Source: an uncultured Bacteroidota bacterium (GTDB lineage: Bacteria; Bacteroidota; Bacteroidia; Flavobacteriales; Flavobacteriaceae). From it: 64,000 bases of DNA. A program made the position numbers and the translations under genes. The stretch covers positions 1-64,000 of the forward strand of contig CACKBZ010000002.1 of NCBI GenBank assembly GCA_902598525.1, given 5' to 3'. The number at the start of each line of letters is the position of its first letter. The stretch's first letter is position 1. Positions 1 through 64,000 of the stretch are shown in pieces. The notes under the pieces are model-generated. The model was not told the origin of the DNA. It worked only from the letters and a program-made list of their open reading frames with translations, and ran no database searches.

Positions 1-433
1 GTTTATCTCCTTCTAAAAATTTTTTTGCAAGAGCAAAATTATATCTAGTCTCTTCGTCTGCTGAATTATTTCTTAATGCATTTTTATATGCTTCTACAGC
101 TTGTGCGTAATCTTTCTTTTTCATATAAGAATTTCCAAGATTATGAAAAGATGAATGTTTTTCTTGATCTATTTCTGAGTTTTTTTGAGTTTTAAAATAC
201 TCCTGGATAGCCTCATCATAATTCCCGTTTTCAAAAAGAAGATTCCCTAAATTATGACTCGCTTTATTTTGATTTTTATTTTTAGATATCGCCTTTCTAT
301 AATCAATTTCCGCATCCTTATAGTTTTCATTTAAAATATTCGAATTACCGTTGAATACGAGATTATTTGGATCACTTTGAGAATATGCTAGAAAAGTAAA
401 AAGTAAAAAGGAAGTATATAAAATTCTATTCAT
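1..433 (-). CDS. batC: BatC-like TPR protein (5' part only; C-terminus beyond the window)
   Basis: Reading the minus strand from the ATG at 433 gives an open frame to the window edge, about 144 residues. It opens with a signal peptide (MNRILYTSF..., hydrophobic core, cleavage near AYSQS). Repeated helix pairs typical of tetratricopeptide repeats follow, with the NLGN(L/S) and YxxAxxxYxxA patterns repeated at least three times (for example HNLGNLLFENGNYDEAI and HNLGNSYMKKKDYAQAV). The start overlaps the end of batB by 8 bases, so the two are probably translationally coupled. Position directly after two von Willebrand factor A genes matches batC of the Bacteroides aerotolerance operon, whose product is a periplasmic TPR protein thought to assemble with BatA and BatB. 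The frame is open at base 1. Naming as BatC rests on context and the TPR pattern. Confidence 0.85.
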   Translation of the reverse strand, partial: MNRILYTSFLLFTFLAYSQSDPNNLVFNGNSNILNENYKDAEIDYRKAISKNKNQNKASHNLGNLLFENGNYDEAIQEYFKTQKNSEIDQEKHSSFHNLGNSYMKKKDYAQAVEAYKNALRNNSADEETRYNFALAKKFLEGDK

Positions 434-1466
434 TATTTTCATTAAATAAATTTAAACTCTGAATCCATTTAGTTTTAGTCTGAAAAACAAATACATCACA
501 AATTATAAATAACAAAGACAAAAATAAAAATATTTGAAATTGTTGTTTGTAATCAATAAATTGAGATGCTTCGAATTCAGACTTATCAATTTCATCTAGT
601 ATTGATTTCACCTGTTCTAGTGCCTCATCAGTAAAATTCCCATCAATATAATCTCCATCAGAAGAATCTGCTATTTTGTTAAGAATTAAACTATTTCTTT
701 TAGTAATAACAACATCTCCATTTCTATCTTTTTTATAGGAGTCAATCACTCCATTTAATCTTAAAGGAATTGTAGATCCAATCTCTTCTCCCATTCCAAT
801 TGTTATTAAGCTTATATTGTTTGTTGAAATTAAATCAATTAAATCATCAGGTATATCATCATGATCCTCTCCATCGGAAATCAGAATGAGTACTCTATTT
901 GTTTCTGAATTTTGATCAAAGAAATTTACAGATAAAGATAGTGCAGAATCAATTGATGTACCTTGAGAGGATAGCATATCTGTATCTATTACCTGAAGAA
1001 AGTTTTTTACAGAAGCAAAATCTGTGGTAAGAGGAACTTGCGGAATAGCTTGACCTGCATAAGCAACAATACCTACTCTATCACTTGATAAGGAGTTTAT
1101 AATTTCTGAAATTATCCTTTTTGATCTTAATAATCTATTGGGAGCCACATCTTCTGCAAGCATACTTTTAGATACATCTATTGCAAAAACAATGTCAACC
1201 CCTTCTCTATTTACAGTTTTTAACTCTGTCCCAATTTTTGGATTAGCAAGAGCAAGTGACAAACATAAAATAGCTAAACATTCAAGGATAAGCTTAAAAT
1301 TAAGTTTAAAATTAGATCTATTGGGGCTAATATATTCTAATAAATCATGATTTGAGAATGAATTCTGTACTCGTTTTCTCCATAACATGTAGATGTAATT
1401 AACAATCAGCAATAGAGGAATTAGCAATGCTAAGTAAAGAAAATATGTGATATCAATCTCGTACAT
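426..1466 (-). CDS. batB: VWA-domain membrane protein BatB
   Basis: 346 residues. Two N-terminal membrane segments (about residues 8-28 and 57-75) precede a von Willebrand factor A domain, with the MIDAS metal-site start D97-x-S-x-S visible as DVSKS. A last membrane helix lies near residues 310-330. The protein is likely anchored in the inner membrane with the VWA domain in the periplasm. In the Bat family such proteins are linked to oxygen tolerance and envelope stress, but the molecular activity is unknown. The ATG shares its final base with the last base of the batA stop codon. The 3' end overlaps batC. Length and topology are normal for BatB. Confidence 0.92.
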   Translation of the reverse strand: MYEIDITYFLYLALLIPLLLIVNYIYMLWRKRVQNSFSNHDLLEYISPNRSNFKLNFKLILECLAILCLSLALANPKIGTELKTVNREGVDIVFAIDVSKSMLAEDVAPNRLLRSKRIISEIINSLSSDRVGIVAYAGQAIPQVPLTTDFASVKNFLQVIDTDMLSSQGTSIDSALSLSVNFFDQNSETNRVLILISDGEDHDDIPDDLIDLISTNNISLITIGMGEEIGSTIPLRLNGVIDSYKKDRNGDVVITKRNSLILNKIADSSDGDYIDGNFTDEALEQVKSILDEIDKSEFEASQFIDYKQQFQIFLFLSLLFIICDVFVFQTKTKWIQSLNLFNENNE

Positions 1467-2470
1467 TACACAAAGCTTTTAAATATTGTTTTTCTTGCAA
1501 ATACTTCTATCACAAAGAATATAAACCCTAAAATTACAAGAGGCCTATATTTTTCAGTAACATTAGTAAAGATTGTTTCACTTATCTCAGTCTTTTCTAA
1601 TTTATTAATCTCATCATAAATATTTTGAAGCTCCAAATTATCAGTTGCTCTAAAATATCTTCCTGATGTTTTTTTAGATATATCCCTTAACAAGTCTTCG
1701 TCAATTTCAACTTTTGTAAGATTAAATTGAAAATTTCCATTTGGTAAAATAGAAACAGGTGCAAGTGCCCTTCCGTTAGTCCCTATACCAATTGTATATG
1801 TTTTAATTTCATATTCACTGGCAAGTTCTGCAGCAATTCTTGGATCTATAAACCCTGAATTGTTTACACCATCTGTAAGCAATATAATTACCTTACTCTT
1901 TGCTGTACTATTCTTGAGCCTATTGACTGCAGTTGATAAACCCATACCAATTGCAGTTCCATCTTGAAGCAAAGGTTCATAATTAATTTCAGATAGAGAT
2001 TGCTTCAGAATTAGTTTATCGTTTGTAACTGGTGTTTTGGTGTAACTCTCTGCCGCATAAACTACTAGGCCTATTCTATCATTAGGTCTATCGTCAATAA
2101 AGTTTGACGCAACATTTTTTAGGGCTGTTAATCTATCTGGTTTTAGATCTTTAGATAACATACTTGATGAGATATCAATTACCATAACTATGTCAATACC
2201 TCTTGATGTTGAAACCCTTTTTGATGTTGACTTTGATTGAGGTCTAGATATTGCAATTATTAATAATAGAATAACTATTAATCTCATTATATTTAGAAAA
2301 GGTCTTAGCTTAGTTAAAATCGAGTTATTTACTCTTAAAAAAGATAATGAGGGATGTGATAAAGATGCCTGGGTATATCTTCCAAATTTGTACCAAAAGA
2401 AAATTATAACTGGTATAATTATCAACATAAAAAGATATTCTGGGTTTGCTAAGTATAAATCTGTAAACAT
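1466..2470 (-). CDS. batA: VWA-domain membrane protein BatA
   Basis: 334 residues. The start (MFTDLYLANPEYLFML) is typical of BatA, with membrane helices at about 12-28 and 60-76. The VWA domain begins at residue 93 and carries the MIDAS motif DISSS at 99-103, with a further conserved TDG near residue 195. A C-terminal membrane helix covers about 306-325. The gene shares one base with its upstream and downstream neighbours, so it sits inside one transcript running moxR, DUF58, 522-aa gene, batA, batB, batC. BatA and BatB are paralogues; order and N-terminus decide which is which here. Confidence 0.92.
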   Translation of the reverse strand: MFTDLYLANPEYLFMLIIIPVIIFFWYKFGRYTQASLSHPSLSFLRVNNSILTKLRPFLNIMRLIVILLLIIAISRPQSKSTSKRVSTSRGIDIVMVIDISSSMLSKDLKPDRLTALKNVASNFIDDRPNDRIGLVVYAAESYTKTPVTNDKLILKQSLSEINYEPLLQDGTAIGMGLSTAVNRLKNSTAKSKVIILLTDGVNNSGFIDPRIAAELASEYEIKTYTIGIGTNGRALAPVSILPNGNFQFNLTKVEIDEDLLRDISKKTSGRYFRATDNLELQNIYDEINKLEKTEISETIFTNVTEKYRPLVILGFIFFVIEVFARKTIFKSFV

Positions 2471-4038
2471 TATAATTCTTTTACTATATCAAAACTCTCT
2501 AAAATTCTAGACTTTATATTGTCTGCATACCTGTCATCTGATCGATGGACTATTGTAAGTTTTATTGTTTTTTTGTCGTATGGAAGAATAACACTAGTAA
2601 AATCAGATCTTATTAATCTATTTTTAACTTCAATATCTAGACTCCCAAAAAGCCTTACGCCAGTATCTCCTGATTTAATTGTAAAATCATCATCTTTTAA
2701 AAGTATATTTTTGGAACCCATACTTTGTAGCTGATTGATTAAATCATTTTTAATTAAATCAAGACTTGGAGTATCATTAACTTGAAACACATCTTTAAAG
2801 TCGATGGATAAAAAGAATTTGTCCTTAAAATCACCCATGACAAATTTACTATCATATAATGTGTCATTTGATCTTACTAAAATATTTGGAGAATCTAACT
2901 CAACGGGAGGAGAACCATATTGACTTGTGTACCACTCTTTAGACATTAAAATTTTTGTAGGATTCATAAGAATAGTATCTCTAACAGGATAATAGCCAAA
3001 TATCAAAATTGATATTAGTAATATTGAGGATAGGATTAAAAAAGAATATTTTAAAAAGACTTTTAGATCGTCAACAAAAGAATATTGATCATTTATAGGT
3101 TCTTTCTCTTCAACTATTTCAAATTTTTCATTGTAAATTTTTTCAATATTATCAATAAAGTCTGATATAATGTCAAAGTCATTTTTAATATCTGATTTGT
3201 CAGGTAGTGATTTTGCAAATTTTATGAGATCAGACTTTGTAAAAAGACTTTCTAGTTTACTTATATTACTTTTTTCAAAATCATATTTTCCACTATCCCG
3301 GAGCAAATTAATTCTTAATATAAGCTCATTAGAAGTGCTTTCCATAGCAGGAATTTTAATTTGAGATTCTAAATATTCCCTAAAAATATCTATTAAAATT
3401 GTGTAATATTCTTTGAATTCAATCTGAGAATTAGGATTTAAGCTATTCAAGTTTTGAAGTTTTTCATTAGCTAAATCATATAAGGACTTTTCCTCCTTGT
3501 AAAACTCTTTGTTTTTTTTCAGCAAATAATATCTGTATAAAAAATAGATTATTATTCCTATAATAATTATCAAAAATATAATCATTAATGGCTTTTGATA
3601 ATTTCTTTTAACAGGAATAATTGGTTTTATACTGTAAAGGTTTTGTTTCAAAGTATCAACTTCAACATCGTTTACGACAATTAATAATGAATCTGAGTAT
3701 TTTATAGACTGATTAAAATATATTTTTTGAGGTGGAATCCAATATTCTCCTGGCTCAAAATTTATTAATGAGTACCTCTTTGAAAAAGTAGATGAGTCTT
3801 GAATTGTATCAGTATCAAACGACTCTAAAATCTCAAAAGGCATAAAATTTGGAATTTCATCAAATGAAATATTGTATTTATTTTTTGAGGATATGTCAAT
3901 TTTAAAATTTAATTCCTCGCCTATTTTTACCTCAGTAGTGTCTACATAAGTAGATATAATTATATCCTGATCAAAATTTGGGTTTTGACTATATAATAAA
4001 GCGCTAGAGAATAGGTATACAATTAAAAAATTTCTCAT
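2470..4038 (-). CDS. Bat-operon membrane protein with periplasmic beta domain (DUF4381/BatD-like)
   Basis: 522 residues, no firm family name. A signal peptide (residues 1-17, ending LLYSQ) is followed by a beta-rich domain (about 20-140) in which VEIGEELNFKIDISS-like spacing suggests an Ig-type or BatD N-terminal fold. Helix 1 is near 150-172 and is followed by a charged helical cytoplasmic part (180-320) resembling DUF4381. Helix 2 is near 325-350, and a C-terminal domain of about 170 residues follows. It lies between the DUF58 and batA genes with a 1-base overlap to batA, a place where flavobacteria often carry a BatD-like oxygen-tolerance protein. It probably acts in the same membrane complex. 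The function is inferred from context only. Confidence 0.8.
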   Translation of the reverse strand: MRNFLIVYLFSSALLYSQNPNFDQDIIISTYVDTTEVKIGEELNFKIDISSKNKYNISFDEIPNFMPFEILESFDTDTIQDSSTFSKRYSLINFEPGEYWIPPQKIYFNQSIKYSDSLLIVVNDVEVDTLKQNLYSIKPIIPVKRNYQKPLMIIFLIIIIGIIIYFLYRYYLLKKNKEFYKEEKSLYDLANEKLQNLNSLNPNSQIEFKEYYTILIDIFREYLESQIKIPAMESTSNELILRINLLRDSGKYDFEKSNISKLESLFTKSDLIKFAKSLPDKSDIKNDFDIISDFIDNIEKIYNEKFEIVEEKEPINDQYSFVDDLKVFLKYSFLILSSILLISILIFGYYPVRDTILMNPTKILMSKEWYTSQYGSPPVELDSPNILVRSNDTLYDSKFVMGDFKDKFFLSIDFKDVFQVNDTPSLDLIKNDLINQLQSMGSKNILLKDDDFTIKSGDTGVRLFGSLDIEVKNRLIRSDFTSVILPYDKKTIKLTIVHRSDDRYADNIKSRILESFDIVKEL

Positions 4039-4902
4039 TTATCGTTGTTTAAAATATCCTAGAAGCTTTTTTACATAACCATCATCAACTTCACAATCAA
4101 TTACTCCTGCCCCATTTTTATTGAAAAGAGTTTCAAAATACTTAACTGAATCAGCATAATTTAGATTATAGTTTTCCCTTAATCTCTTTGATGATGTATC
4201 TACCCATACAAGTTCATTTGTTTCAGAATCAATCATTGGTACAAAACCTATTTTTTCCATCTTAGTTTCCATTTGATCATAAATTCTTATTCCAGTAAGA
4301 TCAAATTTTTTAGCTGCAAGTTTTAATGATTTTTCATAGTCTTTATCAATAAAATCAGATAAAATGAATACAATTGCTTTTTTTTGAATTACACTGAGGA
4401 GAAACTTAAGTGATGTATTAATATTTGTTTTAGAGCTTTTAGGCTTAAATTCAATTAATTCTCTTATAATTCTTAGAATATGCTTTTTTCCCTTATTAGG
4501 AGGAATGAATAACTCAATATCATCGGTAAAAAGTATTGCACCAACTTTATCGTTATTTTTTAAAGCAGAAAATGCCAATGTTGCAGCAATTTCAGTTATT
4601 ATTTCTTTCTTGAGTTTATTGCTAGTTGCAAAATTTTCCGAACCACTTACATCTATTAAAAGCATTAAAGTTAATTCCCTCTCCTCTTCAAATACTTTTA
4701 TAAATGGCTCATTGTATCTTGCTGTTACGTTCCAGTCAATCGATCTAATATCATCTCCGAATTCATACTTTCTAACTTCACTGAAGGTCATACCTCTCCC
4801 TTTAAAAGTACTGAGATATTCTCCTCCAAAGAGGTTGTCACTGAGCCTCCTGCTTTTTATTTCAATTTGTCTTACTTTCTTAAGTAACTCTTTAGAATCC
4901 AT
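4039..4902 (-). CDS. DUF58 domain protein of the MoxR-Bat operon
   Basis: 287 residues, no signal peptide. The DUF58 signature is clear: YEFGDDIRSIDWNVTAR at about 46-62, followed by a degenerate VWA core starting MLLIDVSGS at about 80-88. DUF58 proteins are cytoplasmic or membrane-associated partners of MoxR AAA+ ATPases, and the ATPase gene ends only 3 bases upstream. The stop codon abuts the next gene (gap 0). Molecular role not established. The family call is secure from the signature and position. Confidence 0.92.
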   Translation of the reverse strand: MDSKELLKKVRQIEIKSRRLSDNLFGGEYLSTFKGRGMTFSEVRKYEFGDDIRSIDWNVTARYNEPFIKVFEEERELTLMLLIDVSGSENFATSNKLKKEIITEIAATLAFSALKNNDKVGAILFTDDIELFIPPNKGKKHILRIIRELIEFKPKSSKTNINTSLKFLLSVIQKKAIVFILSDFIDKDYEKSLKLAAKKFDLTGIRIYDQMETKMEKIGFVPMIDSETNELVWVDTSSKRLRENYNLNYADSVKYFETLFNKNGAGVIDCEVDDGYVKKLLGYFKQR

Positions 4903-4905
4903 TAA

Positions 4906-5910
4906 CTATGGTACTTCAACTGTATTTACTATTTGTTTAATTACGTCTTCAGTAGATACGTTTTCAGCTTCAGCCTCATATGTTAATCCAATTCTATGTC
5001 TAAGAACATCCGTTATAACTTCTCTAACATCCTCTGGTATTACAAATCCTCGGTGATTTATAAATGCATAGCATTTAGATGCAAGAGCCAAATTGATACT
5101 ACCCCTTGGTGAAGCACCAAATGAAATAAGAGGGGATAAGTTTTTAAGATTATATTTTTCTGGATATCTAGTACAGAAAATTAGGTCTAAGATATACTTT
5201 TCAATTTTTTCATCCATATATACTTCATTAACTAAATTTTGAGCAGTTAATATTTGCTTAGTTGTCACTACAGGCTTGATTTTATCTTCTTTTGAAGATA
5301 GATTCATATTAATAATCTTTTGTTCTTCTTCAAGTTTTGGATAATCAACCACAACTTTTAACATAAATCTATCTACTTGTGCCTCTGGAAGAGGATATGT
5401 ACCTTCTTGCTCAACAGGGTTTTGAGTTGCCATCACTAAAAAAGGATCGGTTAACTTAAATGTTTTATCACCAATAGTTACTTGTTTTTCTTGCATAGCT
5501 TCAAGCAAAGCTGATTGAACTTTAGCGGGTGCCCTATTAATCTCATCAGCTAATACAAAATTTGCAAATACTGGTCCCTGTTTAATAGAAAATGTACCTG
5601 ATTTCATGTTGTAAATCATAGTTCCAATGACATCAGCAGGAAGAAGATCTGGAGTAAATTGAATCCTGTTAAAAGATCCTTTAACAGCATTACTAAGACT
5701 ATTAATGGCCAATGTTTTGGCAAGTCCTGGAACACCTTCAAGTAAAATATGTCCTTTACCTAGTAGACCTATTAAAAGTCTTTCAATCATTGTTTTTTGG
5801 CCAACAATTTTTTTGTTAATCTCCATTGAGAGTAAATCAACGAAAGCACTCTCTTTTTTAATTAATTCATCTTTTTTCCCTAAATCTACATTCTTGTTTG
5901 TATCACTCAT
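4906..5910 (-). CDS. MoxR-family AAA+ ATPase
   Basis: 334 residues, the usual MoxR length. The Walker A motif GVPGLAKT is at residues 59-66, Walker B (LADE) is near 119-122, and sensor 1 (ATQNP) and an R-finger-like stretch follow. MoxR ATPases are chaperone-like proteins thought to insert cofactors or metal ions into VWA proteins. Here the predicted clients are the DUF58, BatA and BatB products encoded just downstream. First gene of the operon. Its 5' gap (5911-5994) holds a perfect 10-base palindrome and only an imperfect promoter box. Confidence 0.95.
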   Translation of the reverse strand: MSDTNKNVDLGKKDELIKKESAFVDLLSMEINKKIVGQKTMIERLLIGLLGKGHILLEGVPGLAKTLAINSLSNAVKGSFNRIQFTPDLLPADVIGTMIYNMKSGTFSIKQGPVFANFVLADEINRAPAKVQSALLEAMQEKQVTIGDKTFKLTDPFLVMATQNPVEQEGTYPLPEAQVDRFMLKVVVDYPKLEEEQKIINMNLSSKEDKIKPVVTTKQILTAQNLVNEVYMDEKIEKYILDLIFCTRYPEKYNLKNLSPLISFGASPRGSINLALASKCYAFINHRGFVIPEDVREVITDVLRHRIGLTYEAEAENVSTEDVIKQIVNTVEVP

Positions 5911-5957
5911 AACTACTTAATTTAATTAGTAAATTTCAAAATTTATTAGTAAATCTC

Positions 5958-5967
5958 TTGTTAACAA
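5958..5967. promoter_or_regulatory. Palindrome TTGTTAACAA upstream of moxR
   Basis: Perfect 10-base inverted repeat in the 84-base gap between hflX and moxR, about 48 bases before the moxR start. It could be an operator or simply chance in AT-rich DNA. No regulator is known for it. Confidence 0.25.
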
Positions 5968-5994
5968 TTGGTTAAATTGATATTAACAAAAATA

Positions 5995-7194
5995 TTACTT
6001 TGAAAAGTATTCGGGGTATAAATAATCATTTTTTGGATAATGACTCATGTCAACATTCTTTACTAGTTCATATATTTCTTTTCTTAAACTATCAAAGTTA
6101 ATTTTATTCTTAGCTGAAATAAATAAGGCCTTGCCATTAGTCTTATTCATCCAAGTATTTCTCCATTGTTGTAAAGAGTAGTGGCCATTTTTTCCTGAAT
6201 ATGAGTCATTAAAATCAATAGCTTGATATTTATCAATTTTATTGAAAATCATCAAGTTATATTTATTGTGACAGTTAATTTCATTCAGAATATTATTCAC
6301 TGAGTCGATATGGTCTTCAAAACTAGGATGAGATATATCAACTATATGTAAAAGTATATCTGCATCTTTAACTTCTTCCAAAGTACTTTTGAAAGACTCA
6401 ATAAGTTGTGTGGGCAATTTTCTTATAAAACCTACTGTATCAGTCAGAAGAAATGGTAATGTATTAATAACAACTTTTCTAACTGTAGTGTCAAGTGTTG
6501 CAAACAATTTGTCCTCCGCAAAAACATTACTTTTAGACAACATATTCATTATTGTTGACTTTCCTACATTAGTATATCCTACCAATGCCACTCTAACTAA
6601 CGATCCTCTATTTCCTCTTTGGACCTTCATCTGCTTATCAATTGTAGATATTTTTCTTTTTAACAATGAAATTTTATCTCTAACGATTCTTCTATCAGTT
6701 TCTATCTCAGTCTCACCCGGACCTCTCATACCAATACCTCCTCTTTGTCTCTCAAGGTGGGTCCATAGTCCTTTTAATCTTGGTAGTAAATACTCATACT
6801 GGGCAAGTTCAACTTGAGTTTTAGCGTAACTTGTTTTGGCTCTTTGAGCAAAAATATCAAGAATAAGAGCTGTTCTATCAAGAATTTTACACTTTAAAAT
6901 TCTCTCAATATTTGCTTGTTGAGTGGGCGAGAGTTCGTCATCAAATACTACTACTGAGACGTCATTGACTTTGACATATTTTGATATCTCATCTATTTTT
7001 CCTTTTCCGATAAATGTTCTTGGATTTGGCGTATTTATCTTTTGAGTAAACTTTTTAATAACATTTCCACCAGCCGTAACAGATAGAAACTCTAGTTCCT
7101 CTAAAAATTCTAATAATTTTTCTTCATCTTGGGAATCATTAACAACTCCAACTAAAACAGTATTTTCATAATTTGATTTTTTTGGCTCAATCAT
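5995..7194 (-). CDS. hflX: GTPase HflX
   Basis: 399 residues from the ATG at 7194, which I prefer to an upstream in-frame start at 7245. The longer form would lie over the lpxH coding end and add 17 residues unlike the family, whereas MIEPKKSNYENTVLVGV begins like other HflX proteins. The N-terminal HflX domain carries the glycine-rich linker GGIGMRGPGETEIE. The GTPase core follows, with G1 GYTNVGKST (about 206-214), G3 DTVGF (252-256) and G4 NKID. HflX is a ribosome-binding GTPase that splits or rescues stalled ribosomes under stress. The gene overlaps lpxH by 8 bases. Confidence 0.95.
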   Translation of the reverse strand: MIEPKKSNYENTVLVGVVNDSQDEEKLLEFLEELEFLSVTAGGNVIKKFTQKINTPNPRTFIGKGKIDEISKYVKVNDVSVVVFDDELSPTQQANIERILKCKILDRTALILDIFAQRAKTSYAKTQVELAQYEYLLPRLKGLWTHLERQRGGIGMRGPGETEIETDRRIVRDKISLLKRKISTIDKQMKVQRGNRGSLVRVALVGYTNVGKSTIMNMLSKSNVFAEDKLFATLDTTVRKVVINTLPFLLTDTVGFIRKLPTQLIESFKSTLEEVKDADILLHIVDISHPSFEDHIDSVNNILNEINCHNKYNLMIFNKIDKYQAIDFNDSYSGKNGHYSLQQWRNTWMNKTNGKALFISAKNKINFDSLRKEIYELVKNVDMSHYPKNDYLYPEYFSK

Positions 7195-7954
7195 TTGAAA
7201 AGGAATAAGTTCTAAGATTAAACGTTTTGCCATCAAATACACCATATGTATAGTGTGTTATCCAATCGCCTAAATTAATATATTTTGATTTTGACTTTAA
7301 TTGATGAACAATAGGCAAATGTCTATGTCCAAAAATAAAATAGTCAATATGTTCCTTTAATAGTTTTTTTTCGCAGAACTGAATTAACCATTCTTTTTCT
7401 TCACCTTTAAATTTTAGGTCCTCTTTTCCTGATAATAATTTATTTTTTTGTGAAAAATATTTTCCAATCCATAAACCTATATCAGGGTGAATTAGTCTAT
7501 ACAGTTTAATAAATAAACTATTTGATAATATTAATTTCATCCTTTTATATCCATAGTCACCAGGTCCAAGACCGTCGCCATGACCTATATAGAACGATTT
7601 TGAGTTAAACACAAAGAGTTCGGGTGATCTAAAAACCTTTATGTTCAGCTCTTTTTCAAAATAATCATTCATCCAATAGTCATGATTACCAAGAAAAAAA
7701 TAAATTTTTATTCCTGAATCAGACAGTTCTGCTAATTTTCCTAAAACTCTGGTAAATCCTTTTGGGATAGCTTCCTTATACTCAAACCAGAAATCAAATA
7801 AGTCTCCAAGCAAAAAAATGATATCAGCATCATCTTTAATTGAATCAAGCCATGAAACAAATATTTTTTCTCTTTTATGACTTTCTTCAAGTGAAGGTGC
7901 TCCAAGGTGATTATCTGATGAAAAATATATTTTTTTATTTAATGGAATATCCAT
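7187..7954 (-). CDS. lpxH: UDP-2,3-diacylglucosamine diphosphatase
   Basis: 255 residues from ATG at 7954; a TTG two codons upstream (7960) is the alternative start and would overlap the preceding stop. All calcineurin-type metallophosphoesterase motifs are visible: SSDNHLG, LLGDLFDFW, LGNHDYW, GHGDGLG and FGHRHLP. LpxH hydrolyses UDP-2,3-diacylglucosamine to lipid X plus UMP in lipid A synthesis at the inner face of the cytoplasmic membrane. It is tightly packed between the PLP enzyme and hflX. The LpxH family is more likely than the unrelated LpxI because of these metal motifs. Confidence 0.92.
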   Translation of the reverse strand: MDIPLNKKIYFSSDNHLGAPSLEESHKREKIFVSWLDSIKDDADIIFLLGDLFDFWFEYKEAIPKGFTRVLGKLAELSDSGIKIYFFLGNHDYWMNDYFEKELNIKVFRSPELFVFNSKSFYIGHGDGLGPGDYGYKRMKLILSNSLFIKLYRLIHPDIGLWIGKYFSQKNKLLSGKEDLKFKGEEKEWLIQFCEKKLLKEHIDYFIFGHRHLPIVHQLKSKSKYINLGDWITHYTYGVFDGKTFNLRTYSFSND

Positions 7955-7956
7955 GA

Positions 7957-9108
7957 TCAACCAATTGCATTACTTAAATCTTCTATAAGATCATCTGCAT
8001 CCTCAATTCCAACACTTAACCTTAATAAAGATTCTACTAGTCCTGATTTTTTTCTTTCCTCTGGTGGTATCGAGGCATGTGTCATACTAGCTGGATGACA
8101 GCAAAGACTTTCAACTCCTCCTAGGGACTCAGCTAATGTAAATAATTTTAGATTCTCTGCTATTTTTTTTGCAGATTCAAAAGAATTGTCTTTTGGGATG
8201 AATGAAACCATACCCCCGAATACATCCATTTGCTTTTCTGCAATTTTATAATTTTTATTATCTGAAAATCCTGCCCAGTATACATTACCTATTTTATCAT
8301 TATTTCTCAAAAAGATTGCCACTTTTTCAGCATTTTCTGAATGTCTTTGCATTCTTAAATGTAATGTCTTTATTCCTCTTAGTGTAAGAAAACAATCCAT
8401 CGGTCCAGGTATAGCTCCTGATGCGTTTTGAATAAATGATAATTTATTATAAAGTTGCTCATCATTCACAATAATTGCACCAATAACAACATCACTGTGA
8501 CCTGCAATATATTTTGTCGCAGAGTGCATAACAATATCTGCACCTAAATCAAGTGGTCTCTGAATATATGGAGATGCAAAAGTATTATCAATACAAAGAA
8601 GTATTTGATTTTTTTTAGCAATTTTTGATATTGATTCTATATCAACAACATTCATCATAGGGTTTGTAGGTGTTTCAGCCCAAATGAGCTTAGTTTTGTT
8701 ATTTATTTTTTTTGAGACTTCTTCAATATTTTCCATATCTACAAAGTGAAACTTTAAGTCATATTTCTCAAATATTTTTTTAAATAATCTATAGCTACCT
8801 CCGTACAAATCATTTGTTGATATTATCTCATCACCAGGATTTAAAATTTTCACAATAGCATCAATTGCCGCCAGACCTGAGGCAAAAGCTAAACCATAAT
8901 TACCATTTTCTAGAGATGCAATTGATCTTTCAAAATTAGTTCTAGTTGGGTTATGAGTTCTACTGTACTCATAGCCTTTATGAATACCAGGAGAAGTCTG
9001 AGCATAAGTAGATGTTTGATAAATGGGTGTCATAACAGATCCATACGCTGGATCTAAAATTTGGCCACCATGAATAGCTCTAGAATTAAATTTTAATTTT
9101 TTCTTCAT
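7957..9108 (-). CDS. Cys/Met-metabolism PLP-dependent enzyme (cystathionine gamma-synthase/lyase type)
   Basis: 383 residues, a full-length trans-sulfuration family member. The PLP lysine is K199 in SATKYIAGHSD. The substrate loop YEYSRTHNPTR (about 46-56) and the phosphate-binding ASGLAAI stretch near 76 are intact. The family includes cystathionine gamma-synthase (MetB), cystathionine gamma-lyase and methionine gamma-lyase, and the sequence alone does not separate them. No other methionine or cysteine gene lies beside it, although ahcY is elsewhere in the window. A TATCTTTG promoter box lies only 6 bases before the ATG, suggesting a very short or absent leader. Confidence 0.88.
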   Translation of the reverse strand: MKKKLKFNSRAIHGGQILDPAYGSVMTPIYQTSTYAQTSPGIHKGYEYSRTHNPTRTNFERSIASLENGNYGLAFASGLAAIDAIVKILNPGDEIISTNDLYGGSYRLFKKIFEKYDLKFHFVDMENIEEVSKKINNKTKLIWAETPTNPMMNVVDIESISKIAKKNQILLCIDNTFASPYIQRPLDLGADIVMHSATKYIAGHSDVVIGAIIVNDEQLYNKLSFIQNASGAIPGPMDCFLTLRGIKTLHLRMQRHSENAEKVAIFLRNNDKIGNVYWAGFSDNKNYKIAEKQMDVFGGMVSFIPKDNSFESAKKIAENLKLFTLAESLGGVESLCCHPASMTHASIPPEERKKSGLVESLLRLSVGIEDADDLIEDLSNAIG

Positions 9109-9114
9109 CTAATG

Positions 9115-9122
9115 CAAAGATA
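9115..9122 (-). promoter_or_regulatory. -7 promoter box TATCTTTG for the PLP-enzyme gene
   Basis: Matches the Bacteroidota TAnnTTTG element. No TTG is seen at the expected -33 spacing. The start codon at 9108 falls about where transcription would begin, so the mRNA may be leaderless. Confidence 0.5.
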
Positions 9123-9184
9123 AAGATATTGGACTTTAAGTATACTTTTCACCTAAAATGATTTTCTTTGTTGCAAAACATTAG

Positions 9185-10075
9185 ATGAATAACAGATATC
9201 TAGCTCTAGCCGCAGCATTTTTAGCAACAACAATATATGGGATAAATCATACTGTTGCTAAAGAAGTGATGCCAATTTATATAGGCTCATCTGGTTTTAT
9301 AATGCTTAGACTTTTGGGAGCAACAATTCTTTTTTGGATTATTAGTCTTTTTACTCCTAGAGAGAAAATTCAGTCAAAAGATATACTTAAGATAGTTTTT
9401 GCATCAATTTTAGGCATGTGTACCAACATGTTGGCTTTTTTTAGAGGTTTAGAATTATCAACTCCAATAAATAGTGGTGTGATAATAACTTTATCGCCTG
9501 TTATAGTCCTTATTTTATCATATTTTTTTTTAAAAGAGAAAGTCACAATAAAAAAGATTTTTGGAATTATCATTGGATTTTCTGGAGCACTTTTTTTAAT
9601 CATAAATAGCAGTAAAACAGGTATTAATGCTCCAAATATTCCTCTAGGAAATTCATTCTTCCTTCTTAACGCCTCCGCCTATGCTGGATATTTAATTATA
9701 GTTAAGCCTTTGACGGCCAAATACAACATTTTTACTATAATGAAATGGCTATTCCTAATAGGGCTAGTTTTATCAGCTCCTATTACATTTAATCAATTTA
9801 TTGAAGTAGAATGGACTAAATTACCTTGGTATGCTATTTGGAGAATGATTTATGTAGTTGTTGGTACTACATTTATGACATATTTACTTAATATCTATGC
9901 ATTAAAGACATTGACTCCAACGGTAATTGGCTCATTTATATATCTACAACCAATAATAACTATAATATTTGCATTAGTGACTAGTAATGACACTTTAGAT
10001 TCAACAAAAATATTAGCATGTATTCTTGTGTTTATTGGCGTCTATCTTGTATCTATTAGGAATAAGAATGATTGA
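9185..10075 (+). CDS. EamA/DMT-family permease
   Basis: 296 residues with about ten hydrophobic segments arranged as two repeats of five helices, the hallmark of EamA (drug/metabolite) transporters. The first repeat starts at residue 7 and the second near 155. Substrate unknown; family members export amino acids or metabolites, or import nucleotide sugars. It stands divergently from the PLP enzyme across a 76-base gap, with azurin 80 bases downstream on the same strand. No clear promoter box was found. Confidence 0.88.
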   Translation: MNNRYLALAAAFLATTIYGINHTVAKEVMPIYIGSSGFIMLRLLGATILFWIISLFTPREKIQSKDILKIVFASILGMCTNMLAFFRGLELSTPINSGVIITLSPVIVLILSYFFLKEKVTIKKIFGIIIGFSGALFLIINSSKTGINAPNIPLGNSFFLLNASAYAGYLIIVKPLTAKYNIFTIMKWLFLIGLVLSAPITFNQFIEVEWTKLPWYAIWRMIYVVVGTTFMTYLLNIYALKTLTPTVIGSFIYLQPIITIIFALVTSNDTLDSTKILACILVFIGVYLVSIRNKND

Positions 10076-10130
10076 TTACTAAATTAGAAATATTAATTAA
10101 AGAGTATTATGTATTTTCAATTTTCTATAA

Positions 10131-10138
10131 TAAATTTG
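10131..10138 (+). promoter_or_regulatory. -7 promoter box TAAATTTG for azurin
   Basis: Exact TAnnTTTG match 17 bases before the azurin ATG. No convincing -33 TTG at the right spacing. Confidence 0.5.
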
Positions 10139-10155
10139 GATAAATAAAAACTTGT

Positions 10156-10656
10156 ATGAAAAAGCTTCTTTACATATCATTAATTACATTGATAATCTCA
10201 TGTAATAATACTGGAAAAGCAAATGATAAATTTCAATATGAGAGAGTGAAGGAAGATAATACTTCTATCCCAGCTAACAATATGGTCTCAAATAACGTTA
10301 TACTAAATTCAAATGATCAAATGAAGTTTGATAAAAAAATTATAAAGGTAAATTCAGGTCAAGAAGTCACATTGACATTGAACCATACAGGAAGGTTTCC
10401 CGTTACTTCGATGGGCCACAATTTTGTTTTAATAAAAAAAGATGTTGACATAAATCAATATGCACTCAAAGCTGCTGGAGCAAGAAATAACGACTATATA
10501 CCAGATGGAGGTAATGAAATTGTTTATACTAAAATGTTAGGTGGTGGTGAGTCAGACACTATTACTTTTAATCCACCTGAGCCTGGTACATATACTTTTA
10601 TTTGCACTTTTCCAGGTCATTATATGTTAATGATGGGTGAATTTCTTGTCATTTAA
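10156..10656 (+). CDS. Azurin-family cupredoxin lipoprotein
   Basis: 166 residues. A lipoprotein signal ends in LIISC with C16 as the likely acylated cysteine. A linker of about 35 residues leads to an azurin domain (about 48-166). The type 1 copper ligands are all recognisable: His88 in MGHNF, then Cys150, His155 and Met159 in CTFPGHYMLM. Azurins are periplasmic one-electron carriers; this one is predicted to be membrane-tethered. A cytochrome c lipoprotein follows in the same frame 21 bases downstream, and a GMC dehydrogenase is encoded on the opposite strand, suggesting shared electron transfer. Confidence 0.95.
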   Translation: MKKLLYISLITLIISCNNTGKANDKFQYERVKEDNTSIPANNMVSNNVILNSNDQMKFDKKIIKVNSGQEVTLTLNHTGRFPVTSMGHNFVLIKKDVDINQYALKAAGARNNDYIPDGGNEIVYTKMLGGGESDTITFNPPEPGTYTFICTFPGHYMLMMGEFLVI

Positions 10657-10677
10657 CGATAAATTATAAATTCTATC

Positions 10678-11085
10678 ATTAAAAACTTTTTACCTATAGT
10701 ACTGTTTATTTCATTTGGTTGTTCAGATAATATAACAAATGAAAAGGGCTTATCAAATAAAGGAATTGGTCCAATTTCTAAGGTTGTATTTGAAAAAGAG
10801 GTGAACATCCAAATGTCTAATTCAGGTGAAAAGTTATTTAATCAACTTTGCACATCATGTCATATGATAAAAGAAGATTATATTGGCCCAGAAATGTCAG
10901 GTATACTTGAGAGACGTTCTCCGGAATGGATAATGAATATGATTCTTAATCCAATTCAAATGCTTGAGGAAGATTCAATTGCCATTGAGCTACTAGAGAG
11001 GTATAATTTTGAATATATGTATAATCAAAATTTATTAGAAGAAGAGGCAAGAGAAATTTTAGAGTATTTTAGAATAATTGATTAA
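10678..11085 (+). CDS. Cytochrome c lipoprotein lacking a canonical start codon
   Basis: One haem-binding motif CTSCH (residues 58-62 if started at 10678), followed by a GPEMSG turn and helices ending ...EILEYFRIID, as in small class I cytochromes c. The first standard start in frame is a GTG at 10801, but the codons before it encode an evident lipoprotein signal, KNFLPIVLFISFGC-SDN. No ATG, GTG or TTG precedes that signal before the in-frame TAA at 10660-10662. The candidates are ATT (10678, 10663), ATC (10675) or ATA (10666); I chose ATT at 10678, giving MKNFLPIV. The frame is the same as azurin, separated by two stops. Probable electron acceptor of the neighbouring dehydrogenase, by context. 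Confidence 0.75.
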   Translation: MKNFLPIVLFISFGCSDNITNEKGLSNKGIGPISKVVFEKEVNIQMSNSGEKLFNQLCTSCHMIKEDYIGPEMSGILERRSPEWIMNMILNPIQMLEEDSIAIELLERYNFEYMYNQNLLEEEAREILEYFRIID

Positions 11086-11627
11086 ATATCAACATTACCA
11101 TCGTAATAACCAGGAATAGATACAAATCCAAGTTTATTTATCAAAACATACTCGCTGGCTTTGTATGAATTGACTGCCATCTCACGAAATAAATTACATA
11201 TTTGAGAATAATTTTTACCATTAGCTGCAATCATACTTCCATTATCTATATGGTCGGAGAAGTATTTTTCTAAAGTTTTATTTTCAACATCTTTAATTGA
11301 TTCTTTATTTTCTGAAGAGAGTATCATAGTTATAAATTCTTCAATCATAACATTTAGATTTTTTTGATCTTCGGTGCTTATGTTTTTGGCAACATATGCA
11401 TCAACAAATTTTGAGAGATTTAATGAATTTGCTCCTGGAGATTCAGTCTCAGGAATTATAATTTCAAAAATTCTATCTAGAAAATTTATTTCGTTTTTAC
11501 TAAAAAAATTAAGCTCTTTATTTGTTCTAGATGAGTTACAAGATTGAACTAATGAGATAACTCCAGATGAAATTGTAATTGCCCCAAATGAAGCTCCAAT
11601 TCTTTTTATAGCCTTTCTTCTATCCAT
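11082..11627 (-). CDS. Gluconate 2-dehydrogenase subunit 3-family protein
   Basis: 181 residues. The N-terminus MDRRKAIKRIGASFGAITISS has a twin-arginine-type start followed by a hydrophobic stretch and a possible lipobox ending in VQSC (about 27-30). The rest is helical with the family's pattern (EINFLDRIFEIIIPETESPGA at 45-66). Such proteins are small partners of GMC flavoenzymes and are thought to carry the folded FAD subunit out by the Tat route. The GMC gene stops 1 base upstream, fitting a two-subunit periplasmic dehydrogenase. The 3' end overlaps the cytochrome gene on the other strand by 4 bases (a shared TTAA). Confidence 0.88.
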   Translation of the reverse strand: MDRRKAIKRIGASFGAITISSGVISLVQSCNSSRTNKELNFFSKNEINFLDRIFEIIIPETESPGANSLNLSKFVDAYVAKNISTEDQKNLNVMIEEFITMILSSENKESIKDVENKTLEKYFSDHIDNGSMIAANGKNYSQICNLFREMAVNSYKASEYVLINKLGFVSIPGYYDGNVDI

Positions 11628-11628
11628 T

Positions 11629-13335
11629 TTACAAATTTTGTTTTTTTAATTCCTCAACAGCATGATTAGCCGCTCTTGCAGTTAGTGCCATATATGTTAT
11701 TGATGGGTTTTGATTACCAGCAGAAGTCATGCATGCGCCGTCAGTAACATATACGTTTTTAACTTCATGAATTTGATTATTTGCATTCAAAACAGATGTC
11801 TTAGGATCTCGTCCCATTCTTGCAGTACCCATTTCATGAATCCCATTACCAAATACGTATTTACTCTCATAGCCGTAAACGTCCTTAAATCCTGACCTTT
11901 CAAGCATTTCCTCAGCTTGTTCTTTCATGTCTTTTCTCATAGCAATTTCATTCTCTCTAATTGTTGCATCAAATGTTACTGTTGGAAGTCCCCATTTATC
12001 TTTCTTTGCATAGTTTAAAGTCATTTTATTGTCATGATAAGGCAGAATTTCACCAAATGCTCCCATACTTGCTGTCCAATCACCACGTTTAACAATGTTT
12101 TCTTTAAACCTTGGCCCATAGGAGACAAGCTCTTCTTTACTGTCAGCTATACTCATAAAGCCTCTATTTGCTCCTCCTTGATATCCATATCCTCTAATAA
12201 AATCCTTCCTATCAGTCACCCCTCCAATATTTCTGAATCTAGGAATAAAGAATCCTGCAGGCTTTCTCCCAAAAGTTGTTTTATTTTTAAAACCTTCGAA
12301 AGTTCCTGAGGCACCAACTTGAAAATGATGATCCATTAGATTGTGACCTAATTCTCCAGAGTCGTTACCCATACCATTTGGAAATCTATTTGATTTTGAT
12401 TGCATCAATATTGATGTCGAGGCTATTGCTGAAGAACATAAAAAAATTACTTTAGCAAAGTACTCATATGATTGATTATTTTCAGAATCAATAACTCTTA
12501 CACCTTTTGCCTTTTTTTTATCCTCATCATAAATTATTTCATGAACTATTGAATTTGGCATTAGCGTCATATTACCAGTAGCATCGGCTGCAGGAAGCGT
12601 AGATGAATTACTACTAAAATAAGCACCGTATGGACACCCTCGCATACACCTATCTCTTAGTTGACAAGAAACTCTTCCGAGTCCTGGTTTTGTTCCCTCT
12701 GTTACATGGGCTGTTCTTGCATTTGAGAGTATCCTACCATCAGAAAAATTATTAGCAATGCTCTTTCTCATATGTTTTTCAAGAATATTTAACTCAAATG
12801 GTTTTAAAAACTTTCCGTCTGGAAATTGAGGAAGCCCTTCAGGCATACCCTGGACTCCAATGTATTGTTCTACGTGGTCATACCAAGGTGCTATATCCTT
12901 ATATCTTATTGGCCAATCAATTGCAATCCCATCTTTTAAGTTTGCTTCAAAATCAAACTCACTAAGTCTGTAAGTATGCCTTCCCCATGTTAATGACCTT
13001 CCTCCAACATGATATCCCCTAATCCAATTAAATTTATTTTTATCATCATTATAGGGGTGGTCAATGTCATCAACAAAGAAGTGTCTAGAGGATTCAGTAT
13101 TAACATATCCTGTTCTGCTTTGCTTTGGCTGTCTTTGAAGAGCATCTTGAGTAATAGTATCCCCACCTTCAAAATCCCAGGGATCCATATCAGCAGTATG
13201 ATAATCCTCAACATGAGTAATCATTCTTCCTCTTTCAAGTACAAGGGTCTTCAACCCCTTTTCTGTTAATTCTTTTGCAGCCCAACCACCACTTATACCA
13301 GTTCCTACTACAATTGCATCATATTTATTTTGCAT
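11629..13335 (-). CDS. GMC-family FAD-dependent sugar/alcohol dehydrogenase, large subunit
   Basis: 568 residues. The FAD-binding Rossmann motif GTGISGG is at 11-17, followed by an acidic LVLERG. A second GMC signature is RGYHVGGRSLTWGR near 110. A cysteine-rich segment CQLRDRCMRGCPYG lies mid-protein, and the C-terminal GMC_oxred_C region has HEMGTARMG and SAGNQNPS. No signal peptide of its own, consistent with export alongside the Tat-type subunit encoded next. The group includes periplasmic dehydrogenases oxidising sugar C2 or C3 hydroxyls and passing electrons to cytochrome c. The neighbours (DUF1080, TIM barrels, Gfo/Idh) favour a glycoside 3-dehydrogenase. Substrate unproven. Confidence 0.92.
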   Translation of the reverse strand: MQNKYDAIVVGTGISGGWAAKELTEKGLKTLVLERGRMITHVEDYHTADMDPWDFEGGDTITQDALQRQPKQSRTGYVNTESSRHFFVDDIDHPYNDDKNKFNWIRGYHVGGRSLTWGRHTYRLSEFDFEANLKDGIAIDWPIRYKDIAPWYDHVEQYIGVQGMPEGLPQFPDGKFLKPFELNILEKHMRKSIANNFSDGRILSNARTAHVTEGTKPGLGRVSCQLRDRCMRGCPYGAYFSSNSSTLPAADATGNMTLMPNSIVHEIIYDEDKKKAKGVRVIDSENNQSYEYFAKVIFLCSSAIASTSILMQSKSNRFPNGMGNDSGELGHNLMDHHFQVGASGTFEGFKNKTTFGRKPAGFFIPRFRNIGGVTDRKDFIRGYGYQGGANRGFMSIADSKEELVSYGPRFKENIVKRGDWTASMGAFGEILPYHDNKMTLNYAKKDKWGLPTVTFDATIRENEIAMRKDMKEQAEEMLERSGFKDVYGYESKYVFGNGIHEMGTARMGRDPKTSVLNANNQIHEVKNVYVTDGACMTSAGNQNPSITYMALTARAANHAVEELKKQNL

Positions 13336-13433
13336 ATTTCCAATAAGTTTTTTTCAATTTAAAGAATATATATTTTAAATCGTAAATAATTATTTAAATT
13401 TATATTTATACTAATATAAAAAACCAAAATATT

Positions 13434-14378
13434 ATGAAAAGAAAGGAATTTATCAAATTAGCTTCAACAGGCGCTCTTGGTATATCATCATTAGGATATA
13501 TATCTTGTGAATCTCAAAAAGAATTATTTTTTAAACTATCACTTGCTCAATGGTCATTTCATAACTTATTTCAGAGTGGTCAAAAATCTCCATATGAATT
13601 TGCTAAAATTTCAAAAGAGTTAGGGTTTCAAGGAATTGAATATGTATCTCAATTCTATCCAAATGTTTCAACAGACAAGTCTGCGTTTACAGAATTTGTA
13701 AATAGGAACAAGGATTTATCAAATGAAAATGAAGTAGAGAATGTATTAGTTATGATTGATGATGAAAATGGCAATTTAGCTGATGAAGACGATAATAAGA
13801 GGAATAATTCAATTGAAATGCACAAAAATTGGATAAATGCAGCGGCGGAAATTGGTTGTTCATCTGCTAGATTAAATTTATATGGATCTAAAAATATTGA
13901 AATCTGGGAATCTCTGTCAATTGATAGCCTTACTAAATTAGGTGAACATGCAAAGTCATTAAATATTAATGTTATTGTTGAAAACCATGGAAGAATAACT
14001 TCTAACATTCCAGAGCTAATGGATGTTATATATGGAGTAAATATGGATAACGTTGGAACTCTTCCTGATTTTGGAAACTTCTGTATGGCTGATGAAGGAT
14101 ACGGATCAGTATTTGATGGAACTTGTGCAACTATTTATGACTTCTATAAAGGAGTTGAAGAGATGATGCCAAAAGCATTCGCAGTTAGTGCAAAATCTAA
14201 CGATTTTGACGAAAATGGTGACGAAAAGACAATAGATTATACAAAAATGTTGAAGATTGTTAAAAGCTCTGGTTATACTGGTTATATTGGAGTTGAATAT
14301 GAGGGTGAAAGATTATCTGAGGAAGATGGTATTATAGCTACTAGAGATTTATTAATTAAAGTAGGTCAATCAATATAA
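13434..14378 (+). CDS. Exported TIM-barrel protein, sugar phosphate isomerase/epimerase family
   Basis: 314 residues. The N-terminus MKRKEFIKLASTGALGISSLGYISC reads as a Tat/lipoprotein-type signal with a lipobox cysteine near 25. The rest is a xylose-isomerase-like TIM barrel, with candidate metal ligands in IVENHG, LPDFGNF and GVEYEGE. Despite the family name, exported members are not expected to handle sugar phosphates. In bacteria that degrade glycosides by 3-oxidation, related barrels act on keto-glycosides or the glycals derived from them. First gene of a five-gene plus-strand operon (2-base gap or less, or an overlap, to most neighbours). No clear promoter box in the 98-base divergent gap. 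Confidence 0.85.
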   Translation: MKRKEFIKLASTGALGISSLGYISCESQKELFFKLSLAQWSFHNLFQSGQKSPYEFAKISKELGFQGIEYVSQFYPNVSTDKSAFTEFVNRNKDLSNENEVENVLVMIDDENGNLADEDDNKRNNSIEMHKNWINAAAEIGCSSARLNLYGSKNIEIWESLSIDSLTKLGEHAKSLNINVIVENHGRITSNIPELMDVIYGVNMDNVGTLPDFGNFCMADEGYGSVFDGTCATIYDFYKGVEEMMPKAFAVSAKSNDFDENGDEKTIDYTKMLKIVKSSGYTGYIGVEYEGERLSEEDGIIATRDLLIKVGQSI

Positions 14379-14379
14379 A

Positions 14380-15588
14380 ATGAATAAAATAACAAATATA
14401 AAACTCAGCATAATGATGTTCCTTGAATTTTTTATCTGGGGATGTTGGTTTGTTACAATGGGGACCTTTCTATCTCAAGCTTTTAGTGCATCTGGAGGAG
14501 AAATTTCCTTAGCATATGAGACCCAATCATGGGGTGCGATTATTGCCCCATTTATCATTGGATTAATTGCTGATAGGTATTTTGATGCAGAAAAGATTCT
14601 TGCAATTATTCATATCATTGGCGGTGGACTTCTCTTTATGTGTTCAATTGCCTTAGGTTTTGATGCATTCTATCCATACATTTTAATATATATGATACTT
14701 TACATGCCTACATTAGCTTTGGTAAATTCAATAGCATTTAGACAAATGAAAGATCCTTCCAAAGAATTTCCAAAAATTAGAGTTTGGGGAACTATAGGGT
14801 GGATTGTTGCAGGTCTTGTTATTAGTTATGGAGTTGGCTGGGAGGCTATGCAAACACTTGAATATACTTTTTATTTAGCTGCAATAGTATCTGCTACATT
14901 AGGTGTTTTTAGTTTTACTTTACCTAAAACTCCTCCAAAAGCAAAAAACGAGAGTCCTAGCTTGAGAGAAATCTTAGGTCTTGATGCTCTTCAGCTTCTA
15001 AGAGATACCCGATATTTAGTTTTTTTCTTATCATCTATTCTGATATGTATACCTCTTGCTTTCTACTACCAGGATGCTAATTTATTTTTAAATGAGCTTG
15101 GCATGGCAAATGCAGCGGGTGTTATGACGTTAGGTCAAATATCTGAAGCATTATTTATCTTGTTACTTCCAATTTTCCTTAACAAATATGGGATTAAAAA
15201 AACTCTTATTATTGGAATGCTGGCTTGGAGTTTAAGATATGTTCTATTTGCATTTGGAGACACTGGGTCAAATATTTGGATGTTAATTTTTGGTATTGTT
15301 CTACACGGGATATGCTATGATTTTTTCTTTGTGTCTGGTCAAATATATACAGACTTTAAAGCAGGTGAAAAATATAAAAGTGCTGCTCAAGGTTTAATTG
15401 CACTAGCAACATACGGAATTGGGATGCTTATTGGTTTTAGACTTGCTGGTATTATTACGGACCAATATGCAATTGATTCAGGACATGACTGGACTCAAAT
15501 CTGGACATTTCCAGCAATATTTGCAGCAGTTGTATTAGTGATTTTTATTATAACATTTAAAAACGAGAAAATAGAAGTTGAAAAATAA
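14380..15588 (+). CDS. MFS permease, nucleoside:H+ symporter-like (NupG type)
   Basis: 402 residues with about twelve hydrophobic helices and the family's early pattern FFIWGCWFVTMGTFL (about 16-30) and GLIADRYF. NupG-like permeases in Bacteroidota are frequently found in sugar or keto-sugar loci, not nucleoside loci. Position between an exported TIM barrel and cytosolic oxidoreductase/isomerase genes suggests import of the periplasmic product. It begins 1 base after the previous stop and overlaps the next gene by 11 bases. Confidence 0.85.
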   Translation: MNKITNIKLSIMMFLEFFIWGCWFVTMGTFLSQAFSASGGEISLAYETQSWGAIIAPFIIGLIADRYFDAEKILAIIHIIGGGLLFMCSIALGFDAFYPYILIYMILYMPTLALVNSIAFRQMKDPSKEFPKIRVWGTIGWIVAGLVISYGVGWEAMQTLEYTFYLAAIVSATLGVFSFTLPKTPPKAKNESPSLREILGLDALQLLRDTRYLVFFLSSILICIPLAFYYQDANLFLNELGMANAAGVMTLGQISEALFILLLPIFLNKYGIKKTLIIGMLAWSLRYVLFAFGDTGSNIWMLIFGIVLHGICYDFFFVSGQIYTDFKAGEKYKSAAQGLIALATYGIGMLIGFRLAGIITDQYAIDSGHDWTQIWTFPAIFAAVVLVIFIITFKNEKIEVEK

Positions 15589-16714
15589 AATTAGACTTGG
15601 AATCGTAGGTGGTGGCGGTGATTCTTTAATTGGGATAGTTCATAGAATTGCATCATCGATGCATGATACTTATGAAATAATTGGAGGTGTATTCAATCCA
15701 GATTTTTCTGAAAATCTAAAATTTGCTGAAGAAATTGGATTAAATAAAGATAGAATATATGAGGACTATGAAAAGATGATTGAGGAGGAGTTAAAACTTG
15801 ATGAAAATGAAAGAATTCAAGTTGTATCAATTCTAACCCCTAATTTTCTTCATTATCCAATGGCAAAAAAGCTTCTAGAAAATAATTTCAGTGTCATTTG
15901 TGAAAAACCCATGACAACAACCTATGAAGAAGCTAGAGACTTAGAAAAAATATATAAATCAAAGAATTTAACATTTGCTGTCACATACACTTACACGGGA
16001 TACCCAATGATTAGACAGATGAAGGAAATGATTAAGGCTGGAGAAATAGGTGATGTACAACGTGTTGATCTTCAATATTATCAAGGCTGGATAAACCCAA
16101 TTATTCATGATTCCAAAAGACGTTCTGAAACTTGGAGGCTTCAACCTGATAAGTCAGGAATTAGTTGTTGTATTGGTGACATAGGAACACATGCATTTGA
16201 TATGCTAGAATATGTAACAGGAATGGAAGTGGAAGAACTTTTATCTGATTTAAACTACGTTTATGATGATAATATCATGGATGTAGATGGTACAATTTTA
16301 ATTAGATTCTCGGATAAGATTAAAGGTGTTATAAGGGCTAGTCAAATAGCAACTGGTGAGGAGAATAATTTTACCGTTGCAATTTATGGCAAAAAGGGAG
16401 GTTTAAAATGGGAACAACAAAACCCAAATTATTTATATCATTTAAGTGAATCAAAGCCATTAAGAATATTAAAGCCAGGACATGATTATAATTCAAATTT
16501 TGCTAAAATTTCAACTAAATTACCTCCAGGTCATCCTGAAGGAATGTTTGATTCAATGGCAAATATTTATAATGGAGTTGCTAGAGAGATAAATGGAACA
16601 ATAGAATTTGATGGTGAATACCCTTCTTTAAATGATGGATTAAGAGGTATGATTTTTATTGAGAAAGCTATTGAATCTCATAAAAAAGGTAATATTTGGG
16701 TTAAATTAAATTGA
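15578..16714 (+). CDS. Gfo/Idh/MocA-family oxidoreductase
   Basis: 378 residues. The N-terminal nucleotide-binding Rossmann fold starts GIVGGGGDSLIG (about 8-19), and the EKPMTT signature carries the family's catalytic lysine (about residue 110). A C-terminal alpha/beta domain has GDIGTHAFDML, whose histidine is the usual substrate contact. No signal peptide, so cytosolic. Family members oxidise or reduce sugars at C1 to C6 with NAD(P); here the likely job is reduction of an imported 3-keto sugar, inferred from the locus. Starts 11 bases inside the permease gene. Confidence 0.92.
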   Translation: MKNKIRLGIVGGGGDSLIGIVHRIASSMHDTYEIIGGVFNPDFSENLKFAEEIGLNKDRIYEDYEKMIEEELKLDENERIQVVSILTPNFLHYPMAKKLLENNFSVICEKPMTTTYEEARDLEKIYKSKNLTFAVTYTYTGYPMIRQMKEMIKAGEIGDVQRVDLQYYQGWINPIIHDSKRRSETWRLQPDKSGISCCIGDIGTHAFDMLEYVTGMEVEELLSDLNYVYDDNIMDVDGTILIRFSDKIKGVIRASQIATGEENNFTVAIYGKKGGLKWEQQNPNYLYHLSESKPLRILKPGHDYNSNFAKISTKLPPGHPEGMFDSMANIYNGVAREINGTIEFDGEYPSLNDGLRGMIFIEKAIESHKKGNIWVKLN

Positions 16715-16721
16715 TTTTATA

Positions 16722-17774
16722 ATGAAAACAATAAAAGGTCCTGCAGTTTTCTTAGCTCAGTTTGTAGATAAAAAAGCTCCATTTAATTCTCTTGACGGGA
16801 TGTGTAAATGGGCTGCTGATCTTGGATATAAAGGAATTCAAATACCAACATGGGAGAGTTTTTTAATTGATTTAGATAAAGCTGCTGAAAGTCAAGATTA
16901 TTGTGATGAACTGATTGGTAAAGTAGGATCCTATGGATTAGAAATTACAGAATTGTCTACTCATCTTCAAGGTCAATTAGTAGCAGTTCATCCTGCATAT
17001 GATCTGATGTTTGATAATTTTGCTCCTGATAAACTAAAGAAGAATCCTAAAGGAAGAACTGAGTGGGCAATTGACACTGTAAAAAAAGCAGCAGTTGCTA
17101 GTAGAAGACTTGGCTTGAAAGCACACGCTACTTTTTCAGGCGCATTATTGTGGCATACTTGGCATCCATGGCCACAGGCTCCAAAAGGATTAGTTAAAAT
17201 GGGATTTGAAGAGCTTGCTAAAAGATGGCTTCCAATTCTAGATGTATTTGATGAGAATGGAGTAGATATATGTTATGAAATTCATCCTGGAGAAGACCTT
17301 CATGATGGAATTACCTTTGAAAGATTTCTTAAAGCAACTAAAAATCATAAGAGAGTAAATATACTCTATGATCCAAGCCATTTTATTCTTCAACAACTTG
17401 ATTATATAACATATATTGATCATTATCATGAATTTATTAAATCATTTCACGTTAAAGATGCTGAATTTAATCCAACAGGTAAAAAAGGAGCATTTGGTGG
17501 ATATTTAGATTGGGCTGATAGAGCAGGTAGATATAGATCTTTGGGAGATGGGCAGATTGATTTCAAAACAATATTTTCAAAACTAACACAGTACGGATGT
17601 GATGTATGGGCGGTTATGGAATGGGAATGTTGTATCAAAAGTCCTGAACAAGGAGCTATAGAAGGTTCAAAATTTATAAACGACTTAATTATAAATTCTA
17701 CCAATAAAAAATTTGATGATTTTGCAGGAGGTGATACCAATGAAGAAGATTTAAAAAATATGTTAGGTTTATAG
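16722..17774 (+). CDS. Cytosolic sugar phosphate isomerase/epimerase-family TIM barrel
   Basis: 350 residues without a signal peptide. A xylose-isomerase-like barrel with putative metal ligands Glu in CYEIHPGED, Asp in LYDPSHF, His in FHVKDAE and Glu in VMEWEC. It differs in length and sequence from the exported barrel gene at 13434, so the locus carries two unrelated-looking members of the superfamily. Probably isomerises or epimerises the sugar delivered by the permease. Exact reaction not assignable. Confidence 0.88.
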   Translation: MKTIKGPAVFLAQFVDKKAPFNSLDGMCKWAADLGYKGIQIPTWESFLIDLDKAAESQDYCDELIGKVGSYGLEITELSTHLQGQLVAVHPAYDLMFDNFAPDKLKKNPKGRTEWAIDTVKKAAVASRRLGLKAHATFSGALLWHTWHPWPQAPKGLVKMGFEELAKRWLPILDVFDENGVDICYEIHPGEDLHDGITFERFLKATKNHKRVNILYDPSHFILQQLDYITYIDHYHEFIKSFHVKDAEFNPTGKKGAFGGYLDWADRAGRYRSLGDGQIDFKTIFSKLTQYGCDVWAVMEWECCIKSPEQGAIEGSKFINDLIINSTNKKFDDFAGGDTNEEDLKNMLGL

Positions 17775-17776
17775 TC

Positions 17777-18496
17777 ATGAAAAAACTGTTCATTACATCT
17801 CTAATATTAATTTCAAGCTTTTGTTTTTCGCAGAATAGTGAATGGACATATATTTTTGATGGAAAGTCTTTCAATGGGTGGCACCAATATAATGGTGAAT
17901 CTGTAGGCAGCCAATGGTCAATTAGTAACGGTGAACTTATTTTTACAAATAACAGAGATAGCAAACAAGATATTGTAACTGATAATGAATATTCAAATTT
18001 TGAACTATCCATTGAATGGAACATATCAAAAGGTGGGAATAGTGGAATATTTTATGGCGTCCAAGAACTCCCCGATTTTGACGAAGCATTTATGACTGGT
18101 CCTGAAATACAAATATTAGACAATAAAAATTTCTTTACCTCAACTAGACTTCATAAAAGCCCATCTTTATATGATTTAGTTAGTACAGAAAACAAAGCCC
18201 TTGAAGTAAAGAATCACGGAGAGTGGAATCACTTAATTTTAACAATTGATCATCAGAATAATTTAGGTACAGCACAATTAAATGGTGAATTTGCTTTTTC
18301 ATTTCCTCTATCCGGTCCAGAGTGGGATAATCTTGTATCAAAGTCTAAGTTTAGGTATAAAGAATACTACACAACAAAGGCTGGTTCTAACGAAGAATTT
18401 TTAGCTTTTGGTGCTTTTAAATCTGGTAAAATCGGTCTTCAAGACCACGGAAGTGACGTAAGATTTAGAAATATCAAAATTCGAAAATTATATTAA
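17777..18496 (+). CDS. Exported DUF1080 protein (3-keto-disaccharide hydrolase family)
   Basis: 239 residues. Signal peptide MKKLFITSLILISSFCFSQ, then a concanavalin-like DUF1080 domain with hallmark WTYIFDGKSFNGWH (about 22-35), the GGNSGIFYG turn and MTGPEIQILDN. Pfam names this family 3-keto-disaccharide hydrolase, and members cleave or eliminate C3-oxidised glycosides. Predicted periplasmic and acting on the product of the GMC dehydrogenase. Last gene of the operon, starting 2 bases after the previous stop. Confidence 0.92.
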   Translation: MKKLFITSLILISSFCFSQNSEWTYIFDGKSFNGWHQYNGESVGSQWSISNGELIFTNNRDSKQDIVTDNEYSNFELSIEWNISKGGNSGIFYGVQELPDFDEAFMTGPEIQILDNKNFFTSTRLHKSPSLYDLVSTENKALEVKNHGEWNHLILTIDHQNNLGTAQLNGEFAFSFPLSGPEWDNLVSKSKFRYKEYYTTKAGSNEEFLAFGAFKSGKIGLQDHGSDVRFRNIKIRKLY

Positions 18497-18537
18497 TATC
18501 TATAATTTCAAAATATTATCCTTATAACGAACTATAG

Positions 18538-19110
18538 ATGAATAGAAATAAGCTTATTGTTTTTTCAGCTCCATCAGGAGCAGGAAAAACTACGCTTGTG
18601 AAACATATTTTATCTCAATTTAGTAATACAAATTTTTCAATATCAGCTACATCCAGATCACCCAGAGGGAACGAAAAAGATGGAGCTGATTATCACTTTT
18701 TATCAAATAGCGAGTTCAAAAAGAAAATTGAGAACAATGAGTTTATTGAATTTGAAGAAGTTTATGGGGGGGTTCATTATGGAACTCTTAAATCTGAAGT
18801 TGAAAACATATGGGCAAATAATAAAATTGCACTTTTTGATATTGATGTTGTAGGAGGTTTTAATATTAAGAAAATGTATCCTCATAATACATTATCTATT
18901 TTTGTTATGCCACCAAGTATTGAAACTTTGAGGAAAAGATTAATTTCAAGAGGAGATATTTCAGATGATGAAATTAATAGAAGGATTAAAAAAGCCGAAT
19001 TAGAGCTAGATTTTGCATCAAAATTTGATAAAATCATAATTAATAATGATCTTGAAGAATCAAAAAAAATAGCATCAAATCTTGTAAATGAATTTATAGA
19101 GAATGAGTAA
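18538..19110 (+). CDS. gmk: Guanylate kinase
   Basis: 190 residues. P-loop APSGAGKTTL at about 11-20, the GMP-binding SRSPRGNEKDGADYHF stretch, and a lid region with R-x-x-x-R. Phosphorylates GMP to GDP with ATP in the cytosol. Overlaps nadD by 8 bases. The 41-base gap upstream shows no clear promoter. Confidence 0.96.
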   Translation: MNRNKLIVFSAPSGAGKTTLVKHILSQFSNTNFSISATSRSPRGNEKDGADYHFLSNSEFKKKIENNEFIEFEEVYGGVHYGTLKSEVENIWANNKIALFDIDVVGGFNIKKMYPHNTLSIFVMPPSIETLRKRLISRGDISDDEINRRIKKAELELDFASKFDKIIINNDLEESKKIASNLVNEFIENE

Positions 19111-19675
19111 TGTAGGTTTGTATCTTGGAACTTTCAATCCAATTCATAATGGTCATGTTACATTAGCTAAGTATTTTTCAGATCTGCCAGAATTAGATCA
19201 AGTCCTTGTAGTAATTAGCCCTCAAAGTCCATTTAAAATTGAAGATACTTTTATTAATGATATAGATAGACTTGAACTAGCTAAAACTATTTTTAAGAAG
19301 TTTAGAAATGTTAAAGTCTCCGATATTGAGTTTAAAATGTCTAAGCCTAATTTTACAATTGATACATTAAAAGAATTTAAAAAAATTCATAAATACAATA
19401 ATTTAATCCTATTGATTGGAGAGGATAATCTTGTAGGTTTCAAGAAATGGAAAGATTACGAAAGAATTATTGAAATTGCTGAAGTATATGTTTACCCTCG
19501 AGATACTTATCATAAGATTCCAGGTGAGATATTAAAAAATGAGAATATCAAATTGGTAGATGCGCCTAAGATTAAAATATCCAGTAGTCGTATAAGATCC
19601 CTATTGAAACAAAATAAAAAAATTGATCATCTAGTTCCGAAAGAGGTAATTAATTTTTTCGATTCTAAGATTTAA
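19103..19675 (+). CDS. nadD: Nicotinate-nucleotide adenylyltransferase
   Basis: 190 residues. Adenylyltransferase signature GTFNPIHNGH (about 9-18, containing the HxGH motif) and the C-terminal ISSSRIR motif. Makes NaAD from NaMN and ATP in NAD synthesis. Coupled to gmk by overlap, and converges with a glycosyltransferase with an 11-base overlap. Confidence 0.95.
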   Translation: MSNVGLYLGTFNPIHNGHVTLAKYFSDLPELDQVLVVISPQSPFKIEDTFINDIDRLELAKTIFKKFRNVKVSDIEFKMSKPNFTIDTLKEFKKIHKYNNLILLIGEDNLVGFKKWKDYERIIEIAEVYVYPRDTYHKIPGEILKNENIKLVDAPKIKISSSRIRSLLKQNKKIDHLVPKEVINFFDSKI

Positions 19676-20963
19676 TTTTATTGATAATATCTATGAGATT
19701 TTTTGTAAGTTTTTCTCTTGTCAAGAATTCTAAATTATTTAAATTTTGTTTTTTATAATTACCATTCATCCAGCTTTCATATTCTTTAATTATAAACTCA
19801 GCAACTCTATTACCGGATGAATAATCTGCATTAAATGATTTTTTTGAGAGACTTAAAATAAGTTTAGATTCCTCAGCATGTTCTGAAAAATTAATTATTG
19901 GTGAACCGGTAGCCAAATACTCTATTAATTTACCAGATAACATATCAGTCTCCTCGGTGTTTTTGTATGTAAAGTTTACTAATATATTAGAGGATTTTAT
20001 TAATCCAATTGCTTCATCATGACTTACATAACCTTTAGAATTTATATGAATATTTTTAGAGAAAAGATCTTTTACCTCTTTATCAATACTTCCAGCTAAA
20101 ATTAGTCTTATTTTATAATTATTTTTTTTTGGATTGATTAGTTCTAAAGCATCATTAAAGATATCGTAATTATGGTTTTTTGATAAAACCCCTGTAAATA
20201 CAATATTGAATCCATCAATCTTGGCAGGTTGAATCCTATCAAAAACTGATTTATCATATCCATTATAAATTTTAAATATTTTGTTTTTGTTAGATATTTT
20301 ATCTGACAATATTTTATGAAATCTTTCACCAACGGTAGTAATGATTGCGTCAGATCCCTCTAATACATTTGACTCAAGCTTACTATTTATTTTTTTTGAA
20401 AAATTAAATCTAAATCTATTTTTTAAATAAAATATCTCAGTCCATGGATCCCTTAAATCAACTACCCATTTTAGTTTATATTTTTTCTTAATTTTTAATC
20501 CTATTAAATGGCTGGAATGAGGGGGCCCAGTTGTAATTATACAATCAATTTTTTGATTTTTAATTATTTCTTCTGCTTTTCTATATGCATACTTATTCCA
20601 TCCAATCCGAGAATCTGGTATAAAGAAGTTAAGTCTTAAAAATGATGTAATTTTATCAAAAATAGAGTCATATGGAATAAATGATTGTGGAATATTACTA
20701 GTAAAATTTCCTGACTTTATATATGAATAGAGTTTTAAAAAATCAAAACTTTTGGTTTCATATGTCTCTATATCTTCAATTTCTTTCAGAAGTGAATTAT
20801 CTCTTAAATTATATGATGCATAATTAGATTTTACTGTAATTACGATAGGACTATTTCCCATTTTTTTTAGATATTTCGAGAAATACATCCACCTTTGTAC
20901 ACCAGATCCGCCTGCAGGTGGCCAATAGTAAGTAATAATTAGAATCTTTAGTTTATTAGTCAA
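19665..20963 (-). CDS. Group 1/GT4-type glycosyltransferase
   Basis: 432 residues. N-terminal YYWPPAGGSGVQRW loop typical of GT4 enzymes, a GSIDKEV-type hinge and a C-terminal nucleotide-sugar site (MLSGKLIEYLATGSPI). Predicted to add a sugar to a surface polysaccharide or lipid. It lies 1 base after DUF3078 at the end of the suf run, far from the main polysaccharide operon of this window. Acceptor and donor unknown. Confidence 0.88.
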   Translation of the reverse strand: MTNKLKILIITYYWPPAGGSGVQRWMYFSKYLKKMGNSPIVITVKSNYASYNLRDNSLLKEIEDIETYETKSFDFLKLYSYIKSGNFTSNIPQSFIPYDSIFDKITSFLRLNFFIPDSRIGWNKYAYRKAEEIIKNQKIDCIITTGPPHSSHLIGLKIKKKYKLKWVVDLRDPWTEIFYLKNRFRFNFSKKINSKLESNVLEGSDAIITTVGERFHKILSDKISNKNKIFKIYNGYDKSVFDRIQPAKIDGFNIVFTGVLSKNHNYDIFNDALELINPKKNNYKIRLILAGSIDKEVKDLFSKNIHINSKGYVSHDEAIGLIKSSNILVNFTYKNTEETDMLSGKLIEYLATGSPIINFSEHAEESKLILSLSKKSFNADYSSGNRVAEFIIKEYESWMNGNYKKQNLNNLEFLTREKLTKNLIDIINKIKS

Positions 20964-20964
20964 C

Positions 20965-21843
20965 CTAATTTAATTTTAGTTGAGCTCCAATACCAAATAC
21001 TTCTCTAACTTGTAATCTGGAAATTGCGTTATCATCATATATCATTTGAAAAATTAATTGAGTTGATAATAATGGGTTTATATCAAAATCTATTTGCATG
21101 AGATAGTCTAAGTCTATATTTGCAGCATCTTCTAAATAATTTGAGAATAATTTAAGATCTTGTCTATAATTTACGTTTTCAAAAAGAGTGCCTTCTGAGT
21201 GGAATGTTAAATTAGCTCCAAGTTCATATCTGGAGGATTTATTTTTATCGACTCCAAAATATTTCTCATTACCAGTAAGTGTCTCTGTAAACTTTTTATT
21301 GACTATAATTAATCTAGATGCAATTGGAGAGTAATTTAACCAAAGTTTTTCACTTTTCTTCCATAAGAATCCAGATCCTAATTGAAAATATGCTGGAGAA
21401 AAGATTTGAGTTGTTAGTTCTCTAATCTCATTATTATTAGAATCTTTTTTATACTTATACCCTCTTCCTAATTGAGATGTTAAATTAAAAAAAGCCGAGA
21501 ATGACAAGTTCTTTGAGAATTCTTTTCCAATAATAGATTGAAGTAGTATTCTATCGTCAATTTTTCTAGCAAATGGTGCATTTTTAAACTTTGCAAGACC
21601 ATAGGCTAAATCAAAATTAGTTAACCAATTCCAACCTTTATTTTCAAATTCCCATTCATAATCAAATTTTAAAGTGCCTGAAAAATTATTTGTTCCTCCA
21701 CCTACCCAATCACTATATCCGGTTTGATTAAGTAGTAATGCAATATTTCCACTTTTCGTCCATAGTGAGTCTTTTACAGATAGTTCCTGTGAATATAGAT
21801 TTACACATAAAGTTAAAGCAAAAATTAGTAGAGCTTTTTTCAT
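20965..21843 (-). CDS. DUF3078 outer-membrane-type protein
   Basis: 292 residues with signal peptide (MKKALLIFALTLCVNLYSQ). Alternating hydrophobic strands rich in Trp, Tyr and Asn suggest a small beta barrel. The N-terminal pattern LLLNQTGYSDWVGGGTNN is characteristic of the Bacteroidota-specific DUF3078 family. Function unknown. Follows the suf genes after 6 bases. Confidence 0.85.
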   Translation of the reverse strand: MKKALLIFALTLCVNLYSQELSVKDSLWTKSGNIALLLNQTGYSDWVGGGTNNFSGTLKFDYEWEFENKGWNWLTNFDLAYGLAKFKNAPFARKIDDRILLQSIIGKEFSKNLSFSAFFNLTSQLGRGYKYKKDSNNNEIRELTTQIFSPAYFQLGSGFLWKKSEKLWLNYSPIASRLIIVNKKFTETLTGNEKYFGVDKNKSSRYELGANLTFHSEGTLFENVNYRQDLKLFSNYLEDAANIDLDYLMQIDFDINPLLSTQLIFQMIYDDNAISRLQVREVFGIGAQLKLN

Positions 21844-21849
21844 TGATTA

Positions 21850-22176
21850 TTATAAAAATCCAAGTTCTAATTTTGCTTCTTCACTCATCAAATCTTTTGT
21901 CCACGGAGGATCAAAAGTAATTTCAACCTCAGCAGTTTTCACTTCATCAATTGATCTGATTTTTTCTTCAACTTCTTGTGGAAGAGATTCGGCAACTGGA
22001 CAGTTTGGAGAGGTAAGAGTCATTAGGATCTTAACTTCATAATCTTCATTTACTAAAACATCATAAATTAATCCTAGTTCATAAATATCAACTGGGATTT
22101 CAGGATCAAAAATTGACTTTAATTCTCTAACAATTTTTTCACCAAGATCTTGAGGGTTAATTTTATTATCTGACAT
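21850..22176 (-). CDS. DUF59/MIP18-family Fe-S assembly protein (SUF-associated)
   Basis: 108 residues. DUF59 hallmarks DPEIPVDIYELGLIYDV (about 19-35) and LTSPNCPVAESLP with the conserved Cys near 59, then the FDPPWTKDLM ending. DUF59 proteins help deliver or mature iron-sulfur clusters. Position 3 bases after sufE makes a SufT-like accessory role likely. Confidence 0.93.
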   Translation of the reverse strand: MSDNKINPQDLGEKIVRELKSIFDPEIPVDIYELGLIYDVLVNEDYEVKILMTLTSPNCPVAESLPQEVEEKIRSIDEVKTAEVEITFDPPWTKDLMSEEAKLELGFL

Positions 22177-22179
22177 ATT

Positions 22180-22602
22180 TTACTTTTTTGATTGGTATGC
22201 TAATGCATATATTTTTATTTGTTTGATCATAGCTAACAAGCCATTTGCTCTAGTCTGAGAGAGATGTGTATTAAGGCCAATTTTTTCAATAAAATCAATT
22301 TTTGCTGATAGGATATCCTCTGGATTTTGACCAGAAAAAACTCTTATTAAAAGAGAGATTATTCCTTTAGATATAATTGCATCGCTGTCTGCCTCAAATA
22401 TAACAATGTCATTTTTAAATGATGAATTCAACCATACTTTACTTTGGCATCCTTTAATTAGGTTAGAGTCTATCCTTGACTTTTTATCAAATTCTGGAAG
22501 ATTTTTTCCTAAATCAATTAGGTATTGATATTTTTCTGACCAATCTTCAAAAAAATTAAATTCATCAATTATTTGATTTTGTATTTCTTGAATTGTTTGC
22601 AC
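22180..22602 (-). CDS. sufE: Cysteine desulfuration protein SufE
   Basis: 140 residues, standard size. Catalytic persulfide-accepting Cys52 sits in IKGCQSKVW. Accepts sulfur from SufS and passes it to the SufBCD scaffold. Follows sufS after 16 bases. Confidence 0.95.
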   Translation of the reverse strand: MQTIQEIQNQIIDEFNFFEDWSEKYQYLIDLGKNLPEFDKKSRIDSNLIKGCQSKVWLNSSFKNDIVIFEADSDAIISKGIISLLIRVFSGQNPEDILSAKIDFIEKIGLNTHLSQTRANGLLAMIKQIKIYALAYQSKK

Positions 22603-22618
22603 AATTAAAATTAATGAA

Positions 22619-23833
22619 TTATCCCAACATTTTTGATGCCTTTTTTACAGCATCAATAAATAAATCAATTTCACTCTTTGTGTTATAAAAAGAAAAGGAG
22701 GCTCTCACAGTTCCCGGAATATTAAAATGATCCATAATTGGTTGAGTACAATGTTGTCCCGTTCTGACAGCAATTCCATATTGATCAAGAATAGAACCAA
22801 TATCTGATGGATGATGATTTCCTATATTAAAAGATATAACAGATATTTTATTATTTATGTCTCCATATATTTTAATACTATCAATTTTTTTAAGTTTTTC
22901 AGTAGCATAATCTAACAATTCTTTTTCATACACTTCTATATTGTTAAAGCCAATTGAGTTCATATAGTCTATAGCTGCGCTAAAACCAATAACTCCTGCA
23001 ATATTTGGAGTTCCAGCCTCAAATTTATGCGGAAGATCTGCATACTCGGTTTTATCAAAAGTAACATTGGATATCATTTCACCTCCTCCTTGATAAGGTG
23101 GAAGTGAGTTTAATAATTCAGATTTTCCATATAAAAATCCAACACCAGTTGGTCCGCATAATTTGTGAGCTGACGCAACATAGTAATCTACATCAAGTTC
23201 CTGTAGATTAATTTTAAAATGTGCTGCACCTTGAGCACCATCAACTAAGACTTTACTACCATTCTTATGAGCTAAATCAATAATTTCTTTAATTGGATTC
23301 ACAATACCTAAAGTATTTGATACATGATTAATAAAAACAAATTTTACTTTAGGAGTAAGCAATGACTTATATTCGTCCATGTCAAGAGTTCCATCATCAT
23401 TAATTGGTATTACTTTTAATTTTGATCCTGTTTTTTCACATAACATTTGCCAGGGGACAATATTTGAATGATGCTCCATTTCTGAGACAATTAATTCATC
23501 TTTTGAAGAAATTGACTTTTCGAGACCTGAGGAAATAATGTTAATACCATGAGTAGTTCCTGAGGTAAAAATTATTTCATGTTCATAAGCAGCTCCGAAA
23601 TGATTTTTTATAATTGATCTGGAATTTTCATATTTATTTGTAGCATCTGCACTAAGAGAATGTAGGCCTCTGTGAATATTAGAATTAGTTTCTTTGTAAT
23701 AATTTGAAATTGCATCAATAACTTGATTTGGAGTTTGAGATGTAGCAGCATTATCAAAGTAAATTAGGTCAGTATTATTGACCTTTTTACCAAGTATTGG
23801 AAAGTCTTTCCTTATTTTATATACATCTAACAT
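22619..23833 (-). CDS. sufS: Cysteine desulfurase SufS
   Basis: 404 residues. Class V aminotransferase fold. The PLP lysine is K224 in SAHKLCGP and the active-site cysteine is C362 in RTGQHC, in the short SufS-type loop. Provides sulfur from cysteine for Fe-S cluster assembly. Directly abuts sufD (no gap). Confidence 0.96.
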   Translation of the reverse strand: MLDVYKIRKDFPILGKKVNNTDLIYFDNAATSQTPNQVIDAISNYYKETNSNIHRGLHSLSADATNKYENSRSIIKNHFGAAYEHEIIFTSGTTHGINIISSGLEKSISSKDELIVSEMEHHSNIVPWQMLCEKTGSKLKVIPINDDGTLDMDEYKSLLTPKVKFVFINHVSNTLGIVNPIKEIIDLAHKNGSKVLVDGAQGAAHFKINLQELDVDYYVASAHKLCGPTGVGFLYGKSELLNSLPPYQGGGEMISNVTFDKTEYADLPHKFEAGTPNIAGVIGFSAAIDYMNSIGFNNIEVYEKELLDYATEKLKKIDSIKIYGDINNKISVISFNIGNHHPSDIGSILDQYGIAVRTGQHCTQPIMDHFNIPGTVRASFSFYNTKSEIDLFIDAVKKASKMLG

Positions 23834-25150
23834 TTATAAGTCAAAGCCCAAGTCAACACCTAGCTTTTTTGAGATTAATGAGTTAATTCTTTTCTTTAAA
23901 CTAGGAATATTCACACTTTTAAGAATACTATTTGCAAATCCATAGGTAAGCAAAGCAATTGCTTCTTTCTCTGGAATACCTCTAGATTTAAGGTAAAAAA
24001 GTGCTTCTTTGTCAAGCTGTCCAATTGTACATCCATGAGAACACTTAACATCATCTGCAAATATTTCTAATTGAGGTTTTGAATTAACCTTAGCTTTATT
24101 GTCAATTAAAATATTATTGTTCTGCTGAAATGCATTTGTTTTTTGTGCAATTTGATCAACAAGTATCTTTCCATTAAAAACACCAACAGATCTTTCAGAA
24201 AAAATTCCCTTATAATCTTGATGGCTTTCACAATTTGGTTGAGCATGGTTCACAAGTGTATTATGATCTACATGCTGATCCCCTTCAAGAATCGTTAGGC
24301 CTTTTAACGTAGATTGAATATTCTCACCTTTGTGATAGAAATTTAAATTGTTTCTAGTTAATTTTCCACCAAAGGAAAAAGTATGGACCCTGACATTACT
24401 GTCCCTTTTTTGATCAATAAATGTATTATCAATTAAATTGGAAGTTTCTAAATCATTCTGAATTTTATAATAATCAATAAATGAGTTCTTTTCAGCATAT
24501 ATCTCAGTTAGCGAGTTAGTTACACCATGATGTGTTCTTAAACTTTGATGTCTTTCTATTATTTCAACTCTGGCATTTTCTTCAACAATAATTACATTTC
24601 TTGGCTGAAGCCATAAAGGTTTATTCTTCCCTGAAGAAAAATGTAATATCTGAATAGGATCCTCTGGTAAAACAGATTTTGGTATATGAATATAGGCTCC
24701 TTCTTGAGTGTATGAAGTATTTAATGAAGCTAAACTTTGGTCATCTGGAACTATTTTATTAAAGTATTTATTTATAGTTTTTTTATACTTATTTTTTGAT
24801 ATAGCAGCAGACAATACGCATACATCCATGCCATCATGCGTTGTATTTGATAAGAATGGGTTAAAAACACCATCAACAAAAACTATTTTAAATGAATCAA
24901 TATCATTAATTGAATATTTTTTTATATCCTTTAGTCCAACATTTGGATTGCTTTTTACAGATAAACTATAATCTTTTTGTATAATTGACTTTAAGGACGT
25001 ATACTTCCATAGCTCATCTTTTTTTGTTGGGAAGCCTTCACTTTCAAATCTATTTAAGGCATTTTTTCTATAAGTGTGGATCGGATTATCAATATCTATG
25101 ACTTGTTCAAAAGCAATAAAAGAATCCAATAATTTATCTTGAAAGCTCAT
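23834..25150 (-). CDS. sufD: Fe-S assembly scaffold SufD
   Basis: 438 residues. The SufBD core has CSHGCTIGQLD and a C-terminal ALLTYGFANSIL pattern, with a less conserved N-terminal region. Partner of SufB and SufC in the SufBC2D scaffold. Six bases downstream of sufC. Confidence 0.95.
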   Translation of the reverse strand: MSFQDKLLDSFIAFEQVIDIDNPIHTYRKNALNRFESEGFPTKKDELWKYTSLKSIIQKDYSLSVKSNPNVGLKDIKKYSINDIDSFKIVFVDGVFNPFLSNTTHDGMDVCVLSAAISKNKYKKTINKYFNKIVPDDQSLASLNTSYTQEGAYIHIPKSVLPEDPIQILHFSSGKNKPLWLQPRNVIIVEENARVEIIERHQSLRTHHGVTNSLTEIYAEKNSFIDYYKIQNDLETSNLIDNTFIDQKRDSNVRVHTFSFGGKLTRNNLNFYHKGENIQSTLKGLTILEGDQHVDHNTLVNHAQPNCESHQDYKGIFSERSVGVFNGKILVDQIAQKTNAFQQNNNILIDNKAKVNSKPQLEIFADDVKCSHGCTIGQLDKEALFYLKSRGIPEKEAIALLTYGFANSILKSVNIPSLKKRINSLISKKLGVDLGFDL

Positions 25151-25156
25151 AATTAA

Positions 25157-25897
25157 TTAATTTTTCAACCAATCATATCCAACTACTTCAATTTTTTTTG
25201 CAAGATCTTTATTTCCTGATTTAACTACTTTACCATCCATAATAACGTGAACTTTATCTGGAACAATGTAATCTAAAAGTCTTTGATAATGTGTAATAAC
25301 TAGTACAGAGTTATCATCGTTACTACACTTAACAACACCATTTGCAACTATCTTTAAAGCATCAATATCTAATCCAGAATCAGTTTCGTCAAGAACTGCC
25401 AATTTGGGCTCCATCATTGCCATTTGAAAGATTTCATTTCTTTTTTTTTCTCCACCAGAAAAACCTTCATTCAATGACCTTGATAAAAAATTTGAGTCCA
25501 TATCAAGTAGATTTGCTTTCTCTCTAATTTTTTTTAACATCTCACTAGATGACATATCATCAAGTCCTTGAGATTTTCTAGTTTCGTTAATTGCAGTCTT
25601 AATAAAGTTTGTTACTGTTACACCAGGAATTTCAACAGGATATTGAAATGACATAAATATACCTTCATGAGCTCTCTCATCAACGCCAAGTTCATTTATT
25701 TCCTTATTATCGAAATAAATTGACCCTTTTGTAACCTCATAATCTTCATGTCCGGAAATCACATTTGCAAGGGTACTTTTTCCAGATCCATTAGGACCCA
25801 TTATGGCATGTATCTCACCCTTTTTAATTTTTAGGTTTATTCCTTTGAGAATTGTCTTTCCGTCTATTTTACAGTGTAAATTTTCTATTTCTAACAT
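25157..25897 (-). CDS. sufC: Fe-S assembly ATPase SufC
   Basis: 246 residues. ABC ATPase with Walker A GPNGSGKST (about 35-43), signature FSGGEKKR and Walker B LAVLDETDSGLD, the DETDSGLDIDAL form being typical of SufC. Cytosolic, energises the SufBCD scaffold. Confidence 0.97.
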   Translation of the reverse strand: MLEIENLHCKIDGKTILKGINLKIKKGEIHAIMGPNGSGKSTLANVISGHEDYEVTKGSIYFDNKEINELGVDERAHEGIFMSFQYPVEIPGVTVTNFIKTAINETRKSQGLDDMSSSEMLKKIREKANLLDMDSNFLSRSLNEGFSGGEKKRNEIFQMAMMEPKLAVLDETDSGLDIDALKIVANGVVKCSNDDNSVLVITHYQRLLDYIVPDKVHVIMDGKVVKSGNKDLAKKIEVVGYDWLKN

Positions 25898-25906
25898 ATA
25901 TATTTT

Positions 25907-27352
25907 TTAACCAACCGATCCTTCTAAAGATATCTCTAATAATTTTTGGGCCTCAACAGCAAACTCCATCGGGAGTTTATTTAAAACTTCTTTGCTAAAT
26001 CCATTGACAATTAAAGCAATAGCCTTCTCTGTGTCAATACCCCTTTGATTACAATAAAAAATTTGATCCTCACCAATTTTACTAGTAGAAGCTTCATGCT
26101 CAATCTGTGCAGATTTATTTTGAGCTTCAATGTATGGAAAAGTATGAGCTCCACATTCGTTGCCCATCAATAACGAGTCACATTGTGAAAAATTTCTTGC
26201 ATTTTCTGCCATGGGTGATATTTTTACTAGTCCTCTATAGCTATTTTGTGATTTTCCTGCTGAAACTCCTTTCGAGATAATTGTACTTTTTGTATTCTTA
26301 CCAATGTGAATCATTTTTGTTCCAGTATCAGCCTGTTGAAAATTATTTGTAACAGCTATAGAATAAAATTCACCAATTGAATCATTTCCTTTAAGAACAC
26401 ATGATGGATATTTCCATGTTACAGCTGAGCCAGTTTCTACCTGTGTCCAAGAAATTTTTGATCTATCGTGGCAAATACCTCTTTTAGTAACAAAATTGAA
26501 TACTCCACCGTTTCCATCTTTATCCCCAGGAAACCAATTTTGAACAGTTGAATACTTTATCTCTGCGTCATCTAAAGCAATTAATTCTACAACAGCAGCA
26601 TGAAGTTGATTTTCATCTCTTGAAGGGGCAGTACATCCTTCAAGGTAACTTACATAACTTGATTCATCAGCTATTAACAAAGTCCTTTCAAATTGTCCGG
26701 TACCAGCTTGATTGATTCTAAAGTAAGTTGATAATTCCATTGGACACTTTACTCCTTTGGGTATGTAACAAAATGATCCGTCAGAAAAAACTGCAGAATT
26801 AAGTGCTGCAAAATAATTATCTCTTTTAGGAATAACAGTACCAATATACTTTCTTACAAGCTTAGGGTGGTTCTTTATAGCATCTGAAATAGAGCAAAAA
26901 ATTATTCCTTTTTCTTCTAATGTATCTTTAAATGAAGTGGCGACTGAAACAGAGTCAACCACAACATCCATAGCAACTCCACTTAATCTTTTTTGTTCGT
27001 CAATTGAAATTCCGAGTTTATTGAATGTTTTTAAAAGCTCTGGGTCAACTTCATCTAAAGATTTGAGATTTGGCTTTTTCTTAGGTGCCGAATAATAAGA
27101 AATCGCTTGATAATCAGGCTCATTATACTTGAGATTTGACCATGAAGGTTTTTTCATTCCTTTCCATATTTTAAATGCGTCCAATCTCCAATCTGTCATC
27201 CATTTAGGTTCATTCTTTTTCTTTGAAATAGCAATTACAATTTCTTCACTAAGTCCTACAGGAAATGTCTCAGAATCTATATCTGTATAGAAACCATATT
27301 CATATTCTTTAGTTTCAAGTTGTTTCTTTAATTCTTCCTCTGTATAAGCCAT
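25907..27352 (-). CDS. sufB: Fe-S assembly scaffold SufB
   Basis: 481 residues, full length. Conserved core [31 protein letters not shown] and the C-terminal [20 protein letters not shown] are typical of SufB. First gene of the run sufB-C-D-S-E-DUF59-DUF3078-GT. No sufA-type carrier and no Rrf2/IscR-type regulator is adjacent. A promoter box lies 20 bases upstream. Confidence 0.97.
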
Positions 27353-27372
27353 AAATAACCTTTAAATATTCG

Positions 27373-27380
27373 CAAATATA
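27373..27380 (-). promoter_or_regulatory. -7 promoter box TATATTTG for the suf operon
   Basis: Exact TAnnTTTG match 20 bases upstream of the sufB ATG. A TTG lies nearby but at only about 9 bases spacing, so no proper -33 is claimed. Confidence 0.5.
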
Positions 27381-27472
27381 CAATTAAATCAAGGTTTTTT
27401 AAATATTTTTAAGTGTTAATAAATCTATAATTATGTTATGAATTATAGATAAAATAAATGATCCAATTACGT

Positions 27473-27480
27473 TAATTTTG
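27473..27480 (+). promoter_or_regulatory. -7 promoter box TAATTTTG for thiL
   Basis: Exact TAnnTTTG match ending 4 bases before the thiL ATG at 27485. If used, transcription would start at or within a few bases of the start codon (leaderless). Confidence 0.45.
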
Positions 27481-27484
27481 AATT

Positions 27485-28537
27485 ATGGATAACATAGAAG
27501 AAAATGGTTCAAATGATATTCAAAGTATTAGCGAAAAAGAATTAATTCAAAGAATAACAAAATCTTTTAAAAATAAGAATAGTTCTACTAAAGTTGATAT
27601 TGGGGACGATGCTGCAATTTTAAGGTTTGAAAAATACAACTTAGCCATATCTCAAGATATTTTAGTTGAGAATGTTCATTTTGACTTATCATATGTGCCT
27701 TTAAAACATCTTGGATACAAAAGTGTAGTGGTTAATATTTCTGATATAATTTCTATGAATGTGAAACCCTCTCATGTATTAGTCTCCATAGCTGTCTCAA
27801 ACAGATTCAAAATTGATGCTATTGAAGAAATTTATGATGGTATTAAACATGCTTGTTCATATTATAGTGTTGACTTAATTGGAGGAGATACAACTTCCTC
27901 GAATAAAGGGTTAATGATATCTGTTACATGTATTGGTAATACCAACAGTGAAAAGATTACATTGAGAAAAGGAGCTAATGAAAATGATTTACTTGTAGTT
28001 TCTGGCGACCTTGGATCTGCATATATGGGGCTGCAAGTACTCGAGAGAGAAAAAAAAGTTTTTGAGGTTAATCCTAAATCTCAACCAGACCTTTCTAGCT
28101 ACAGTTATTGTATCGAGAGACAGCTAAAACCTGAGGCAAGAGTAGATATTCTTAATCATCTAAAAGAGATGAATATAAATCCTACCTCTATGATCGATAT
28201 TAGTGATGGTCTATCATCTGAAATCAACCATCTCTCAGACAATTCAGGTTTATCTTTTCATATTTATGAAGATAAAATACCTATTTCAGATGAAACCAAA
28301 AAAGTTTGTGAGGAGTTTAAAATTAGTCCAACAATTGCTGCATTAAATGGTGGTGAAGATTATGAATTATTATTTACTGTACCTAAAAGATTTAAAAAAA
28401 AAATAGAAAGTTCCGACTATTTAACAATTATTGGTTCAAGTTTGAATAAAAAAAATGATAATTGTATGATAACAAGTTTAGGTCAAAAAATAAATCTTAC
28501 AAGTTCAGGATGGGACGCATTTAAAAATGAGGGTTAA
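27485..28537 (+). CDS. thiL: Thiamine-monophosphate kinase
   Basis: 350 residues. ThiL/AIR-synthase-fold motifs: VDIGDDAAIL near 36-45, NISDIISMN (binding Mg-nucleotide), LIGGDTTSS and the C-terminal ALNGGEDYELLF. Converts thiamine monophosphate to thiamine diphosphate with ATP. No other thiamine-synthesis gene is beside it, but a TPP riboswitch sits at 49422-49499. Its stop shares a TTAA with the convergent ZIP gene. Confidence 0.95.
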   Translation: MDNIEENGSNDIQSISEKELIQRITKSFKNKNSSTKVDIGDDAAILRFEKYNLAISQDILVENVHFDLSYVPLKHLGYKSVVVNISDIISMNVKPSHVLVSIAVSNRFKIDAIEEIYDGIKHACSYYSVDLIGGDTTSSNKGLMISVTCIGNTNSEKITLRKGANENDLLVVSGDLGSAYMGLQVLEREKKVFEVNPKSQPDLSSYSYCIERQLKPEARVDILNHLKEMNINPTSMIDISDGLSSEINHLSDNSGLSFHIYEDKIPISDETKKVCEEFKISPTIAALNGGEDYELLFTVPKRFKKKIESSDYLTIIGSSLNKKNDNCMITSLGQKINLTSSGWDAFKNEG

Positions 28538-29355
28538 CCAAGAGCAACATCAAGAATCATCATTATAATAAATCCACCAATAAATCCTAAGGTTGCAACA
28601 TCGGTATATTTATCAAGCTGAGTTTCAGGGATCACTTCCTCAACTACAACAAATATCATAGCTCCTGCAGCAAATGCTAATGCATAGGGTAAAATTGGTG
28701 TAAAGAAAGTGACTGCTAATGCGCCTATAACACCTGCTATTGGCTCAACAATAGCGGATAACTGACCGTACCAGAAACTTTTAAATCTACTAATTCCTGA
28801 CCTTCTTAATGGCATTGCCACTGCTATACCTTCTGGAAAGTTTTGTAGACCAATTCCAAAAGCAAGAACTACAGCACCTGCAACAGATGCCTCTGGAATT
28901 CCAGCAGCTACTCCACCAAACAGGACACCTACAGCAAGACCCTCAGGAATATTATGTAAAGTAATTGCTAAAGTTAAAAGAGTTGTCCTTCTCCATGGGG
29001 TTTTGATTCCCTCTGCATCTTCTTCTTTAAAATTAATATGTAAATGAGGTAAAACTTTGTCAATCCCAAATATGAATAATGCTCCTAGACCAAATCCAAT
29101 TGCAGAAGGCATAACCTTAACAAACCCCTCACCAGCACTCATTTCAATTGCTGGAGAAAGTAGGCTCCAAAAACTAGCTGCTACCATAACACCACCAGTA
29201 AAGCCAAGCATACCATCTAATGCCATTCTGCTCATTGACTTAAACAAGAATACAGAGGATGCACCTAGAGCAGTTACACCCCATGTAAATAATGTTGCAT
29301 ATAATGCACCTAATACAGGGTCAATAGATGAGAAAAATTCAATTATTTGATCCAT
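28534..29355 (-). CDS. ZIP-family divalent metal transporter
   Basis: 273 residues, about eight helices. The metal-binding helices IV and V are clear: LHNIPEGLAVG and GLQNFPEGIAVAMP, and a histidine-containing loop (HLHINFKEEDAEG) lies between helices 3 and 4. Likely imports zinc, iron or manganese across the inner membrane (ZupT-like). A promoter box is present at 29385-29392. Confidence 0.92.
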   Translation of the reverse strand: MDQIIEFFSSIDPVLGALYATLFTWGVTALGASSVFLFKSMSRMALDGMLGFTGGVMVAASFWSLLSPAIEMSAGEGFVKVMPSAIGFGLGALFIFGIDKVLPHLHINFKEEDAEGIKTPWRRTTLLTLAITLHNIPEGLAVGVLFGGVAAGIPEASVAGAVVLAFGIGLQNFPEGIAVAMPLRRSGISRFKSFWYGQLSAIVEPIAGVIGALAVTFFTPILPYALAFAAGAMIFVVVEEVIPETQLDKYTDVATLGFIGGFIIMMILDVALG

Positions 29356-29384
29356 ATTTGTATATTGTTTATTCTATTTGTCTG

Positions 29385-29392
29385 CAAAAATA
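29385..29392 (-). promoter_or_regulatory. -7 promoter box TATTTTTG for the ZIP gene
   Basis: Exact TAnnTTTG match 29 bases upstream of the ZIP ATG on the minus strand. No clear -33 element. Confidence 0.4.
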
Positions 29393-29412
29393 ATAATTAG
29401 CTTCTATAACGG

Positions 29413-30588
29413 ATGAAGATTGATGAAAAATTTGATTATATAATTTGTGGAGGCGGAGCTACTGGTCTACTTCTATCTCATTCGTTAATTTCTGACAATT
29501 TTTTCAATAACAAAAGTGTTTTAATAATTGAAAAAGAACCAAAAATTGAGAATGACAAAACATTTAGTTTTTGGGATAACCAGATAAGTATACTTGATAA
29601 AATAGTTCATAAATCATGGGAAAGAGCAGAATTTAAAGACTCTGAATTTACTAGCTCGTTCAATCTTGATCCATACAAATACAAAATGGTGAGGTCTGAT
29701 AAGTTCTATGCATTTATGAAAAAAAAAATTGATAAAGCTTCAAATTTTACTTATTTGAATGCTAGTGTTAATAATATTATTCAGGAATCCGATATAAATT
29801 ATATTGAAACTGATAAAGGAAGTTTTCAATGTTCAATTGCTTTTTCAAGTATTTACAATCCAGAAGAATTTGATTTCAAGAAATACCCACTTATAAAGCA
29901 GCACTTTCTTGGATGGACAATTGAAACCCAAGAAGATTTTTTTGATGAAGATAAAATAAGATTTATGGATTTTAGTGTTGACCAACACCAAGAAATTAGG
30001 TTTATGTATGTATTACCCTTTTCTAAAAAAAGTGCTCTTTTCGAATATACTTATTTTGGTGGTGAAGTAATGAAGAATTCAGATTATGAAAAAGAGATAA
30101 AAAAGTATCTTGATAGAGAGGGAATTACAAAATATGAAATATCGGAGAAAGAAAAGGGATTAATTCCTATGACTTGTTACCCTTTTTTTAATGCAAATAC
30201 AGATAGTTTTGTCAAAATTGGAACTTCTGGTGGTTGGACAAAACCAAGCACTGGTTATACTATTAAAAACTCAATTGAAAAAATTGATATGATTCTTAAA
30301 TTTATAAAAGAAGATAAGCCATTATCAAAACTAAGATTTAAGAGCAGATTTTGGTATTATGATGTTTTATTTTTAGATGTACTTGTTGATTCAAAAGGAA
30401 AAGGAAGTCGGGTTTTTTCTGATCTATTTAGAAATAATGACCCGCTATTACTTTTTAAATTTCTTGGTGAGAAAACGAATATTTTTGAAGAGATTAGAAT
30501 TTTTGTATCAGTAAATATTATGACTTTTGTAAAGTCTCTGATAAAGAGGGTTAAATCTGTCTATCTAAAAGATTTCTTGAAAAATTAA
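29413..30588 (+). CDS. crtY: Lycopene beta-cyclase (CrtY-type)
   Basis: 391 residues. N-terminal FAD-binding [13 protein letters not shown] (about 10-22) and TFSFWDN as in CrtY-type cyclases, then GWTIET and a distal [14 protein letters not shown]. Cyclises lycopene ends to make beta-carotene at the membrane; product use (zeaxanthin or retinal for a rhodopsin) is not visible here. The 3' end overlaps a convergent prenyl synthase gene by 38 bases, the largest convergent overlap in the window. Confidence 0.93.
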
Positions 30589-31516
30589 GTATCTTATCCT
30601 TTTTGTTTGTATCAATTTCTAGTTGATTTATATTTTTAGAAGCTTTATTTGAATATTCTTTTACTTTTTGCTTAAGATAATCAACAGATCCAGAATCTTC
30701 ATAGAAAGTTTTAATTGTACTAATCTTTAACTCTTCACTTAACTCATCAGAGTAAAACACCTTTTCAAATTCTTCTCTTTGGTTTTTACTTAAATTTTTA
30801 ATTGTATGTATATATAGTAATGTCTTCTTTTTTTCAATAATATCTCCTCCAATTCTTTTTCCAAATTTTTTTTCATCGCCAAAGCAGTCGAGGAAATCAT
30901 CCTCTAACTGAAAAGCAATTCCAAGATTTAATCCTACTTCATACAATATTTGCTTGTTTACATCTTTTGTGTTTGAAACGATACCTCCAAATTTGTATGC
31001 ACAAGCAATAAGTTCAGCTGTTTTATTTTGAATCATCTCAAAATATTTTTCTTCATCTACAAGATTTTGACTAGAAAAATCAATATCATATTGCTGACCC
31101 TCACACAAAAGTCTTGAAGTCTCGATAAGCTGTTTAGATAATTCTAAATATATTAAGTCATCATATTTTTTTAGAAACTCGTAAGACATTATTAGCATTA
31201 CGTCTCCGGATAAAATTCCTGTATTTATATCCCATTTTGTGTGGATAGTTTTTTTACCCCTTCGCATTAATGAGTTATCCATTATATCGTCATGGGCCAA
31301 AGTAAAATTGTGAAATATCTCAAGAGAAGCAGATGCGGGTAGAGCTTTTATTGAATCATGTGATAAAATATCAGAAACACTCATAGTAATTATAGGCCTT
31401 AGTCTTTTACCTCCAGATTCAAGAATGTATTTAACGGGCTGATACAGATTTGTTGGATCAGAGTGAAGCAATTCTGATTTTAGAAAACTTTCAAAATTTG
31501 TAATCAAATCTTTCAT
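30551..31516 (-). CDS. Polyprenyl (probably geranylgeranyl) diphosphate synthase
   Basis: 321 residues. GGKRLRP at 35-41, first aspartate-rich motif D76-D-I-M-D80 and second motif QLEDDFLD. Short-chain trans-prenyltransferase; next to lycopene cyclase, a GGPP synthase feeding carotenoids is the most likely role, though octaprenyl-type activity cannot be excluded. No carotenoid phytoene synthase or desaturase lies in the window. Confidence 0.92.
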
Positions 31517-31587
31517 TAATGAAATACAATAATAAATATACTATTTAATTAATTGTTAATTTTTTATTAATCATTTGTTTAGTTCAT

Positions 31588-32229
31588 ATGTTTAAGTTTA
31601 TTTTGTGCTCCAATAATATTGTGGACAATAATTATTCAAATACAGAAATTAAAATTAAAGATGCTGCTAAATCACTTTTTTTAAAAAAAGGATATAGCGC
31701 AACTACCACTAGGGATATTGCTAGAGAATCTGATATCAATCTAGCAATGTTAAATTATTATTTCAGAAGTAAGAGAAGGTTATTCGAAATAATAATGTTT
31801 GAGACCTTATATGAATTTCTTAGTAAAATGGTTGAAGTTTATAATGATGAGAAGACTTCACTTGAACAAAAACTAAAACTATGTTCTGAAAAATATATAG
31901 ATATGATTATTGCTGAGCCTTTACTTCCAACTTTTGTTTTAAATGAATTAAAAAATAACCCTACATCTTTCTTAAAAATGCCTACAACAAAAATGATAAT
32001 GAAGTCAAATTTTGTAGCTCAATATCAAGAGGGGATAAAAAAAGGTATTTATAGAAAGGTTGATCCCATTCATTTTGTGACTAATGTTTTAAGTGTAATT
32101 GTTTTTCCATTTATGTGTAGTCCAATAATTATGAAGATTGAAAATCTCTCCAAAAAGGATTTTAACATAATGATGACCGAAAGAAAAAAATTAATTCCAG
32201 CTTGGATAATTCAAATGATAAAAAAATGA
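31588..32229 (+). CDS. TetR-family regulator of the adjacent efflux operon
   Basis: 213 residues. TetR helix-turn-helix: IKDAAKSLFLKKGYSATTTRDIARESDINLAMLNYYFRSKRRLFE at about 24-68. The C-terminal ligand domain is unlike named subfamilies. About 12 residues before the HTH look non-conserved, and an in-frame GTG at 31621 may be the real start. The stop overlaps the tolC-like ATG (ATGA), so it is co-transcribed with the pump and probably controls the operon. Confidence 0.92.
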   Translation: MFKFILCSNNIVDNNYSNTEIKIKDAAKSLFLKKGYSATTTRDIARESDINLAMLNYYFRSKRRLFEIIMFETLYEFLSKMVEVYNDEKTSLEQKLKLCSEKYIDMIIAEPLLPTFVLNELKNNPTSFLKMPTTKMIMKSNFVAQYQEGIKKGIYRKVDPIHFVTNVLSVIVFPFMCSPIIMKIENLSKKDFNIMMTERKKLIPAWIIQMIKK

Positions 32230-33551
32230 GAAAACTATTATTAATAATATTTTTTAGCTCAACAGTGTTGGCTCAAGATAACTTACTAAGCTTAAGTTTA
32301 GAAGAGGCAGTTGAATACGGTATTGAAAATAATAGAAATTTAAAAAATGCTGAAAGAGAGATTCAAATGGCATTCAAAGAGAGATGGAAGACAATTGCAA
32401 TCGGACTTCCAAATGTTTCGTTGGAATTAAATTACTTGAATAATCTTGAGCTTCAAACATCACTTATACCAGCTGAATTTTTTGGAGGTGAAAAAGGAGA
32501 TTTTTCTGAGATTCAATTCGGAACTGAACAGTCTGCAATTGGCTCAGTTAGAATGGAGCAATTACTTTTTGATGGCTCATGGTTAGTTGGACTAGACTAT
32601 AGTAAAATCTATTTAGCTGGATCTGAAAACTTTTATGAAAAAACCTTTCTTCAAGTAAGAGAGTCAATAGTCAAACTATATAGTTTAGTAGTAACTCTTA
32701 ATGAAGGAATAGTCTTATTGGAAAATAACTTGGAAAACTTCAAAAAAGATTTGTTTGAAATAACACAGTTATATGAAAATGGTTTTGAAGAAGTTGAAAA
32801 TGTTGAGCAAATTAAAATAACCCTAGCTCAAGCTGAACTTTCACTTCTTCAAACAAAAAAAACTCAGGAAAACCAACTTAATTTATTAAAATTAATTTTA
32901 GGAATAAACCTAGAAGATGAGTTAATACTAACAACTTCAATTAATGATTTTATTGCAAAAAATATAATTTTTGCAAATTCAATAGAAAGTTTTAGCACTG
33001 ATAAAAATATTGATGTAAAGATTTCCCAAAATTTATTTGATACCAAAAAAATAGAATACAGACTGGAAAAATCTAAGCAACTTCCAAAACTTTCAGGTTT
33101 TATAAGTGGAACTTACACAGGATATAACAATGAATTTGATTTTACCAACAAAGCACAGAATTGGTTTGGATCATCTGTTTTTGGAGTAAAGTTTGAACTC
33201 CCCCTTACTAATGCGAATAAGTTAAATGTATCATCCCAAAAAGCTAAAATTGCAATGGATCAGGCCGCAACAAATCTTGAGGAGCAAAAAGAGAAGACAT
33301 TTGCAGAAGTCCAACAAAAATTGAACGATTATCAACTTGCTGTTGAATCCCTTAGTGTTAATGAAAAAAATATGATATTATCAATGTCAATTGAAGAGAA
33401 GAACTCTATAAAGTTTTTTGAAGGTTTAGTAACATCTTTTGAACTTAGGCAGGCTCAACTCCAACTATTGGATTCTCAACAAAAATATTTGAATTCAGTT
33501 TTAGAAATTATATCGGTTAAAACAGAATTAGAAACATTATACAACAATTAA
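32226..33551 (+). CDS. TolC-family outer membrane efflux protein
   Basis: 441 residues from the ATG at 32226, preferred over a TTG eight codons upstream because the ATG opens a proper signal peptide (MRKLLLIIFFSSTVLAQ). Two repeats of an outer membrane efflux protein domain with long helices; EEAVEYGIENNRNLKNAEREI is typical. Forms the outer membrane channel of the tripartite pump encoded downstream. Confidence 0.93.
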   Translation: MRKLLLIIFFSSTVLAQDNLLSLSLEEAVEYGIENNRNLKNAEREIQMAFKERWKTIAIGLPNVSLELNYLNNLELQTSLIPAEFFGGEKGDFSEIQFGTEQSAIGSVRMEQLLFDGSWLVGLDYSKIYLAGSENFYEKTFLQVRESIVKLYSLVVTLNEGIVLLENNLENFKKDLFEITQLYENGFEEVENVEQIKITLAQAELSLLQTKKTQENQLNLLKLILGINLEDELILTTSINDFIAKNIIFANSIESFSTDKNIDVKISQNLFDTKKIEYRLEKSKQLPKLSGFISGTYTGYNNEFDFTNKAQNWFGSSVFGVKFELPLTNANKLNVSSQKAKIAMDQAATNLEEQKEKTFAEVQQKLNDYQLAVESLSVNEKNMILSMSIEEKNSIKFFEGLVTSFELRQAQLQLLDSQQKYLNSVLEIISVKTELETLYNN

Positions 33552-33553
33552 TC

Positions 33554-34717
33554 ATGAATAAAATTTTTACCCTTTTACTAATCATAATAATAAGTGGATG
33601 TAACTCTTCTAGAAATGCATCAATTGAGTCATTAATTGAATCAGGAAATCTAGACGAACTTAAAAAAAGAAAGAAAGAATACGTTGATGCAATGAACACT
33701 ATGAAGGTTGAACTTAACGAGATAAATAATGGAATTTCATTATTAGATGAAAATGAAAGACTTACACTTGTATCAAAATATGAAATTCAACAGACTGTTT
33801 TTAATACTTATATCGAAGCACAGGCAAACCTAAAAACTAGAAAAAATGTAATTATACTTCCCGAGTTTCAAGGTACGCTAGAAAAAGTATTGGTTCGCGA
33901 GGGTCAAAAAGTAATAAAAGGCCAGCTTTTAGCTGAAATCAATGATTCAGGTCTTAATGAACAATATGAACAGATGATTATCCAAGCTGATTTTGCTAAG
34001 GAGAATTTTGAAAGAACTAAAAGATTATGGGATAAAAATATTGGCTCTGAAATGCAATATTTAAAAAGTAAAACAGATTATGAAGCAAGCATAAAAATTG
34101 TTGAGCAAATGAAAGATAGACTTTCAAAAACAAAAATATATGCTCCGTTTAGTGGAGAAATAGATGAGATTATTTCTAATGTTGGATCTAATTTAATACC
34201 AGGTGTTTCCCAGATTCTTAGATTGGTAAATCTAGATAGAATTTACGCAGAGTCTTTCGTTTCTGAAAAATATATCTCATTTATTAATGAGGGCACTGAA
34301 GCAATTGTTAAGATACCACTATTGAATATGGAAATAGAGTCCTTAGTCAATCAAACAGGTAACTTTATAAATCCAAGTAATAGGACATTTAGAATTGAAG
34401 TCCCTATGGAGAACTTTGATAATAGAATTAAGCAAAACCTTGATGCTAAAATCAAAATTAACATATACAAAAAAAATGATGCTATAGTAATTCCACTAAG
34501 AATTGTTAGAGAAGATGCTCTTGGCAAAAATTTTGTCTATGTAATGAATGAGGACAACAAAGATGGAGTTTATCTGACCTCTAAGCAATATATCATACTT
34601 GGAAATAAGAGTGAAGACAAAGTTGAAGTTATAGAGGGTCTTAATTTAGGAGACATAGTCGTTTTAGAAGGAGCATATAGTGTAGAGGATTCCCAAAGAG
34701 TAAAGCTTATAGACTAG
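33554..34717 (+). CDS. HlyD/RND membrane fusion lipoprotein
   Basis: 387 residues. Lipoprotein signal ending IIIISGC (C near 16), a coiled-coil stretch, and the barrel-sandwich hybrid halves GTLEKVLVREGQKVIKGQLLAEI and KIYAPFSGEIDEI, then beta-barrel and membrane-proximal domains. Periplasmic adaptor linking RND transporter and TolC. Starts 2 bases after the TolC gene. Confidence 0.94.
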   Translation: MNKIFTLLLIIIISGCNSSRNASIESLIESGNLDELKKRKKEYVDAMNTMKVELNEINNGISLLDENERLTLVSKYEIQQTVFNTYIEAQANLKTRKNVIILPEFQGTLEKVLVREGQKVIKGQLLAEINDSGLNEQYEQMIIQADFAKENFERTKRLWDKNIGSEMQYLKSKTDYEASIKIVEQMKDRLSKTKIYAPFSGEIDEIISNVGSNLIPGVSQILRLVNLDRIYAESFVSEKYISFINEGTEAIVKIPLLNMEIESLVNQTGNFINPSNRTFRIEVPMENFDNRIKQNLDAKIKINIYKKNDAIVIPLRIVREDALGKNFVYVMNEDNKDGVYLTSKQYIILGNKSEDKVEVIEGLNLGDIVVLEGAYSVEDSQRVKLID

Positions 34718-34718
34718 G

Positions 34719-37700
34719 ATGGATAAAAAAAATAAAGAATTTTTTCTTTCAAGCTGGGCAATTAATAATAAGACTATTATTTATGTTTTAATGACTATTT
34801 TTTTAGTCTCAGGTATTACAGCATACAAAACTATGCCCCGAGAGTTATTCCCAGAAATTAATTCCTCAAATATTTTTGTAACAACTATTTTTCCTGGAAA
34901 CAACGCTGAAGAAATTGAAAAGTTAATAACAGACCCATTAGAACAAGAAATTAAAGGTGTTATTGGGCTCATTGAGATTGAATCAACATCAAGTGAAGGT
35001 ATTTCAATTATAAACATAGAATTTGATGATGACATACCTACTGAAGTTGCAAGGCTAAGAGTAAAAGATTTAGTAGATAATGTAACTGTAGGTGACGATT
35101 GGCCAACTTTTAATAATGCTAAAGTTGATCCCAATATTTTTGAGTTTGATATAGCTGAAAGATTCCCTGTACTAAATATCAGTTTAGTTGGAGACTATAA
35201 GGTTGAAGAATTAAAAGAATATGCAGAGTATCTTGATACTAGAATTGAAAGGCTACCTGAAGTTAAAACTGTAGAGGTTAGAGGCATACAGGACTTTGAA
35301 GTTGAAATTGCTGTAAATCCCTACCAAATGAAAGCTACTAAAACAAGTTTTAGTAATATTATAAATGCAATATCGCAGGAAAATATTACAGTTTCGGCAG
35401 GTAGTTTAATTTCAGATGGACAAAGAAGGAATGTAAAAATAATTGGAGAAGTGTCTGATCCAAAAGAACTAAATAGACTCATAGTTAAAAGAGACGATGG
35501 TCCTGTTTATCTTCAAGATGTTGCATTGGTTAGTTTTAAGGAAAAAGAAGCAACATCATTTACTAGATCATTTGACCAAAAGACCGTTATGCTTGAGGTT
35601 GTAAAAAGAGGTGGTGAAAATGCAATTTTTGCATCAAATTCAATTCAAAAAATTATAAAAGAAGCAAAAGAGAACTTTTTACCTGAAAATCTTGATGTAG
35701 TTATTCAAAATGATCAATCCGAGTATACAATTAACTCAGTTAATGATTTAATGAATAATTTAATCTTTGGAATAATTTTAGTTGTAACTGTTTTAACATT
35801 TTTTCTTGGCCTTAGAAATGCCCTTTTTGTTGGGTTTGCAATTCCAATGTCCATGTTTATGTCACTAGTAATTTTATCAGCTTTTGGATTCACTTTAAAT
35901 AGGATGGTTTTATTTGGACTAGTAATGGGTCTTGGTCTTCTAGTAGATAATGGTATCGTGGTAGTAGAGAACATATACAGACTAATGTCTAGAGAAGGTT
36001 TATCAAGAGTTCAAGCTGCAAAATTAGGTATTGGTGAAGTTGCCCTTCCAATTATCGTATCTACAGCTACTACAATTGCTGCATTCATACCTCTTGGCAC
36101 TTGGCCTGGAACACTTGGTGAATTTATGATATACTTCCCTATTACACTTTCTGCTATTCTAGGATCATCATTGATAGTTGCTATTTTTTTCAATTCAATG
36201 TTAGTGTCAAGTTTTATGGATTTAAGTGAGCGAGAAATTAGTAGAACAAATCTTATGAAAATGACATATATTCTTGGAGGGCTTGCCATAGTTTTTGTAT
36301 TATTTAAAGACACTAGAGCAATAGGATCACTTCTTGTGTTTATATGTTTTTTATTTTGGGCTTACAAGTATGTTATTAAGAACTCAGCTGTAAAATTTCA
36401 AAATACATTGTTGGTGAAATTGGAAAATAGATATAACGAATTTCTATCATTTGCTCTTGCAGGATTTAGACCTTATTTATTCTTGCTTGGAACGATTTCT
36501 TTATTCTTTATTTCAATTTTACTAATGGCTATATTTCCGCCTAAAGTTGAATTTTTTCCTGACAATGAACCCCAACAAATACTCGTTTATTTAGAGTATC
36601 CTGAAGGTACAGATATTAAGAAAACAAATGAAACTTCAATGCTAATTGAATCAGAGATTTACAAAGTAGTAAATGACTCAAAGTATATCGATAATGGCTA
36701 TAACTTTTTAGTTGAGTCTGCTATATCTCAAGTAGGAGAGGGTGCTGGAAATCCTGAGACAGATGCTGGTGGTACAGGTGAAATTCCTCATAAAGCCTTG
36801 ATTACAATGACAATGCGAGAATTCAAATTTAGAAGAGGAATGTCAAGTGAAGAATTAAGAAAGGAGATTCAAGTTGAATTAATTGAAAAGTTTCCAGGAA
36901 TTGCTATTTCAGTAGAAAAAGATTCTCAAGGACCTCCAGGAGGATACCCGGTAAACATTGAGATCTACGGAGAGGATTACGAACAATTAATTGAAACTGC
37001 AATTTCAATGAAGAATTATTTAAATCAGGAGAATATTGAGGGAATAGAACAACTAAAAATTGATGTAAGTAGGAGTAAGCCCGGTCTTGAATTTAATGTA
37101 GATAGAGAAAAAGCTGGTGAACTGGGAATTCCTACTGGACTGGTTGGACAAACAATTAGGAATTCAATAATTGGATCCAAAGCAGGAATATATAAGTTGA
37201 GAGGTGAAGATTATGAGATTAATGTAAGGTTAGATGAAGAATATAGAAATAATATAAACTCTATTATTAATCAGAATATTGTTTTTAGAGACCAATCAAC
37301 TGGTAAGACAAAGGAGGTTCCAATCGCATCGATTGTTGATCAAAATAATATTACATCATTTAGTGCAATCAAACATATTGATCTTCAAAGAGTAGTTACT
37401 TTATATTCATCAATACTTGCTGGATCGAATGCAAATGAGATTGTTAATACTGCTGAAATTGCTTTGTCTGGATATGAAGCGCCACAGGGTGTAGAATATA
37501 GATTTACAGGAGAAATTAAACAACAATCTGAAAATCAAGAATTTTTATCAGGAGCTCTTTTAACAGGAATAGCATTAATTATTTTATTACTTGTATTTCA
37601 ATTTAACTCAATATCAAAACCATTTATTGTTCTTGCATCAATTGTGTTAAGCTTTACTGGAGTATTCATGGGTATAATAATTTTTAATTTGACATTTAGC

Positions 37701-38144
37701 ATACTTATGACTATGCTTGGGATAATTTCTCTTACTGGAATTATTGTAAATAATGCTGTTGTGTTAATAGATTATACTCAACTATTATTTGATAGAAAGA
37801 AAATAGATTTAAATATGTCAAAAGATGAAATAATTGACAAGGTGACAGCAATGGAACTTGTTAAAACAGCAGGTAAAGCAAGACTTAAACCTGTTTTACT
37901 TACTGCTATAACAACTATTTTTGGATTGATTCCACTTGCAGTTGGTTTAAATATTGATTTCTTTTCTCTTTTTGCTAATTGGAATCCAAATGTTTACCTA
38001 GGTGGAGATAATGTTATTTTTTGGGGACCTCTTGCTTGGACCGTAATTTTTGGAATAACATTTGCAACTTTTCTTACTTTGATTATAGTCCCATCTATGT
38101 ATTATATAATACATCTTGCCAGAATTAAACTAAAAAATATCTAG
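34719..38144 (+). CDS. RND-family efflux transporter, AcrB/HAE1 type
   Basis: 1141 residues, slightly longer than AcrB. Twelve membrane helices in two halves with two large periplasmic loops. Helix 4 carries a GLLVDNGIVVVENIYR stretch with the aspartate of the proton relay. The second half has the equivalent GIIVNNAVVLIDYTQ. Exports drugs, metals or membrane-active compounds using proton motive force. Substrate not deducible. Starts 1 base after the adaptor. Confidence 0.95.
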   Translation: MDKKNKEFFLSSWAINNKTIIYVLMTIFLVSGITAYKTMPRELFPEINSSNIFVTTIFPGNNAEEIEKLITDPLEQEIKGVIGLIEIESTSSEGISIINIEFDDDIPTEVARLRVKDLVDNVTVGDDWPTFNNAKVDPNIFEFDIAERFPVLNISLVGDYKVEELKEYAEYLDTRIERLPEVKTVEVRGIQDFEVEIAVNPYQMKATKTSFSNIINAISQENITVSAGSLISDGQRRNVKIIGEVSDPKELNRLIVKRDDGPVYLQDVALVSFKEKEATSFTRSFDQKTVMLEVVKRGGENAIFASNSIQKIIKEAKENFLPENLDVVIQNDQSEYTINSVNDLMNNLIFGIILVVTVLTFFLGLRNALFVGFAIPMSMFMSLVILSAFGFTLNRMVLFGLVMGLGLLVDNGIVVVENIYRLMSREGLSRVQAAKLGIGEVALPIIVSTATTIAAFIPLGTWPGTLGEFMIYFPITLSAILGSSLIVAIFFNSMLVSSFMDLSEREISRTNLMKMTYILGGLAIVFVLFKDTRAIGSLLVFICFLFWAYKYVIKNSAVKFQNTLLVKLENRYNEFLSFALAGFRPYLFLLGTISLFFISILLMAIFPPKVEFFPDNEPQQILVYLEYPEGTDIKKTNETSMLIESEIYKVVNDSKYIDNGYNFLVESAISQVGEGAGNPETDAGGTGEIPHKALITMTMREFKFRRGMSSEELRKEIQVELIEKFPGIAISVEKDSQGPPGGYPVNIEIYGEDYEQLIETAISMKNYLNQENIEGIEQLKIDVSRSKPGLEFNVDREKAGELGIPTGLVGQTIRNSIIGSKAGIYKLRGEDYEINVRLDEEYRNNINSIINQNIVFRDQSTGKTKEVPIASIVDQNNITSFSAIKHIDLQRVVTLYSSILAGSNANEIVNTAEIALSGYEAPQGVEYRFTGEIKQQSENQEFLSGALLTGIALIILLLVFQFNSISKPFIVLASIVLSFTGVFMGIIIFNLTFSILMTMLGIISLTGIIVNNAVVLIDYTQLLFDRKKIDLNMSKDEIIDKVTAMELVKTAGKARLKPVLLTAITTIFGLIPLAVGLNIDFFSLFANWNPNVYLGGDNVIFWGPLAWTVIFGITFATFLTLIIVPSMYYIIHLARIKLKNI

Positions 38145-38164
38145 TTATATTTACATAATAATTT

Positions 38165-39904
38165 ATGAATAGAACTAATAACTGCGGTGAATTAACAAAG
38201 TCTAATCTAGGTCAAACAGTAAAACTTTCTGGCTGGGTAAATAAAATTAGAGAAAAGGGGTTTATAATTTGGGTTGATTTAAGAGACAGATATGGTATTA
38301 CTCAACTTGTATTTGATAAAGAAAGATCTAACGATGAGATTTTTACCACTGCCAGTCAACTTGGAAGGGAATTTGTAATTGAAGTTGAAGGTTCAGTAAT
38401 TGAAAGAAAAAGTATTAATGAAAATATTGATACTGGTGAAATTGAAATTTTAGTTACTAGTATAAATATATTGAACAAGTCTTTAACACCACCATTTACA
38501 ATAGAAAATGAATCAGACGGAGGGGAAGAATTAAGGATGAAGTATAGGTATCTTGATATACGAAGAGATCCAATCAAAGAAAACTTAATTTTTAGACACA
38601 GTTTATCTCTTGAGGTAAGAAATTATTTATCTGAAAACAATTTCATTGATGTTGAAACTCCTTGTCTAATAAAGTCAACTCCAGAGGGTGCAAGAGATTT
38701 TATTGTTCCAAGTAGGTTAAATCCTAATCATTATTATGCTCTCCCTCAGTCTCCTCAAATCTTTAAGCAGCTTCTAATGATAGGTGGTATTGATAAATAT
38801 TATCAGATCGTAAAATGTTTTAGAGATGAGGATTTAAGAGCTGATAGGCAACCTGAATTTACTCAAATTGATTGTGAAATGTCGTTTGTTAATCAAGAGG
38901 ATGTTTTTCAACAATTTGAAGGTTTAATGAAAAGAATATTTTCAAAATTTTTAGGTTCTGACAATGTAACTTTTAACAGAATGACATATGAGTCTGCAAT
39001 AGAAAAATATGGGACTGATAAACCCGACTTGAGATATGAACTTTTAATTCATAACATTTCAGATGAGGTAAAGGGTAAAAACTTTCAAATTTTTGATAAT
39101 AATGAAATAAGCGTTTGTTTAAAGGTTGAAGGAAAATCTGATCTTAGTAGAAAAGAAATTGATGAAATTACTGATTGGGTTAAGAGACCTCAAATAGGAG
39201 CTTCAGGATTATTATGGATAAAACATAATAATGACGCCTCATTTAAATCTTCATTCGATAAATTTTTTTCAGATTCAGATTTAAGAGTTATTTCTGAAAA
39301 AATTTCTTCAAAACCTGGAGATATAATTTTTATTATGTCTGGAGAATATAAAAAAACACTTGAACAATTAGGCTCACTCCGAGTTGAATTAGCAAGTATG
39401 TTTAGTTTAATTGATAAAGAAAAGATTTGTCCTTTATGGGTAACTGACTTTCCTTTATTTGAATGGGACGAAGAAGAAAAAAGATTCTTTTCAATGCATC
39501 ACCCTTTTACTTCACCAAAACCAGAATTCATAGATATTCTAGATAAAGATCCTGGTAAAGTTATAGCAAATGCATACGATTTAGTCTTAAATGGAAATGA
39601 GATTGGAGGTGGTTCAATTAGAATTCATGATTTTGACACACAAATGAAAGTTTTTGAATTATTAGGCATGAGTAAAGAAGAGTACACAAGTCAATTTGGT
39701 TTTTTAATTGAGGCCCTGAAGTATGGTGCACCACCTCATGGTGGTATTGCATTTGGACTTGATAGACTCTCTGCCGTTCTCAAAGGAAAGGATGTAATTA
39801 GAGACTTTATTGCTTTCCCTAAAAATAATAGTGGAAAAGACTTAATGATTGATGCTCCATCAAAATTAACTAAAGATCAGTTAAAAGATTTATCTCAAAA
39901 ATAA
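38165..39904 (+). CDS. aspS: Aspartyl-tRNA synthetase
   Basis: 579 residues, bacterial type. N-terminal OB fold (about 1-110), class II motif 2 (KCFRDEDLRADRQPEFTQIDCEMSF) and motif 3 (GGIAFGLDRL), with a GAD-type insertion between. Whether it also charges tRNA-Asn cannot be told here. Starts 20 bases after the pump gene. Confidence 0.97.
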   Translation: MNRTNNCGELTKSNLGQTVKLSGWVNKIREKGFIIWVDLRDRYGITQLVFDKERSNDEIFTTASQLGREFVIEVEGSVIERKSINENIDTGEIEILVTSINILNKSLTPPFTIENESDGGEELRMKYRYLDIRRDPIKENLIFRHSLSLEVRNYLSENNFIDVETPCLIKSTPEGARDFIVPSRLNPNHYYALPQSPQIFKQLLMIGGIDKYYQIVKCFRDEDLRADRQPEFTQIDCEMSFVNQEDVFQQFEGLMKRIFSKFLGSDNVTFNRMTYESAIEKYGTDKPDLRYELLIHNISDEVKGKNFQIFDNNEISVCLKVEGKSDLSRKEIDEITDWVKRPQIGASGLLWIKHNNDASFKSSFDKFFSDSDLRVISEKISSKPGDIIFIMSGEYKKTLEQLGSLRVELASMFSLIDKEKICPLWVTDFPLFEWDEEEKRFFSMHHPFTSPKPEFIDILDKDPGKVIANAYDLVLNGNEIGGGSIRIHDFDTQMKVFELLGMSKEEYTSQFGFLIEALKYGAPPHGGIAFGLDRLSAVLKGKDVIRDFIAFPKNNSGKDLMIDAPSKLTKDQLKDLSQK

Positions 39905-40153
39905 ATGAAGATTTTTGTTAAAATATTATCCTATTTAGTTTTTATAGGTGTATTTGTTGGAATTTTTTCAAAAGAATTAGTTGGTGATCGAACAGGAGAT
40001 ATAATCATTGGAATATCTGTCTTAGTAGGAACTTTAATTTTTATGCCATTATTTCTTGCAATTAGATGGAAAGGAAAGAAGCTGAAAGATTATACTCTTA
40101 GTAACGAAAACTTAAAAAAAATGAGAGAGAAAGCTGATGACTTTAATCTCTGA
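39905..40153 (+). CDS. Small two-helix membrane protein of unknown function
   Basis: 82 residues, starting immediately after aspS. Two hydrophobic helices (about 5-22 and 33-53) joined by a short loop, then a basic and charged C-terminal tail (RWKGKKLKDY...). No recognised family, though similar short proteins are common beside housekeeping genes in flavobacteria. Ends 11 bases inside the convergent deaminase gene. Confidence 0.7.
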   Translation: MKIFVKILSYLVFIGVFVGIFSKELVGDRTGDIIIGISVLVGTLIFMPLFLAIRWKGKKLKDYTLSNENLKKMREKADDFNL

Positions 40154-40580
40154 TTTTTTTAAAGAAGCTATCAAGTAATTCTTTAGACTCTGCTTCTAAA
40201 ACGCCTTTAATAATTTTAATATCTCTATCTACATTTGCTGTCTGACTTGAAAAGCCTCTTTTTAGATCAGATGCACCATAGACTATAGTTTTAATCTTTG
40301 ACCAGTAAATAGCTCCATAACACATAATACAAGGCTCAAGTGTTGAATATATAGTACAATTTTCTAAATTCTTACTATTCAAATTGTTTTGAGCTGATGT
40401 AATAGCAATTAATTCAGCATGAGCTGTTGAGTCATTTAATAATTCAACCATATTTGAAGACCTTGAAATAATTTCGTTTTTGTGAACAATAACACACCCA
40501 ACAGGAACTTCACCTTTAAAAAAAGCATATTTTGCCTCTTGAAGGGCTTTTTTCATAAATTGATTATGATTTAGTTCCAT
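40143..40580 (-). CDS. tadA: tRNA-specific adenosine deaminase TadA-like
   Basis: 145 residues. Cytidine-deaminase-fold zinc site: H54-A-E56 and P83-C84-I-M-C87. FFKGEVPVGCVIV at 20-33 is typical of TadA and nucleoside deaminases. Converts A34 to inosine in tRNA-Arg; a guanine-deaminase role is the alternative. Divergent from polA across 77 bases. Confidence 0.88.
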   Translation of the reverse strand: MELNHNQFMKKALQEAKYAFFKGEVPVGCVIVHKNEIISRSSNMVELLNDSTAHAELIAITSAQNNLNSKNLENCTIYSTLEPCIMCYGAIYWSKIKTIVYGASDLKRGFSSQTANVDRDIKIIKGVLEAESKELLDSFFKKIRD

Positions 40581-40623
40581 CTAGCTAATTTACAAAATAG
40601 GGGCATTTAAATTAACGAACATT

Positions 40624-40631
40624 TATCTTTG
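40624..40631 (+). promoter_or_regulatory. -7 promoter box TATCTTTG for polA
   Basis: Exact TAnnTTTG match 26 bases before the polA ATG. No TTG at the -33 position. Confidence 0.45.
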
Positions 40632-40657
40632 TATATTAATAAAATATTCGTGGATTA

Positions 40658-43438
40658 ATGGAGAACTCGAAGAATCTTTTTTTATTGGATGCTTATGCGT
40701 TAATTTATAGAGGATATTATGCTTTTATTAAAAATCCAAGAATTAATTCAAAAGGGACTGACACTTCTGCTATTTTAGGTTTTATGAATTCTTTATTTGA
40801 GATAATAAGAACACAAAATCCAGATTACTTGGCAGTTGCATTTGATAAAGGTGGGTCTCTAACTCGTTCTGAAATGTTTGAGGAATATAAAAGTAACAGA
40901 GATAAAACACCTGAACCAATTCTTGTTGCAATTCCATATATCAAAAAAATATTAGAAGGAATGAAGATTCCAATTCTTGAAAAAGAAGGTTTTGAAGCGG
41001 ATGACATAATTGGAACTGTTGCAAAAGATGCTGAGGAGAATAATTTTAAAGTTTATATGGTTACACCTGATAAGGACTTTGCTCAACTAGTTTCAAATAA
41101 TATTTTTTTATGTAAGCCCGCTAGAATGGGAAATAGTATGGAAATTTGGGGAGTAGATGAAGTTAAAGATAAGTTTGAAGTTCAATCGCCTGATCAAGTA
41201 ATTGATTATCTCGGAATGATGGGTGACTCAGTTGATAATATTCCTGGACTTCCCGGTGTTGGTGACAAAACTGCAAAAAAGTTTATTAAACAATATGGTA
41301 GTTTAGAAAATTTACTTCAAAATGCTCATGAAGTAACAGGTAAGCTTGGTGAAAAGATACTTGAGAATAAAGAATTGGGTGTATTATCAAAAAAATTAGC
41401 AAAAATTATTTTGGATGTTCCAATTGATTACAATCTAGATGAGTTTAAATTATCAGATCCAGATAAAGACATAGTCTTAAAAGTATTTGACGAGTTAGAA
41501 TTTAGAAGAATAAAAGAGACTTTTTTTAAAATTTTTGGAACTAATTCTAGCCAATTAGAGGAAAAAGGTGCTGAAGTTGTTCAGGGAGATTTGTTTAGTG
41601 AAACCTACAATTTAGATTCAAACAAAGAAAACTTAGATGACTCAAAGTCAATATATCAAATAATAGAATCATTTGAAGAGTTAAAATTATTAGTAGAGAA
41701 AATGATGGAGCAAGAAATTGTAGCATTTGATACTGAAACAGAGGGATTAAATGCTCTTGAAACAAATATTGTAGGAATATCTTTTTCTTGGCGAAAGGGA
41801 GCAGGTTATTATTTACCTATAAAAAATAATAAATCAGTCTCTGAAAAATCATTTGAAATTTTAAAACCCTTTTTTGAATCTACTAAAATTATTAAAGTTG
41901 GACACAATATAAAATTTGACATCCAAGTATTAATGAAGTATAATGTTAAAGTGTCGTCTCCAATATATGATACAATGGTTGCACACTATCTTATTAATCC
42001 GGATATGAGACATAATTTAGATACCCTTTCTGAATCTTATCTTAATTATTCTCCAATTTCAATTGAATCTTTAATAGGAAAGAAAGGAAAAAATCAAATA
42101 TCAATGAGGGATGTTTCAATTGATAAAATTAAAAATTATGCAAGTGAAGATGCAGATATAACTCTTCGGCTGAAAGGTATTTTTGACAAAGAAATTGAAG
42201 TTAATAATTTAAGTAAAATTTTTTATGATATTGAGATTCCAATGATCAATGTATTGAGTGAGATGGAAGCAGAGGGGATAAAAATAGATACTAGCTATCT
42301 GAAAAAACTCGATAAAGAATTTGAAAATGACTTAGAAAAATTAAAAAAAGAAATTTTTAAAAAATGTGGTGAAGAATTTAATTTAAACTCACCCAAACAA
42401 CTTGGTGAAATTCTATTTGATAAGTTAAAGTTAGTTAGCAAGCCAAAAAAAACGAAAACTGGTCAATATTCTACTTCAGAGGAAGTTCTCTCAAGTTTAG
42501 CTAATGATCATAGGATTATAGAAAATATTCTTGAATGGAGATCTCTTGATAAACTTCAAAATACTTATGTGAAATCTTTACCAAACGAGGTAAGTAATTT
42601 AACGAATAGAGTACATAGTAGTTTTAATCAAACTGTAACCACAACTGGAAGACTCTCAAGCAATAATCCTAATTTGCAAAACATTCCAATAAGAACTGAC
42701 AACGGACAGAAAATCAGAAAGGCTTTTATACCTAGGAATGATGATTACATAATTATGGCAGCTGATTATTCACAAATTGAATTAAGAGTAATTGCATCTA
42801 TAAGTAATGAAGAAAATATGATTGATGCATTTGTTAATAATCAAGATATTCATACGATGACTGCCTCCAAAATATATAATGTTGATCCAGAAAATGTAAG
42901 TCGTGAACAAAGGGGAAATGCAAAAACAGTAAATTTTGGAATTATTTATGGAGTCTCAGCATTTGGACTTAGCCAACAGACTGATTTAAATAGATCAGAG
43001 TCTAAACAAATGATAGATAACTATTTCTTAAACTATCCTGGTTTAAAAAAATATATGTCTGATCAAATTGATTTTGCAAGAAATAATGGATATGTTGAAA
43101 CTATAATGGGAAGGAGAAGATATTTACAGAATATAAATTCTCAAAATAATATGCTCAGAAGCGGTGCTGAAAGAAATGCGATTAATGCACCTATTCAGGG
43201 TAGTGCAGCTGATATTATCAAAATTGCGATGATAAATATTAATTCTGAGTTTAAAAAACAGTCCTTAAAATCAAAAATGCTTCTCCAAGTTCATGATGAG
43301 CTTGTATTTGATGTACATAATTCTGAGAAAGATAGGATTCAAAATATCGTTAAAACCACAATGGAATCAGCTGTTAAGCTTAAAGTACCTCTAAAAATTG
43401 ACCTAGAATTTGGCAAAAACTGGTTAGAAGCACATTAA
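40658..43438 (+). CDS. polA: DNA polymerase I
   Basis: 926 residues with three domains. The 5'-3' nuclease covers about 1-290 (FEADDIIGT, helix-hairpin-helix at GLPGVGDKTA). The 3'-5' proofreading domain has its acidic motifs intact: D358-x-E360, HNIKFD and YASEDAD. The family A polymerase domain shows DYSQIELRV, RGNAKTVNFGIIYG and HDELVF. Repairs DNA and removes RNA primers. An intact proofreading site is worth noting because many bacterial PolA lack it. Confidence 0.97.
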   Translation: MENSKNLFLLDAYALIYRGYYAFIKNPRINSKGTDTSAILGFMNSLFEIIRTQNPDYLAVAFDKGGSLTRSEMFEEYKSNRDKTPEPILVAIPYIKKILEGMKIPILEKEGFEADDIIGTVAKDAEENNFKVYMVTPDKDFAQLVSNNIFLCKPARMGNSMEIWGVDEVKDKFEVQSPDQVIDYLGMMGDSVDNIPGLPGVGDKTAKKFIKQYGSLENLLQNAHEVTGKLGEKILENKELGVLSKKLAKIILDVPIDYNLDEFKLSDPDKDIVLKVFDELEFRRIKETFFKIFGTNSSQLEEKGAEVVQGDLFSETYNLDSNKENLDDSKSIYQIIESFEELKLLVEKMMEQEIVAFDTETEGLNALETNIVGISFSWRKGAGYYLPIKNNKSVSEKSFEILKPFFESTKIIKVGHNIKFDIQVLMKYNVKVSSPIYDTMVAHYLINPDMRHNLDTLSESYLNYSPISIESLIGKKGKNQISMRDVSIDKIKNYASEDADITLRLKGIFDKEIEVNNLSKIFYDIEIPMINVLSEMEAEGIKIDTSYLKKLDKEFENDLEKLKKEIFKKCGEEFNLNSPKQLGEILFDKLKLVSKPKKTKTGQYSTSEEVLSSLANDHRIIENILEWRSLDKLQNTYVKSLPNEVSNLTNRVHSSFNQTVTTTGRLSSNNPNLQNIPIRTDNGQKIRKAFIPRNDDYIIMAADYSQIELRVIASISNEENMIDAFVNNQDIHTMTASKIYNVDPENVSREQRGNAKTVNFGIIYGVSAFGLSQQTDLNRSESKQMIDNYFLNYPGLKKYMSDQIDFARNNGYVETIMGRRRYLQNINSQNNMLRSGAERNAINAPIQGSAADIIKIAMININSEFKKQSLKSKMLLQVHDELVFDVHNSEKDRIQNIVKTTMESAVKLKVPLKIDLEFGKNWLEAH

Positions 43439-43458
43439 TTAAAAAAAAGTTTTTTTAA
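43439..43458. repeat. AT-only inverted repeat between polA and rplM
   Basis: TTAAAAAAA, a 2-base centre, then TTTTTTTAA directly after the polA stop. It could act as a weak terminator for polA or as an UP-like element for the rplM promoter just downstream. It contains no GC stem. Confidence 0.3.
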
Positions 43459-43473
43459 AATTCATTAAAATAG

Positions 43474-43481
43474 TACATTTG
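43474..43481 (+). promoter_or_regulatory. -7 promoter box TACATTTG for the ribosomal operon
   Basis: Exact TAnnTTTG followed by C, 26 bases before rplM. The -33 position holds a T-run, not TTG. Likely the main promoter for rplM-rpsI-rpsB-tsf. Confidence 0.6.
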
Positions 43482-43507
43482 CACGCCAAGAATTAATAAT
43501 AATATTA

Positions 43508-43963
43508 ATGACTAGAACTAGTTATAAGACAATTTCGGCAAACAGAAAAACAGTTAACAAGGAGTGGGTTCTTGTTGATGCCTCCGAATTGCCATTAGGA
43601 AGGACAGCATCTATTGTTGCTAAACTGCTTAGAGGTAAACATAAAACCAATTTTACTCCCCACGTTGATTGTGGTGATAATGTTGTTGTAATCAATGCTG
43701 AAAAAGTATCTTTATCTGGCGATAAGTGGTCGCAGAAGCAATACGTAAGTCACACAGGATATCCAGGAGGTCAAAGAATTATTAGTGCTGATAAACTTCA
43801 CAAAAAGAATAATATTAAGCTTGTAGAGAAAGCTGTTAAAGGAATGCTTCCTAAAAACAAGTTAGGCGCAGATCTATTTAGGAATCTAAAAGTATTCCCA
43901 GGTTCTGAACATGATCACGAAGCACAAAAGCCAAAACCAATTGATGTTAATAGTAAAATATAA
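43508..43963 (+). CDS. rplM: 50S ribosomal protein L13
   Basis: 151 residues. WVLVDASELPLGRTAS and the VINAEKVSLSGDKW segment identify L13, and the GMLPKNKLG block is present. First of rplM-rpsI-rpsB-tsf. Its stop TAA overlaps the rpsI ATG by one base. Confidence 0.98.
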   Translation: MTRTSYKTISANRKTVNKEWVLVDASELPLGRTASIVAKLLRGKHKTNFTPHVDCGDNVVVINAEKVSLSGDKWSQKQYVSHTGYPGGQRIISADKLHKKNNIKLVEKAVKGMLPKNKLGADLFRNLKVFPGSEHDHEAQKPKPIDVNSKI

Positions 43964-44349
43964 TGGAAGTAATTCATAAAATAGGAAGAAGAAAGACATC
44001 TGTTGCAAGAGTCTACATGTCAGAAGGCAAAGGTGATATAACAGTAAATAAAAAATCTTACTCTGATTTTTTTAGTACCGCCACTCTTCAATACAAAATA
44101 TTACAACCATTTAACTTGACTGACACTAAAGGTAAGTTTGATTTATCCATAAACGTTAAAGGTGGTGGGGTAAACGGTCAAGCCGAGGCAGTAAGGCTAG
44201 CTATTTCAAGAGCTTTAGTTGAATTTAATGAAGAATTTAAATCAACATTAAAGGCTAAGGGGTTAATGACTAGAGATCCTAGAATGGTTGAAAGAAAGAA
44301 ATTTGGGCAAAAGAAAGCTAGAAAAAAATTCCAATTCTCAAAAAGATAA
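43963..44349 (+). CDS. rpsI: 30S ribosomal protein S9
   Basis: 128 residues. GRRKTSVARVYMSEGKGDITVN at the N-terminus and the basic tail ending KKFQFSKR that reaches the tRNA site in the ribosome. Gap of 3 bases to rpsB. Confidence 0.98.
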   Translation: MEVIHKIGRRKTSVARVYMSEGKGDITVNKKSYSDFFSTATLQYKILQPFNLTDTKGKFDLSINVKGGGVNGQAEAVRLAISRALVEFNEEFKSTLKAKGLMTRDPRMVERKKFGQKKARKKFQFSKR

Positions 44350-44352
44350 AAT

Positions 44353-45126
44353 ATGGCAAATACTGAAGTTAAAGAATTATTGGATGCTGGTGTTCATTTT
44401 GGACACTTAACCAGAAAATGGAATCCCAATATGGCGCCATATATTTATATGGAAAGAAATGGAATTCACATAATTAACTTATACAAAACAGCAGCAAAAC
44501 TTAATGATGCGGTTAATGCTATCAAAAAAATTGTTTTATCTGGAAGAAAAGTTTTATTTGTAGCTACAAAAAAGCAAGCGAAAGATATTGTTGCAAATAA
44601 AGCAAACTCTGTTAACATGCCTTATATCACTGAGAGATGGCCTGGAGGGATGCTTACAAATTTTGTTACTATTAGAAAAGCTGTGAAAAAAATGAATGCA
44701 ATTGACAGGATGAAATCTGATGGTACTTTTGAAACACTTTCAAAAAAAGAAAAACTTCAAGTTGACAGACAAAGGGCAAAACTTGAAAAAAACTTAGGTT
44801 CAATATCTGATATGACTAGGCTTCCTGGTGCCATATTTGTGGTTGATACTTTGAATGAGAAAATATCTGTTCAAGAAGCACAAAAATTGAAAATTCCAAT
44901 TTTTGCAATGGTTGACACGAATTCTGATCCAAATGATGTTGATTTTATTATACCTTCAAATGATGATGCTTCAAAATCTATTGAAAAAATTCTTGATATC
45001 GTCTGCAATGGAATTCAAGAGTCATTAGATGAGAGAAAGAAAGAAAAAGAAATTGCTGAACAGAAAAAGTTAGAGGAAGATGCTAAAGAAATCGATAATA
45101 CTGAGACTTCTGAAGAAAATAATTAA
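44353..45126 (+). CDS. rpsB: 30S ribosomal protein S2
   Basis: 257 residues. LLDAGVHFGHLTRKWNPNM near the start and the AIFVVDTLNEKISVQEAQKL block. Acidic Glu/Lys-rich tail (about 225-257) is longer than the folded core needs and is common in this phylum. Followed by tsf as in most bacteria. Confidence 0.98.
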   Translation: MANTEVKELLDAGVHFGHLTRKWNPNMAPYIYMERNGIHIINLYKTAAKLNDAVNAIKKIVLSGRKVLFVATKKQAKDIVANKANSVNMPYITERWPGGMLTNFVTIRKAVKKMNAIDRMKSDGTFETLSKKEKLQVDRQRAKLEKNLGSISDMTRLPGAIFVVDTLNEKISVQEAQKLKIPIFAMVDTNSDPNDVDFIIPSNDDASKSIEKILDIVCNGIQESLDERKKEKEIAEQKKLEEDAKEIDNTETSEENN

Positions 45127-45144
45127 TCTTTAAATTTAATCAAA

Positions 45145-45966
45145 TTGAAAATAACTGCATCTGATGTAAATAAGTTAAGACAATCCACAGGAGCTGGGAT
45201 GATGGATTGTAAGAAAGCTCTTGAAGAATCTAATGGGGATTTTGAAAAGGCTGTAGAAATTCTCAGAAAAAAAGGACAAAAAGTTGCTGCTAATAGAGCT
45301 GATAGAGAATCTTCTGAAGGAGTTGTCCTCGCGAAAGTAAGTGATAACAATACGTATGGAATTATTATTTCATTAAATTGTGAAACAGATTTTGTAGCTA
45401 AAAATGAAGAATATATTCAACTTGCACAGAGTCTTGCAAGTCATGCTTTAAATTACAGTGATAAAGATTCATTTCTCAATTCAGAATTTGAAGGTATGAA
45501 AGTATCTGATAAACTTCTTGAACAAACAGGTGTAATAGGTGAAAAAATTGAAATTGGTTCTTTTGAATATTTAGAATCTGAATTTGTCGGATCATATATT
45601 CATGCTGGTAGTAAAATTGCATCTATTGTTGGACTTTCGGAAAAGTTTGATAATGCCGACGAAGTATCTAAAGATATATCTATGCAAGTCGCTGCAATGA
45701 ATCCAGTTGCTTTAGATGAAAACGGTGTTAGTCAAGAAATTATTGAAAAGGAAATTGAAATAGCAAAAGATCAACTGAGACAAGAAGGAAAGCCAGAAGA
45801 GATGTTAGATAATATCGCTAAAGGAAAATTAAAAAAGTTCTTTAAGGAAAATACTCTTGTAAATCAGCAATTTATTAAAGATAACAAACAGAGTATATCT
45901 GATTACCTTAAATCTAAGTCAGAGAACGCAAGTGTAACTGGATTTGCAAGAATTGGATTAGTCTAA
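45145..45966 (+). CDS. tsf: Elongation factor Ts, TTG start
   Basis: 273 residues. N-terminal KITASDVNKLRQSTGAGMMDCKKALEE and the DFVAKNEEY core contact to EF-Tu. The start is a TTG at 45145; no in-frame ATG lies before the conserved N-terminus, so the TTG is well supported. Its stop directly abuts the stop of the convergent DUF3127 gene with no spacer. Confidence 0.96.
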   Translation: MKITASDVNKLRQSTGAGMMDCKKALEESNGDFEKAVEILRKKGQKVAANRADRESSEGVVLAKVSDNNTYGIIISLNCETDFVAKNEEYIQLAQSLASHALNYSDKDSFLNSEFEGMKVSDKLLEQTGVIGEKIEIGSFEYLESEFVGSYIHAGSKIASIVGLSEKFDNADEVSKDISMQVAAMNPVALDENGVSQEIIEKEIEIAKDQLRQEGKPEEMLDNIAKGKLKKFFKENTLVNQQFIKDNKQSISDYLKSKSENASVTGFARIGLV

Positions 45967-46338
45967 CTAAAAAGGAAGATCATCTTCCGTTAAATCATCA
46001 CTTTTTGATTCGCTGTTATCTTCTAAAGCTAAGTCTTCAGGTGGTGAATCTATAACTTGATCATCTAAAGATTCGATTCTCCAGCCTTGTATAGAATTAA
46101 AATATTTAATTCCTTGATCGGGACTTTCCCACTCTCTACCCCTAATATTGATTCCAATTCTTACAGTTTGTCCAATACTATAGTTATCTAATAATTCACA
46201 GTTATTTTGGATAAATTCAATTAAAATATGTTGAGGATATTGTTCTTCTGTTGTTAAAACAAGTTCTCTTTTTCTAAAACCGTTATCGCCATATGTCTTA
46301 GTATCTCCAATTAGCTTAATTTTTCCTAGTAATTCCAT
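45967..46338 (-). CDS. DUF3127 protein with SSB-like acidic tail
   Basis: 123 residues. The DUF3127 core is an OB-fold-like domain (about 1-90; KRELVLTTEEQYPQHILIEF and IRGREWESP are diagnostic). An acidic low-complexity tail (about 92-123) ends in DDLPF. That ending closely resembles the DDDIPF tail by which single-stranded DNA-binding protein recruits partners. Function unknown; single-stranded nucleic acid binding is a plausible inference. Shares one base with the HIT gene. Confidence 0.88.
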   Translation of the reverse strand: MELLGKIKLIGDTKTYGDNGFRKRELVLTTEEQYPQHILIEFIQNNCELLDNYSIGQTVRIGINIRGREWESPDQGIKYFNSIQGWRIESLDDQVIDSPPEDLALEDNSESKSDDLTEDDLPF

Positions 46339-46727
46339 TATAAATAAAGTTTAATTTTTTCCATTATATTGACAAACTCATCATTGCTAAGTTTAATCTT
46401 TGAATTAAAAGACATGTCGTCCATTTTATTTATTGGTATCAAATGAACATGAACATGAGGGACTTCAAGTCCTATAACACTTATACCAACTCGTTTGCAA
46501 TCTACTGCTTTTTTTAGTGCTTTAGCAATTTTTTTTGAAAAAATCATTAGACCGTTATAAGTTTCATCATCAAGATCAAATATCTTATCTACTTCAATTT
46601 TAGGGACACATAATGTATGACCTACAGCATTTGGATTTATGTCAAGAAATGCATAATAGTTCTCATCTTCATAAACCTTATAAGATGGAATCTCTCCTTT
46701 AATAATTTTTGTGAAAATAGATGCCAT
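46338..46727 (-). CDS. HIT-family nucleotide hydrolase/transferase
   Basis: 129 residues. The histidine triad is HVHVHLIP with H91, H93 and H95. Likely a purine nucleoside phosphoramidase (Hint type). Overlaps greA and the DUF3127 gene by one base each, so the three form an operon. Confidence 0.95.
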   Translation of the reverse strand: MASIFTKIIKGEIPSYKVYEDENYYAFLDINPNAVGHTLCVPKIEVDKIFDLDDETYNGLMIFSKKIAKALKKAVDCKRVGISVIGLEVPHVHVHLIPINKMDDMSFNSKIKLSNDEFVNIMEKIKLYL

Positions 46728-47206
46728 TACCTTGAAATTTCAAGAATTTCAAATTTAACATTACCATTTGGGATAGAAATTTCTGCAATATCTCCAACCT
46801 TTTTCCCCAAAAGTCCCTTCCCTATTGGAGAGTCAACTGAAATTTTTCCTTTTGCAAGGTCGGCTTCACTTTGTGCTACTAACTTATATTCCATTGAAGC
46901 TGAGTTATTAAGATTTTTAATTTTAACAGTAGATAATACTAAAACTTTTGATGTATCAAGCTTTGTTTCATCAATAATCCTTGCATTTGAAAGTGTTTCT
47001 TCCAATTTAGAGATTTCAAGCTCTAAAAGACCCTGTGCCTCTTTTGCAGCATCATACTCAGCATTTTCACTCAAATCACCCTTATCTCTTGCCTCAGCAA
47101 TAGCCTGAGATGCACGTGGACGCTCAACATCTTTTAGTTGATCTAGTTTCTTTCTAAGCTTTTTTAATCCTTTTTCTGTATAGTATGATATCTTACTCAT
47201 ATTCAA
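46727..47206 (-). CDS. greA: Transcription elongation factor GreA
   Basis: 159 residues. Long N-terminal coiled coil (YYTEKGLKKLRKKLDQL... to about 75, with GDLSENAEYDAAKE at the tip) and a C-terminal FKBP-like domain with SPIGKGLLGKKVGD. Rescues backtracked RNA polymerase by stimulating transcript cleavage. A GC-rich hairpin lies just before its start. Confidence 0.97.
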   Translation of the reverse strand: MNMSKISYYTEKGLKKLRKKLDQLKDVERPRASQAIAEARDKGDLSENAEYDAAKEAQGLLELEISKLEETLSNARIIDETKLDTSKVLVLSTVKIKNLNNSASMEYKLVAQSEADLAKGKISVDSPIGKGLLGKKVGDIAEISIPNGNVKFEILEISR

Positions 47207-47207
47207 T

Positions 47208-47230
47208 GCAAAAATCCCCTGTTAAAGGGG
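47208..47230 (-). terminator. Probable intrinsic terminator after the TonB receptor gene
   Basis: On the minus strand, CCCCT, a 5-base loop, AGGGG, then ATTTTTG: a 5-bp GC-rich stem followed by a short U-run, 31 bases beyond the receptor stop (47262) and 9 bases before the greA ATG. It is the clearest intrinsic terminator seen in the window. Because of its position it could also influence the greA leader. Confidence 0.6.
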
Positions 47231-47261
47231 ACATTTACTCTAATTTACGAAATATTTTTGA

Positions 47262-49421
47262 TTAAAACTTAACGTCCAAACCTACAAGGATATTAATCCC
47301 AGATTGTGGATAATAATAGGTTCCTTCATAGGTTTTTATTTGATCATCTTCCTGAACATCATATGAATAATAACCACCATATGCAGAGTATTTATAATCA
47401 AATAAATTATTGACTAAAACCTTAAACTTTATTTCGTCTGATATATTTGGTAAATCTATATCATGAACAAAATTTATATCATTTATAAAAAATGATTCTA
47501 ATTTAGAGATTGGTGAGTTGGTTTGAGCAAAAAATTGTTCACCTACATACTTTGATCGCAACGAAATTAACACTTTTTTGTTTGGATTGAAATTTAGAAT
47601 ATTGTTAACAATTAAATTAGGTGAGTAAGCTAAATCCGTGTTCCCAAAATTTTTCAGATTTCCATCAAATGTTGAATAAAAATCCTTATTCTTATTTTCA
47701 CTAAGAGAGAAATTTGTTTCAATATTTAATTTGTTATTTAGCTTGATACTACTATCAAACTCTATTCCAACTCTATATGACTCACCAATGTTTCTTCTAA
47801 TTTCATACCCATTTATATCACGTTGACCAGTTAATACAAGCTGATCTTCGTAGATCATGTAAAATGCATTTAGAGATAAAGCCAAATTATTTGATTTTAA
47901 CTTCCAACCTAATTCTAAGTCATCCAGTTTTTCTTCATTTGGATTTCCATTTGCATAATCAGTTCGCGTTGGCTCTCTATGAGCCCTAGCAAATGAGAAA
48001 AAAAGATTGTTATTTTTATTTAGATTATAGAATAACCCAAATTTTGGATTGAAAAAATTAAAAGACTTATCAAGATTTTCAAATCCATCTTCTATGTAAC
48101 CAGTTGAAGTTGAATTTGCAGAAATACCAGCATCATATTTAATATTTCTAAATTGTAAGTCCCCATATAGTGTTAATCTGTCTGAAATGTAATAATCTAT
48201 TTTTGCATAAATGTTAAACTCCCCTTTATCACCAAAATCATCATAAAACTTTTCTTTAAAATCATATTGATTAACTGGAGAATTTATTTGATCATACCAT
48301 ATATACTCTCCATAATGTAAACCATTATATTTATTTAGCGAGCCTCCAATATTTACATTAAAATCATCTGTTTTATTATTTAGACTGTATAAAATGCCAT
48401 AAAAATCGTTGTCAATCCACCTTCTATCAATGTAATCAGATGCTCCATATCCAAGGTTATAGTTCTCGAAAAAACCTTTTCCATTTGTGAAATGAATCCC
48501 AAAGTTTGAATTCCAACCATTTTGATAAATCTGGTTCCAATGAATTTGAAGATGATTCTGTTTGTAATTATCTACTTGATCTTCGTAATACAATGTATTG
48601 CCAAACTCGTCATAGTATTCACCAGCCATATTATATTTTCTATTTGTTTCTAATGTTGATGAGTCAACTCCATACCAGGCCTGGTCAGTAATTTCATGAC
48701 CTGCAAAATTCAAAACTTTTATTAATGTGTTTTCATCTCTGTAAACTCCTTGCAGAAAATAAGAACGTAGGTTTGAACCAGATCTATCAATGTAACCATC
48801 AGATTTAATTCTAGAAACTCTCCCAGATAATTCAAATTTATCAATAAAGCCTGTTGAGAATCCTACTGAATTTTTTACAGTTCCAAAACTTCCTAATGTA
48901 TTGTTTATTTCAAAAAAAGGGCTTTCTGATGCTGAATTAGTCTGAATATTTATACTTCCACCAAATGCACCTGGTCCATTAGTTGAGGTGCCAACCCCTC
49001 TTTGAATTTGAATATTTTCAATAGATGAGGCAAAGTCAGGTAAGTCAACCCAATAAACTTGCATAGATTCAGAGTCATTATATGGGATTCCATTAATAGT
49101 AACATTAACTCTAGTCTGATCTGATCCTCTGATTCTAATGGATGAGTAGCCAATCCCTGCACCAGCATCTGAGTGAGTAACAACTGAGGGAGTATTCTTA
49201 AGCAGAATTGGAATATCTTGAGCTAAATTAGTTTTTTCAATATTCTCCTTTGATAAATTTACAAATGATACAGGAGTATCATTTTTGGCTTTTATTGCGC
49301 TAACAGTAACTTCTTCTAAGTTTAAAATACTAGTAAGAGAGTCAAGGTCTTTTGAGTTATTTACATCTTGAGCAAAGATGTGTGTACTAACAAGAAGTAC
49401 AAATAGTATATATTTTTTCAT
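47262..49421 (-). CDS. TonB-dependent outer membrane receptor under TPP riboswitch control
   Basis: 719 residues. Signal peptide (MKKYILFVLLVSTHIFAQ), a plug domain (about 40-155: LEEVTVSAIKAKNDTPVSFVNL, then IRIRGSDQTRVNVTINGIPYND) and a 22-strand-type barrel to the C-terminal strand ending LDVKF. No carboxypeptidase-like N-terminal extension and no SusD partner, so a small-molecule rather than a glycan receptor. The TPP riboswitch immediately upstream indicates thiamine or a thiamine derivative as ligand. The ATG directly follows the aptamer's closing stem. Confidence 0.93.
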   Translation of the reverse strand: MKKYILFVLLVSTHIFAQDVNNSKDLDSLTSILNLEEVTVSAIKAKNDTPVSFVNLSKENIEKTNLAQDIPILLKNTPSVVTHSDAGAGIGYSSIRIRGSDQTRVNVTINGIPYNDSESMQVYWVDLPDFASSIENIQIQRGVGTSTNGPGAFGGSINIQTNSASESPFFEINNTLGSFGTVKNSVGFSTGFIDKFELSGRVSRIKSDGYIDRSGSNLRSYFLQGVYRDENTLIKVLNFAGHEITDQAWYGVDSSTLETNRKYNMAGEYYDEFGNTLYYEDQVDNYKQNHLQIHWNQIYQNGWNSNFGIHFTNGKGFFENYNLGYGASDYIDRRWIDNDFYGILYSLNNKTDDFNVNIGGSLNKYNGLHYGEYIWYDQINSPVNQYDFKEKFYDDFGDKGEFNIYAKIDYYISDRLTLYGDLQFRNIKYDAGISANSTSTGYIEDGFENLDKSFNFFNPKFGLFYNLNKNNNLFFSFARAHREPTRTDYANGNPNEEKLDDLELGWKLKSNNLALSLNAFYMIYEDQLVLTGQRDINGYEIRRNIGESYRVGIEFDSSIKLNNKLNIETNFSLSENKNKDFYSTFDGNLKNFGNTDLAYSPNLIVNNILNFNPNKKVLISLRSKYVGEQFFAQTNSPISKLESFFINDINFVHDIDLPNISDEIKFKVLVNNLFDYKYSAYGGYYSYDVQEDDQIKTYEGTYYYPQSGINILVGLDVKF

Positions 49422-49499
49422 AATAAATTCCTTTCACAGTATTACCTGTCTAAGTTCTATGGGTTTGATCTCAGCTTTGTATAAGCACCCCAATTCATT
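49422..49499 (-). ncRNA. TPP riboswitch (THI element)
   Basis: Read on the minus strand, the conserved THI blocks occur in order: GGGGTGC, a short P3 (GCTT/AAGC), CTGAGAT, ACCC, GAAC..., ACAG-GTAATA-CTGT (P5) and GAAAGGAA. The closing P1 helix pairs AATGAATT (49492-49499) with AATTTATT (49422-49429), 8 pairs with one G-T. P1's 3' strand ends at the base before the receptor ATG, and the ribosome-binding AAAGG lies at its base. TPP binding would therefore hide the translation start without a separate expression platform. Confidence 0.93.
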
Positions 49500-49500
49500 C

Positions 49501-49531
49501 CAAAATTAAAGATTTTTATTTATTAAATCAA
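49501..49531 (-). promoter_or_regulatory. Promoter of the TPP riboswitch and receptor gene
   Basis: TTG (49529-49531), 20-base spacer, TAATTTTG (49501-49508) on the minus strand, a full match to the Bacteroidota pattern. The -7 box overlaps the stop codon of the kinase gene and the -33 box lies inside its coding region. Transcription would begin within the first bases of aptamer P1. Confidence 0.7.
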
Positions 49532-50066
49532 CAGCAGTATTAAATCTTTTGTTAAAGTTTTGGCCAGTTATTATATCAAACCTAACATTTAATATATCCA
49601 GCTCTAGTTTATGTGCTTTAAACATTTCTAATCTTTCATCTGGTCTATCTCGAAGATCATCTTTTATCCAAGGCGTATCAATATTTAAAATTAAATAATA
49701 GTCATATTTTAATAATTTTGATTGTCTAACAAGCCATGGATCACAGAATCCATCATAATGAGTTTTTGACCATGCAATAGTCGTTAAAATATTAGTATCA
49801 CAAAATATTAATTTATTGGAATTTAAAATGTTAGCATTTTCAAGTTCAACTTGCCCCCTTGCTATCTTTATAAGATCATCTTTATTACATACTTCTTTTT
49901 TATCATCCCATTTACTTTGAAGATAGTCTCTTGCATATTCACTGACAAAATTAGTTTTAAAATAAGAGGCAAGTTCTTGGGTCAATGTTGATTTTCCTGT
50001 TGATTCAGGACCACAAATAACAACCTTCTTTATTGATGATTCGTTTTGAGTAATATCTTTTTCCAT
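49506..50066 (-). CDS. NadR-like P-loop kinase
   Basis: 186 residues. Walker A GPESTGKST (about 19-27), then EYARDYL and CDTNILTT as in the ribosylnicotinamide kinase domain of NadR, with a RDRPDERLEMF lid. No adenylyltransferase or DNA-binding domain. Phosphorylates a permeated vitamin: nicotinamide riboside by homology, or thiamine if the adjacent TPP riboswitch reflects a shared pathway. The start lies 37 bases inside the permease gene. Confidence 0.85.
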   Translation of the reverse strand: MEKDITQNESSIKKVVICGPESTGKSTLTQELASYFKTNFVSEYARDYLQSKWDDKKEVCNKDDLIKIARGQVELENANILNSNKLIFCDTNILTTIAWSKTHYDGFCDPWLVRQSKLLKYDYYLILNIDTPWIKDDLRDRPDERLEMFKAHKLELDILNVRFDIITGQNFNKRFNTAVDLINKNL

Positions 50067-50659
50067 GATATATAGCCTAATATCGCTAACACTGTAAAAA
50101 TAATATACTGGAGTGAGGAAATCGTTAAACCTTTATAGAAATAAAGTGGAACTGTAATTAAATCTCCAATAATCCAAAATATCCAACTTTCAATTTTCCT
50201 TCTAGCCATTAACCACATAGCCACAAAGAAAATTGCAGTGGTTATATTATCAATATATGCCGTCCAACTGTTCCATTTATCAAACTGAACATATACAAAA
50301 TAAATAAATATTAGACTTCCAAGAGCCAATAAAATTAATTGTTTGTATTCCTTTTTTTTAAGTCTTGAAACATTATTTATAAATACTTCATCTTTTTTTC
50401 TCGACCAATAATACCATCCATAAATAGACATGATAAAGAAGTATCCATTAATTATCATGTCTCCTAAAAGAGAGAAATTGAAAAGTATGTAGACAAATAT
50501 TCCAGTTCCAATAAGCCCTGTTGGATATACTAAAATATTATTTTGTTTTGCATAAATAACACTTGTTATATTCATTATAACTGCAAATGATTCCAAATAA
50601 ATAAACGAAGAGGAATATGAAGAGTATTGAGAAAACAGAAAGTCAAAAATTTGATCCAT
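50030..50659 (-). CDS. pnuC: PnuC-family vitamin permease
   Basis: 209 residues with about seven helices. WxxW-type motifs of the PnuC family are seen, such as IYGWYYWSRK and WNSWTAYIDNITTAIFFVAMWLMARRKIESW. Family members take up nicotinamide riboside (PnuC), thiamine (PnuT) or riboflavin (PnuX) by facilitated diffusion with metabolic trapping by a kinase. The overlapping kinase gene fits that. Here thiamine is favoured by the nearby riboswitch, nicotinamide riboside by the kinase family. Confidence 0.9.
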   Translation of the reverse strand: MDQIFDFLFSQYSSYSSSFIYLESFAVIMNITSVIYAKQNNILVYPTGLIGTGIFVYILFNFSLLGDMIINGYFFIMSIYGWYYWSRKKDEVFINNVSRLKKKEYKQLILLALGSLIFIYFVYVQFDKWNSWTAYIDNITTAIFFVAMWLMARRKIESWIFWIIGDLITVPLYFYKGLTISSLQYIIFTVLAILGYISWKKILLKTNHQ

Positions 50660-50662
50660 AAA

Positions 50663-51280
50663 TTAAGATTTCTTAGCGTAGCAAATTATGTACTCATCTA
50701 ATGAGAAAAAAATAAGATCAAATTTAATCTTATTATTTCCGTTTATATAATGTCCTGTTTTAAACATATTATTTTCCGGAGAAACATCAATTTCTAGATC
50801 ACTTGAAAAACTCACCCCTTTTTTCCCTAATAATTTATATATTGACTCCTTTGCAGACCAAATTTTGGTCAGAGATTCTAAATCGTTAATACTTTCAACT
50901 TGTAGTAATTCATTATTGCTAAGAAACTTATTTTGAATATTAAATATTTTATCAGTTTTAATCTGAATATCAATTCCGAAATCTATTTCATTTGAAAGTC
51001 CAATACCCACCAATTCATTAGAATGAGAAATAGATATACCCTTATTGTTATTTAAATATGGTTTACCATTTTGGTCATAATTAATATTGATGTCAGGATT
51101 TTCAATATTCAATAGCTTTCTGACAGCAAGGAAATGTTCTCTAGATATTTCTTGATTTCTTTTCTTTAAAAGATTTTTATCATAATCATTTAAATGAGAT
51201 TCATCCAACTCACCTGATACAATATTCCAAATCATAATTTTGGTTGAATTATTAATTATGAGATCTTTAAGAAAAGGCAT
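50663..51280 (-). CDS. 4'-phosphopantetheinyl transferase (Sfp/AcpT-like)
   Basis: 205 residues. The family motifs GIDIQ (about 93-97) and IWSAKESIYKLLG (about 139-151) hold the Mg-binding Asp and Glu residues. Activates acyl or peptidyl carrier proteins by attaching phosphopantetheine from CoA. The length fits the Sfp class more than the short AcpS. It ends 3 bases before pnuC, so it heads that transcript. Confidence 0.9.
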   Translation of the reverse strand: MPFLKDLIINNSTKIMIWNIVSGELDESHLNDYDKNLLKKRNQEISREHFLAVRKLLNIENPDININYDQNGKPYLNNNKGISISHSNELVGIGLSNEIDFGIDIQIKTDKIFNIQNKFLSNNELLQVESINDLESLTKIWSAKESIYKLLGKKGVSFSSDLEIDVSPENNMFKTGHYINGNNKIKFDLIFFSLDEYIICYAKKS

Positions 51281-51311
51281 TTGAATAAAAAGATTAAATC
51301 AGGTACTTTTG
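51280..51311 (+). promoter_or_regulatory. Promoter of ahcY
   Basis: TTTG (51280-51283), 20-base spacer, TACTTTTG (51304-51311), a full match to the Bacteroidota consensus. The ATG follows 16 bases later. It begins at the start codon of the divergent phosphopantetheinyl transferase. Confidence 0.75.
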
Positions 51312-51327
51312 CTTTATAAATATACAT

Positions 51328-52650
51328 ATGAAAAATAAAACAGATAGTAAATACACTGCATATAAGGTAAAAGACATTTCTCTAGCTGAATGGGGTAGAA
51401 AAGAAATAAATTTAGCTGAAGCTGAGATGCCAGGACTAATGGCTCTAAGAAATAAATTTAAAAAAGATAAACCATTAGAAGGGTCTAGAATAGCTGGTTG
51501 TCTTCACATGACTATTCAAACAGCTGTTTTAATTGAAACATTAGTTGATCTTGGGGCTGAAGTTACATGGAGCTCATGTAATATATTCTCTACACAAGAT
51601 CATGCTGCAGCTGCTATTGCTGCTCGTGGTATTCAGGTATATGCATGGAAAGATATGAGTGAGGAGGAATTTAGTTGGTGTATTGAGCAAACATTATTTT
51701 TTGGTGAAGAAAGAAAACCACTAAACATGATTCTTGATGATGGAGGTGATCTTACAAATATGGTGCTTGATGAATACCCGGAGCTGGTGTCAGAAATTAA
51801 AGGACTATCTGAAGAGACTACGACAGGTGTTCACAGGTTGTATGATAGAATGAAAAATGGGACACTTCCTCTTCCTGCTATAAATGTTAATGACTCAGTA
51901 ACAAAATCTAAATTTGACAATAAATACGGATGTAAAGAAAGCGCAGTAGATGCAGTTAGAAGAGCGACTGATATTATGCTAGCTGGAAAAAGAGTTGTTG
52001 TTTGTGGATATGGCGATGTTGGGAAAGGAACTGCGGCATCTTTTAGAGGTGCTGGATCGATTGTCACAGTTACAGAAATAGATCCTATATGTGCTCTCCA
52101 AGCATCAATGGATGGATATGAAGTAAAAAAGTTAAAAACCGTAGTTTCAAATGCAGATATTGTTGTAACTGCAACTGGAAATAAGGATATTGTAGATGAA
52201 GAATCTTTCAAAATGATGAAAGATAAAACTATAGTGTGTAATATTGGGCACTTTGATAATGAGATCGATATGAACTGGTTAGAAACTAATTTCTCTGAAC
52301 AGAAAACTAATATTAAACCACAAGTTGACTCATACAGAATAACAAAAGATAAAGAAATTATAATTCTTGCCGAAGGTAGGCTAGTTAATCTTGGTTGTGC
52401 AACTGGTCATCCAAGTTTTGTAATGAGTAACTCATTTACAAACCAAGTGCTTGCTCAAATAGAGCTATGGAATAATTCGGATAATTATGAGAATAAAGTA
52501 TACATGCTTCCGAAGAATTTAGATGAGACGGTAGCAAGACTTCACTTAGACAAACTTGGTGTAGAACTTGAAGAGCTATCAAGTGAACAAGCAAAATACA
52601 TTGGAGTCCATAAAGAAGGGCCATTTAAACCAGAATATTATAGATATTGA
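51328..52650 (+). CDS. ahcY: Adenosylhomocysteinase
   Basis: 440 residues. Substrate domain with [19 protein letters not shown]-binding CGYGDVGKG, and the C-terminal KPEYYRY that reaches into the neighbouring subunit. Hydrolyses S-adenosylhomocysteine to homocysteine and adenosine. Followed by a TTGA overlap with a flippase gene. Confidence 0.97.
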
Positions 52651-53909
52651 TTAGCCTTTTCATTAATACTTTTAAAAGTAATGCTTATTTAGTTTTTTCA
52701 AGTTCTTTGAATGTTCTTTTAACAGCATCATTATCTTTCCTTCTCGCATATAAATTGGGTGTTTATGAATTTGGCTTATTTGCAAGTTTATGGGCTATTC
52801 TTACAATTCTTAGAAGTTTGAGTTTTTTTGGTCTTAAAGATGGTTCATTAAAATTATATTCAAAAAATAACATATGGCACAGGGATATATTCGATAATAT
52901 TCTAAAAGCTTCATTAATTTTTACATCGATTTGTATTGTTATTTTGGTTGCAGTTGGAACTACAGGAGATTCAGAAGGAGAAGCTTACCTTAGTTTAGGA
53001 ATTATTCTCCAATTAATTGCATATTCTTTAGTTGAGATTAACTCTGTTTATTACATGGCAATTAATAATAAAATTAGAGTCTCAATTCTTCATACATTAG
53101 TTAGTTTTGCAAATTTTTCTCTTTTAATTTTTTATATGCAAATAAATGAAGTTAATCTTAGAAATCTTTCTAATGTATTAATATTAAGTTCTATTTTAAT
53201 ATCAATTCCTACGCTGTGTAATTTAGTTTATTTACGAAAAAAAATTATTTTAATCAAAAAAATTAAAATACCATTTAAATCGTATTTAAAAGTTGTTACA
53301 CCATTTGGTTTAGCGATTTTATTTCAGTTACTATACTATCAATCTGATCAAATTATGTTAAGATATATTGATTCTCCTGAAAGTACCTCGTATTATTCAA
53401 TTGCATATTCAGTTTTTTCTGGTATAATAGTAGTCCCTATGGTAATCTTTCAAAAATCAATAATCCCAAAGCTTTTCTTGGAATTTAATGTTGATAAAAC
53501 TCTTGTCTGGAAAAAGATTACTTTATATGCAAAATACTTAATTCCTATTGGTATAATAATTAATATACTATCGTTGGTATTTATCGATGACTTTATTAAA
53601 ATTCTCTTTGGTATGAAGTACGTAAAAGTAGTTGATATATTCTATTATTTATCTTTCAACATTCCAATAGTTTTAACATCATTATGTTTTGGATCCTATC
53701 TTTTTTTCGAAGATAAATTAATGCAAAAAAAATTATATATAATGGGAGCTGCAGCATTTATTAATTTAGTACTTAATTTATTATTAATACCTTATTTTTC
53801 ATATTATGGGGCTTTGGTGTCAACCATCCTATCAAATGTTTTTATATTAGTATCTTACATGTTGGTATATTGGTATGAGAATCCTAGAAAATTTCAAAAA
53901 AATCTATAG
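52647..53909 (+). CDS. Polysaccharide flippase (MATE/Wzx-like), TTG start
   Basis: 420 residues with about twelve to fourteen helices and the family's opening ([36 protein letters not shown]). Moves lipid-linked glycans across the inner membrane. The apparent start is a TTG overlapping the ahcY stop by 4 bases; the next in-frame ATG is more than 130 residues inside. Overlaps the next gene by 35 bases. Confidence 0.88.
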
Positions 53910-54819
53910 AAAGCTTATTGCTTTTAATAATATCATTTATCATTATTTAAGATTTTATAAGTATTCTGGTACTAATTTTGAAAAAATTAATGGCTACAAC
54001 TTTGAAATTTTAAAGGTAGCTCATGCCTTAGAAAAAAGTATTTTCATGCCAGAACAAAAAGATGAATCTGGATGGGAAAATGCAAAAATTTTATTTAATC
54101 TTCTCAATATCAGTTCGATTAAAAAAGAGAAAAGTGAATCGTATTTTATAGGCGTTAATGTTTATAACAAGTTTATTGAACATAAGAAATCTAACGGGAT
54201 TGTTAAGGATATTAAAAAAATTGATTTACAAAGTGAAAATTTTTTAGAATCTGGTAAAATCAAAATCGATGAGCAAGGATTTAAAAGCCTTCAAAATCCT
54301 GAAAAATTCTTTTTAAGTAGATATAGTTTTAGAGATTTTAAAAGTAAAATAATTAATGACATTACTGTTAAAAGGATTTTAAATTTAGCATCTAAAACAC
54401 CTAGTACTTGTAACAGACAACACTGGTTTACGTATAATATTAATAATAAAGAGATTATCAAAAAAGCTCTTTCACTTCAATCTGGAAATAGAGGTTTTAC
54501 AGAGTATATTCATAATTTATTCATTATTACATCAGATTTATCAGCATTTAAGCCAGGGCAAGAAGTATATCAACACTGGATTGACGGAGGCATGTATGCA
54601 ATGTCAGTTATGTATGCAATTCATTCTTTAGGATTAGTCTCATGTCCCCTGAATTGGTCAACAACACCAAGAATTGATCGTAAGATTAGAAAAAAAATTT
54701 CAATTAAAAAATCTCATAGTATCATTATGATGATAGCATATGGAGAGCCCAAGAATAATATAGCATGTGTTTCAAAAAGAAAAAGTATAGAAAACTTTTA
54801 CAAAGTTATTAATGAATAA
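53875..54819 (+). CDS. Nitroreductase-like protein with N-terminal extension, in a polysaccharide cassette
   Basis: 314 residues. The C-terminal 180 residues form a nitroreductase-like FMN fold: LSRYSFRDFK (about 142-151), LASKTPSTCNRQHW (about 169-182, the S-x-x-N-x-Q flavin loop) and GGMYAMSVMYAIHSLGLVSC. The first 120 residues are a distinct helical region with HALEKSIFMPE. Similar proteins occur beside pyruvyl transferases in glycan clusters, but I know of no assigned reaction. Overlaps both neighbours (35 and 8 bases). Confidence 0.8.
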   Translation: MRILENFKKIYRKLIAFNNIIYHYLRFYKYSGTNFEKINGYNFEILKVAHALEKSIFMPEQKDESGWENAKILFNLLNISSIKKEKSESYFIGVNVYNKFIEHKKSNGIVKDIKKIDLQSENFLESGKIKIDEQGFKSLQNPEKFFLSRYSFRDFKSKIINDITVKRILNLASKTPSTCNRQHWFTYNINNKEIIKKALSLQSGNRGFTEYIHNLFIITSDLSAFKPGQEVYQHWIDGGMYAMSVMYAIHSLGLVSCPLNWSTTPRIDRKIRKKISIKKSHSIIMMIAYGEPKNNIACVSKRKSIENFYKVINE

Positions 54820-55927
54820 TAAGATACTTTTAAATACTATATATAAGACAAATAACTATGGGGCAATTCTTCAATCTTATGGACTCTACAAGGAGCTAAG
54901 TAAATATGGAGATGTTGAAATGCTAGATTTAAAAAATAAACACATTGATAATGGTTTTAAACTGATTAGATTTGGCTTTAGCTTAAAAAGTATTCTCAGT
55001 ATACTAAAGGATTTAGTTAGATTTAAATCTAGAAAATTATTAATTCAAAGATTAAGGTCTTTTATTAAAAATAATTTTAATGAAACTGCTAAAGTTGATA
55101 AAATTGGAAATAATTTAAAAAAAAAATATACTCACTTTATTACTGGATCTGATCAAATATGGAATCCAAACTGTATTTCAGACAATAACTTTCTTGATCC
55201 TCGATATTTTTTTCATGGAATTGATTCAGAAAATATATTTGCATATTGCTCTAGTAGGGGATCATACAATTATTCCGAGGATGAAAAAAAGTTAGTACAT
55301 AAATATTTATCTAAGTTTAAAAAAATAACTGTTAGAGAAAAAGATTTTAAAAGTTTTGTAAAAAATGAGTTAAAATTTGAATGTGAAACTGTAATGGACC
55401 CATCATTTTTTATAACTAAACCTGATTTAAATTATTTATCAAGTAATAACTACATCCAGAAAATACCTGATAAATATGTCTTAGTCTATACTGTCCCAAA
55501 AGCTAGTAGTATGAATAGTATTGCAGGAATTATTAAAAAGAAGTTTGGATTGGAGGTTATACTTATTGATCAAGATATATTTAATATAAAAAATGCAGAT
55601 TTAGTATTAAAAAATTGTAGCATTGGAGATTTTTTATTTCTATTTAGAAATGCTGAATTTATTTTAACAGATTCTTTCCATGGCACCTGTTTCTCAATAA
55701 TTTATGAAAAACAGTTCATAATACCTGATATTGGTCACCTTGCTAATAGGATTAAGAGTTTATTGTCAATATTTAAGATTAAGGATAGGATTGTTAAAAA
55801 AAATTATAATGTTAGTTCTATTATAGAATTATTAGAAAAAGGTATAGACTACAAAAGAGTTAGTCCATTAGTAAGTAATGAAATTCAAAGAAGTAGAAGA
55901 GTTATAGAAGGTTTTTTTAAAAATTAA
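54812..55927 (+). CDS. Polysaccharide pyruvyl transferase-family protein
   Basis: 371 residues. PF04230 features: N-terminal [16 protein letters not shown], central [10 protein letters not shown] and distal [18 protein letters not shown]. The family adds pyruvate ketals to sugars of exopolysaccharides, using a GT-B-like fold. Last gene of the ahcY-flippase-nitroreductase run. Its stop shares a TTAA with the convergent rpmA stop. Confidence 0.88.
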
Positions 55928-56184
55928 CTCTTCGAAGTATCTATTGAGACAAAAGATTTGTTATTGGATTTCTTTTTGAATGTTACAATACCATCTACTT
56001 TAGCGTGAAGTGTATGATCCTTTCCAAGATAAACATTTTCACCAGGATGATGAACAGTCCCCCTCTGTCTAACAATTATGTTACCAGCTTGGGCAAATTG
56101 ACCTCCAAAAATCTTTACCCCGAGTCGTTTCGACTCTGATTCTCTACCATTCTTTGAGCTACCAACTCCTTTTTTATGTGCCAT
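55924..56184 (-). CDS. rpmA: 50S ribosomal protein L27
   Basis: 86 residues. [21 protein letters not shown] at the start, as in L27 of most bacteria, and [22 protein letters not shown]. No cleaved N-terminal extension. Follows rplU after 3 bases. Confidence 0.98.
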
Positions 56185-56187
56185 AAT

Positions 56188-56628
56188 TTATTTCTTCTTT
56201 GCAGCTGCTGTTTTCTTTGCAGCTGTTGTTTTCTTTGCAGCTGTTGTTTTCTTTGCAGCTGTTGTTTTCTTAGTAGAATCTTTACTATCAATAGAGGCAG
56301 CTTTTTTAGAAATCTTTTTTTCAGAAATATCTTGAATAACAATTTCTGTTATATGCTGTCTATGACCATTTTTTACTTTGTATCCTTTTCTTCGCTTCTT
56401 TTTAAAAACAATTACTTTATCATCCTTTAAGTGAGAGATAATCTTTGCTTCAACCAGAGTTCCTGATAAAATTGGTTTACCTACTTGAACTTTTTTGCCA
56501 TCATCTAAAAGAAGTACATTTTCAAATGAAACCTTAGAACCTTCCTTAGCATCAATTCTGTTAACATAAAGTTTTTGGTCTTTTGATACCTTAAACTGAC
56601 TCCCTTGTATTTCAACTACTGCGTACAT
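56188..56628 (-). CDS. rplU: 50S ribosomal protein L21 with Ala/Lys/Thr repeat tail
   Basis: 146 residues; the L21 core is about 1-103 (MYAVVEIQGSQFKVSKDQ, FKKKRRKGYKVKNGHRQ). The tail of about 40 residues ends in repeated KKTTAA units, encoded by four 18-base DNA repeats. This is similar in composition to histone H1-like or chromosomal-protein tails, and probably disordered and nucleic-acid binding. Length of core is normal. Confidence 0.95.
   Translation of the reverse strand: MYAVVEIQGSQFKVSKDQKLYVNRIDAKEGSKVSFENVLLLDDGKKVQVGKPILSGTLVEAKIISHLKDDKVIVFKKKRRKGYKVKNGHRQHITEIVIQDISEKKISKKAASIDSKDSTKKTTAAKKTTAAKKTTAAKKTAAAKKK
56201..56272. repeat. Four 18-base tandem repeats inside rplU
   Basis: Unit GCAGCTGTTGTTTTCTTT (plus strand), four copies, with single-base changes in the first and last. 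Each encodes one KKTTAA unit of the L21 tail. A candidate site for length variation. Confidence 0.9.
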
Positions 56629-56645
56629 CGCTAATTTTTGAATTG

Positions 56646-56675
56646 CAAAATTAAACTATTTCTTATAATATACAA
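56646..56675 (-). promoter_or_regulatory. Promoter of rplU-rpmA
   Basis: TTG (56673-56675), 19-base spacer, TAATTTTG (56646-56653) on the minus strand; the rplU ATG is 17 bases downstream. It fits the phylum consensus and lies in the gap behind the polysaccharide operon's last gene. Confidence 0.65.
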
Positions 56676-56688
56676 GAGATATAGGAGT

Positions 56689-57720
56689 TTATAGTTCAAT
56701 CCAATTCTCGTTATTTAAGGACCAATCAACAACTTGTTTTATCCTTTCAGTTAACTTAATTGATGGCTTCCATCCTAATTTTTTCATTTTTTCGCCTGAT
56801 AAGGAGTACCTTAAGTCATGGCCAGGTCTTGATGAGTGAAAATCTACCATCTCATATTTTAGTTCCTTATTTTGACAATTTGCAATTATTTGTGCAAGCT
56901 CAAGATTATTAAGCTCTTCAGATCCAACTATATTAAACTTAGGACATTTTGCACCTCCAAAATCAATCTCATTTTCTAGTTTTTTTGATAGTATGAAGTA
57001 AATTGCTTCGGCAACATCTTCAGCATGGATATAATGGCGAGATCCTGGAATCTTTTTTGTTTTATCAGAGTGAATGGTTACTGATTCACCATCTCTAATT
57101 TTTTTAATGCACATTGGTATAAATTTTTCAGGATGTTGTCTCTCCCCAAATACATTCATAGTGTGGGTAATATATACAGGAAGTTTATAAGTGTTTTCAT
57201 AAGCTACAGCTAATTCCTCACCGCCTGCTTTTGTAGCACTATATGGGTTAGTTGAATTATATCTATCATTTTCTTTATAGTCGATACCTTTTGGAGCTGG
57301 CCCAAAAACTTCATCAGTACTAAAATAGATAAACCTTTCTAGTTTATTCTTTTCATTTAATAATCTGGCAAAATCTAAAACATTTGCAGTCCCTACGACA
57401 TTGTCAAGAACAAACTCCATCGGGAAGTCAATACTTCTGTCTACGTGAGAGCCAGCTGCCAAATGTAATATAAAATCAACATCGCCAATTTCTTTAGTTA
57501 TCCATGGGTTTATTGAAGATTTAAGATCATGGTATACTATTTTTACTCTTGACTTTTGATCCATATCAGCATGTAAAAGTATATTATCAAGTCTATTTAA
57601 GTTCCCACTATAATCAAGTCTATCTAGTGAGATAATTTGCCAATCTGTATTTTTTAACAAATAATAAATCATATGATGTGCAATGAATCCTGCTCCACCA
57701 GTAATTAAAACTTTTTTCAT
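56689..57720 (-). CDS. RmlB-like NAD-dependent nucleotide-sugar 4,6-dehydratase
   Basis: 343 residues. Extended SDR with TGGAGFIAHH (7-16), FSTDEVFGPAP carrying the Asp-Glu pair typical of 4,6-dehydratases, and YSATK (Y-x-x-x-K). The nucleotide of the substrate (dTDP, UDP or CDP) cannot be decided. No rmlA, rmlC or rmlD companion is adjacent. Last gene of the polysaccharide run. Confidence 0.88.
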   Translation of the reverse strand: MKKVLITGGAGFIAHHMIYYLLKNTDWQIISLDRLDYSGNLNRLDNILLHADMDQKSRVKIVYHDLKSSINPWITKEIGDVDFILHLAAGSHVDRSIDFPMEFVLDNVVGTANVLDFARLLNEKNKLERFIYFSTDEVFGPAPKGIDYKENDRYNSTNPYSATKAGGEELAVAYENTYKLPVYITHTMNVFGERQHPEKFIPMCIKKIRDGESVTIHSDKTKKIPGSRHYIHAEDVAEAIYFILSKKLENEIDFGGAKCPKFNIVGSEELNNLELAQIIANCQNKELKYEMVDFHSSRPGHDLRYSLSGEKMKKLGWKPSIKLTERIKQVVDWSLNNENWIEL

Positions 57721-57721
57721 G

Positions 57722-58573
57722 TTACAAATTTAAACTATTTATATAGTCTAATAGCCTATCTTGCGGTTTCCAATTTAATTGTTTAATTAAATCATCGTTT
57801 ACTCTTAAAGTTTCCCTGTAATTTCCTGGCTGATCATCTATATACTCTGAAGTTGTATCAAATTTATCTTTAAACATTTTAAATAATTCATTTATACTAT
57901 AGTTTACTCCACTACCAAGCTCCCAAGCATCAGGATGTATTTGATTAGATAAAGCAATTTTAATTATTCCATCTGTAATATCATCCACATGCGTAAAATC
58001 TCTCTTTTGATTTCCATCTCCAACAATTGTTAAAGGTTTTTTTTGTCTCACTTTAGTTCTCCAAATTCCAATAACATTACCAAACTTTTCGTCAAGTGGC
58101 TCATAAGGACCGTAAACATTATAAAACCTTGCAATTTCTACATTTACTTTATATGATTTTTTATATAACTTACATATCTCCTCACCCAAAAACTTGGTCA
58201 TTGCATATGGTGAATCTGAGGGATCATGATGCTTTGATGATGATCCAGCATAAATTACTTTAACATTGTGTTTTTTTGCCCACTCCATTACTTTTGTTGT
58301 ACCATTAACATTTACTCTTATTGATTCCTCTGGATTTTCAAATGAAGGTTGAACTCTTGATTGTGCAGCAAGATGAAAACATAAATCAAATTCTGTATCG
58401 ATTTTGTCAATTAATTCAATATCTGATCTAATATATTTAACTCCCTTGATCTCATTCTTTTTTAGTCCAGTAGAATAATTATCAATTGAGGTAATATCCT
58501 TACCCATTGTAATTAGTTTTTTTACGAGGTTTGTACCAATAAATCCTACACCACCAGTAACTAAAATTTTCAT
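57722..58573 (-). CDS. NAD-dependent epimerase/dehydratase (UDP-hexose 4-epimerase-like)
   Basis: 283 residues. Extended SDR: TGGVGFIGTN (6-15), AGSSSKHH supplying the catalytic Ser, YAMTK as Y-x-x-x-K and RFYNVYGP. Similar to GalE or WbpP-type epimerases but somewhat short. Ends 1 base before the RmlB-like gene starts. Confidence 0.86.
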   Translation of the reverse strand: MKILVTGGVGFIGTNLVKKLITMGKDITSIDNYSTGLKKNEIKGVKYIRSDIELIDKIDTEFDLCFHLAAQSRVQPSFENPEESIRVNVNGTTKVMEWAKKHNVKVIYAGSSSKHHDPSDSPYAMTKFLGEEICKLYKKSYKVNVEIARFYNVYGPYEPLDEKFGNVIGIWRTKVRQKKPLTIVGDGNQKRDFTHVDDITDGIIKIALSNQIHPDAWELGSGVNYSINELFKMFKDKFDTTSEYIDDQPGNYRETLRVNDDLIKQLNWKPQDRLLDYINSLNL

Positions 58574-58616
58574 AACTAAGTATTAAGTCTTTTTTTAGGC
58601 ATTAAATATTTATTAT

Positions 58617-59819
58617 TTATTTTATTAATTCAATCAACCTACTAATTATTAGATCTTTTGAAAAATTTTGCTTGTAATAAATTGATGCATTTTTACCCAT
58701 ATTAATTAATTCACTCTTATTTAAATTTTTCATTTTAATAATATTTTTATATAGTTTTTCAGAATCGTCAGCATTTGAAGCATATCCAGAATTTGATGAA
58801 TTAATAATCTCATTACTAACACCATCAATTGATCCAATTATTGGCTTTCCATATGAAAGATATGTTTGAAGTTTTGAAGGGATAGTCAATGAAAAAATTT
58901 TTGACTTGATAAGTGAAATAAATAACACGTCTGAAAGCTTAAAGTAAGATGAAATAAACTCAGGGTCTATTCTTCCAACAAAATGAAAATAATTTTCAAC
59001 ATTATTATTTTTAATTTTATTTTTAAGATTATTAAGATTTCTTCCTGAACCAATTATAACAAATTTTAATATTTCAGATTTTTTTTTGAGTTTTTGTGCA
59101 ACTTTAATAAGTATTTCCAGGTTCTGAGCAGCTCCAATATTTCCTGCAAATGTAATTGTAAATTCATTGAAATAATTTTTAATGTTTTCTTGAATATTAT
59201 TTTTTTTTAAATATGAATCTGAAGAATAGTTTGGTAGATATTTTATTTTATTTATGGGTATTTTTTGATTAACAATATGCTCAATAAAGTATTTTGATTG
59301 TACTAGAATTAAATCACAATAATTGTATGTAAGCTTAGTCAAAAAGGAAATAAATTTAAGTATCAGAGGATTATTAATTTTTCCTGCAACTTCTACTGAT
59401 TCTGGCCAAAGATCCTGAACCCACAATATACTTTTAGCTTTAAATTTCTTTGCAGCAATTGAACCAACAAGACCAACTGTTATTGGTGAAGGAGCAAAAA
59501 TGAATATTCTGTCAAACATTCCTTTTAGAAAAAAAAGTCTAATTATACCAAAGAAAATAAATGATAGGTAATTTAATGACAATGATATCTTGTTGGCTCC
59601 CATTCTTGGAATTATTCTTGATCGATTAATTTTAACGCCTTCTATTATCTCTGTATGCTTATTAAAAAAATTATATCCTTTGTAGAATTTACCTTCAGGA
59701 TAGTTTGGGATAGCAGTTAGCACTTCCACGTAATGGCCTCTTGATTTCAAACTTTTAACTACATCATTAATTAAAAAGTTCTCAGGTGAATAATATTGTG
59801 TTACAACTAATACTCTCAA
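58617..59819 (-). CDS. GT4 glycosyltransferase, WbuB-like
   Basis: 400 residues. Opening VVTQYYSPENFLINDVVKSLKSRGH and TAIPNYPEGKFYKGY are typical of the WbuB/WcaI group, with a donor site LTIPSKLQTYLSYGKPIIG. WbuB enzymes transfer FucNAc- or QuiNAc-type residues, and the gene follows the genes making such a nucleotide sugar. Overlaps the reductase gene by 4 bases. Confidence 0.87.
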   Translation of the reverse strand: MRVLVVTQYYSPENFLINDVVKSLKSRGHYVEVLTAIPNYPEGKFYKGYNFFNKHTEIIEGVKINRSRIIPRMGANKISLSLNYLSFIFFGIIRLFFLKGMFDRIFIFAPSPITVGLVGSIAAKKFKAKSILWVQDLWPESVEVAGKINNPLILKFISFLTKLTYNYCDLILVQSKYFIEHIVNQKIPINKIKYLPNYSSDSYLKKNNIQENIKNYFNEFTITFAGNIGAAQNLEILIKVAQKLKKKSEILKFVIIGSGRNLNNLKNKIKNNNVENYFHFVGRIDPEFISSYFKLSDVLFISLIKSKIFSLTIPSKLQTYLSYGKPIIGSIDGVSNEIINSSNSGYASNADDSEKLYKNIIKMKNLNKSELINMGKNASIYYKQNFSKDLIISRLIELIK

Positions 59820-60670
59820 TATTTAAATTTTTCAGTTTCAATAAATTTTTTTAAATCAACTAACATCTCTTTATGTGATTTTATCTCAAATTTAAAATCC
59901 TCTCTATTTGATGATAATGATTTATTAGAATATTTACCATTAACTTTTTTTACTTTAATATTTAAATTAAATTCATGATTTATCAACTCAATTAAATTGT
60001 ATTTTGTAATTGGATTAGAATAAATATGTAGAATTCCTTTTAAATTATTTTTTATACAATAAGAAATTGCTTTCGATAATTCTAGGGTAGTTAGTCCAGA
60101 CCAAACTGATTTAACATAGCCCTCAATTATTTTTGACTTATTACTTAATACCCAGCAAAATAATCCAGTAGTTTGCTCTTTAAGTTCAGGTCCAATAATG
60201 GAAGTTCTAATTGTAAGATGATCCTTGTGAAAAATTTCACCAGAATCTTTGGTTCTTCCATATGTATCTACTGGTGTTTTTTTTGAATCTTCGTTATAGT
60301 TACCAATTGATCCATCAAAGACACAATCGGTGCTCATATGGATTAATGTAAATTTAAGCTCATCTGCAATCCTTTTTAAACTATGAGGAAATTTATTATT
60401 TATAGTATCAGCTAGATCAGGATTATTTTTTGAATCTTGTATTAAAATTCCTATACAATTTACTATAAAATCAGGTTTTAACTCAATGATAATTTTCTTT
60501 AATTTTTCTAAGTCTAATACATCACAAAAAATTGTTTTGTTGTCTATTTTTTTATTTCTTGAAATATTAAAAACTTTGTATAAATTATCTTGTTTTAAAG
60601 TAGTTGTCAAGACATGACCAAGCATCCCTGAACTACCTAAAACTAAAACTTTAGTTTTTATTTTTTCCAC
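59816..60670 (-). CDS. RmlD-like nucleotide-sugar reductase (WbvR/QnlB-like)
   Basis: 284 residues. LGSSGMLGH nucleotide loop (12-20), MSTDCVFDG and YGRTK (Y-x-x-x-K), matching the RmlD superfamily. Between the 2-epimerase and WbuB-like genes, an RmlD-type rather than the longer CapF/WbjC-type reductase points to UDP-L-QuiNAc instead of UDP-L-FucNAc. Start overlaps the 2-epimerase end by 13 bases. Confidence 0.85.
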   Translation of the reverse strand: MEKIKTKVLVLGSSGMLGHVLTTTLKQDNLYKVFNISRNKKIDNKTIFCDVLDLEKLKKIIIELKPDFIVNCIGILIQDSKNNPDLADTINNKFPHSLKRIADELKFTLIHMSTDCVFDGSIGNYNEDSKKTPVDTYGRTKDSGEIFHKDHLTIRTSIIGPELKEQTTGLFCWVLSNKSKIIEGYVKSVWSGLTTLELSKAISYCIKNNLKGILHIYSNPITKYNLIELINHEFNLNIKVKKVNGKYSNKSLSSNREDFKFEIKSHKEMLVDLKKFIETEKFKY

Positions 60671-61767
60671 ACTTCTTTGTTAACTATAGGCGTGTAACTC
60701 TGAATAATCTTAATAACCTTTTCTGAAAAATCTAAATTACTGTAATCTAATGGCTCAACTTTAGATTTTGCATTTACAGATATATTAATTGAATCTAATA
60801 TATTTTTCTCATCAAGAGATCCAATAATTAAATTACCTGAATCTATTGCTTCAGGTCTTTCTGTTGATGTCCTAATACTTACAGCAGGAAATTTTAATAA
60901 TGATGTTTCCTCAGCCAAGGTTCCACTATCTGAGAGTGTTACATAGGAATTTAATTGAAGATATAGATAATCATGAAATCCCAATGGCTTTATAAACTTT
61001 ATATTGGGGTTAATTTTCTTTGACAATGTGTCTAGCTTTTTTCTGGTTCTTGGATGAGTTGAAAATATAATTTTTTTACTTGTACTCTTGGAAACTGCGT
61101 CCAATGAATTAAGAATATTATTAAAGGAATTTTCATCATCAACATTTTCTTCTCTGTGTATACTAACAACGATATAATCTTGTGGATTTAAATTCATTTG
61201 ATCTAAAATAGAGCTATTTTGAATATGCTCATTATTGGCAGAAATTATCTCTTTCATAGGAGATCCTACATTAAAAATAAAATCTTTTCTAATACCTTCA
61301 GAAATAAGATATTTTCTTGCATTTTCGGTATAAGTAAGATTGATATCAGAAATATGATCAATTATTTTTCTATTGATTTCTTCAGGAACATTTTGATCGA
61401 AACAACGATTTCCGGCCTCTAAATGAAAAATTGGAATTTTTAGTCTTTTTGCAGATATAGCGGATAAGCAGCTATTTGTATCACCTAGTACCATGAAACA
61501 GTCTGGGTTAATTTTATCTAAAATATCATAACTATGAGAAATAATATTACCAATTGCTTCACCTAATCTATTTGACTTTACATCTAAAAAATAATCAGGT
61601 TTTCTAATATCTAAATCTTTAAAAAAAATTTCATTCAACTCATAGTCATAATTTTGACCTGTATGAATTAATGTATGATCAAAAAATTTATCACATTTTT
61701 TTATAATCTCAGATAATTTAATTAGTTCTGGTCTCGTTCCAATAATTGTTACTAATTTTTTATTCAT
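60658..61767 (-). CDS. Non-hydrolysing UDP-GlcNAc 2-epimerase-family enzyme (WbjD/FnlC-like)
   Basis: 369 residues. IGTRPELIKL (9-18), HTGQNYDYELN, GDTNSCLSA, HLEAGNRCFDQNVPEEINRKI and SIHREENVD. The EAGNRCFDQNVPEE form is typical of the WbjD/CapG branch that acts on 6-deoxy UDP-talosamine-type intermediates rather than on UDP-GlcNAc for ManNAc. Lies 15 bases after the dehydratase. Confidence 0.9.
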   Translation of the reverse strand: MNKKLVTIIGTRPELIKLSEIIKKCDKFFDHTLIHTGQNYDYELNEIFFKDLDIRKPDYFLDVKSNRLGEAIGNIISHSYDILDKINPDCFMVLGDTNSCLSAISAKRLKIPIFHLEAGNRCFDQNVPEEINRKIIDHISDINLTYTENARKYLISEGIRKDFIFNVGSPMKEIISANNEHIQNSSILDQMNLNPQDYIVVSIHREENVDDENSFNNILNSLDAVSKSTSKKIIFSTHPRTRKKLDTLSKKINPNIKFIKPLGFHDYLYLQLNSYVTLSDSGTLAEETSLLKFPAVSIRTSTERPEAIDSGNLIIGSLDEKNILDSINISVNAKSKVEPLDYSNLDFSEKVIKIIQSYTPIVNKEVWKK

Positions 61768-61782
61768 AGAAATATTTTTAAA

Positions 61783-62799
61783 TCAAATATTTAAATCTGA
61801 CTTAATTATCGGAAGCCTTGATAATAATTTTATTGTCTCGTCAAGGGATAAAAGATTTGAGTTGTTTGAATTTATCTCTACTTTCGGATCAAATTTAATA
61901 TTACCCTCTATAAAAAACTTATCATAATTAAGATCTCTATTGTCTGGTGAAATACTATAATAATTCCCTTCATCTTTACTGAATGGCATTTCTTCATTTG
62001 TAATTAAGGTTTCAAACATTTTTTCACCGTGCCTAACTCCTATATTTTTAATTTTTGATTTTGAATTATAAATACTTATTAACGCTTCGGCTAAAGTTTT
62101 TATTTTAACTGCAGGGGCTTTTTGAACAAAAATTTCTCCAGAATTGCCTTTTTTAAATGCATGATTAACTAGTTCAACAGCATCCTCAAGAGTCATTATA
62201 AATCTTGTCATATCTGGATTTGTTATTGTTAGGTCTTTATTAGCCTTAATCTGAGTTATAAAAAGAGGTACTACAGATCCTCTTGATCCTATAACATTAC
62301 CATATCGAGTACCACAAAAAATAGTTGAATCATCTTCAAAATTTCTTGATTTAGCAATCATGACTCTTTCCATCAAAGCTTTTGTCATTCCCATAACATT
62401 TACTGGATATGCTGCCTTATCAGTACTTAATACAACTACTTTTTTTACTTTATTTTTTTTTGCGGCCTTTAGTACGTTTTCTGTACCTAAAATATTTGTT
62501 TTTACAGCTTGGATAGGGAAAAATTCACATGAGGGAACTTGTTTTAGAGCTGCAGCATGAAATATATAGTCTACATCAACTGATGCTTCGTCAACAGATT
62601 GATTATCTCTAACATCACCAATGTAAAATTTAACTTTTGTATTATTTAATTTTTTTCTGAGATCTTCTTGTTTTTTTTCATCTCTACTAAAAATTCTTAT
62701 TTCATCAAAATCATAGTTATTAATTGCTTTAATTAAAAAGGACTCTCCAAAAGAGCCTGTCCCACCAGTAATTAATAAAGTTCCGTAGTTAATTTTCAT
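61783..62799 (-). CDS. UDP-GlcNAc 4,6-dehydratase/5-epimerase (FnlA/WbjB/CapE-like)
   Basis: 338 residues. TGGTGSFGESF (11-21), AAALKQVPSCE, and LSTDKAAYPVNVMGMTKALMERV, where Met replaces the usual SDR Tyr before x-x-x-Lys as in the CapE/WbjB type. First step of UDP-L-FucNAc/QuiNAc synthesis from UDP-GlcNAc. Heads the trio with the reductase and the 2-epimerase. Confidence 0.9.
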   Translation of the reverse strand: MKINYGTLLITGGTGSFGESFLIKAINNYDFDEIRIFSRDEKKQEDLRKKLNNTKVKFYIGDVRDNQSVDEASVDVDYIFHAAALKQVPSCEFFPIQAVKTNILGTENVLKAAKKNKVKKVVVLSTDKAAYPVNVMGMTKALMERVMIAKSRNFEDDSTIFCGTRYGNVIGSRGSVVPLFITQIKANKDLTITNPDMTRFIMTLEDAVELVNHAFKKGNSGEIFVQKAPAVKIKTLAEALISIYNSKSKIKNIGVRHGEKMFETLITNEEMPFSKDEGNYYSISPDNRDLNYDKFFIEGNIKFDPKVEINSNNSNLLSLDETIKLLSRLPIIKSDLNI

Positions 62800-62815
62800 A
62801 TTTATAAATTTACAA

Positions 62816-63823
62816 CTATTTACTTAATAAGTAATTAATTAGATTATTTGAGGTAGATACAAGAGTAGATTTAGATCTTATTAATTTGTCCTCATTTACA
62901 ATTTTTAAACATTCAATAAACTCTTGCATTTTATTTAAAGTATATGTATAACTTGGAGAGCATACGTCAAAAACATATTTAAGTTTTGGTGCAATAATAA
63001 CATTGTTTAACTGACTAGATTCTAAGAGTACTAGACCAAAGCTTTCAATTGAAGAAGTATGAACTATAATTGGCCCCTTTTTCATAAAATCAATAGTTTC
63101 ATTATGACTAATAGTTCCTTTATTAAAGATTATCTTTCTTTTTTCGTTTATAGTATCTATTAGCCTATTTAAGCTTTTATATTTTTTATCAATTGTTAAA
63201 TATAGCTTTGAGTCAGGAAAGTTTTCATTATATAATTTAAATGCATTAATAAGGAAGTCCACTTTTTTATATTTTTCCCCACTTGATGGATAGAAGAATA
63301 TGTTAGTGTTTATTTTTACAGGATAAGAATTAATCCTCTTAAAAATTGGATATATGAACACTTTTTCTCTATTGATTTTAAATTTTTCAATAAATAAATC
63401 CTTCATGGATTCTGTTTGGGCTGCAACATCTGAATTTGAAATTTTAAAAAAAAGTTTAATCAACTGAGATTTTATATTCCATTTTAAAGCATTTGAATTG
63501 CTCAATTCTTTTTGAGAGAATAAAAAATACTGCATATTATAGGTCAACTGATATCTTTTTCTGAGCATTATTAACGGAACGTTTCCCAAACTGAATACTA
63601 CTTTTACTCTTTGGCGAATTTTAAAAAATTTAACTTGTCTGTCGACTAATCCTCTTGTGAAATAACATTCATAAGTATTAGCCTTGCTAAAACTTTCTTT
63701 TTGTCTATAATCAATAAACAAAACAAATTTTTTTTTAGACTTTACAGGTATTGAATTTAAAATCTCATAAAGAATATTTATCCCTCCTAAACTATTTACA
63801 AATGTTGAATCAATTAAAATCAT
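62816..63823 (-). CDS. GT4-type glycosyltransferase
   Basis: 335 residues. The N-terminal NSLGGINILYEIL loop and the distal HTSSIESFGLVLLESSQLNN donor site mark a GT-B, group 1 transferase, with a less conserved middle. Acceptor and donor sugar unknown. Sixteen bases before the dehydratase gene. Confidence 0.85.
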   Translation of the reverse strand: MILIDSTFVNSLGGINILYEILNSIPVKSKKKFVLFIDYRQKESFSKANTYECYFTRGLVDRQVKFFKIRQRVKVVFSLGNVPLIMLRKRYQLTYNMQYFLFSQKELSNSNALKWNIKSQLIKLFFKISNSDVAAQTESMKDLFIEKFKINREKVFIYPIFKRINSYPVKINTNIFFYPSSGEKYKKVDFLINAFKLYNENFPDSKLYLTIDKKYKSLNRLIDTINEKRKIIFNKGTISHNETIDFMKKGPIIVHTSSIESFGLVLLESSQLNNVIIAPKLKYVFDVCSPSYTYTLNKMQEFIECLKIVNEDKLIRSKSTLVSTSNNLINYLLSK

Positions 63824-63834
63824 TTACGGATAAA

Positions 63835-64000
63835 TTATAATTTAAAATACACCTCATTTTCAACTATGTTCCTAGTATCGATAATTTTCTTTTTTGTCTT
63901 AATTTTAGCAAATTCCTCCCACTCTGTAAGAACCAATATTAAATCAGAATTTTTTATACATTCATCTATTGATCTACATACTACAAATTTGTTTTCAAGA
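63835..64000 (-). CDS. UDP-glucose/GDP-mannose dehydrogenase family, C-terminal end (partial)
   Basis: The minus strand from 64000 to the TAA at 63835-63837 encodes about 55 residues without a start. LILVLTEWEEFAKIK and IIDTRNI are hallmarks of the C-terminal UDP-binding domain of UDP-glucose 6-dehydrogenase and relatives. The gene continues beyond the right edge. Ends 11 bases before the next glycosyltransferase. Confidence 0.85.
   Translation of the reverse strand, partial: LENKFVVCRSIDECIKNSDLILVLTEWEEFAKIKTKKKIIDTRNIVENEVYFKL

Follow-up and report, generated by a model that had tools for sequence, protein, structure and literature searches.

Can a TPP aptamer control a gene when its closing helix ends at the base before the start codon, so that there is no room for a separate expression platform? 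The locus that raises this question lies in the window analysed here, a 64,000-nucleotide stretch of DNA from a small flavobacterial draft genome (1.17 Mb, 79% complete). A 2017 paper described the mode of action of Bacteroidetes TPP riboswitches as uncertain (PMC5613172). The aptamer and its neighbouring genes are given below in their 5' to 3' order on the minus strand, which is pnuC-family gene, kinase gene, aptamer and receptor gene.

50030 to 50659, minus strand: PnuC/PnuT-family vitamin transporter gene, upstream of the aptamer (PF04973, 174.9 bits; TIGR01528 above cut-off)
49506 to 50066, minus strand: NadR-like AAA_28 kinase gene, upstream of the aptamer (PF13521, 125 bits)
49412 to 49502, minus strand: TPP riboswitch aptamer, full-length match to RF00059 (cmscan)
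47262 to 49421, minus strand: TonB-dependent receptor gene with plug and beta-barrel domains (Pfam PF07715 and PF00593)

As listed, the transporter and kinase genes share 37 bases (window positions 50030-50066), and the true start of the kinase may be a later codon. The receptor has a signal-peptide-like N-terminus (MKKYILFVLLVSTHIFAQ) and is akin to receptors found behind TPP aptamers in many other genera; its context suggests that it is a putative thiamine receptor of the OMthi type. The closest matches to the receptor among named genomes are in assemblies labelled uncultured Bacteroidetes or Flavobacteriaceae, for which the isolate names suggest a marine origin. A plasmid search matched nothing. 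The Bacteroidetes OMthi, pnuT and tnr3 operons (PMC5613172) likewise have a TPP aptamer before a TonB receptor and an adjacent PnuC-family transporter. In the window, however, the transporter and the NadR-like kinase are encoded upstream of the aptamer and not behind it.

A preliminary description, made from the sequence alone, had proposed that all conserved THI blocks are present on the minus strand and had called for a covariance search with the Rfam TPP model. That search was significant and confirms the proposal: the match covers the full RF00059 model (positions 1-105) at 49502-49412 on the minus strand, with a score of 55.9 bits against a gathering score of 54.3 and an E-value of 2.9e-8. 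It is the only Rfam match in the window, and a search of the whole 1.17 Mb draft genome found the same site and no second TPP match. The aptamer shares with the TPP riboswitch (THI element) of RF00059 all of its helices, the CTGAGA, ACCC..GAAC and GAAAGGAA core and a thiamine-transport context, since it precedes a TonB receptor of the TPP-associated type and has a PnuC-family neighbour. It differs in being a short form that lacks P3a, in having a P1 helix of A-U and G-U pairs only, and in its low score. Across 16 distinct congener sequences the pairs of P2 to P5 are 98-100% preserved and those of P1, taken as eight pairs, 73.6%; the congeners are related, so that counts across them are not counts of independent events. 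No covariation beyond that of shuffles was found among these 16 sequences, because the aptamer hardly varies within the genus, and the fold of the leader is unremarkable (z-score -0.44).

The position of the start codon is constant in the genus. In 17 of 17 intact loci, which include that of the window's genome and come from a sample of 25 genomes, the receptor ATG follows directly after the P1 3' strand, with a gap of about 0 nt. The other eight genomes have either a receptor fragment truncated at the end of a contig or no evident orthologue; the idea that they lack the switch was rejected, as their loci are cut or missing. Barrick and Breaker (2007, PMC2258182) described direct translation attenuation, in which the start codon lies within 15 nt of the end of the aptamer. 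This arrangement is commonest for TPP, preQ1 and SAM-I aptamers and occurs mostly in Actinobacteria and Cyanobacteria, and in its TPP members the purine-rich 3' core substitutes for the ribosome-binding site (PMC2258182). By its anatomy the window locus belongs to this class: the gap is 0 nt, no terminator or other platform can lie between aptamer and gene as there is no intervening sequence, and a purine-rich 3' core occupies the position of a ribosome-binding site. The compact arrangement, which had been thought unusual, is thus not unprecedented, the class having been named for TPP aptamers among others. What sets the locus apart from other members is the zero gap, a host phylum that does not use Shine-Dalgarno (SD) pairing, and relatives that point to the loss of a platform.

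These relatives provide the comparison. Gaps of 13-164 nt, with 62 as the median, separate aptamer and receptor gene at 47 loci of other genera, the first in-frame ATG being taken as the start (possibly off by some codons; loci with unclear starts are not among the 47). Significant complementarity to the 5' strand of the aptamer, typically ACCCCTTT against AAAGGGGT, is present in 25 of the 47 gaps, where about 2-3 would be expected by chance. Segments of the ACCCCTTT type look like an anti-aptamer expression platform and are likely to be a common platform of flavobacterial TPP loci. The same antisense recurs in the aptamer-to-receptor interval of many relatives, among them L061, L066 and L078. 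At the window locus there is no anti-aptamer segment, the zero gap leaving no room for one, and no intrinsic-terminator-like site was found on the minus strand from the aptamer to the end of the receptor gene, the nearest downstream being at 47232. Since the gap is zero throughout the genus and 13-164 nt with antisense in other genera, the parsimonious reading is that the platform was lost in the window's genus and that its absence is a derived, genus-wide trait. The earlier suggestion that the aptamer serves as its own expression platform is therefore supported by a zero gap fixed in the genus and by the lack of both a terminator and an anti-aptamer segment.

Two loci from another family of the order, L049 and L053, in genomes of 1.5 Mb, have gaps of 13-15 nt and so also fall within the distance that defines the direct class. 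Their TonB receptor is only 27% identical to that of the window. Compaction towards the direct arrangement may have occurred more than once, with L049 and L053 possibly a second, independent move. Pattern searches of 395 genomes from the phylum and 397 from the family gave no further convincing zero-gap case outside the window's genus, a lower bound because the pattern demands ATGAA. The extra matches that were checked were either genuine aptamers followed by a short reading frame or stretches in which the remainder of the aptamer was missing.

A leader of this kind needs a nearby transcription start. The elements that bear on it are the following.

49529 to 49531, minus strand: TTG, a -33-type element 20 nt upstream of the -7 box
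49501 to 49508, minus strand: TAATTTTG, a Bacteroidota -7 promoter box, in which TAA is the kinase stop codon in the window species
49495 to 49496, minus strand: predicted transcription start, 4-5 nt past the -7 box according to the published spacing

Reading of the sequence confirmed TTG-N20-TAATTTTG (49531-49529 and 49508-49501), with an exact TAnnTTTG in the window species. Allowing one mismatch, TAnnTTTG is present in 17 of 17 congeners (10 exact, against 2.2% exact and 27% with at most one mismatch in controls) and just 5' of the aptamer in 76 of 78 relatives (57 exact, against 1.6% and 20% in their control windows). The TTG is at a suitable distance in only 8 of the 17 congeners; the -33 element was reported to be weak in Flavobacterium johnsoniae (PMC6847099). 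A scan for E. coli-type sigma-70 sites found 41 against 42.7 expected, with a consensus that does not cover the Bacteroidota promoter. The proposal that the receptor has a promoter of its own, set at the foot of P1 and reaching into the 3' end of the kinase gene, is supported by the conservation of the box. Flavobacterial start maps show that transcription begins 4-5 nt after the -7 box (PMC6847099, PMC9723704), and because of this spacing we infer a start at 49496 or 49495, which would give a leader of about 75 nt made up of the aptamer only.

We considered whether the -7 box is merely the kinase stop codon. This was rejected: across the 17 congeners the stop varies over five positions, from -18 to -6 relative to the GGGG of the aptamer (73-84 nt before the receptor ATG), but the box does not move with it. 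Ten congeners have their kinase stop at a site other than the TAA of the box, so something other than the stop codon accounts for the conservation of the box. The kinase frame crosses part or all of the -7 box in ten loci (L011, L014, L015, L016, L017, L019, L020, L021, L023 and L024), and in the same ten it ends in or beside the P1 5' strand; here protein code, promoter and riboswitch share bases. The distance from the box to GGGG is 9-10 nt in the genus, and in nearly all relatives the box is farther away (10-17 nt). With the box just 5' of the aptamer in nearly every relative, promoters that adjoin the aptamer are the normal case in the family. The peculiarity of the window locus lies in the intrusion of its promoter into the 3' end of the kinase gene and into P1. 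It is conceivable, though improbable, that this compression of promoter, kinase stop and P1 has a function, in that the regulated aptamer would form only in mRNAs from the internal promoter, while on read-through mRNA ribosomes terminating on the kinase would cover the P1 5' strand and leave the receptor on.

The P1 helix is short and weak. Its strands are as follows.

49492 to 49499, minus strand: P1 5' strand AATGAATT, by direct reading (inner five bases 49496-49492, outer three 49499-49497)
49422 to 49429, minus strand: P1 3' strand AATTTATT, its final base directly 5' of the ATG at 49421

The preliminary description had an eight-pair P1 ending before the ATG. Its pairs and position can be read directly (49499-49492 with 49429-49422, one of the eight pairs being G-U). 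The outer three are poorly kept among the congeners (8/16, 5/16 and 6/13), whereas each of the inner five is preserved in 13-16 of the 16 distinct sequences, and the boundary between the two coincides with the predicted transcript start, so that 49499-49497 would fall outside an RNA made from the proposed promoter. A single RNA cannot both start inside P1 and contain all eight pairs of it. Since the outer three bases lie upstream of the predicted start, the transcribed P1 would thus consist of about five A-U and G-U pairs. The duplex energy is -2.5 kcal/mol for eight pairs and about 0 for the inner five, and in ligand-free RNA starting at 49496 the predicted probability of P1 is about 1% or less. 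A P1 of near-zero energy would need the ligand-bound core for its stability, as befits a switch with no competing partner. In two congeners, L026 and L027, P1 is very poor even in its inner part, and there the aptamer core itself probably does part of the blocking.

The weakness of P1, which is nearly absent in L026 and L027, the lack of a platform and a score near the Rfam gathering score might also be expected of an evolutionary remnant, an aptamer that still folds but ceased to control the receptor when the platform was lost. We regard this as very improbable. The core is almost invariant across the 17 species, against about 60-70% identity to which the flanking kinase and receptor proteins fall, and an aptamer without function, sitting next to a start codon in an A/T-rich genome, would be expected to erode.

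It is also possible that the receptor is made mainly from mRNA reading through from the pnuC-family and kinase genes, on which the aptamer either acts or is disturbed by ribosomes terminating at the kinase stop. The stop is only 6-18 nt from GGGG in all 17 congeners, the order of pnuC, kinase and receptor genes is kept in several other genera, P1 is predicted to pair somewhat more often when the RNA reads through (about 25% at 37 C), and the -33 element is poorly conserved. The -7 box, however, lies beside the aptamer in nearly all relatives, even where the upstream genes are different, and within the genus its place does not depend on the frame in which the kinase stops. We therefore consider dependence on read-through improbable, and take transcription from the internal promoter as the basis for what follows.

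If the aptamer acts on translation, the feature that it blocks would lie before the ATG. The preliminary description pointed to what it took for the only ribosome-binding stretch.

49430 to 49434, minus strand: AAAGG, SD-like, part of the conserved 3' aptamer core (3' strand of P4 plus the junction to P1)

In that proposal AAAGG is a working Shine-Dalgarno sequence that is hidden when TPP binds. Its position, -13 to -9 relative to the ATG, is a workable SD distance, it is identical in 16 of the 17 congeners, and in direct TPP switches purine-rich 3' cores replace the ribosome-binding site (PMC2258182). Its conservation, however, is accounted for by its place in the aptamer core, L039 carries AAAGA, and AAG of the motif is predicted to be about 85-90% paired in P4 without ligand at 37 C. 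SD-like motifs precede 3 of the 58 genes in the window where 3.0 are expected, which is chance, and the absence of SD use is an established trait of Bacteroidota (PMC6847099). The stress laid on AAAGG as a ribosome-binding site is thus not supported, and classical SD sequestration is unlikely, though a little less so than the readings built on read-through mRNA. In F. johnsoniae initiation takes place on unstructured, A-rich start regions, with A favourable at -3, -6, -12 and -13 (PMC6847099). The window locus has A at -3, -12 and -13, the last two belonging to AAAGG. Given that SD motifs are at chance level and that initiation in F. johnsoniae uses such regions, the likeliest blocked feature is the whole start region from -1 to -14, in which the locus would differ from other members of the direct class. 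In simple folding at 20 C, with no energy term for the ligand, forcing P1 did not change the accessibility of the start region in any consistent way.

Taken together, we think it probable that this is a TPP OFF-switch which directly controls translation of the thiamine-type TonB receptor and has no separate platform. From the TAnnTTTG promoter, which reaches into the kinase gene at its 3' end, transcription would begin at about 49496 and yield a leader that is essentially the aptamer alone. When TPP is absent, the very weak, A/U-rich P1 would not form and the bases before the AUG would be accessible to the 30S subunit. If TPP binds, the folded core and the stabilised short P1 would occupy positions -1 to about -14 and so block initiation. 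The aptamer, the zero gap and its conservation in the genus, the lack of the relatives' platform, the promoter box and the weakness of P1 are computational results, whereas the transcript start, TPP binding, the direction of control and its action at initiation are what we infer. The E. coli tbpA riboswitch (PMC11487190) offers a parallel: there, TPP makes P1 more stable and reduces the initiation of translation for a thiamine transporter operon. It has an anti-P1 stem and an SD sequence, whereas at the window locus no anti-P1 partner was seen and SD use is doubtful. Transporter operons beside TPP riboswitches in Bacteroides thetaiotaomicron showed no significant change in mRNA with thiamine (PMC5613172), which fits translational control and equally fits weak control.

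In a literature search whose coverage left out most subscription papers, no description of platform-free TPP switches in Flavobacteria was found. What appears to be new is a zero gap in a phylum without SD pairing, together with comparative evidence for the loss of a platform. The platform, up to 164 nt long, is present in about 50 relatives and absent from one genus, which makes a before-and-after comparison possible. If the window aptamer works, it allows the minimal size of a natural riboswitch to be tested, and also whether blocking an unstructured start region is sufficient in bacteria that do not use Shine-Dalgarno pairing. If the compression of promoter, kinase stop and P1 were itself functional, it would represent a translation-coupled TPP switch in bacteria without SD use.

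The consequences for the organism depend on its thiamine supply. Among the 25 genomes of the genus sample, most of them incomplete, no ThiC, no TPK catalytic domain (a further difference from the OMthi, pnuT and tnr3 operons) and no above-cut-off match of the ThiE type were found, and ThiL is present in 25 of 25. These results suggest that the genus probably imports thiamine rather than synthesising it. Our guess from the gene context is that the NadR-like kinase is the missing thiamine kinase, making TMP for ThiL. As the genus apparently lacks thiamine synthesis, control of the receptor would be of direct consequence for the uptake of the vitamin in the ocean.
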